A stretch of DNA of 64,000 nucleotides, taken from contig NC_092589.1 in the NCBI RefSeq assembly GCF_047663525.1, positions 25,727,001 to 25,791,000 of the forward strand. Direction: 5' to 3'. Of the stretch, positions 1 through 64,000 are shown in pieces (position 1 is the stretch's first letter; the number at the start of each line of letters is the position of its first letter). The notes beneath the pieces are model-generated. The model did no database searches. It saw only the letters and a list, made by a program, of their open reading frames with translations, and was not told the origin of the DNA. The position numbers and the translations under genes were made by a program. Source of the stretch: Anas platyrhynchos. Its lineage: Eukaryota > Chordata > Aves > Anseriformes > Anatidae.

Positions 1-536
1 TGGCTCATTTCTTCATATTCTTAAAGAATTTTAGACTAATTAGACTTACTGCCAGAGAATCAATGACAGACTTGGCATCAAGTCTGGCAAGGGAATTGGG
101 AAACGCAATCCACTCAGTTTCAACCATACAGTGCAGACATGATCGCCAGTTGCTCATCAGCTCTCCAGACCCCCTGACAACACATCTTCTAATAACCTGG
201 ACATAACAAACCTCTTCTCATGTTAAAATGGCAACCAGCAAGCATCTCTTGCAAAGAGAATTTCTATTCCACTGTGAACAACCTACAAAATACTTTGTAC
301 TATACGTAGCTTTGAAAATTAGTCCTTTTGTAGACTTATTCTGAGATCCCTCTGTTCCCTTTCCCCTAACAGAAGCCAAGCCATAAATAAACATTGCCAA
401 ACTGCAGTGCTCTCGGCACCATAACAGTGGCAGCATCTTCTTCGGCTAACAATTGACGGACAACTAGTAAGTCTTTGCTACCACGAGGTTTCATCCTCCA
501 AAAGTTGATCATACACCATGTTCCTATTTGTATATC

Positions 537-575
<39 letters not shown>

Positions 576-1203
576 CTCAGTTTTACATAAATTAGTTAAT
601 GTACAAAGAAAACTGCAACAGAACTATGTGCAGACCAGCAAAGTTTTAACCTGTACTTTTTATGGGACGGTGACGAAAAGTTACTAAAAAATATTAAAAT
701 GATCTTATTTGTTACTCTCAAACACAGAATTTGATTCTGTTTTCCTGCATCTAGGAGAAAAAAAAAAACTCTTAAAGTTGTTTTGCTTTTTTAAAAATAT
801 GCACGAGACCTTACCACTTCTATCCCTATCCCAATTAATGGTTTATAATTGTATCATATTTGCATTCTAGTATTAAACACTGATTTTGTTAGCTACTTCC
901 CTAAGAAACTCTTTAGCTAAATATACACACACAATTGCATGACATGCCCAGTGTATCAAGAAACATACCAAACCTTTCAAAAGTGCACATTACAAGCTGA
1001 GCATGTCATGAAAACAAAGAGCTCAATCTTTTGCAGAGAATCCAGAGCACAACTGTATGCAGATCCATTTAACTGCAGTGTTTGCTGCCGTGCCTGAAGA
1101 GAAACAGCGTTAATTAATGGTAACCAAGGGGAAAAAAAGAGTCGTGTTATACATTTATATTAACAAATCCTTTAAATTAGCACTCTCATTTCATGGCACT
1201 TAC
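1..1203 (-). other. RCOR3 intron (next exon off-window)
   Basis: AT-rich intronic sequence. It contains a (TA)n microsatellite at about 542-570. I looked for the next RCOR3 exon (ALGMLFWHKHNIEKSLADL in the family) on the minus strand and did not find it. No other gene is recognised. Confidence 0.7.
542..570. repeat. (TA)n microsatellite
   Basis: An uninterrupted TA dinucleotide tract of about 14 units within an RCOR3 intron. Confidence 0.95.
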
Positions 1204-1256
1204 CTGTTCCACATTGTATCCATGTTTTTCCTTTGCTATTGCTATATATTCATCCA
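1204..1256 (-). CDS. RCOR3: RCOR3 coding exon, ELM2 segment (LDEYIAIAKEKHGYNVEQ)
   Basis: This 53-nt exon starts after acceptor gttacag (ending at 1257) and ends at CAG|gta (intron starting at 1203). With the T carried from the previous exon it encodes LDEYIAIAKEKHGYNVEQ, the conserved ELM2 helix of CoREST proteins. It ends on a codon boundary. It is too short to stand out as an open frame and was found by reading for the family sequence. The donor sits against CAG|gtaagtgcc, a near-consensus site. Confidence 0.95.
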
Positions 1257-2728
1257 CTGTAACAAAGCAATGTCAAAGTTATTCTTCAATACTTAGAGTT
1301 CTGCTATAAGGTCACACAGCATTAGCCATCTAGAAAGGGAAGACAGGCTTCCCATGCCTTAATACACTACATAGGCCCTGGACTCCCTAAACAATAAATG
1401 TATTTGTAGCTTTATTCAAAGTAAAGAAGCTCACTGTCTTTAATACATTTAATTTTGTATTGAAGTTTATACACTAATCAGAGACTGGCTGTTTAGAGAA
1501 AGTCTGTCTTCTTGGAATCCACTCCTCTCCTAAGAGCACAGACACAATGGGGGTGCCCAGACAAATGTTAAAAAAATAATGTAAATAGATTCTAGATCAA
1601 TAACTATGCACATCCTTGATGCTAACATAATTTTCACTGACCAACATCAATTTTAACCGCCACATGAAGTCAGCTTTCAATAGAGAACACGAACATTCAA
1701 TGAAGTCACTAACTTCACCAATATTTTTTTAAATCATATTTTTGTATATTAGACCCAGCTTTGAGTTGAACATTTTCCACTATTGGGCAATTAAGTCTGA
1801 TGGAAGTCCTGCTAGTTTTGATCTTCAACAGGTACTCTATTTCTGAAGAAACGAACTCATCCCATTCACCCATTGCAGTTCACAATTAAGTGACAACTAA
1901 ATTAAGTTAAAAGGGAGCATAATTGAGAAAAGGAAATAATTATATCTTCATTACTCAAACGAAACAGAGATGTCCTTGCCATGAACTGCTGCAGCAAAGA
2001 GTTAATCGCACTTTAAATGAATGAAGAAAATGTTCAGTAATCAGACCTGTATTTTATTTCTAACTGTTCTTCAGTAGAATAAGGTACGCTCCCTCAAAGG
2101 CGAAGAGGGGCACAAACCTCTAACTACTGGTAATAATAGAAACTGTCTTGAGGACCAGATTCTCATGACTGCATCCTCAAAGTTTATTACCCTATACTAC
2201 ATATGGGGAATCCTATCATAGGAGGCAGTTTGAAACTGAATTAAGCAGATAAAATCACGTTTAGTCAGATGATTCTACTCTGATGATTCTACTATTTCAT
2301 GTCACTTTTGCAGAGAGAAAATGCTCAGTTTTTCCTGATGAGAAAGAAAAAATAATATTCCCTTGAACAGGGCCTTAACATATCTTTCTTGAACATATCC
2401 ATTGCAATTACTTCTCTAAGAAATTTAGAGTGACAAGTGCCTCATGTTTAGGTGTTTTATTTCTTCATTAATAATCAAAAGGTTTCAGACATTGGTCTGA
2501 AACATGTAACGCAGGCACCGTGATTTGAAACAAAGACTTGACTACAAAGTAAGAGAAGGGGATCTTTCTTTTCGCTATGGTTCTCTAAATGAAAACAATG
2601 TTTCTCTTTTATTTTAATTTACTAATTTGGAATTTCACTATGTATAAAGCAAAGAGCAAACAAGCATACCAGAAACAATTACATAGTTTAATTTCAACAT
2701 TCAAATTCCTAAGCAGGGCAGGACTTAC
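1257..2728 (-). other. RCOR3 intron
   Basis: AT-rich intron between two short ELM2 exons. I see no repeat family, RNA gene or convincing coding segment in it. Confidence 0.75.
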
Positions 2729-2806
2729 ACTTGGCATCCGGAATACTATGATATGGAGACCATACGAGCATCCCTCCATTATCTTTATCAGTATATTTTG
2801 TGGCAC
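2729..2806 (-). CDS. RCOR3: RCOR3 coding exon, ELM2 segment (GATKYTDKDNGGMLVW...)
   Basis: This 78-nt exon completes the split Gly codon and encodes ATKYTDKDNGG, then MLVWSPYHSIPDAK, and ends with the first base of the following Leu codon. It is flanked by a good acceptor (ttttcttacag, ending at 2807) and a strong donor (AAGT|GTAAGT, intron starting at 2728). Both phases match the neighbouring exons. The MLVWSP block is a hallmark of CoREST ELM2 domains. Coding frame, length and residues agree with vertebrate RCOR3. An ORF on the same strand crosses the exon in another frame and is not coding. Confidence 0.95.
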
Positions 2807-5800
2807 CTGTAAGAAAACAAGCAAGTCTTAGTATTTATAAATACGATCTTCGGAACAACTATTCATGGGACACGAAGTAAAAGTCAACCATATTAAGAAG
2901 TCCGGCCCAACTAAAGTGAGGGGAAAAAAAACATTAATTCCACATTAATTCTTTAAGACATTGTATAGCTGACTTTCAGCACTGCTCTAAGAAGGTTCAG
3001 TCATGACTGTTAGATAAGATCCTACTTACCACAATTTGAGCATTAAAGCCCGTTACTAAAGTTGACATAGATGCCAAGTTTAAAGGTGCTTGTTTTTGAA
3101 CAGTTCTTAGGGATTCTGATTGTCTACCAGCACTACAGACAGTTCTGATTTCTGTAGCCATGCAATTTTGATATTCACAGCCAACCAAATTGCTGTAGGA
3201 AGTATTTAGATTGAAGAGCCTTTGTTTGTTTGTTTCTGCTTCTCCTCCACCTGAATGCAGCAAGGGAAGCAGCCTAAGCCACCTAGCAGGAGGCCAAAGC
3301 CCGTTTTGCAATACCAATGCAACTTTGTAAAAAGCACTAAATCACAGTCTCTGATTTTAAGAACAGATTTCAAAATAAATTACCCAATATTGGAAAAGCA
3401 TCAACTAATAGTTACCTTCCATGAGTATTCTACAACTGTGTGGTAGTACAGAAAAGCTCTTATGGTCTGTTTGTTTACAACAGCTTCTCTTGCTAAGCCA
3501 TTGCTCAACAACTGGAGCATTTATACTAGTGTCAGTATAAACTCCTCGAGGAAGCACCCCAGAAGAACCTAGCTTGCATCTTTCCCGGAGACAGACAGAT
3601 TTATTTCCCCAGTGAAATAATTACTTTTTCACTCCATTTTAAGCTTTCACCCTTTATATTTAGGTTCTACATTTTGTTGAGTGAAATAAAAGAACAACAA
3701 TAAAGCCAACAGTGCTTTGGAAAAGATAACTACTTAGTGCTTTCTAATCTTGTACTGTGTTTTGTTGTTCTTCCCTCTTTAGCTTGGCAGCATTTTGTAC
3801 TTGCTATCATCATTGCAGTCTTTAGATCCATTATGATTGTGAACTTGAGAACGAGTTAATCAGAAATGCTAAAAGAACTCGTGTGTTGCCTAAAATCTGT
3901 ACGACAAGGAACTGCAACAAGTTTAAGAATATGCAGAGAAGCCATAAAGCAACACTTTCAAAGCATAAGCTACACACCACAAACAAACAAACAAGCAAGG
4001 AGCAACCTTTGCAAGTTTAGTAGAAGAAGAGATTCCTTAATATAACATTCTACTTCAGATAAGGAAAGTAAGCAACTGTTAATCGTTAGGAAAGCAGTAT
4101 TTTTGTGGAGAGTGATGCAAACCTGTTCCAGTCACATAATTTCTCTCATCCAGTCAGTTTTTATCAGAAGGAAATGACAGTTACTCTGTAGCCCACTCTT
4201 TTGGTAAGAGATGAGTAGAGAATAGGACGACCACGAGAGAAAACATGAATTTATCAGTTTCCATTTGTGCACATAAAATGACTAATGGAAGCATACCCTC
4301 ATACCCCTTTTTTTTTTTCCTTGGGAAAAAAAAAAATCCAGACAGACACCTGCAGAGCAGTTTACATCACGGACATTACCGGCTATCAGGTATTCAAGTC
4401 CTGAGGTAAAAAACTTAATTTGTCATCTCCTTCGCACCCGCAGGACACCACGCGTGCGGTGCCACGCTCAGGGTGCCAGCTGCCAGCAGCACGCCCTTGG
4501 GAAGCAGCACTGTACTCCGGCAACAGCCAGACAGCTGCACCTTTCAGGTGCCACCTCCACGTTGCTGAAAGGAAAGCAAGGTGACAGGCAGCGCGGGATG
4601 CACACAGGGAGGTTGGTACTCGTAGCAAGGCATCCTGACCTCAACCCAGGGTATCCATGGCTGCGGCACAGGTCACCCCGTGCCACAAGCATGCCCAGGT
4701 TCTGCCTCATGTGAAGAATTTTGTCCTTTGTGCCCTGCATATGCAAGCGAGCAGCACCCTCCCACCCCTAAGAAGGCCGCGTTGCTTCCCAAAGGTGACG
4801 CGCTCCTTCTCTGCAACACTTACTGGGGACAGAGGTTGGAAACACCGGGCAACACGGGAACCCACGTAGGTTAGAGGAGCAGAGCTGCATGCCGGTAAGG
4901 AAGATAAGAGCCCACGAGCTACACCTCTGACACAGCCTTCCCTCCCCACCCACATCCAGAACACTTCAGAAAAGGTTTCTGCATGCGGTTGCTGTGCCCC
5001 TGCCCTCACCCCGCGGGGAACGGGGCTGACCCACGGGCACTCCAGCTGCTTCCACCACTGCAGCAACACCTTGGCACATGCTCGATCTCAGTTTAGCGTT
5101 AGTAGAAGTTAGGTATGCCTGGAAAATGCTGTTCTGTATGCGATTACAAGTACTGAGAATAAAGTAAGTACCTAGAAGCACATACTACTTAACAAGGGCA
5201 TTGGGGGGGCTTGGAAAATTCAAAAGACGCTGTTTTCCAGCATGAAAAGTCCCATCTTCTTCTTAAGAAAGCTTTTGAGGCTTTTTGAGGAATAAAACCA
5301 CAGAAACTAGCAGGAGAAAGAACTAAGCTTTGAAAATAAAGGATTGGACATCTTAAAAAAAGAAATCAGGGACAGATGGCAGGGAACAAACAGAAAATTG
5401 TATATTCTTCACCACGCCATTTAATAATTTCAATTTAACAGTCTGTTTTCATATAGAGGTTAGAAGGAGAAAATTTGTAAGAGTGTACAAAGACATGGAA
5501 TCCATAAATGACCTTAAATGCTACCAACGCACTCCTCTTAATACCCTCCCTCCCCACAAGAGCATGAAAGACGTATTTCTGCATTAAGTGAGCAGAACTC
5601 ATCCTTAAAGCCTTTGGGAGCTCATGACCTGGCAGAGTTAGGACTACAGCCATGCTTTATTTGGAGTAAAACAAAACTTCTCTAGCAGCATCTCATGAGG
5701 ATCGCACAAAGCATGGTGCATCCCCAGTGGTGGCCCGCAGTACAAGGACACCAGCTCCCTAACAGCCTGCTCCAGCAGGAGGTGGGGCAGAGAGCAGAGG

Positions 5801-7982
5801 CAGACATAATTTCACCTCAAGAACATAAGAATATATATAATATAGCAGGAGGAGACAAAACCTGGAGTGCAGGAGATGGTTTATTAACTCAGTAAATTAG
5901 GTATGGAGATCCACGGGGTTTATTTTATTAAAACCATTTTTCACAGCAAGCAAATTTATATCGGTGTTTTTAATTGTCATTACATCTAATGGCAATTTGT
6001 TACAGCTCTGTCTGAAGGCTTGCCTGTAAAATGGGGGTGCTGTGTAGGAAGTGGAAAGGGTGAGCATGTTTCAGCTAACTTCTCCTAGTTGCTGCTTTCA
6101 ATCACTTGTCCTCCCCAAGAGGCTGACAAAGAGTTGATTACCTTTTTCTTAAACCATTTCTTATTTTATACACGAACTCCGGTTAAAACAAACTTACTGT
6201 TGTCACAACCTTAATCATGAATGTCTTGTTCCTCAACAAATTGTTGCAAAGCATTGCTTACAAATATTGATAAATGCTGGCTAAGCGAGGCCAAAGACTT
6301 GTTATTTGTTCTACTCAGTATTCTGTACGTGTACCAGGAGCAGGCTTTGTACCTTAGACTATCTAGTTTCACCTGACGTTGACTCCTGCCTTCCACCTAT
6401 TTGATTTAAGGGGGCTAAGAAGCATTCAAAATACTGTAAATAAATACATACTCTTAACATACCTGGTAAACAGTCAGAAAAAAGGGCCTTAAAACAATCC
6501 CAAGAAGAAAAAACATTAAAATTAGTAAATTAGAGATAGTGCCTGCATCCATATATGCAAACCTGGACGCCTGATGGAATGCCCATTCCATCATTTGTGG
6601 CATGAAAAAATAATCATCTATGTGCCTACTTGAGAAGACAACAAGAGCGCAGCTTTTTGCCCAGTATCTCTCACAGATGCTGCCTCGAGAGTCATCAGAA
6701 AGAAAATATGAAAGCATGAGGTCTTGCTGAGATCTCCTCAGATAGCTAATCTTATAATGCGGTATGCATTGTATTTTTATACTTTCTGAAGTTTTTTTAG
6801 TTTGTTATTTTTCATATAAAAGATTTAGCTGTTCCAAGGAAGTTAGTTTTGTCACCCCAATAATCAAAATTTGTGCATGAGGAACAATATTATACATCTT
6901 CTACAAGACTTAAAGAAAAGTTTCCATCATTAAGGAGCTGCTCTGATAAACTAAAGAGTATGCATTAATCCCAGTTGCTGGGGGAGGGAGCATCAATTGA
7001 ATGCTAGCCCCCTAAACAGCATGTTCAAGCTCCAAGATGCCTGGTTATAAGAGAGGATAAAATTAGTCCTGTAGTAACCAGTGCAATGATCCTGACGCAT
7101 ATGTAGTTTACAAAATTGAAACTACAGAATCTCAGTCATCCTAAAAGGGGTGAAAAGCCCTTTTAATCAGAGGGAAAACAAACGCTCTGCATTTTTCTAA
7201 GTGGCCTGTAGGAAGAACAAGCCCAGGCTACACGTTAGAAACGATCATTTTTATTTATTTTTATGAAAAGAGAAGGTGTAAGCGGTTAGTCTCATCAACA
7301 AAGAGACCTGGGCTACGCTCCCCTTTCCGGGGGAAAGGCATTCCCTTCTGCCAAGAACCCGCATCCATTTAATCCCACCCTCTCCCCTTTCTTTTCCCCT
7401 TGGCCTTTCTTCGGCCTGTGGGGACTCGTGCCCATCAACAGGGGCTCCGGCTTTAGGAGGCACCGTGCGAGCAGCTCCGGCCCAATCCTCTTCCGGTGGG
7501 AAATCATCTGACACCAATGGAGCCTGCCTGGAGAACAGCAAAGTAGACGGGCTTCAGCAACGACAACCGAGGAGCCCTCCTCCAGACCTCGCCGCCCGCT
7601 GCACCACCAACCGGGCACCGGGCGGGGCGGGAGGGCCCCGTACCCCCGGGGGCAGGGGCCGGGGGGGATGAGGAGGGTGAGGAAGGCGGCTGGGGCTGCA
7701 GCAGAGGTGCCGGCCAGGCGCATCCTCGCTCTGGGCATCGCCACCTCCTCGCTCTGGGGGAATAATAGCGGGTGGCGAAGGGCGAGCGCCTCAGGGAGAG
7801 CGCCCAACCTTGCGCTGCCTCAGCTGCTAATGAAGTGTGTGCCCCCCCCCCCACAACCCCCCCACAACCAGCACAAAGCCTCAGGACACCCCCCCATCCC
7901 CCCAACACACACACACACTCGCACTCTGGTGAAATAAAAATAATAACGAGGTAAGAATTAAAGATAAAAGCAGCCGTTTTAC
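2807..7982 (-). other. RCOR3 intron 1 (long)
   Basis: Long first visible intron. It holds a GC-richer block at about 4,430-5,080 with fortuitous open frames that mostly start at GTG, and the 5' third of the CpG island at its right end. C-rich runs at about 7,847-7,905 are G-rich on the transcribed strand. No exon of another gene is recognised. Confidence 0.7.
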
Positions 7983-8031
7983 CGGGCTCGAAGTCGGGGA
8001 TGCGCGCCTGGTATTCCGCTCCGACCCTCAT
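7983..8031 (-). CDS. RCOR3: RCOR3 first visible coding exon (MRVGAEYQARIPDFEP-G)
   Basis: The exon encodes MRVGAEYQARIPDFEP plus the first base of a Gly codon, the start of the ELM2 domain. Human RCOR3, as I recall it, has EFDPG where this has DFEPG. The donor is CCCG|GTAAAA (intron begins at 7982). The ATG at 8031-8029 is a real AUG with G at +4 absent and G at -3. Just upstream, codons GAT GTA GGC match the human residues Asp-Val-Gly, and an acceptor-like tgttgcag preceded by a long C tract ends at 8040. The true exon may therefore start at 8039 and be joined to an upstream exon that I cannot find. An in-frame TAA at 8079-8077 blocks simple extension. Alternatively the AUG at 8031 is the start of a shorter isoform. 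Confidence 0.88.
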
Positions 8032-8049
8032 GCCTACATCTGCAACACA

Positions 8050-8070
8050 GGGGGGGGGGGGGGGGGGGGG
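8050..8070 (+). repeat. G21 homopolymer in CpG island
   Basis: Twenty-one consecutive G on the plus strand (C21 on the RCOR3 strand). It lies immediately upstream of the acceptor-like tgttgcag before RCOR3 coding sequence. Further G runs follow at about 8,119-8,133. Such tracts are polymorphic and hard to assemble. Confidence 0.9.
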
Positions 8071-8968
8071 CGGCGGTTAACGGCCGCGCCGTCCCAGCCC
8101 AGCGCCGTGTGGCGGCTGGGGGGGGGGGGGGGGAGCCGCCCGGGAGCCCCCCCGCCGCCGCTCAGCGCCGAGCCCCCGCCCCCGGCCCCCCCCCTAAAGC
8201 CCCCCCCGAAGCCCCGGCGACCGCCGGGGAAAGGGGCGGGGGTCGGGGGAGGTGGCTCGGCAGAACAATGGGGCCGGCGGCGGGTGGGGGGCGGGCGCGG
8301 TGCCCCCCCCTCCATACACACACACACACCTCAGGCGCCGCACGGGGGCGGTGAAGGGGAGCTGGGGGGGGGCACGGGGAGCAGCACAGGGAAGCCCCGG
8401 GGCGCCCGGGTCTTGCCTCACGGAGGCTGCGAGCCCTTCTGCATCGCGACACGGGCCGGGGGGGGGGATGTGTGTGGAGAAAAAGCGGCCGCAGCACTGC
8501 CCACCCCCGCTGTTAACACGGAGCCGCCATGTTGCCCCCTTCCTCCCCCCTCACGCCCCCCTTCCCTCCCTCATCCCCCCCGGAATCCCTCCGCGCCGGC
8601 CCGGCCGGATCTAGGCGGGAGGGCGGGGCTGCCGGCGGAGCCCCCAGCGGCGGAAGGATTCGAGCCGCAGCACAGCGGCTGAGGGGCTCCCCCGTAGGGA
8701 GGGGGGGAGGGGGGGGCGGGGACTACTTTTTGTCGCCCACGCGGGAAGGGGGGGGGAGCGGCCGCTGGTGGGGGGGGGCGGTTCGTACCGGGACGGGTCG
8801 GGGTGAGGCGAAATGAGGGCACGGGGGGGCTGGATGCAGAAATGGCAGCTCGGCAGGTAGTTCTCGGTGGCGTGATTCGCTTGTGTGTGGTGCTTTTTTT
8901 TTTTTGTTAAAAAAATGCTTATTTAACATTTTCATTTTTTATCTTCCTGCAGCTCGAGTGAGCTCCCA

Positions 8969-8990
8969 AACGTCACCGTCCACGTCATGT
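8969..8990 (-). promoter_or_regulatory. Paired CRE/ATF-like sites upstream of RCOR3
   Basis: The plus strand reads aacgtcac and, five bases on, ccacgtcat. On the RCOR3 strand these are ATGACGTGG and GTGACGTT, two TGACGT cores typical of CREB/ATF-type sites. They lie about 950 bp upstream of the RCOR3 AUG, just outside the CpG island. Function is inferred from motif only. Confidence 0.35.
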
Positions 8991-9769
8991 CAAAATAACC
9001 GGATTTTTAAGAAAAACGGCTGAGACCAGCTCCAGAGAGAGGCTGAGCTGGAGATGTGGTAGCAGGCAGGGCGGTGAACCCAGGGATGTGTCTGTCACGT
9101 TTTCTCCCTGCACGTACACATTTACTGTCTCTGGGGCCATATTTTCAATATACGATAAATAAAATTTGAATGCTTTAGTTATAATTTGTCAGTCTGATTT
9201 CCTCAGTTAAAAAAGCATGAGCTGAGCAGCTGAAGTTGCCCCTGCTCTGCATTGCAGTCACGTCTCGCGTTCTGCCTGGGACTGTCTGGCACAGTCGCTG
9301 TTACACTTTGTCACGTTTTAGCCATTCTTATCAAACTTCATCCCGCCAGCTGCCTGCCCAAAGTTTATTATTATCATTAAAGAGTGCTAGCGAGAACGGT
9401 GCAGCTGCTATCTTTCAGTGAGGTTAAGGAAAGATGACTAGGTAAGTGTTAGTGCGTGACAGGATCACAACGGGATGCAGATTGCCATGTTTGCAGGCAG
9501 CTGTCTTTTGATGCTTGTCTTGAAATCAGCCCACTATGGTCAAATTAGAAACCTTTAAAAAAATCTCTGATTTACTTGTGCTTGCTGAAATATGACAGAA
9601 AAATACCGTCAAGATTTTTCCAATTTGGGGAATATCGTGGTCTTAGAAGAACTGTTTTTGCCACAACTTTTGGAAGTTGAGCGTCAAACATGAGAGAGAA
9701 AAATATCTCTGATTCCTGTATGCCTACTGTTCACCCTCTCCAAGAGTTAATAAGGAAGACTATAGGAGA

Positions 9770-10325
9770 AGTAAGGAAGTAGGAAGCTCCTGCAGAATTG
9801 TGGATCAGGAGAACATGGAGAAGAGGCTACAGAAACCCAAAGATGAGAAAAAGCCGTGTTCCTTATCACAAGGTTTTCTTGGAAGAACCATGGTGAACAC
9901 TGAAGAACCAAGTATTACTGAGTAAAAAGTAATTGAAGAAAAATCTGATGTGGATGAAAGGATTGAATTTTGCTGATGATTCAAGATGTCATCTTTTTTG
10001 CTTGAGGACTAGTTCCCTGTGAAAGGTTTGTGAGCTCACTCTGTGTGTTCAATTGCCCTTCATAGCCCAGAAATTTTTGAATTGTTTGCATCTTCCACCC
10101 CAAATTAACAGAGGTCTCAAAGATAACTAAGCTCCCACCAGCTTTGTGAAGGTAGTTGGGTACCTGCAAGTACCTCAACAACCGAGGAAAAAGCTGTCAT
10201 GTCATCTCATATTTTAGTATACACAAAAGAATTCACAGTAGAGAAAGCACTCACAAATACCAGAACCACAGGAAAATCTTCAGCCAGGGTTTGCACTTTA
10301 AATGCAAAATCAATAAAGAAACCTG
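9770..10325 (+). pseudogene. Decayed C2H2 zinc-finger-like relic
   Basis: At 10162-10320 one frame reads YLNNRGKS, then a spacer, then FSIHKRIHSRESTHKYQ and HRKIFSQ. This keeps the order of a C2H2 finger (GKS.., HxxxH, then a linker resembling TGEKPYKC, then the next GK.FSQ). The finger cysteines are lost. About 400 bases upstream another open segment (from about 9,770, including MEKRLQKPKDEKK) looks like a finger-protein preamble and ends at a stop near 9,923. Stops separate the two parts. I read this as an old broken copy of a zinc-finger gene. The family match is by eye only and a chance resemblance is possible. Confidence 0.35.
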
Positions 10326-10642
10326 CAGGAAGTTGGGCTGCTTTAATTTTAGTTCTTCCAGAACTGACTATTTGAGGCTTTTTAGCTTTACTTTGATAGG
10401 ATGTGAGGTTTAGGCAGACGCGTGGAGTTATAACTGTGTATGTCTGCCAGTTCTCTTAACTGATAAAGCCACAGAAAATTACAAGTTAACGCAGCTTTCA
10501 GGGTTAGTAAATTGTTAATAAACATTGTGAGGGGAACCTGAAAAGAAGAAAGATTCCTCGTCACTAGGATTGGGAGGAGGATGGTCTTAAGAGTTTACTC
10601 CAAAGGACTGCTGTTAAAACTATTTTTCAAAACTGACATTAA

Positions 10643-10675
<33 letters not shown>

Positions 10676-10676
10676 A
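10643..10676. repeat. (AAC)n microsatellite
   Basis: About eleven AAC trinucleotide units in intergenic DNA, A-rich on both sides. Confidence 0.95.
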
Positions 10677-13600
10677 ACATACATTCACAAAGTCCACCAC
10701 TAAAGAGTTAGCAAATACCTGTGGTGAGCTTTTTTTCCCCATGCAATCTTAAAATTGCCTTGCCTCCTAAAATACTTTCACTTGTATGGAAGCCTCCCAT
10801 TGTTTTTTCCATAGTTCCTCTGTCACATTCAGTAATCCTGGGTTAGATGTATGCTAACACAGACTTGCTTGTGAGGTTGATCCTTCATTTATTGTAGAAA
10901 GTCTGCATAAGGAATTGTTTAGGACTATTTATCATGTATTTCTTTATTCTTAATTTTTCTTTCCACACATAATCTACAGAGGACAGCATAGCGATCAAGC
11001 CAAAGCACTCAGAAAAGATGGCTCAGGCCTCCTTTTGTCCTCTCCCAAAGCAGAAAAATTAAAAGTTTAAAATACCGATATTTATGCAGTCGAAGGATTC
11101 TTTGTATGAGCCTGCCAGTTTTTGAATCTTGAAGATTTGTGTTTCTTCTTACATCCCCAAGTTAGAGTTTGGAGGGGAAAGGTTGTATTTGAGCAGGAGG
11201 GGAGGGACTGCTGGAGTACAAAGTGGATTGCAACAGGGAGGAAGGGAATTGAGGAATGAAGAAACGTTGCAAATGAAGAAGGTGAAGTAGTCGCTTCTGC
11301 CTTTCAGCAGGGTTGCTAAAAGGCATTAGCAGAAATAGGAGATCAAAGGAAACAGCGTTTGCTAGCCATGAATTAGCTGCTCTTCTAACCCATATGGCTT
11401 CTGAGGTTGTTTCACACAGGTTTGAGGCCTCTTGTAATCATCTTTGTCAGAGCAGGTTCTTGGCATCTGTTGCTCAGTCTGAGATCAGGCTCTTAGACTG
11501 TGGGTTTCTGCAATTCATTATTATGTCCTTGCACTGAGGGATAATGAGAACATTAACTGTTTGGGGGGCGGCTGTAGGAAGCTGAAGGCTGGCTATTCAG
11601 AACAAAATCATTTCTTGAAACACTGGATCTTTGCACATGCTTTTATTACTATGTTGGGTCCATCTCATCTTTGACATTTCTAGCACCTCAGAAGTACTGC
11701 AGATCACACGCTTGGCCTTTTTGTCTTATAGTCACAAGTCTATACATCACTATTAATTTTTATTTATTTATTTATTTTACAAAGGGTATCTTGACAGTTC
11801 CCCAGCTTGAGAAGGTCACTTTATACAGTTTAATGTCTATGTGTTTCTAGATCTCTTGAAACAGGTCAAATTAATTTGTGTTGGTTCTTCAGAAGATCTG
11901 TGAATATAGGGTATGTTGAGTGAAACAGGGAGAAAACTGTATGACCACGAACCCTTTTGGCAATATCCAGCCTGGAAACTTGTCCTTTTATGCAGAGATT
12001 TATAATTTCCTTTGGTATGAATGTTTCATAAAGAAAAGTATGCTCTTTGTCTCCCTAAGCACATTGAGGAAAGCATGCCTGGAATCAAGGTAATTTCAGA
12101 TAAATTACACTGCTTGGAGTCTGTTCGCTGCTCTGCTGGAAAATGTATAGGTGTTACTTGTCAAGTACTATGTTTCTTTTATATTAAACACAGCTCAGCT
12201 GGCTGGATGCTAAGTGGGAGGCTTAGAAGTGGATAAGGTGAGATTTATTAGCTTCTTCAGACTGATGGTGGTTGCTCTGTTACGTGGAACATTCTTGAAT
12301 TTTCCAGCAACTCCATGCTTTAGTGGAACCACTGGAAGATCCTGGAAGCCACGGGTTTTCTACAGCTCTGGAAAATCACACTGTCACTCTTAAGCTGGAC
12401 ACTCGCTAGTGTTTCTGAATTTAAGTATTAACATCTTTATTAAGGCTGAAACCGGTAAAGAGTGCAGAAGTTAAACTTTGTTCTATGACTGGCCAGTGAA
12501 ATGCAATAAAACATCTGCTAACTGACTTGCTGCTGTTAATATCTCCCAACTGAAATTCGGGAATTCGGCTGTGTTTGCTTTATTTTTATTGCACTGTCTT
12601 CCCACTATAAGCTTCAAAAGCTATCTGCTCTCCAGATCTGGTCAGATTTATTTTTTTAGTTTAGTTAGCATCCTAGAATATAGATAGTCTGTATAATAAG
12701 AATAGTCAGTAACTTCTTCGTGGGAAATGGAGAAAATCATGTTGCAGTTTCTTCGAGAAGTCTAAGAACTTCAGCGATTATAAATACTTGTCTGTGTTTA
12801 AATACCTGCCACCAGCTGATCAAATTGTACTCTTCTGAAACCTTTGCTAAAATTGGAGGCTACGCTGTGTTGGAAGATGGTGGTGGTTACGCCGGATGAA
12901 GCTGGAAATGTTCGGACTTTTCACCCTGTTACAAATAGTATTTTGAAGCCATTTATTTCACTATGGGATGGCTTATCTAAGAGCTAGCGTAATGGGTTAG
13001 TACTAATGTCCTCCTTGTTCATTACTTTGATCCTGACAATTACTAAAAGCAAAGGCTGCAGAGGAATTCATTTTGGGGCAGATGCCATAATCTGCATTCC
13101 TCCCTGGCGAGAAGCCTATTCTTGGTCTTTTAAAGATTTGTTAAAGCTCTGAAGCATAAAGCTTGATATCTTTTGAAAATAAAAAAAGATAATTACAATT
13201 TTGAATCCTCTAGATCCATTAGGAAAGTACCTGTTCCAGCTTTATGTATCAGTAGATTCTTCTTCCACTGACTTGCTATAGCAGTGAGTTCCACTGACAA
13301 TGTAGGATGACTTTTCTGTTATTTTTCTTTTAATAGAAAAATGAAAAATTTTCCAAATACAACCTCTTTCTTGACAGGAGAGACAGGTGTTCCTGCTCAG
13401 CATTTTCAGCCTCATTATTTCATTTCTATACAGCTAACCTAAATCTCTGTTAAGCTGTCCCATTTACAGAAAGTAAAGAGGGTTCTGGGTTTAGCTGGTT
13501 ATCATGATGGACTGTGGGAAAAGCCTCGGTTTAACTGGTTTAGCCTTATGTTACATAGACAACTTGAGACAAGAGGTCACTTCAGAAAGTCAGGCATCAT

Positions 13601-13943
13601 TTCGCTACTTAAATTTGTCCATGTCCTCTTCAAAGTACATCAGTATGTCTTTGAATCACAACACTAGCATTTTGTATTGTCTGAAGATTCTCAGTCTGCT
13701 TATTAATACCCCATGCACACGGCTGAAATGGCAGCTTCTCTTTAAAATAATTTTTGTTTTAGGATTAGTTGTTCCCCACAGCAAAAGAAAATAAAATGTG
13801 GCCATTATAATTTCTCTGGTAAGCCATTGGGTGTTTACTTGGTCTTGTCTTATTTTTGCATACAATTACTTAAACTGCTTCTCACTGGACTGTTCATTGA
13901 AAAGCCACTCTCACCAAATCCATACTTAAAGATGTTGGACTTA

Positions 13944-14020
13944 GAATCATTAATTATGGAATCATTAAGGTTGGAAAAGACCTTCAAAATAATCAGGTCC
14001 ATCCACAACTTAAAAAATGT
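13944..14020 (-). mobile_element. CR1 LINE 3'-end fragment
   Basis: The segment with gaatcattaaggttggaaaagacc, read as its reverse complement, is the typical CR1 3' terminus (ggtcttttccaacc followed by degenerate attctatgattc repeats). It is a short, diverged, 5'-truncated copy. Confidence 0.7.
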
Positions 14021-14287
14021 TGCTTCTTTCTTCTACACAGCAATATGATGTCTGACTTCTCAGGCACCATTTTTTTTGTTTGTTTTTTATTTTTGCCAGC
14101 TGTGTTTTGATTTCTTGCACTTAGTGAACAGCATGGTAAACTCTTGCTTAATTCTTACTTGCCCATGTGTCTGTTGCTGTTGTACCTGAAGAAATGGACA
14201 TCTATTGTGAGTTAATAAAGTTTGTGCTCCTTCCTGTTTTTTCTTCTCCTTTTATTTCTGTGAAGTAGCAGTACAAGAGGAACATTT

Positions 14288-14372
14288 CATCCTGGGCAAC
14301 TGCTTGAGCAGGGGGATTGGAGAAGATGACCTCCAGAGGTCCTTTCCATCTACCATCCCATGATTATGTGAT
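14288..14372 (+). mobile_element. CR1 LINE 3'-end fragment
   Basis: Reads gagcagggggattggagaag, then atgacctccagaggtccttt, and ends in a degenerate ccatgattatgtga. This matches the CR1 3' end preceding its terminal octamer repeats. Confidence 0.75.
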
Positions 14373-14865
14373 TTTTTTTTCCCCTTGCAGTTTATCAGAC
14401 CAAACACTTGAGAAAAATATCCTTTAAGGTACTCTAGAATGAAAAAATGATGCTCTGCATTATTATGTTGTGTGTCTTACCCTGAAAAAGAGAGTCATCC
14501 CCCTTGGTTTACTGTTTAATAAGGATCCAGTCACTGTATCAAACAGGAAAACCAAGGAAGGGCTACTTTGGAAAACATCAGTAATATGTTAATGTGAACA
14601 AACCAGTACTGTAACTCTGTACTGCCCACCTATTTAACAAGTGACAGGGTCTCATGGAGTCATTGTAGGAGCAATCTCTAGAGACCTGAAAGAACCAAAG
14701 GCAGTGGTACTACAGACCTCATTTGAGGCAAATGATGTATCGGTGCGTGTAAAAGTATAAGGAGCAGCGTGGTAACAAGTAGCAGCAGCTTGTTTTGCTG
14801 TATGTCTCAGGCCTTGGACTGTAATGACATTTAATGCTACAGCATGCTGGCATCTCCTGCTGATC

Positions 14866-14896
14866 TTTTATTTATTTATTTATTTATTTATTTATT
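14866..14896. repeat. (TTTA)n microsatellite
   Basis: About seven TTTA units in intergenic DNA. Confidence 0.95.
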
Positions 14897-15544
14897 GTGG
14901 TTTAGAGAAGAAAATAAAGGAAAATAGCACTGACTGCATGTAACCAAAAGAAGGTTCCTGAGATATTACAAGACACTTTTTTTTTTTTTTTTATTTTATT
15001 CTGTTTCATGGTTTTTGTAGAAAAGTATATACTATATTTGTAGCAATCCTTGTGTCATGGAGCTAGGCTGAATATTGGAGACAAGCATGTCTGGACTGCA
15101 TAGATGCCAACACATAATTGCTATTAATGCACCGTATTGTTTCCTACTGTAACTATTGTTTGGCTGATGATCTGTATACTTCAGGTGTGCAGCTTAGGAG
15201 GGACTAGAAAGGGGTTACATTCTGATATAAATAAAATTGTTAATTAATTTTTCTGAAATGTGTAAAAATTATTTTTCTCTGTGAAAATTTATTATTATAA
15301 TAGCACTTTACTAGATTTTCTACAAGTAAATACATTTCTCTTATATCTCTATTCTGTTAAAGGAAACTAATTGATATGTCTGTGTCTGGATATCTTCAGG
15401 TTGTATTAGATAATGCTTTCAGGAATAACGGTTCCTCTTCTCTGGTCTGATGCAGATATACATAAACACAAAACTGAAATCTTGCATTCGAGGATATGGG
15501 CGAATAGATTTAGGGTTAGTCTACACCAGGAAAAATTCTCCTTG

Positions 15545-15617
15545 GGAAGATTTCAGGAGTTGGACTCAACAATCCTTGTGGGTCCCTTCCAACTCGGGAT
15601 ATTTTATGATTCTGTAG
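15545..15617 (+). mobile_element. CR1 LINE 3'-end fragment
   Basis: The sequence ggagttggactcaacaatcc, then ttgtgggtcccttccaactc, then gatattttatgattctgt, is a characteristic CR1 3' terminus. It is short and 5'-truncated. Confidence 0.8.
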
Positions 15618-16746
15618 TTTCCAGTATTTCTACCAGTGTGATTCTTAAACCAAGAGGTAAAACAAAAATTGTGCTTAAATAACTTAATGGTGAAAATGCT
15701 GAATAGCGCTAGGACCTTACCTACAGTTGGGTTTCCACACAAGATTTTAGAAAAATACCCACCTCACGTTCACTCTCAAACAACTTCTAAATATACTGGA
15801 GCAGGTGATGTACCTAGTTTTTCATATATAGTTCATCATCTTTCATCTTCATTGTATCCCTATTAATAAGGTGGTGTCTATCCTTGGTTTAAGGATCTAA
15901 TGAAAACTTGGAGCATTACAGTCTGGGAGCCTGTTATGATGTCTTCCTGTATTAGCTATCTAATCTTCTGAAAAAACAGAGATGATTCAGGTTTCAGAGG
16001 TTTTCAGGTTTCTCTAAACTCACTGCTAAAGATAGTTCTGTACAAATACTGCAGTACTGCTAAAGGCATCTTTGATAGACAATGTTTCTGCTGTTATACC
16101 ATGTATAAACTCTTCTAATATGTGTGTTCCAGCCCAACAATTCATTCCCTAACCTTGCCTTCCTTTGTGCCATATACTATGTTTTGGTTAGGTGACTGGA
16201 GTCAGGTTTGGATATTGTGGTGCATCTTTTTTTAAAGAATGTCCTGAAATTTCACTGTCCTGTGAGACTTTACACAGAAGCTTTTGTATCAGTTAACTGG
16301 CATCGGTTGTCTTTGCCTTACAATAATCAATGGAAGCACATGAAGGAATCCTGTTCTGTTCACTTGAATACTTTTATTTTCATAGAGCATGTATATTTCT
16401 AAATGAACATCTGTAAAACACATTTCTTATGACTATTGTACCTGGCAGTGCTTGAGCTGAATATATCATTTAAAGAGTAACTTTAATTAGAAAAGGCACT
16501 AAAAAAATCCTCACAGCAGGTATCCAAGTGTTTACAAAAATCAATAGCCCATCAGACTTTAGGGCCATTTGATATCAGTCACTAGGACTAGATATGATTC
16601 CAGTGCCAATAAAGGCCTTGGAAAAAAATGCTATTAAGATACAATCAAACTTAGAAAATTAGGATTTTTTTTTTTCTCAGCACAGCTGCAGAAGATAACA
16701 GTAAGAGATTGATTACAATGAGAAAATCACTAATCTCATTGTAAAT

Positions 16747-16810
16747 TAAAAAAAAAAAGTAAAAAAAAAAAAAAGTAAAAAAAAAAGTGATACTAAACTA
16801 GTTACAAAGT

Positions 16811-16851
<41 letters not shown>
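16747..16851. repeat. A-rich tract followed by T40 homopolymer
   Basis: An interrupted A tract (16748-16787, broken by GT dinucleotides) is followed 24 bases later by 40 consecutive T (16812-16851). The two arms are complementary and could pair. The T40 could also be the poly(A) tail of a minus-strand retrocopy lying to its right, but no source gene is recognised. Confidence 0.85.
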
Positions 16852-18213
16852 CCCCAGCCTGGTGCTCCTGAGTTGTTTAGCTACTTCTCTGCATATCCCT
16901 CTTGCTGTCAAAGAAAAAGACAAAGTTCTAACTACGTAGAAAGCAAATACTGTGAGTAATCCACCCTGTTGATAGAAAGAGTAGTAAGTGGGTAGTAAGT
17001 GGGAAATGCCTGATGAAATGTTGGGTTCAGTAAGACTTTGAAATGAAGTGAGATGAGGTTTTGTTGTTGTTTTCCTCCCCTGGTGTGCGGATTTGGAGGT
17101 TGAGAGTTTTTGGTTTGTCTGTTGACAAACCTTCTTAAATTGAAATCTACGAGCAACAAACATGGTCAGTAAAGTTCTGAGGTGAGAGATCAGCTTTATA
17201 AAAAATATAACTAAAAAAAAAAAATGAAGTATTCTAAGCATATGTAAGGCAGAAGCAATGAACTACAAGCCTTGTACAAGAAACTCATCCATTGTGTTTA
17301 GTGTAGCTTTATCCTGGGTATTCTTTGAGATGTGTTTCTTGGAGAGACTACCGTAAAGGAGAAACTAGCAGTCTACCACTGTCAGTTTCACAGGATGCTT
17401 CTGTCCAGAGAAAAAGCAATGTGCTTTTTTGAGATTGCTTTTTAAATTAAGCTAAAGGATTTAGGCTATGTATTATAATTTGGGGAGTCTGTTTCCATAT
17501 TATTTATAAATTCTTTTTTTTTTTTTTTATTAGATCCTTGGAAATTGTTGTACGGTGGAATCCAAAGTTTATTCAGAAAGCTAAAAGTGTTTTGGATCAA
17601 GGGTAGTGGCTAAAAGTGGATGTCCTTGGGCCAGAGTGAAGACAGGAGTTGGAAGACCTGCTAGCTATCACAAGCATGTTCCTAACTAGGAGTATGTTTC
17701 CAAAACTGGGCCAAAAATGGCTTTTTTTTTTTTTTTTTTTTCATGATGTGTTGTGAAAATGTAGGATTTGATCCTACATTTTGGTAGCTTTTTTATATTG
17801 TTAAATCATGGACTACTGAACCACAGTTGAGAGATAAATGCAGTCAGTAACTTACTATGGTAACGCAGCCCATGGTGTCCTTGCTACTTAAGAAAAAACA
17901 TTCACCCAGGAGCTATGGGTTCCTAGGCTTATTGTGGACAGGGGATGCAAACAGAAATCTTTTTCTATTACTCAGTGAGGGCCCCTGCATTCTGTCGGAG
18001 TATGAGCAAGCTGTGTCTCATTTGCTTCGGTTTGCCTTGGTTTGTATTGAGCCAGGGACAGGAAATACGAAGCAAACTGAAATACACAATAAGAACATTA
18101 ACAGAAAACCTACCAGACCTGAAACCAAAGAAACCATGGTTGTTTTCTTTTCCTCCTTTGAGTAATAACATTTCAGTTAGTCACTGACTGATCTGAGGCT
18201 GGAAGAGACCACG

Positions 18214-18240
18214 GGCAGGGCAGGGCAGGGCAGGACAGGG
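18214..18240. repeat. (CAGGG)n short tandem repeat
   Basis: About five GGGCA/CAGGG units with one interruption, in intergenic DNA. Confidence 0.9.
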
Positions 18241-19353
18241 TTGAGCTGAAAGGGTTGGGTAGGGACACCTACAATGAGGAGAATGATGATCTGATATCAT
18301 AATCAGGATGTTTTTTTCTTTTTTCCTAAATCCAGAAGGACAGCGTGTCAGCTCCTGTTGAAATAAACGGAGATAGACATACTGTCCAAATGGGGAAAAA
18401 AATGCGATGCCCTTTTGAGCTATTCTAAGAAGGAACAGTTCTTTCCTGTTAGCCCACACTCCAAATGTTGGATGTATAAATAAAAGACTGGCTGTGTACT
18501 CTCTCATCAGTTTTATTTTGAGAATTATTCCATTCAGAACATAGAATTTTTTAGTTATTTTTCCATATTTGTTCCCCAGGAAAAGTCTGGAGGAAATTCA
18601 GAAATTCCATAACTGGAGAAGTCCATATTCTGACAAATTTATTATGGCTGTTTGGGGTTGCTAACATTTTTCAGTTCTCAGATCTACAGACTGGTGTGCA
18701 ACTGGATTGTTGCTCTGAGTTAGAAACCTCATTTAATTTTAGAGTACGGAAATAATCAGACCTTAGGAACCTCAGGCTGAAACGCGCCAAAGGCTGGAGC
18801 ACATTGGTTAAACAGAGTTAAATAAATGTAAGTTTCAGTAAGATGCACATATGTCTTCCCAAATTATTTCCTTCTGATAGTCACGCCTGTACTTGTTATA
18901 CTATGGATTCATCTTCGTTTTAAGGCTGGCTTCTGTTTCTTGTTGCTCTTTTCATAACATAATAAATAATGTTAGTCATGAGTAAATAAATACATACACG
19001 TCTGAGTAGTTAGACTGGGGCCTTAGCCCACAGACCGTTGGTTATAAGAATTTGTAGATTAATGACTGCTTTGTTGATTTTATGTAAATTAATACAAATA
19101 GCATTTTTTTATTACAATTTTTATTCAGATTTTTTTTTTTTTTAATCTATATAGCATAGTAACTTGTGTGCTATCTTTTATGCTTCCTTATCATATCAAT
19201 ACATGTATTTTATTTTGACAGTAAATAGCAAAGGAATATGGTAGCAAATGGAGCTCAATGTAAACATCCAGTGTTCTTTATATTTTCAGGATTAGTGGTA
19301 ATTTGTTATAACTGCATTGTTACATTTTTGGACAGTTAACTTTTTCAACAAAG

Positions 19354-19387
19354 GGTTATGTTATGTTATGTTATGTTATATGTTATG
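19354..19387. repeat. (GTTAT)n pentanucleotide repeat
   Basis: About six to seven GTTAT units with one imperfect unit, in intergenic DNA. Confidence 0.9.
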
Positions 19388-20237
19388 CCAAACAGGGTAG
19401 AAATTAAAAAGGCCTTGAATAAAAACAGTGATTTTCAGCATAAATTAGTTAAATTCTGAGAGTGTGAGACCTTCCTAACCATCCTATGTTCCTTTACTGA
19501 TTTGATGCTGTGAAGGTGAAATGAAAAGTCCCAGAGAGCAAACAGAGTCTCACAGTAAAAGTCCTGTTCAACTTTGGAAGAAGTGGGTTTGTTCAGACTT
19601 AAAAGTGGCAACAGCAGACAGAGGAGCATTATAGCAATTTTTCACATATTTGAAAACTTGCAGAAGGGGTGGTGAATTTTGTGTCCACAGGAGTTTTTTA
19701 TTAGCTTTAAAGACTGAATGATTTAGCTGTATTTTAAGAAAAGCTTTCTTATCTTGAGATTTGCTAGGGGCTGATGAATGGGAGGTTTTTAGGGGAAGTT
19801 ACAGTAGTATCTCTCAGGAGCGAACCTTGCGAAGAGATGAAAGAAGGTCTCTCCTCTGTGCTTATATTTTTATTTCATAGGTGCCATGGGGTTTAGTGTC
19901 ATTCCACTAATAAGTGCATGGAACTAATGTTTTTATTAATGGCAGAGTTTTCAAGGTATTTTGTGTATCGACACTGGGACTTACAGTCATGTTACTGAAT
20001 GGGCTGCTGCCAAAAAGAGAGTTCTCAGCTGGTTTTCCTCATTTACCACCAGTGCTGGGTTTCCTGTTGGGCTGGTTTTCAGTTCAAGTGGGGTGACACA
20101 TAGGCACAGCTTAGGTGAAGGCACTTTTTTTTTGGAGCAGCTGCTCAAAAGGACTGTGGAAAAGTACTTAAGGCTCTGCAGCTAGAGGATGGTCCCTTAC
20201 CAGAGTGCTGGAAGTCCTGACCTAGGGGCTTTATCAG

Positions 20238-20279
20238 AAAAACAAACAAACACAAACAAACAAACAAACAAACAAAAAC
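20238..20279. repeat. (CAAA)n microsatellite
   Basis: About ten AAAC units with one CACAAA interruption, in intergenic DNA. Confidence 0.95.
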
Positions 20280-22294
20280 AGTCTGACAGAGCACAGTAAA
20301 AATATATAGCTGAATGTCCCCTATAATGGGTGATAAGAGGCCAATAGTTTGCTGATCACGTGAGCCTTACGTTGAAGTGTCAGGTAGTAAGTTCTGTCCA
20401 ACAGGCTTTAGCAAACAAGCAAATTTAGCAATCTGAGTTTTCAGCTTTTCAAAAAAACCGAGATAACTCCAGAGAGGTCCCTTCAGGTAACCATCTAAAA
20501 ATGAAATCAGAAAGAGAGTGTACCTGTGCTGCTTCAAGTGGGGCCTTGCTTCCAGCTTTGTGCTATTTGCCATATTTACAGCTAATGGCAAGAAAATGAG
20601 TATAGAATTCAAAATAATCTCAGTGAAGCATTAGCACAGCGTCCTTCTGTTCTGTGGTGAAAAACTCATCACCAGGTGGAGTCATACTTTGCCATGGGGA
20701 GAAACTCTAAACAAGACGGAAAAGAAATGAGAAATTTTCTGTTTGCTCTAATGTTTTATTTATTTGCATTATGATGACAAGGTAGGTGTAACCCCCAACC
20801 TAAATAAAATGATATCTTTCATACAAAATTTGTGGGATCAGCATGATGCTCTGAAAAATCAGATTATCAGAGGTAGATAATCAGAGGCTGGTCCGAATTT
20901 TTACATGTAAAATGAATGAATGGATAGGGGAACAAATGCAACACAAACCTCATCCAGCTACACTTCATGGAGTTCCAGAAAATATATGGCTTTTCTTTCT
21001 TACTCTGTGTCCCCTTGCTCCTAATTCTGCATACTTGCTGATTCAGTTTAACTTTCTTTTTATTTTTTTATTTAAAAAAAAAAAAAAGCCTCCACTTTTC
21101 TGTAATGTATGCCAGCTGTCGGATGTCTCCAAGACCTAGAGATTCCTGCAGAGCCCTGCAGAGACTCGGATAGCATGCCCTCTGGCACAGTGGCTTAGAG
21201 GAATAACGAAAGTGTTTTGAGATCCGAGTTTTTTCAAAACCTCACTCTTAGTTATTAGGAGTTGTGCAAATTCAGTGTCAAAGGTAACCATTACAATTTT
21301 TCTGGGGAAATGGTCATCAGGTTTGTCCTGTGCTGCTGAAGCTAACAGGAGCGGAACAGCATGGGAATCTGTATGTACAGTTGTTGGGGGTAGATGTGTA
21401 AAGATACCAGTGAACATTTCCATGGGATTTTTCAAAATACAAGGTTCAGGGACATTTAGTACCCTATTTGCAACTTCAGGTGCTCTCCTAACCTGGTTCT
21501 CTGGCTATTGTACTGAATGAATGAAAGTTAACGAACGGTGTAGAAGCGGCTCCCATGGCACAGCTATTTCATGAGCTGGGCTTTTAGGAGTCACCCGTCT
21601 GTTCTGCTGTGAGAGGGGCTGCTGTGGCTGCCAACACCAGCACGCTCTGGGACTGCATCTGTAGCTCCTGCTGCAGTGACGTTGTTACCTGCCTGTGCTG
21701 CTCAGCTCCTCCCAGTACTTAGTGTGTGTCCCGTGACTTAAGAACTGTGGGAGGCAGAAGGCTGGTGGCAGCAGAATTGGCCTTTTTTGCTTTTTGGTGA
21801 CAACCGCAGTCCGTGTGGCACAGCCGGATCAAACAGACCGGGGTCTGTCCTCCAGCCCAGAGGCCAAGCAGCCACGGCACAGCTCTCTGGCCCCAGCTCA
21901 GTGCTCCTTCCTCTCAAACAGCTGGGGCTGGCTGCAATCCCTGGCTGTGCCGCGATCCCTGGCCATGCCACGGCCCCTGCCCAAGCACTGCCTAGAGAGA
22001 GCTCAGAGGTCAGTGCCAGAATTTTGTTGGAACAGTGCTAACACGTGAAACATCCTCACATCTTAAATGTGCCCTAAGTGGCAGAGCCCGATGGTGCTGT
22101 GGTTACCAGGGTGTCACAGCAAGCAAGTGCCAGTGCCAGCTGATAGGTGTTTAAAGAGATCCGAGTATTTTTCTGTTTGCGGATAGGTGGGTAAAGGGAA
22201 AAGAACGAAGTAGTTTTATCCCTGAATGAAAAACCTGTGTGAGTTGAATGCTTCAGAGCTTTAAGACCTGTCAGAGGTTACATATGTCAAAGGC

Positions 22295-22562
22295 TTGGGG
22301 GAGACCTCTCTACAACTGCCCAAAAGGAAGGTGTGGGGAGCTGGGGGTCGGCCTCTTCTCACAGATAACTAGTGATAGGACCAGAGGGAATGGCCTCAAG
22401 TTGTGCCGGGGAGGTTCAGGTTGGGAATGAGGAGACATTTCTCCTCAGAAGGAGCAGTCAGGCGTTGGGACGGGTTGCCCAGGGAGGTGGTGGAGTCACC
22501 GTCCCTGGGGGTGCTCAAGGAGAGAGAGGTTGGACGTGGTGCTTGGGGACACGGTTCAGCGG
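22295..22562 (+). mobile_element. CR1 LINE remnant next to KCNH1 promoter
   Basis: The phrases ggggagctgggggtcggcct, cttctcacagataactagtg and gataggaccagagggaatgg, followed by ggttgcccagggaggtggtg and gagtcaccgtccctgggg, match the CR1 3' region in order. It is 5'-truncated. It is also cut at its 3' side near 22,562, lacking the usual CR1 end and tail, where KCNH1 CpG-island sequence begins abruptly. Confidence 0.85.
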
Positions 22563-22622
22563 GTGACACTGGCGGCAGGGGGAAGCCGCTCTGAGGCGGC
22601 CCCGAGCTGTGAGGCCCGGACG

Positions 22623-22771
22623 ATGGCGCTGCGGCACCGGCCTGGAGGCGGCGGCGGCGCGGGCCGCGCGGGGCGCTGCCCGGCAGGGGGCGCCGCGGGG
22701 AGGTCCGGCGGCGGCGGCGGCGGCGGCGGCCGCGGGGCTGCGGTGCGCGGGAGGCGGCGGCGGGAGGGCTG

Positions 22772-22772
<1 letters not shown>
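22623..22772 (+). other. Upstream ORF 1 of KCNH1 (49 codons)
   Basis: An AUG at 22623 opens a Gly/Arg-rich frame (MALRHRPGG...) ending at TGA 22770-22772. It lies 264 bases before the KCNH1 start, in another frame. It counts as a uORF only if transcription starts upstream of it, which the sequence does not show. Its product is low complexity and unlikely to be a functional protein; any role would be in translation control. Confidence 0.4.
22680..22693 (+). promoter_or_regulatory. CTCF-like motif
   Basis: CCGGCAGGGGGCGC matches the CTCF core CCASYAGRKGGCRS at all but the third base. It sits in the KCNH1 CpG island, where GC-rich chance matches are frequent. Confidence 0.35.
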
Positions 22773-34369
<11,597 letters not shown>

Positions 34370-34493
34370 ATACTAATTTTGTCTTGGGTAATGCCCAGAT
34401 AGTGGATTGGCCCATTGTGTACAGCAACGATGGATTTTGCAAGCTATCAGGATATCACAGAGCAGAAGTTATGCAAAAAAGCAGCACCTGCAG
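34370..34493 (+). CDS. KCNH1: KCNH1 exon 2 (PAS domain)
   Basis: A 124-nt exon encoding [35 protein letters not shown] and QKSSTC, the first half of the PAS fold. The acceptor is ttctttcaaacag (ending at 34369) and the donor TGCAG|GTATTT (intron from 34494). Incoming phase 1 and outgoing phase 2 match the neighbours. The [10 protein letters not shown] core is diagnostic for the KCNH family. Confidence 0.98.
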
Positions 34494-34719
34494 GTATTTG
34501 GGAACAGATTTATTTTCTGTTAAATAGCTTGTAGTGTTGTGCTTCTTGCTTGAGGAAAACAGTAATCTGTTTATCCCTATTCTGTCTTTTATCTCCTGGG
34601 GCTGCATCTGTCAAATATGCTTTTCAGGTGAAACAAAATCAAAGAAGGGCTATTTCTAAATAGGTTCTTTTCACACTGTAAACAAATGGCTTCGTGTCTT
34701 TGTCTTGTATCTGACTTGA

Positions 34720-34851
<132 letters not shown>

Positions 34852-35849
34852 TAGTTGATTGGTTTGTTTGTTAATGTAGGTGTCAAAAATTGTTTTAAAT
34901 CGTAACATGAGCTACAAGTCTGCCAGCCCATAGTACTGTGTTTTATGTAGGGCTACATAAACCCTCTGTTCTGCCAGTTGATCTACAAGGGAGAAATGAG
35001 AACATTAGGGATGAAAGTCACTCATGGAGGCAGAGGAAGCTCTAATTTGTTCTGACCTTTAGAGCAATTCGTGTGTGATGATGACACTCAAGATTTCATT
35101 AGCAATGTTAACGTCCAAGCTAGGTTTATGCGAACGATTATTCTTACAGAGAAGGTACTTTTAATTTTTTTCTCAATTTTGATTTAGCAAAACCAGTGTT
35201 TAGATGTGGCTTCATAATAAAGGATGCCATATTTTGTTTTAAGAAGCTGAACCACTTCCTTTTGATGCCTTGTGATGAAACTGTCTTTGCTTTGGATAAA
35301 ACTACTCCTTAACTGTAGCATGATTTTTTTTCTAGGAATTTTAGTGTGTCTGTAACTCTACTTGTCAGCAGATGAACTATTTGCCCCAAATTTGTTCCAC
35401 CACCCCATGACTATGGCATTACAGTTATTTTCATCTACCCAATATGACCTGAAGTGCAAATTCAGTGGCATCTTCAGGCTGGCCAAATGTCAAGCTAGAA
35501 GGCTGTGTTCTGTTACTTTCATTTCGCTCTTAACAATTTTTTTTTCTAACCATGAAACTGGTAGTGTCTGTGTACAAGGCAGGGTATCTTGCAGGAGCAT
35601 CCTGTTAGCAACTTCTTCCCGTTACTATGATGCTGTGATGATCAGTTTGATCAGTCTTGCTGTGGTGGGCTCGGGGTCTCTAACCAAAAAGTACAGCAAT
35701 AATAGTAAGTATAACATAAACTGCTGTGATGCAATTTTCAACAGTTAACCTAATTGCTACCTCATTCTTTGTCAGAAGGAACAGTTTTCTGAGGAAACAT
35801 AATCCCACCTACTTTTGTGCGTGCAGCCATTGGTCTTTCTGTTGAAATG

Positions 35850-36934
35850 ACCAGCTAGTGATGATTGTGGAAGCAGTGCCAAGGCGCATGCAAAACAAGG
35901 AGCTGATCTGAGACAGCCAGTGTGGCTTCATCAAGGGCAAATCATGCCTGACCAATCTGGTGGCCTTGTATGTGACTGCATCAGTTGACAAGGGAAGACC
36001 AATGGATGTCATCTACCTGGACTTCTGCAAGGCCTTTGACATGGTTCCACATGACATCCTGATATCCAAATTGGAGAGAGATGAATTTGAAGGGTGGACC
36101 ATTCAGTGGATAAGGAGTTGGCTTGATGGTCACACCCAGAAAGTTGTAGGCAATGGCTCTATGTCTGGGCGGAGGCTGGTGGTGAGTGGTGTCCCTCAGG
36201 GGTCTGTCTTAGAACCTGTACTGTTTAGTATCTTTATCAGTGGCATAGACAATGGGATTGAGTGCACCTCCAGCAAGTTTGCAGATGACACCAAGCTGAG
36301 TGGTGCAGTCGATACATCAGAAGGAAGGGATGCCACCCAAAGGGACCTGTGTAAGCTCAAGAAGTGGGACCATGTGAAACTAATGAGGTTCAAGAAGTCC
36401 AAGAGTGCAAAGTGCTGCACCTGGGTCAAGGCAATCCCAGACAGGAGAACAGACTGGGAGAAGAACTGAGAGCAGCCCAGCAGAGAAAGACTTGGGGGTT
36501 CTGGTGTACAAAAAACTCAACATGAGCCAGCAGTGTGTGCTTGCAGTTCAGAAGGCCAACCGTGTCCTGGGCTGCATCAACAGAGGTGTGACCAGCAGGT
36601 GAGGGAGGTGATTGTCCCCTTCTGCTCTGCCCTTGTGAGGCCCACTTGGAGTGCTGTGTCCAGGTCTGCAGCCCCAGGCACAAGAAGGATGTGGGAATGG
36701 TTTTAAACTAAAAGTGGGGAGATTTAGATGAGATGTTAGGAGGAAATTCTTCACTCGGAGGGTGGTGAGGCACTGGCACAGGCTGCCCAGAGAAGCTGTG
36801 GATGCCCCATCCCTGGAGGTGTTCGAGGTCAGGTTGTATGGGGCCCTGGGCAACCTGATCTAGTGGTGACATCTCAGGGGCATTGGAACTAGATGGTCTT
36901 TAAGGTCTCTTCCAACCCAAGCTGTTCTATGGTC
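35850..36934 (+). mobile_element. CR1 LINE with degraded reverse transcriptase
   Basis: The open frame at 35960-36469 contains the reverse-transcriptase blocks [17 protein letters not shown] and FADDTKLSG, with the order and spacing of CR1 ORF2. A frameshift near 36,400-36,470 moves the continuation ([19 protein letters not shown] and NRVLGC) to another frame. The copy then runs into typical CR1 3' sequence (aggcactggcacaggctgcc, cccatccctggaggtgttcg, ggtctcttccaaccc) and ends at ttctatgg near 36,934. It is 5'-truncated, and sequence normally lying between these parts is missing near 36,690-36,705. It is not active. Confidence 0.92.
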
Positions 36935-39900
36935 ATTGGAGTTTGGAGAGAGAACCACAGGGACTCAGGAAGCTAAGACAATATGTGTGTGCTGTAATGC
37001 TCATCTGTGGATGTGTGGAGCTGCTTGTTTTCTATCAGAATTTGTTTGCTCTTTCAAGAGCTGGTGGTGCCAAAGTACAAGGAATTGGTTTCTCTCATCC
37101 TTTAGAGGAAAAAGAGTTTTTGTCTTCATCTATTTTCTAGTCTTTTTATCCTGTTCAAAGCATCATGACCTGTGACACGATGCCATTGCTCAGGGCTTTT
37201 CTGGAGCACAGCTTTGCTAATCCAACTCATTAGAAAAGCTGCATGCACTGTCTGGATGGCCTTGCTTTATGCTTCATGCCCTTCAGTGCTACCCACCTCC
37301 AATGTTTACCTATTTCTTAGAGCTGATTTCTGTTCCTAGCTCAGCTAGTGGCTGTAGGGACATATGCAGCTCACCTCTATGCATCCAAAGCCAAGTAAAT
37401 AAGCTGCAGTGTGGGATCTAGGAGGATGTGGAATTCTCTCTTAGCAGTGATTTGGCACCAAGAGGCTCTGCAGCTCCTCTTCTGTCATTGCTGCAGCATA
37501 TGGCCTGTAGTATAGCCTGGGGCCTCTCCGTCTTTTATGCAGATTCAGAGCAAGGTAACTGTGGAGTGAGGAATATTTCCTGCCCCGCTGTGCGCTTCCC
37601 TGAGGAGAGGCGGCCTAGAACAAAGTCCAGCTGTGCAGGAGCTGTGTTGTGCGACATGCCAAAAAGCAGGGCTGCGATGGTTCTGCTACGTACAAGGAGG
37701 GTCAGAGGCATGGGAAAAAGGAAAGCACAGAGCTTACTTTAAGTTTAACAAAACACAGTGCTCTTGTGTTTGTTAGACTTCCAGCTTTAAAGGTACCTTA
37801 ACTACTGTTAGAGAGACTGGCTAATAACACCAGAGAGCTGCAACTGAGGAGTACCAAAAGAGGGATGTCCTTGTGACTTATTCTGAGAAAGACCTCATCA
37901 CAGAAAATACTGTCTTGTTTACCAGTCTTTTAGCACCCACACTGCTGTCTCCTTTGTCCTTGTAGTCACCTAACCTCTGCCTGAAACTATGGCAATTGCT
38001 TGCTTGGGCAATGAACGTGATAGGTTTCAGCCTACTCTGAAGGCTTTGGAAAGAAACCTGAATTTTGTTAGTCTTCTTTTTTTCCTGCTCTTCCTTTTTT
38101 TTTTTTTTCCTTCCCCTCTTTGTAGTCTTCACTTATTCCATTTTTCTTCTTCAAATTAGCCAATAAATTAGCCAGGAAATAGATTTTTGTTGTTCTTTGC
38201 CTGTCCACTCCCTCCCTTTAAACTAACAGTTGTGATAAATAGCAATTTTTTTCTTCCATTTTTGTGCTGTTGAGTAAATGGGACATTTTTGACAGCCTTT
38301 ACATTTAACGTACTTTTAGTTGTTTTAACAATACAATCTCTCCTTTCAGGGGGAAAAAAAAAAAAAAAGAAAAGAAAGCAAGAGTATTAAGTGAACCTGG
38401 TTATCATTACTGCAGGTCAATCTTCATCTTGTATCTTTGTCTTCTCTTTCTGGATAACCATTACGTCCATCTTACACTCAACATGTCACCAATAGTTTGT
38501 GACATTCAGTAATGCTGCTAGAAACAAGAGGCATTTTTGACACTTTCCATGGTGGTCACCAAGTGCTGGCATTTACTTAGTTGTACTATAGGAGTGCTCC
38601 ATCCAGATGTTGATACAGTATTCCACCAGCCTCATTGCAGGTCACAGTATCAGGTATAGAAATAATGTAGCCTGTAGTATTCAGAAGAATTTTCTGCCTT
38701 CACAATGTTTGCATTTATGGCCATTCTCTCTATCCTGGTCTCCTGTTTCTCTGTCTAGCCCTTTCTGCACCCAGACATGGCCATGTCCCCTCTTTTCAGA
38801 ACTTGAGGCTAAGATGCAGTGGAGACTTGATGGATCCTTGCATTTGATGTGCTAGGTCCCTGATTACTTAGCAGATATGTGATGATTGTTGTTATTCTGT
38901 AGAAAAAATTGCTTCCTAGAAATGTGGTGCACCTTCAGGATAATTGGAAGCAATTGAAGCAAGCAGGTGCACAGCCACCAAGTTTTTGTCATTGCAGCCC
39001 TGGTGCCATCCCATTGCATTCGGTGGCAATTCATTGTCATACCTGGAAGGAGACAAAGCGAAAGCTTTATTTAATCTGGACTGCAAAACGACAGCAGACA
39101 CACTGACAGTAATTTCATGTGAGAGCTTCACTTCCATTGTCTGATTAGATGTGAGTGTCCTGTGACTCTGGAAGTATTGTTTATGTTTATATGGGAAAAA
39201 CAAAACAATGCTGAGCCTCAATGAAATCAGTGGAGTTATGCTAACTTACACCAAGGAAGGATAAAGCCTGATGTTTTAGAAAAGATTTTTCTGGTCTTAG
39301 TCATATCTTAACTTATTTGAACTGATGCAGCTTTGAAAGTGTAATTTCTCATGAGACTTCGAAAGCCATTTGTTAGGTTTTTGTACTTTACACTTGGCCT
39401 GATAAATAAAAATGGCTCAGTAAATTAAACTTAGACTTTCATTGCCTAGTTCCATATCTACAGCAAAGGGCTCTGTTACAAGCAGTGCAAAGGCAGGCGG
39501 CTTCTAGATGCACTTGCTGCCATTACTGCAGAAGTAAATTTTGGTATGAATGGAAATTTACTTTCTTCCATCTGCCTCAGAAGAGGTGATGCCCATTCCA
39601 AATCTAAGCCCCTCTTCTCTGCAGTATTCAGTCATGCTTCAGTGGAAGAGGATCAGAAGTGGGCTGAGAGCTAAATGCAATGCAGGCTTGAACAGCAGAG
39701 CAGACTGACAAAGAATGGTTCTAGCTAGCATGCTGGCCTTCGTTATCTTAATTTGCAGCTACACAGGGGAGGGTCTGTGAAATGGTGCATAAAATCCACA
39801 CCGAGTTACAAAGAGGCTCCAAGTGTCCTCTCTTTGAGCAAAGATGTTCCTGGTGCTCATGGTCTACAGCAGTGCTGCAGAACCACCTTTTTAAAAATTA

Positions 39901-42900
39901 TTATTTTTCTCTCAGGTATTTTCTGAAGGTGAGGCCAGTGGAAACAGCAGCTGAAGGATGGGCTGCAGGTGATTCTTTTGCACGTTACAAAATGGTTCAG
40001 AAAAACAGCAGCTCTCACCATAATATGTGTACTCAGCGATGTCCTAAAGGCCGGGCCTCACTCCCAGTTTGAATTCAGGTTCAATTCCCTATTTTTCAGG
40101 GTTTTTGAATGCTTAAGAAATTGAATGCTACACATATTTTTTTTTGGTTATTGTTTTTTGTTGATTTTTTTAAACATGCCTTTTCTCTTTCCCCAACCTC
40201 CCTGACACATGCACCCTTTGATACTCTTAGATGTCAAAGTATGATAAATAAGCCCAAAACAGTGATTTGGCAGATTCTGCTTGCACTTACCTTTGTAACC
40301 AGTGCTTTTACAGAGGTAGAAAAACAAGTTAAAAAGGAACAACTCAACCCATTCCAATTCATAGAGAGCAAAATTCACTTTGGGGGTGGTAGATCTTTGA
40401 TTGCCCACTGCTAGGGAGAGTTTCTCATAACTGGTATTGATTTAAACCATTTAATAATTTATATTTGTGTGTGCTGTGCTTCTCGTGTCTGCAGATGGAT
40501 ACTTTTGGTATATACATTGATAAACTAAACGTTTGCATAGGACTAGAAGCAGGAATAAAGGAGCCAGCATAAACTGTCATGTAACCTCCTGAGCCTGCCA
40601 CTGAAATCTAGCTCCGTATTTTTCAAAAGTTATACGTCTGCATCCTTTTGTGAAATCCGTCTGCATGAGTTCACTTACCCTCAGGAAGGTTAAACCAAAG
40701 TATTCTGGATTCATTAAAATTATAATTTCCATTGACCTTGATGACTTCAAATGTGCTGGCAAGCAAGACCTGCTGTCATCTCCTCCATGGCCAGTACAGT
40801 GCGACTTTCCAAGATTATTCCTTAAATATTTTATCTGAAGTAAATGGAAAGAAGATTTTCAGGCTTCCCTGTGTCTTACCCTTTCATATACACACTTTCT
40901 GGTTTTGATTTCCCTGAAGAACAGGTAAACCATATCAACACAGCAGCAGTAGGGTGTGTGGTGAACCTTTTTATACGGTGTTGTTCCAGTGTCGTAGGAT
41001 AACTCACTGCATAGCAATTCCACCTTTGGGGGCTGAAATTGATTTTCTTTATCTTAGCATGTAAAGGTCTGACCTTTAGAAGCATTAGCTGTCGGTACAT
41101 AGCAACACCAGGTACGGAGCCATGAAGGCAATATCTTTTAAAGTGATGGAAATGTATTGTAATGTCTGCTGTTATTGACGCAGCGTGGTGAGCTCTCACA
41201 TACCGAGCTGGCTTGTTCTCACTCAGTGCACACTCTCTGCTGAAAGGTAAAGTCTATAGGAAGACTTTTGCTTTTTGTCTTGCATGGTCAAATGCCTGAG
41301 ACTCCTCTGTGTTTGTAGTTTAAAAACTATGTGGATATAGTGGCTTGCCAAACTCTTCCAAATCAGCTTGTGTGTTAATTTGGTATAGGACAAACTATTT
41401 GGTCTGTGGTGGTAGACAGAAACAATCTGACAGTGACCTGGGCATAAGTGAAACTCCAAAAAGGGTGACTGTACTGGTCAGCTGTGCTGTTTACATAACT
41501 GAAGTCCTGCTGTCTGCATCGCTGCACGTAGTAATTGCTGCAGACACAGCAAGTCCTTCTAGCTTTTTCATTGCCATACTGCTTGACTGTTTCTGTTCAG
41601 GGCAATAGTTGTCTGATGACCACTTGATTGAAACATGAAGTAATACAGAAGTTGTACTGCTTTGGGGAGACTTGCCCCATTCAGTGAGGAGGGTGAAGAC
41701 ATCAGCTGAATAGTCAAATGTGTTTTTTTTATTCTGTGTATAAATTAGTTTAATTCTACTTTGTGGAAAGAAAAACTGCTCATTGCAGTTTTATTTAAAC
41801 AATGTGCTTTTTGTAGTTTTGAAAAACAGGTGGTAAATTGACCTGTTTGGTTAAACAGTTCAAGGTATGGGGCAGAGCATGTTTAGATGGTGATTTTGAT
41901 TTTCATTATAGACTATTTTGGTTTGAGAGGAGGGAAAACTGAAGTGGTGGGGAGGTTATCAGTATGCTCAGGGAGAGAAGCAGGAATACACCTTTAATGC
42001 TTCATTTACTTCCATGCATTGAGTTTCTGAAGGACCTCAGCCAAAGTCAAATCACATGTTGAATGCTGGTGTTCCTGGCAGGGGGGGGAATATATCACCG
42101 GTGAAATACTTAGGGCTGGAAAAGAGGAGAAGGAAGAGACATTAGTACTTGTGTTGCAGGTAGGAAATGATAAGGTGTGGAGATATTTACTGTATGTTGG
42201 TCTGGAGAAGATTTGGGACCTAAATCATGTCTTGTAAAATTGTCTTGCCTTTAAGGCATCACCCTAAGTCCTGTGCTCAAGCCAGTGAAGACCATTATGA
42301 GCTGCATCTGTTAATTCTCTAATTATCTAGATAATATGGGTACCGCAAGACAGGCTGGTGATACAGGTCACTGTCAGGAGTTCGTTGTAGATTTTAACCT
42401 TTTAGGATTTGTTCTCACTACTTCTCCACCAGCTTTGAAGTGTCATTCCTTTCCTAGCAGGATTGGTCCAACGCCATTAGAAAAACTCTGGATTCTTTCA
42501 CTGTTGCTTCCAAATCTAACGGAAGCCAACATGGCTTAGGAGTGTTTACCTCTTTGTTTGTGCATTGGCATTATCATTGAACTTCACCAGTGAGAGACTT
42601 TGCCAGAACTGAACACAAAATGTAAATGAAAGTAGATGTATTGTTGGAGACGCTGGTAAACAGTCTCTGAGTGGCTGTACATCAAGGCACGCTGGAGGCA
42701 TAAGGGGAAGTTGCTCTTGTTTTGCTGCGAGAGCTCTGAAACACATTCTGTAGTTTCTCTTACTGCCTGAATAGCCCATGGACTGAATCTGAAAATCACA
42801 TTTTTCATTAGAATAGCCTGGTTTGTGCCTCCTGCCAGCAGTGATTGTCTGGCTGAGCAAGGACATCCGCTTTGACACCAAGAGTATGAGGGCTGCCTGT

Positions 42901-45900
42901 AGGAGGTTGAAATTCTAGTTTCCGACCTGATTTATAACTGGTTTATACTTCAAGCTTTCCTGTTTAATAGTTAAATAAACTGTTTAATGTTTAAAAAAGT
43001 AAAATTCTTTTGATAATTAAACCAGTATGCAGGGAAAAAGCTGAGCACAGCCACATACTGGCTAAGCCTCTCGGTGCGTTCCCACAGTTCGGATCCCAGT
43101 TCCACGGTGAATGAAGTCCTGGTTGCAGAGTACTGCAGAAAGCCCACGTAGCTCAGCCCTGCGAGCACTCACCTCGTGAATGTGTTCTTGTATCCACTTG
43201 TCTTCTGTTCCCAAAGGAGACTGACAAGACGGTGATGAACATACTGCAGGGAGAAGTTCCGCTTAGTGTTGGGGGAGGTAGATAGGATGTCTGGGCAGAA
43301 TTTTCCATCTACCTATCTCTGCTGTTGCTCTGCTACTATGTAGATCTCAAACTGCAAGATGATTTACACAGGCCCTGTGTACCGGCTTGGTTTGATACTC
43401 TTACCTGCAACACAGCCTGTACATGGCACTCTGACACTCTGCAAACGATAAGGTTTCCCTGATAATGACAGTTATCAAAAACTTCTAGTTAGCAAGGATA
43501 TCTGCCTCTTTCTCATTGCCAGTGGGCAGATTGTGAAGATATACACTTGGTTCTAGATAAAAGAGTTGTGTTTTTTCCTTTTTTATAGAAATAATGCAGC
43601 ACGGGAGTGGGAGTTGAAGGAGTCAGAAGGTGAGAACCCTGCTTCTGTAAGCCCCCTGCCCTGCAGCAGCCTCCTACAGGTTGTCAGGAGAAGTCTTTCC
43701 TCTTGCTGCATTCAGGACATGGGAAAAGTCATGCAGCAATGTATCGTATCATAATCACAAAGAGGAAATAACGGCACACATCTGACAAATAGCCAGAATA
43801 AGAGGATGAATTGCATCTTTTCTGTTCCTGTGATGTGCACAGCATCTTCAAAAGCAGGGTAGTAATTTATATAGCTGTGAGAAGCAGAGATGCAGCTGAG
43901 TGTGGAATCTGGCCTCAGAGCTATAGGCTTAATATTACAAGTAGCCTGTAGCAGAATGGCTGTCGCTTGAAGTAAGAAAACAATACAAAGTGTTTTTGGG
44001 AATGGAAAAAATCCCTAATCAAAAAAGTGAGAGCATGTAGGCTGCAGACAGAGATTCTGACTGATGAAAAAAGTTGCAGTGCTAATGAAGGTTGTTGAAG
44101 TGGGTAAAATAAAAAGTAATTGGTCACCAAGGTGTCAGAGTAAAACCAGCGTACAGATTTGATCAGCCTCACAAGAGTTCATATACACAATTGGGAAGAA
44201 CAAGTAGGCAAGAAGAGATGGAGATGGGCAATTTTAGGAGATTGTGAGAAAGGGGAGTGTAAAGGGCATTGCTGCCTTGAAAATTACTGTTGGCTGCTTT
44301 GCAGCAGTGTCTTCTAAGCTCATTAACAAGTTAGTGATGATTTTGCTGGCACAGTTACTCTTTTGAATCTTTTCTTTCATTTAGTGTTTTTGCTTAATTA
44401 TATTTTATTGGAAGGGCTTGTTCAGGAATGCTGGCTCTTAAAAACAAACAAACAAAATGCACACGCACCAGTATTGATCCCTGAATACTTCTTGTTGTGC
44501 AGGCATGCTCCAGAAATGTCCATCCGTGATTCCATTTGGATTTCTCTGCTCTTTGAGTGGAGGGCTCCTTGCATCATATACCCTGCTGTTTATAGAGGTG
44601 GCTGTACATATGGCATGGAAGCACAGCCAGGCTTTGAAATTGCCTGTGCTATACAGGCACAGTGGGGAATCAAGCTTAATTTATGGAAGTTTTCCATGGG
44701 TCTTGGAGATGCCCTGGCTTTCTGTGGCCAGAAAAGATTGCTAAGTACAGAGGCTGGGAAACAGCCAGGTGAGGCACTGGTAGCAACATGCTCTGTTATA
44801 TTAACGTAGGTGAAAAATGCTGCCTTTGCTTGCTTTGCTGAAGAGTAAGTTGTGAAATACCTGAGGTTTCCTGGTGATCCTTTGACAGTAAGAACACAAG
44901 TGGCCCTAGTAATAAATAACTACTGCATGCAGTACACCCTGTTAAATGTACTCACGTTAAAATATCGAGTAATTCAAGTGAAAGAGAATCTGGTCTCTAG
45001 CCTAGGTGAGGGTTCTGTGGTCAGGACAGAAAAGAAATAGTCTTCTGAGATCTCTCTTTATGAAATAGTCTGCCCTGCACAAGTGGCAAAAAATTAGATG
45101 TAGTGCTGTTTGTTCTGGTTTTCCCAGATGGTCAAAGCCTGCTGATTTTTACAGCTGGTATTGGCTCCTTGTGTGTGGATCCTTCTGTCAAGTGTAGTTC
45201 AGAAGGGAAACTTGAGAGAAATGTTGCTGACAGCAAGCAAGCCTGAATCCTCTCTTTGGCTCTTACATCTCAGGTTCACAAAAGCAATGAAGAATTTTTT
45301 CTTTGCGGTCACTGAGGATATAGGGACAGTCTGAAAATTCATGTACAATTAGCCATCTTTTTAACACCAAAGTTAGGACTACACAGAAAAACTGGTGCCT
45401 TCAAGAAGCCCATGTTATGATATGAGGGAGGATAAAAGGGGAAACAACTGTTTTTTTTTCTGATGCCTCCAGCCTTGTTATACTCAAGTGTTACCAACAT
45501 TGCTGTAGTGACTCCTGAGGAATAGGAGTGGTAGACACAGTCTTGATAAATGGAACTTCATTGCTGTCACTGTTGCCTTTCCAGCAGCCTCAGCAGAATG
45601 GCTAGAAATACAGAAAGGCAGGGCTGACTGACAGTGTCTCTCCTCAAGGTGATCTGTGTGGACAGATGTCAAGGAAAATTGACAGCAGCATCTGAAGGAT
45701 CATTATCTGGGAGCATCCTTTTCTGTGATGTGCAGGCTCTAATCTCTCAAGCCGTTTTCAATAGGAGTTTTTCTACTGAAGTAATTAAAAAAGTACAGTT
45801 ATGTGCAGTACATCTTACTCCTGTCCACAACCCATGGCCTGGTGCTGATGGCTTATTCTCTCCTGAATTTGGTGGAGTCCTGCTTCACACTAAGAGTGAT

Positions 45901-46342
45901 TGTGAGCAAGCTCAGGAGAAAGTCAAAGTCAGCTTGCAAAGAATATCCCTTGCATGGGAGGATTTGCAGACAAGGCCAGAGCTGACATAGTTTCTAGGGT
46001 ATGGTGCTCCCTGCTTGCAGTGAAGACTAAAATCAACCAAAACGGTCATGTTCCTGAGTTGCGACTCTGTTATGGTCATGGTCTAGGCATTGCTGGCCTC
46101 TCTGCAACAGTTGCATAGAACTACCAAGACTGTTGCGTGCACGCTTGCATATGTGTAGGTATATGATAGGGAAACTTTCCTATCAGATCTTAAAGTATGT
46201 CGTAAGTACACGTATGGGCTTTGTAGATGAAACCCAGAAGTAGTAAGTGATTCCTGAAGATTAAAAAGCTAATCAGAAGTGGAGCACAGAATTTAACTAC
46301 TGCTTGTCAGCTGCTTTGTTGTTTTTCCTAGTAAGTGTTTGC

Positions 46343-46363
46343 AATAAATAAATAAATAAATAA
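46343..46363. repeat. (AAAT)n microsatellite
   Basis: About five AAAT units, roughly 100 bases before KCNH1 exon 4. Confidence 0.9.
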
Positions 46364-46376
46364 GTAACATTTATAG

Positions 46377-46649
<273 letters not shown>

Positions 46650-49600
46650 TGAAAGAGATGAAGTCCTTTAAATACCAAAGCCAAAGGATTAGACGTTAAA
46701 ATAACTTGTCATTATGCCAATATGGACTGCGTATGTGCGAAGAATGGCTGCAAGTTTCCTAAAGGGATTGGCTGTGGCCTGCACTAGAACGGGTCATTGC
46801 TAATGAAACCCCCAAGTGCTGCAGGAAGCAGAGTTTACTTAGCAAATAGGTGCTGCTCTTCCGTTTAAACTCATTATTAATCCCCAGGTCAGCACAGTCT
46901 TCAAGCACAGTGTTGCTTAACAGTCTCTTTGATCTCAGAGGGAATTGAAGGGTATTGGCCCTGTACAAACTGAGTATGACACTTTATGCAGAAATGGAGA
47001 TATTAACCCTATCTGAGTCTAACCACTATCTGAATTATTTCATTCTGCCTGTCTTGACATGAATTAGCATTCTTACGGGATTCTTATATTAAAGTTCAGG
47101 ACTAGTGTCCTTTTACATCTGTGAAAAGATTACTGTAGTCTTAAATTGAATCAGGTTCAAGCTGTCAGGTTGAGTGAAGTAGCGCTGCTGTGTTTTGCTG
47201 TTAACCCTTTACTGAGTTACACCCTAGAAGCCTGGAAGTAAACTCAGCTGTGAGAGAGGCATAAACTTGCACTCACGTTCAGATCCTGTCAAAAACAGAC
47301 CTTTTGTACCCACATGGAGAATTACAGAGACTTGCGTCCTCTGGGGGGGAAAAGGACGTAAGTTCTCCTGTTGTTTGCATTTTTGTAGTATTTAATAATA
47401 TTTGTCGTATTAAATTAAACAGGAAACTTACTGTGAAGGTGAACTGATTTACATTTATTCTCAAAATATTAGTCTTTAAAAATGCAGTTTCTCGAAGTGG
47501 AAACACCTGTTACCATGAAAAAGGAAGTACAACCTTGACAAACATACCCTCTTCCAAGTTACGTTTTTTTTTTTTCTCCTTTTGAATGCTATTTGTTTCG
47601 GTTTTCAGTGCTCTAATTAAATGAAAAAAATGAGTCTTCTTGGAAAGGTTGGGTCTACAATATTTTTCCCCTGACTAGTTGTCTTCACTGAATCCTGATG
47701 AGGACTGACATCATAGATAAATCAGCATGATGCAGTAAAGCTGTCTCTCATTTATTTGGTGGGAGTGAAAGCCTTTGCTTGAGGTAGTCAGTTGATAAGC
47801 AGGGCATTCAGGGGTGGCAGCTTTGCCTTTTCTCTTTGGTTTTGCAGAAGATCCTTATTGTAGTAGTGACCTGTGCTCTTTTGAGAAGTTTGTCCACTTT
47901 CAGCACAGGAAACACTGCAACCTCTTTTTGGTTTCAAGAGAAGTATATTGAAAGAAGAATTTATTTATTGATTTTTTTTTATCTCCTGTGTTGGATCTTG
48001 AGATCACACTATTCTTGCAGTGATCATAGCGATTATTGGCAGGTCCATATCTAAAACAACAATGACTAAGCCGAAGTACAAATGCACTAACTTGCAGAGG
48101 TGCTAAGCAAAATTTCTTCATGTGGCCCATGAAAACTTGCTCAATTACTACTGAAAGTTGCAGACAGAGCAGAAGAACTGGACATATTATTTAGCAGCCA
48201 CTTATTGACAGCTCTGTACTCCCTCCCCGAGCACTACAACTCTATGTATGGAAGAGTTTGTGTACTAAATAACTGTTCCAAATATTGTTTCCAAATCTCC
48301 TAAAATTACTGAAGTTGCACCGGTTTCATGCCAGTAGAGTTCTCTGTTGCTGTATATGCAAATCAAATGTGATACAAATGAAATTACACATTCTTTTCTA
48401 ATCCTTAATTTATCCTGTGTCTTTCTCTCTTCTATAAATTACTTCCTATAGGCTAGCTTTGCAATTTTGTTGTGTGCTCTTATTAAGTGATATTATGCCA
48501 GTCACTTGGTGGCTAGATGAGCAATTCCTTGTAAAATAAAAACTAATTTGCCAAACAGAATGTTACATGCATGACCGTGTCTTTAATATCAGATCTCATT
48601 GTGCAACTGGATACTGTGAGGGTGGGAAAAGCAGGTGTGGAGTGTTAGACAATTGATTGTCTCCAATGCGTTCTGGGACTCATGGAGGGGAAGAATATTT
48701 TTGGAAGTTCCAAAAGAGGTAAAATTGTATTAGCTGTTTCTAAAAATCACTGCTTTTACAGACCTGAGCTTTGCAGAGGACACATTCTTTGCACCATATA
48801 CAACATCACATTGGAGATTTGTAGCATATATTTGAAGGACAGCATTTTTTGTAGGAACATCCCTAACATTCTAGAAACAAATGAGCTCCCAGTCTGAAAC
48901 TTAACATTGAATTTACATATTTATTGTTTTTAATTTAAACTGAAAACTGATTACTAAACTAATTATTTTTCCTTTTTCACTTTCAATCAGCTTTTATCAA
49001 CTACTCCTCTTTTATTGTGTTTATACATGAGATCAGTCTCGTGTATTTGACCAGTTAATATATAATAGGATGCTTCCGAATGCAGAAATTTTGTTAATGC
49101 TGGTTATTTGCGTAGTTGCTGAGTGGCACGGTGTGAAGTATTTGAGTTTTTCAAAATTAATGCCTGTATGTCTATGCAGAGAAAAACATTATCCAGTACA
49201 AGAACATGGTTCATTTAAAGAACAGCTAATCTGTCAGGCTGAGCCTGCTTAGCTGCACTATATCTCAGTTTTCTATCACTTTCTGGCAATTTTAAGCATG
49301 ACTCTTCATCTACAAATGATGCAGTCACTCCTGAAGTGCAAAGTATTAAACCATAATGAAAGGTGATTGACTTGTACACAAAAATTAATAGTCATTTTTT
49401 ATCCAAAGCTGATTCAGAGAAAGATAGAAGGTCCTAGTACCATTTATCATTCTAAATCCTTTTTTTTTATTTTTTTTAAATTAATAGTTTCAGAGATCGA
49501 AATAAATGAAACAAAAATATTTCTAAAGTCAAGCAAAAAGTAGGTACTAATTGTGTTGTTTCAGATAATTTAGTAGATATTTATTTTATGACTGCTATGG

Positions 49601-52600
49601 AAGTTAAGTAAATTTGCTTTTAAGTGCAGATGCTTTAAAAATAGTATGTTCTAAATAAAGCAACTTAAAAATAGTATGTCAGTGATGTTGATGATATAAT
49701 TTTTTTAAACAGCCTCTTTCCATTTTTCCCTGTATACTTTCTCCTTTAAAAAGAAAACACAAATTGGGAAGAAATAAGTAGGTGAAAGTAGCCTTGAAGA
49801 AGTAGGCAAAATCAAGTGATATCATAGCTAAATTTGGCTTGGGAAGTGATAGGTCACCATCTTCGCTGAATTTTAGAGTATATGCTATATTCTGGAATTA
49901 CAGTCTGTCTGTATGTGTCGTTTTCGATTTGAGATCCAACACACCAAGTATGAGACATTTGAGAATAGTGTATAAAGCAGAATGCATCACTTTATGAAAA
50001 CAATAACTTGTGCAAACAAATAAAGCCTGCATGCAGTCTGAGCAGCTAGTAGGAAACAGGTTTTGCACATGTGAATACGATGAGAACATAATGAGATGCA
50101 TCTATGCTGCTTTATAAAAGTTTGGGAATTGTTTTGGATTATATCTATATATATTTTATTTTTATAAAAAAGGTGCTATCAAATTCAACATCACTGAATC
50201 GCATGAGAGAATGGTTGTTAGCCTCATAGCTGTTTTAACCTCCTGTGCTTTGTAGCAATCATCAGTTATCTCCTCTGCTGAAGCTTTATTTCATTTTGCA
50301 GCTAAGCTCCCCTTTGCATCACAAGCAGGGCTGCACAAAAAATAGTATTTTGATTGCCTCCTTCATCTCAATTCAGGGAAAACTCCAGCCTAATGTTTCA
50401 TTTTTTTTTTCTTCTTGTTTCTCTATTTTTTGTTTTTAATTTTTTTTGTTCTGTTTTTAAAGATGTATTTATATGAGCAGAGCCAGTATTTGAAATATTT
50501 TGATTGTTATACTTTACTTTCATCTAGATGAATTGGTTTCTTAAAAAGGAAGCAAATGAAAGGGAAGCAGTGAGTATATTAAAAACTTCAGTATGCTTTT
50601 CCAGTCCAGATGGAAAAATAACACAGTTTTAAGTTATGAAGTTTCAAAGGAAAGGAGCATTAGGACTGCAGAGAGGCATGATGGATGTAAGCAGGGACCT
50701 TTGATATGCCAGAAAGCAATGGTGGTACCAGTGGAGGTGATAACTGCTGGAATGCTGATTTGCTTGCATTTACACATTTCTGTGTGAACAACAGACGTGG
50801 CCAAAGTTACTTTTTCTCTAGCAGTCATGTCTTTCTGGTCTCACTCTAGGGATGGTTTAACAGTCATGAATCAGCAACATGATAACAAGGATTCTGTAAC
50901 TGCCATGGTGCTTAATGTTTAAATTTGTGAGTCATTATTATCAAATAGAGGATACTTATAGGCAACAAATGATTACCTAAAATAAATAATAAATGTTGCT
51001 GTGGATTGAGTATCAACAGATCATACTCATCTCAAAATACAGAAAATTGGTTTATTTGGCTTGAACAGATTGTTAATGAAGTGAGATGTTGATGTGTAAA
51101 ATATCCCAAAGGTGTATTCTGTTGCCATGATTCCCCATGAAACAAAGTTAAGGGGACAGCTTTTATCCCTGTTGCAGGCATGTTGTTGACTTGTGTTTTC
51201 AGGAGCAGTTTTTAGTTACATTTTTACTATGAAATAGTGAAAGACTTGAAAGAGCATCATAGAATGCAGGACAGCTGAAGTTAGCACTGGAATCTTGAAG
51301 GCTCTTCATCTTTTTGAAGCTGGAGACATGAGTGCCATCTGATTGCTTTGCAGAAAACATCATGCAGGGACAGAAGTGGAAAAGGAGACCAATAATTATA
51401 AAAAAATATGTTAGAATCAAAGACATGAAGAAGCACAGGCAATGCAAAACCATGGGGCTGGCATCCAGCTTTATGTTTTGTTCCTGAATTCCAGGCTGTC
51501 TTCTCTGAAGCTATGTGAGCTCTTGCCTGTTTGTGGAATATATATACCTATATAAGAATCCCATAGAGTCATTGGATTCCAGTTTAATTTCTGTTTTATC
51601 AATTTCCAGAGGAAGAGAATGGATGTAGGGATCTTGCAACTAACTGATTATTTTGAAAGAGAACTTGTAATCCATATCATCCAGTCCTCTAGTCTTAGCA
51701 GGACTAACATCAATATGTTTCTACACCACTGTGGAACCTATTTTCTTTATTTCTCTAATCAGCCCTGTAACATTAAGAAAATAATGTTTATGTTCTCTTT
51801 TGTGGCTAAAGTCCAGTATTTGACCTGTGTTCACTGAAGCAGTCTTCACAGCTGTGGGTTGCCTCACTTCTTGCTGTAGGTTGTGTCTGCCTTTAGCATC
51901 CTGAAGGACAAATTGTAATACATTCAGTACATACTATTGTCTTTTCAAGAAGAGTTAGAGAAGTTATCCTTCTGTAGGATTAGTGCTGACTTTCCATCTC
52001 CTTTCCATTTTTTCCCCTATGCCACAATGTGTAGATGCAATATAATTATGCTTCAGAGTTCCCACAATTTTTTCTTCCTTTCATTGAAAAAAAGAAAAAA
52101 AAAAGAGGAAAAAAAGAAAAGGCAATACAAGAAGGAGAATGTCCTGTCCTAAAGATGAGATTCATACACCTGGGATACAGACAGGGTGACTCAGTTTTAC
52201 ACATTTCATCATACACTGTCATGTGCTACTTCATGCTGTGTTCCTGTGTGCTCACCCAGTGTGTGGGAGAACACAGAAACATATTCCAAGCCTCTTGAAT
52301 TCAGGTCAGCAGTGGTTCAGAAAAAGCTAAAAAGCCCTGCCTGTTGACAAAGCCTCTTGCTTGTACAGTTACATCATTTTCAGGTCAGAGTTTGGTGTAT
52401 GTGGTAAGAGCTAGCATGTTTGTAGAACAGCTCATTTGCATACCATTTAGGCACCCACGGATAAGAAATTTGCAGCATGAAGCACAGGGTAGGAGCTTAC
52501 AGGAGGTGATGTGACAGAGGAACAAGTTAAGCTCTGCCACTCTGCCTTTTAAACGGAGATTGAAGAAGATTGGGTAGAGTACATGACGGTGCTCAGCAGT

Positions 52601-52857
52601 CGTAGCCACAAACCATGTCCACAGAGATGCCTGGCAGTGTTTTTGTGCAAGATAACCCAGGTGAGGTGCACCTCCTCCCTCTCTGTATTTACACCGAAAT
52701 AGCCTGGTTATTAGACATCCCGCTGACGGGAAGAAAATCGACACTCAAAGTCTGCCCTCTGTTTTTGAATCAACTTTAGCATCCTTGAGCAGAATGGCTT
52801 ATCAGTCTGTTTTGGGTTGGTAAAAGGGGCTATTTTAGTTGGGATTCAAGCTATCGT

Positions 52858-53120
52858 GTGCCTGGTGGGGGAGGCAAACAGCTCCCAAAGGAAGCTTCAG
52901 CTCCATCCCGGGGGCTGGCGCTGGCCAGCAGCGGGGCCTCGCTTCAGCACCACGGACAGCGCCCGGCCGGAGCGGGGCATGCCCGGGGATGGGGCTCGGG
53001 CGCTCCTCTCCCGGCCTGGAGCGCGGCTCTCCTGCTCGTATCCCCTACACCAGCCCCCTCCGGGCCTCATCAGTCCGCATTTACAGCAATGAAAGCCTCC
53101 CCGTGCCGCTGGTCTTCTCT
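52858..53120. promoter_or_regulatory. KCNH1: GC/CpG-rich islet inside KCNH1 intron 4
   Basis: An isolated block of GC-rich, CpG-containing sequence stands in AT-rich intron. It contains the RE1 element and precedes a candidate alternative first exon. No repeat family is recognised in it. Possible roles are a REST-controlled silencer, an internal promoter, or both. Confidence 0.6.
52943..52963 (+). promoter_or_regulatory. RE1/NRSE (REST-binding) element
   Basis: The left half TTCAGCACC, a 2-base AC spacer and the right half GGACAGCGCC form the canonical 21-bp RE1, with every consensus position matching. REST binds such sites to silence neuronal genes outside neurons and recruits CoREST, HDAC1/2 and LSD1. 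It lies in intron 4 of KCNH1, a neuronal potassium channel gene. Binding is inferred from the sequence. Confidence 0.88.
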
Positions 53121-53197
53121 CTTGGTCCTGCAAAACAGGAGGGAAATGTTGCGGTGGTTGCGTGGAAGTTTGGTGAAAGCCAAACTTTTGGGGCAAT
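53089..53197 (+). CDS. KCNH1: Candidate alternative first exon of KCNH1 (PAS-less isoform)
   Basis: An AUG at 53089, with G at -3, opens 36 codons beginning MKASPCRWSSLLVLQNRR and ending ...KAKLLGQ. They are followed by one base and a consensus GTAAGT donor at 53198. The phase is that required by exon 5, so the product would continue [15 protein letters not shown] with S1 onward. It would lack the PAS domain encoded by exons 1-4. KCNH2 has a known counterpart (ERG1b) made from an internal promoter. The frame is open upstream to a GTG at 52858. No similarity to a known protein is recognised, and phase agreement alone has a one-in-three chance. Confidence 0.25.
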
Positions 53198-53241
53198 GTA
53201 AGTTGCTGTATATGGCTTGTGCTTCACAAAGGCTGTTCTGA

Positions 53242-53249
53242 TTACGTCA
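53242..53249 (+). promoter_or_regulatory. CRE-type site near the RE1
   Basis: TTACGTCA (TGACGTAA on the other strand) is a CREB/PAR-bZIP type element. It lies 279 bases after the RE1 and 45 bases after the candidate donor. Confidence 0.35.
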
Positions 53250-55032
53250 CCTGAAGATCATCCCGCCCGATCCATTCCTTTAACCTCTGCCACCTTTAAT
53301 GAGAACATGGTAAGGCATTCGTGCTTCAGCCTATCAGTGGTGGTTGGATTTCTTCACGTATTATGAAGAATACTGTTTATAAGTCTATCTATTACATAGA
53401 AATAAATAAAATCTACCACCTTCTATGGAAATGTATGTGAAATTAAAGTGCTTTGGGTCAGGTTTACAACAGATACAGACTGACCTCAGTTGAGGTTCTG
53501 CCATGTTGATTTGTTTCTTTGAGAAATACTGCTTCACAGTAGGTAATCTTATATGGGTTTACCAGGAAAACTTGGCTTACTGGGTAGAAATCACACAATC
53601 TACTTGTTGCTGAATATTGCCAAAAAGAGTGAGCTAATTTTATTCAACTTGGCTATTAAATTACTCGTGCCAGACTTCCTTTAAAATATGCTTTAAGATC
53701 TAAGAAAATGTTCAATTGTGTTCTTGATTTTAGAGAGGTATGATTGAAATTATTCTTGCTTTTAATAAATGCATTGTGTGGAATATGTTTAAAGGAGAAA
53801 ATGCTAACATCTCTTTTCAGGTATGGTCTGGAAGACCTTATTCAATAGCCAGTTCAGGCAATTTGTTAATTTTTTGTGTTCACCTCTCAAATTACCAAAT
53901 ATGCTTCTGCAACCTCCATCACAGATGTCAAGCAAGGATACGTTCAATGTACTGGATGGTATTTTAACCGCCCATGTTCCTTTACTCGTCATGGACCATT
54001 GCAGGCTAAGCTCCAGACTGGTCTTTAAAAACAGTCACTGCTAATAGTATTGTATCTTTTGGTGATGAAATTATAATGTAGGGAGAACTTTTTCCAGAAG
54101 CAGGATCTCATTAAGAACTGAGTCTGCAAAGTGCTGAACATCCTCAGTTGGAGTAGGAGGTGAGACTGCTCAACAGTTCCAGGTGGTGCTAGCATTTTTC
54201 AAGACTGGGACCAAATGCACTGATATTTTCCTTTCAGACTACCAAAAATATTCAGACATATACTCTGCCTGACTCTTTTTGTTATGCCAAAGCACTACAC
54301 ATAAAGGTTATAGTTAAAACTAGTTCATGTGACTGTCATTCAAGCCTTCTGCTTTGAAGGGTATTTGAAATGACTGTGAAAGTATTCTGAATTAAAATTC
54401 ACCATTTGAATTCTCTGCAAGAACTTGCTAAATGTTTTATTAGGGTTTGAGAAAATCTATTTGTGTATTTTCCCCTTTTGTTTACAGAGGATAAAATTAA
54501 TGATTTTGTTTGTTTCACTTTGTCTGCTCTGCTTTTTATAATGTTATGTATTTTGCTTTGCTTTTGCCAGAACTACGCTCAGTACATCTGAGGCCAGATT
54601 CACTTCTGTTACAGGCAGCTGTAATTTTCATTGTGCCTGATTCTATTCCTATATCTTTATTAGTCTGGAGAGTCTTCTGCAGGGTTGTGAGATCCAAATC
54701 TGGCCATTGAATTTAATAGAAGATTATTGTGAAGTGGACATTTATCCTTACAAAAGATGCAGTTTGTGTAACAGCACTCTTGTAGAGCCATTGAATACAA
54801 AGTCACTGCAGTCATTGTGGGTTTTATTACTTTACTATCCTGCCACCTTTTTTGTGTCTTGCTTTTACCTCATACATGGTTAAATTATACTCCCTTGTGG
54901 TCAATACTAACACAGATTACTCATTTTTAATTTTAACTTTTTTTTTTTTTTTTAAAGATAAACTTTATGTGATACACTTCCGGATTTTTTTTTTTTTTTT
55001 GTAATGTGTATAATCTTGTATGTTTTTTTGAG

Positions 55033-55151
55033 GTTGGGGAAAGTTTGCTCGCTTGACCCGTGCCCTCACAAGCAGCCGAGGAGTGCTTCAGCAGCTTGCT
55101 CCGAGCGTGCAGAAAGGAGAGAACGTTCACAAGCATTCACGACTTGCTGAG
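55033..55151 (+). CDS. KCNH1: KCNH1 exon 5 (calmodulin-binding linker)
   Basis: A 119-nt exon encoding [35 protein letters not shown] and SRLAE, the basic amphipathic linker between PAC and S1. In mammalian EAG1 this stretch contains the N-terminal calmodulin-binding site. The acceptor is tttttttgag (ending at 55032), with an uncommon G at -3, preceded by two long T tracts (about 54938-54953 and 54985-55000). The donor is GAG|GTAATG. The exon starts in phase 1 and ends on a codon boundary. Confidence 0.97.
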
Positions 55152-57703
55152 GTAATGCTTCCTTTTTCCAAGAAACAGCAAAGAAAGGTGCTTAGCTTTT
55201 GTGGGTATGCTGTCTCCAAATGAGCTGAACACACTCTGTCCCTCTTGCCCTGGGATTCTGAAGCCTGGTGGCAGGCACAAGAGCTCAGCAGTATGTCATG
55301 TGCTGTGAAATGTCTGCTGTGACGGTGGAATGGAAACTGGTGTTTAGAAGAGACTTAATGAAACCTAACTGCTGTTTTGGCTTCTGTATCTCAACAAAAT
55401 CTTACAATGGCATTATTATTAAAATAATACATTTTCTTTATTTTCCTTTCTTCTGAAGGTCTCAGTGCTAGTAGGATCTTGAACTATTTGCTTGTTTAAA
55501 ATTGAGGTGAGAAAAACTAAGACTAGCACAGAAAGAAATTCTGGAGAATCATTGACACAGTTGTTCTCTGCAGTCATATGTGTATAGTTCTCTTTTAGTA
55601 GGATGCCAATGTGCTTTACAAATTGGTTAAAAGTGTTTAAGGTACTGCTTTTGTGGGCAGAACAGCTATAAGGTGACACAAGCAATACTGCAGACAACAG
55701 AAAAATGAAATTTTGTAGTTCAAGTAGACTCTGAAAGTTTTGTGAAAAGCTCAAGGCAGAAAAGAGGCTTCTTGATTGAAGTACCAGGGTTTTAGGGCTT
55801 TCGCCACGAGGGGGAGAGACTGTCCTGAATTTCCTGTAGCTGTTTCTAGGACCAGTAGCAGGGTCTTCCTGGTGTAAAAAAAAAAAAGAAGATTGGGGAA
55901 AGTCTTGTTGTGGTGTTAATGACAGTATGACCAATACAACATGGCATTCCTGTATCACCTATTGCTGTCAATGCCATGGCAGCAGCTGTGATTCTTGACC
56001 ATAATTCTTAGTCTTTCTTTGTAGCTGGTGATGAAAGCCATTGACGGGCTCCATGAGTCTACATATAGTCAGTACTCCTTAAGTTTGTCTTGTGTATGAT
56101 TTGGTTTCTATGCAAAACATACAGCTCCTGCTCAAGCCTGCATTATTATCACACTGTGACCATGAAATTCCCATGGACAGGAGCTTACCCGTTCTGTATT
56201 TAATACAGATGCACTCCAGAGTGGAAATCTGATTTCTGTTGTGTGCATTTTTGCAGAAAATAGCTTAGATTGTGCTAGCACAGGGGAGGGGCAGACATTC
56301 ACGTGGGCACCATGCTGTAGGAATACCATGTGATTATCACATTTCCACCCTTAGATTGTTCTAGTGTACTAGAATTTGGGACATTCTCCCTCATAATCTA
56401 ACTCAAGATTTAGCAGTAAATAATCCTTTCTCTTTAGATGTTTGCCCTTGAATTTTAGTTCATGCTAAAATTTAGGCAGTAGAATATATATAAGGCAGAG
56501 AATCTGAGGTTATTCTGTTTGGCTCTTTGAATCTCAGTCAGGCTATGTTGCTGAAACATCTTGCTGGCTGATATGTTAAACAAGACTTTGCACGTATTCT
56601 AACTGGCACAGTCAGTGGATTCATTACAAATAATAAAGGGCAAGTGTACAGTTTACGTGTCTGAAATGAGTTTCTGTAATTGCTGACTGAATATTGCAGT
56701 CGTTATTTTAAAAAGAACATTAGCCCCAGCTGTGATGTTAGGCACCTTGTAGTATATCTTCTGTAATTCCACTAAAGTCAATAGAATGGCACTAGAGAAA
56801 AGCAGAGTGCAGATAATCACACAGACAAGCACACTTTTCTTCCTGAGAAGACAAGGGTTGGCAGGCTTCTTATTCTACAAAGCTCTCCCCATAATACTGA
56901 ACGTGGGATCTCTAACTGTTCCCCACTGTATTTTCAAATCTCTTATTTTTTTCCTTCATTTCTGCAGTGGCCTATTTTAAATTTTTAAGCTCAAATGAGT
57001 GTGCATCCTATTTCTTTTATCTATTTACTATGGCATTTCACATACATCTTCCCTTTGCTTGGAAAATTTATTGGAAAATTATTAGTGTTAATCCATTATT
57101 ACTTATATTTTTGCAGAGCTGAGGAGCCAGTTGTGTCCTAGAATCTGAATGGGGCAAGGTGTTGTACAAACACAAAACACAAGCCTGCCATGAGGGCTTA
57201 CAATTTATGTTACTGTTTATGATTAATTAGTTTTAAAAAGGGATTATTGAAAAACAGCTTTGTTTTATCCACAGGCCATGGATAATACAAGCAGTGACTG
57301 TTAAGCTTCAGTCACTGTTTTTTGGCAGGGTGTGTAGATTTGTCTAGCATGACTTGCCTATTAGCAATCATGTAAAAAACTGCTTAAATTTATTATGCAA
57401 TTACTGCAGGGGTGTTAGGTATCTCTGAGAGTCCATTTTGCAATGAGAATACAAAGTAGTTAATATGTTTTGGTGACTTTATTACTAAGGAACTAATTGT
57501 AGGAACCAATGTTTCTTGGTCATTGTAGAGTGTGTGTGACCTCTGCATCCATGGTATTAGCTGATATATTCTGTACACTTACCAGGAAGCTCTGGGTAAA
57601 CAAGATTGTGCCATAATTTTAAAAATGTAGTAGTTATGAGGAATAAAAGCAGAAAAATTATAGTGGTGCTTAGCAGCATTGCCTAATCAAGAATTTTCTG
57701 CCC

Positions 57704-57727
57704 TTTTTTTTTTTTTTTTTTTTTTTT
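57704..57727. repeat. T24 homopolymer
   Basis: Twenty-four consecutive T within KCNH1 intron 5. Confidence 0.9.
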
Positions 57728-60700
57728 GTAAACCCTGTTTACCAGGGACTTATAACTGCCATTAGTATCTACTTCAAGTAGAGACTTAGCATCTAGCTCT
57801 TGGCTTGGGAGCAATTTGTGTGGGTGCCTGTAAGAACAAAAGCAAGGGAGAATTAGACAGAGCAAACATGCAGTTGCAAATGCAGAAAGGGGGAGGTTAA
57901 GCTGAAAATGAATGATTGTTTTTTCCCCAGTCATGCAGTCTTAAAAATAAATCATTGTAACCACTTGTTGATGCACTTTTGTAAGTCCTGACTGGTGGTA
58001 TATTCACTGTTTTTTAACAAATCTAGGATAAATGTGTTTTATGTTAATAAAGAAAGAAAGAACACAGACTTGTGAAACCACTGTTGAAATTTGTTATTTC
58101 TGCTTTTGAAGTAATATTCTTTGGCTTTAAAGAACGATTAAAACATCATGCATCATTACCGCAAATAATAAATGCAGATAATGTGACTGTAGTCGCTGAT
58201 GAATCATAAGTAATTGGAATACTTCCATTAATAACTTTCTGAAACAAGTATTTATTTTTTTTTTACTGTGCAATGGAGAAAAATGCTCCTAAACCAGGGC
58301 TGTTTCAGTTATTTAGCAAATGATATTAATGAAATATTTGCTTATTGCACATGGGTGGAGGCTCAGCATGTTGGTTTGTATAGTTGCTTACATTTTCTTC
58401 ATAATTACTTTCATATTTCTCTTGTTGTTACCTCTTTAGGAAGTATCTTTACAAGCAGTTTGAATCTAGTTGGTTTATGTGGGTGGTGAACCACACACGA
58501 CTGCTTCAGCAAATACTGTTTTGGGTTGGCACTATTCTCCCTAGAGGCTGGAGTACAGCGAAAGTGGTTTGGAGTAGGGCAGCAGGTACAGAATCACAGA
58601 GTACTTCTCTTTGCATCTACCCAGCTTTGCTGTATAGTGCAGAGAGAGTGGGAGAGTGGAGTTTATAGCTTATAGTCTCCAGGTGACCCAGTGGTGGTGT
58701 GTGTGTCTGAAAGGATGGTGAATAAGTAGCCTGTGTGTGGCCCTTGGTGTGACACGTGGGGAAAAGTGCTCTCCCAACTTGAGTGCAGCAACCTAAGAAC
58801 TATGATGTAGAGTTTTAGCCCTAGGCTCCGTGGAGCTTCTTCCATTATTTTGTGTAGCACTGAGCTCTCTTGTAGTATTTAATGCTAAAAACACACACTT
58901 GTTCTCTGAGGCAATTAAGTTTCATTAGAGGGGATTTTTCCCCTTCCTTCAATTAAAAGAATAATTTGGCGACTTTGAAAGATCTTGGCTGGCAGTTCTG
59001 GAGGATGCAAGACCTTTGCTAATCTGTTAAGCAAGTTGCCTTTGAAGGCAGAGGTAGTGTGCTGGGGCCAGCACCCTTCTTCCATCTCAGGCAGTAAAAT
59101 GATAATTCATCTGTTTGGCAATTCCAGCAAGATGTTGGAGTGGTTTCATGTGTGCATTAGTGATGTAGTGAAAGGGAGCCAGGGCTAGAATTCGTCACCC
59201 CAACCACCGGAACAAAAGGCTGAAGACACCCTGGGCTTTCTGCAGGCGAATTTCTCCACCTTGCAGCTGATTGTCACGTCTGTGTCATTCCTTGATTCCT
59301 GCCCTCCCCTTGCTCTTCCCTTTGAGATCCATATGCACATTGCTGGTGCACGTCCTTCCATTGGAGACAGGGAAAAGCCATTGCCCCCAATTCATTTTAA
59401 ATAGATGCTGGTAGAGTGAAAGCTCAAAAGATTTATTAATAAATCTAGCCATTCAGATAGTTTGGAGTACATTTACATTCTAAATAAAAATGTAAGGAGA
59501 CATTGATACTTTTACTTTCCTGTGCTGTAGCCTTTTGGATCTCCAACAAGCTAGTGGAGAGTGCTTTCTACTTGGTGATGACATTTTAAAACACTGAGCA
59601 GCAAATTCGTTTATTTTCCTAATGATTTGAAATGAGAAGTTTGTTTCTCTCTGCACGCAGTTCAGTTTTACATCCATGCAGTTCCACTGGCTTTACTGGC
59701 ATTCTTTGTGATTTACAGCAAAATAACTGACTCCATAATTAAGCTCCTTCTTTATTGCCAAAGAGAGATTGTTCTTGCCATTGGTTCTATTATTCAGATA
59801 TATGGGAATCCATTAGTACATTTTACAGTAGCTTTAGTATGGAGGACGTAAAATCTCCACAAGTTCTTGGAGTGGAAAGAGGCTGGAGGTGGCCAAAATG
59901 GGATGCATTATACAATTGTTAGTTAAGAATTTAAATGTGTGTGTGTAACAAACAATCTGAAGACAAGGATTTACAATGTGATTTTTTTTCAGTGTTTTGT
60001 GGTTGAGCTTCCTGTACCGATTGGAATCCTTATCAAAATGTTTGACTTTTTCACATAAGTATCAGTGAGACCAAAAAAATCAGCTCTAGGAGTCATCTGA
60101 TGGCAAAAGAAGAAATCATGTTTCATCCTATATTTAAGGGGTGATAAAATGTTACTACATGATTGAAAGTATTTGGTTTTGCTGATCAGTTATTTCAGTG
60201 AGTGAATATGTCTCAGTGGATTGCAGGATTGGGGTCTTACGTTAGAGCTGCTGTTTGTGCACAGAAGCTCAGAGCTTTCCAGCTGATCCAGGTATAGCTG
60301 CAGTGTTCAAAAGGGAGGGCAGGAGGTATTTGAAATACTGATATTGGGCTAGAAAAGGCATTCTAACATCTGTAGCTGGGACTGCAAACAAGCCCTGAAG
60401 GGAACACGTGCCCTGAGTACTCATACCAGCACGGTACACAACACATGCCTCTTGCAGTCACTACCAGCAACTTCTGGGGACTGTGTTGGCTGGCCAGTGC
60501 CTCCTGCAGGAAAGAGACTGCTTCAGTCTGGTGCTTGCTTTCAGCTCCTCACACCACAAGCCAACATTTGTTTCTAGAATGGAGAACCTGAGTGAATCAG
60601 GTTTGGGACTGGCAGACCACTTAATGCTGCAGTGGCCATGTCCGAGTCCTAGTATTGTCTGCAGGGGTTCTACTTAGGGGGAAGTGTTTCATTCCCCTAT

Positions 60701-61082
60701 TTGCTGTGATTCTAGAAATTTAGCAAAGCAAACTTAAGGGTTTTTGTTTGTTTGTTTTTATTTTTTAAGTGTTGATGCCCTTAAGCTAATCTGCAGTTCT
60801 ATCTGAGCAGGCCATGCTATTTCTCTTCTGGAGAACACAATGGACGTAAAGTCAGCAGGCTTGTTTTGTGCCTTGCAGCTCTCATAGTCATTTACGCATG
60901 TGCAAGGGACTGTGATCTGACAGTGTCTGACCCCTGTTGTGCACAAGAGTAACTGATTATGTGAGGTTCAAAGCAGCAGGGAGCCTGATCTGAGGCTGTT
61001 TTGTCCAAATAGGACTCTTGTAGCTGATTGTTTTCTTTTTTGTCCCTTTTGGCTTAGTCTGTTGGAAAAAAGCCTACCAGTT

Positions 61083-61106
61083 CACACACACACACACACA
61101 CACACA
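61083..61106. repeat. (CA)n microsatellite
   Basis: About twelve CA units in KCNH1 intron 5. Confidence 0.95.
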
Positions 61107-61916
61107 AAAAGTACCCAGAAAAGCCCGCAGGTAAAAATCTGTGTCAAAATAATTGATGTTAAAGATGCTGAGATACGAACATGAAAAGAAGACATCCTCC
61201 TATTATAGGTATGCTCTCTGATCTTTTCCCAGAGAAAGTGGCTGCTTAATTTCCACATCTGCTTCCTCTTGCTCTGAACTACAATGTAAATAAATGTGAA
61301 ATGCTTCTAAATATTTCTCCCAGGTTCTGTGAGTTTGACATGAGGAAACAAATCTCATTTGAGCCATTCTCCATCTTCCTTTCTATTTTCACCTGTAACT
61401 CATCCAGTAGAAATTTCAGTTTATTGAGGCTAGTGATAGTCATCCATGAACTATAGTCCTGCACAGCTCGGAGAAGAGGAACAACGGCCTGTGCATTTGT
61501 GATGGGTTGTAGTGCAGGGCTTGTTTGCAGATACAGTATAGATACAGTATAGGGAAGAGTTAAATGACCAGCATTGAGAAGCAATGTCCATGTGCTGGAC
61601 TGGACGTCAGATGTTGTGGTCTTCTTCCTGGTTTTGCCATTGATTCCTGTTTGCAATCGCCTTCCTTCCCATCATTTATCTGTCTCGTCTATTTAGACTG
61701 CGGAAGGAGCTGTCTCTTCTCTGTATGTCTTGGACGCTCAGCACATTAGGCATAGTCCAAAAATAATTAATGACATTAGAAGAAATAGGTTGCTGATTTG
61801 TGTAACAGAATACTTATCCTGACCATTTGCTAATTTTCAAAGAGGCTAATGAGTACGTCTTTTTTATCAACTGAGCTCAAGATTCTGAAATGTAAAAATT
61901 AACATTAAAAAATTAA

Positions 61917-64000
<2,084 letters not shown>

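Follow-up and report, generated by a model that had tools for sequence, protein, structure and literature searches.

The 64-kb window analysed here—the whole stretch of duck DNA under study, 64,000 nucleotides in length—contains exons of two genes in head-to-head orientation, KCNH1 on the forward strand and RCOR3 on the reverse, with 14.8 kb separating the coding exons found (Table 1). Six KCNH1 exons were recovered by tblastn, using a rat KCNH1 protein as the query. Comparison with solved structures favours KCNH1 over KCNH5 at exon 4; exon 6 alone hardly separates the two. Having RCOR3 as a neighbour fits KCNH1 as well. KCNH1 is a neuronally expressed channel that has been tied to epilepsy and cancer. 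Its third intron in the duck carries a reverse-transcriptase fragment at 35912-36469 on the forward strand (Pfam RVT_1, E 1.2e-18), which we take to be the remnant of a CR1-type LINE. In mouse, Kcnh1 expression is reported in the hippocampus (PMC6965066).

RCOR3 had been described in the earlier note as the divergent neighbour of KCNH1, and the gene search bears this out: three of its exons lie on the reverse strand within the window, and five more matches, 86-95% identical and one of them with an in-stretch stop codon, were found past the window edge. The search for RCOR3 exons did not recover the one carrying the start codon. The CpG island at the 5′ end of the gene is presumed to be the RCOR3 promoter. 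Elsewhere in the genome, C5 carries an RCOR1-like locus. The RCOR genes are reported to be ohnologs from early vertebrate genome duplications (PMC10721905), and the synteny SERTAD4-HHAT-KCNH1-RCOR3-TRAF5 is described as common to shark, mouse, and human and as broken up in zebrafish (PMC13398235). Given this old synteny, the adjacency of KCNH1 and RCOR3 needs no regulatory reason. A search of the window for RNA families returned 0 matches at the gathering threshold.

Table 1. Features of the KCNH1-RCOR3 window (positions count from its first letter), with the genes and tandem arrays located at other exact RE1 places in the duck genome.
Feature	Position	Strand	Basis or remark
RCOR3 exon	1204..1256	-	tblastn
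RCOR3 exon	2729..2806	-	tblastn
RCOR3 exon	7983..8039	-	DVGMRVGAEYQARIPDFEPG; tblastn
CpG island, RCOR3 5′ end	7401..8940	.	GC 0.69, 127 CpG, observed/expected 0.69
CpG island of KCNH1	22431-23570		contains exon 1
KCNH1 exon 1, coding part	22887..22959	+	ATG at 22887; tblastn with rat Eag1, 25/26 residues
KCNH1 exon 2	34370..34493	+	tblastn; GT/AG ends, frame
KCNH1 exon 3	34740..34846	+	tblastn; GT/AG ends, frame
KCNH1 exon 4	46465..46593	+	PDB match KCNH1 E 2.9e-24; best KCNH5 5.6e-19
KCNH1 intron 4, RE1 host	46594..55032	+	GT/AG splice sites, in frame
CpG-rich patch around RE1	52801..53210	.	sole one in intron 4
RE1/NRSE	52943-52963	+	TTCAGCACCACGGACAGCGCC = left half TTCAGCACC (52943-52951), spacer AC, right half GGACAGCGCC (52954-52963)
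KCNH1 exon 5	55033..55151	+	tblastn; GT/AG ends, frame
KCNH1 exon 6	61953..62345	+	PDB match KCNH1 E 1.7e-85; KCNH5 9.8e-84; Pfam Ion_trans
GPR6	L011		beside exact RE1; solved-structure match
TUBB3	L017		beside exact RE1, MC1R on far side; solved-structure match
SLC17A6 (VGLUT2)	L015		beside exact RE1; solved-structure match
KHDRBS-family gene	L012		beside exact RE1; solved-structure match
Tandem RE1 arrays	L010:4699-4839, L011:4793-5020, L012:4785-4925, L015:4855-4946, L018:4857-5007

An RE1/NRSE lies within KCNH1, at 30 kb from the ATG, with exon 4 ending 6.35 kb upstream of it and exon 5 beginning 2.07 kb downstream. The earlier note had reported a perfect canonical element in intron 4, and both the motif and its placement are confirmed: all 19 fixed positions of the canonical RE1/NRSE are matched (0 mismatches), over 21 bp with a 2-bp spacer, and the bordering exon ends are of GT/AG type and in frame. 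The consensus used is the one given in the earlier note; its length of 21 bp and its 2-bp spacer agree with the form described in PMC9903721. On both strands of the window, the site is the sole match at up to three mismatches, and it remains so at up to four; dinucleotide shuffles of the window did not yield any RE1 at up to three mismatches (0/100). Across the whole genome (1.26 Gb, 42 contigs), the exact motif was matched 16 times, at 13 places, and the reversed control pattern 0 times. Allowing up to one mismatch, a search that also covers KCNH1 beyond the window, gave 56 matches versus 0 for the control. The exact RE1 motif is far above chance in the duck genome, where the KCNH1 site belongs to a small set of perfect matches. 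The element itself reads as real, correctly described, and well above chance, and as an ordinary example of a well-known class.

The RE1 is set in a CpG-rich patch, defined by GC above 0.55 and a CpG observed/expected ratio above 0.6 in 200-bp windows. A 181-bp core around the motif has a GC content of 0.74 and a CpG ratio of 0.68, versus 0.37 and 0.11 in the flanks, a comparison that the GC-rich motif itself biases. All of the 12 CpG-densest windows, among 1960 between 24.6 and 63.8 kb (a range that excludes KCNH1's own island), fall in this patch. Genome-wide, the core CpG ratio is at least 0.58 at 15 of the 16 exact RE1 sites, the exception being L009 with 0.12; the flank ratio is also at least 0.59 at 6 of the 16, and as a control the CpG setting therefore carries little weight. 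A background statement in PMC11155190 has it that methylation can be remodelled by REST binding. These data suggest a setting that would fit low methylation at the RE1—CpG retained within a CpG-depleted intron—presumably in the germline.

An origin of the RE1 from a repeat was considered and rejected. A genome search with the 541 bp around the site, by a method that skips very common words, found no second copy, the stretch matching only itself; local alignment with the remaining 15 exact sites extended over at most 49 bp at 86%, confined to the motif and its edges. As far as this search can tell, the stretch does not appear to be a dispersed repeat. The CpG-rich patch was likewise considered as an exon: four open reading frames of at least 75 aa cross it, and the two that were scanned gave no Pfam match.

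Two RE1-like half-sites precede the motif. A left half at 52896-52904 on the forward strand (one mismatch) begins 47 bp ahead of the RE1; a right half at 52917-52926 on the opposite strand (one mismatch) ends 17 bp before it; together they are possibly a decayed second copy, or else chance. Among non-canonical RE1 forms in an MPRA, repression was reported only for atypically spaced, same-strand pairs (PMC9903721). The half-sites here lie on opposite strands, unlike those pairs, and a degraded second RE1 adjoining the site was set aside as a candidate. No second canonical or split RE1 was found at the KCNH1-RCOR3 locus, in a search of the window and 30 kb beyond the RCOR3 end. A decamer, GGGCATGCCC, at 52975-52984, 12 bp past the RE1, is a perfect p53 half-site by the consensus; p53-like decamers of this kind are frequent by chance expectation.

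REST is encoded in the same genome, at C4:15364275-15372687, with no internal stops. With human REST as the query, its finger segments are 86% and 92% identical, and a short piece is 73% identical. The 12 other exact-RE1 places were searched for genes within ~5 kb, by codon score and over the best six open reading frames per locus. A gene was recognised at four of them, each checked against solved structures (Table 1), and none at the other eight within that scope. GPR6, TUBB3, SLC17A6, and the KHDRBS gene, probably KHDRBS2, are neurally expressed; MC1R is not neural. As far as it goes, genes beside the strict motif are of the sort one would expect. A literature search for an RE-1 in the first intron of TUBB3 found no paper on it.

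RE1/NRSE silencers bound by REST/NRSF are well known, with examples at SCN2A, STMN2, and TUBB3; once bound to the RE1, REST brings in Sin3-HDAC and CoREST-LSD1 complexes, and it keeps nerve genes off outside the nervous system. The KCNH1 site shares with these silencers the 21-bp consensus with its 2-bp spacer, a neuronal gene, a genome that encodes REST, and the lack of a second copy in the searches made. It differs from them in being solitary and deep in an intron; otherwise nothing about it is distinctive. We consider it likely that 52943-52963 is a functional, solitary intronic RE1 silencer of KCNH1, the observations behind this reading being the motif, its excess over chance, the CpG setting, the single copy found, the location in KCNH1, and the REST gene. 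In non-neuronal and progenitor cells, the zinc fingers of REST would bind the perfect 21-bp motif in intron 4; Sin3-HDAC and CoREST-LSD1-HDAC complexes would then be drawn in by bound REST, active histone marks would be stripped, and KCNH1 would stay off, silenced from 30 kb inside the gene. As REST drops in neuronal differentiation, KCNH1 would be released. The reading of KCNH1 as a REST target in the earlier note is supported to the extent that sequence allows: a perfect RE1 occupies a neuronal channel gene, REST is encoded in the same genome, and the four recognised RE1-side genes are neural as well. Its extension to cross-regulation with RCOR3 is not supported.

The closest published system concerns the same gene in mammals, in which blocking the contact between REST and Sin3 in mouse hippocampus raises Kcnh1 (PMC6965066). 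The legend of the relevant figure describes 64 genes as RE1-containing REST targets; the text describes them as both target and non-target genes, all of which rose. Because the panel, by that text, included non-target genes, the rise of mouse Kcnh1 may be indirect. That study interferes with REST-Sin3 contact and, in its accessible text, gives no RE1 position. No position for an RE1 in KCNH1 was found in the main text of the papers examined on REST and KCNH1. The main text of a paper on REST-knockout HEK-293 cells names neither KCNH nor RCOR, and PMC2782136 names neither KCNH nor RCOR3. The intron 4 RE1 offers an exact, testable cis-acting candidate for the control of KCNH1 by REST in a bird.

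The intronic position of the site, far from the promoter, is a point against its being a silencer of KCNH1. Nor is the motif proof of silencing, since an MPRA saw strong repression from just 2,657 (31%) of 8,436 canonical sites bound in human ChIP (PMC9903721). REST might instead bind the KCNH1 RE1 with no measurable effect on the gene, the site being strong but either neutral or young, like many that REST binds. The 31% figure would be consistent with this, as would a lone copy at such a distance from the start codon. Conservation of REST binding is also limited: of the REST peaks in human, just 15% have a conserved counterpart in mouse ES cells, and of the mouse peaks 30% have one in human; 50.5% of non-conserved, cRE1-containing human peaks are without a matching mouse motif (PMC4499139). 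Given this low conservation between human and mouse, the KCNH1 RE1 could be lineage-specific. However, the perfect motif, the CpG patch, and the neuronal gene all argue against a neutral site, and the same MPRA describes a threshold of motif strength for silencing, with repression by strong motifs and not by weak ones (PMC9903721). On balance, we regard binding without effect as unlikely. A chance match that REST does not bind is exceedingly improbable, as both the window shuffles and the genome counts against the reversed pattern argue against it.

The earlier note had also proposed, from the shared locus, that KCNH1 may be cross-regulated with RCOR3. REST at the intron 4 RE1 would then repress RCOR3 along with KCNH1, limiting the gene of its own corepressor; equally, the RE1 would act as a domain-level silencer of the gene pair, and the loss of REST in neurons would free RCOR3, a short form of which can antagonise CoREST1. 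The head-to-head arrangement and the 14.8-kb interval between the coding exons found would suit such a scheme, as would the increase in RCOR3 mRNA that accompanies declining REST in human NGN2 neurons (PMC11226837) and a review that cites chicken RCOR3 as acting with REST at NANOG (PMC7070449). However, the RE1 lies 44 kb from the RCOR3 CpG island, inside the other gene, and none lies nearer RCOR3. Across 94 kb (the window and 30 kb beyond the RCOR3 end), neither the surroundings of the RCOR3 promoter nor the interval between the two genes yielded an RE1, and nothing other than the intron 4 site had fewer than five mismatches; that site aside, two matches have five mismatches (one for the reversed control), and at up to six mismatches there are 20 in all, versus seven for the control.

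Published expression data for RCOR3 conflict (PMC4482511, PMC11226837). RCOR3 rose 7.8- and 6.0-fold in two human cultures in which the change in REST mRNA was not significant (PMC11226837), which speaks against a shared silencer; so do reports of unchanged CoREST3 during the differentiation of rat neurons and of broad CoREST expression across adult tissues (PMC4482511). The adjacency is, moreover, an old synteny (PMC13398235). Cross-regulation of KCNH1 and RCOR3 is neither shown nor needed; a silencer shared in a feedback arrangement appears very unlikely, and a domain-level silencer of the pair highly improbable. Were the latter true, a shared element would partly maintain the old adjacency seen in shark, mouse, and human. 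The KCNH1 RE1 would matter more only if it also governed RCOR3, and the evidence does not favour RCOR3 control.

As a solitary RE1 that probably silences KCNH1, the intron 4 site can also be set against other RE1s in the same genome. Tandem arrays of four to six RE1 copies, at up to four mismatches and spaced 21-47 bp, occur at 5 of the 13 exact-RE1 places (Table 1). They share with the KCNH1 site the exact motif and a CpG-rich patch; the KCNH1 site differs in being a single copy. One array lies just upstream of the stretch that matches GPR6, one by SLC17A6, and one by the KHDRBS gene, and two are at places without a recognised gene. Among the works surveyed, none is by its title concerned with tandem RE1 arrays, and these multi-copy REST arrays may merit separate study. 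Close clusters of one-mismatch RE1s (TTCAGCACCRCGGACAGCTCC) were also observed, at C3:11198451-11198563, C15:7945963-7946039, and C2:52140651-52140705.
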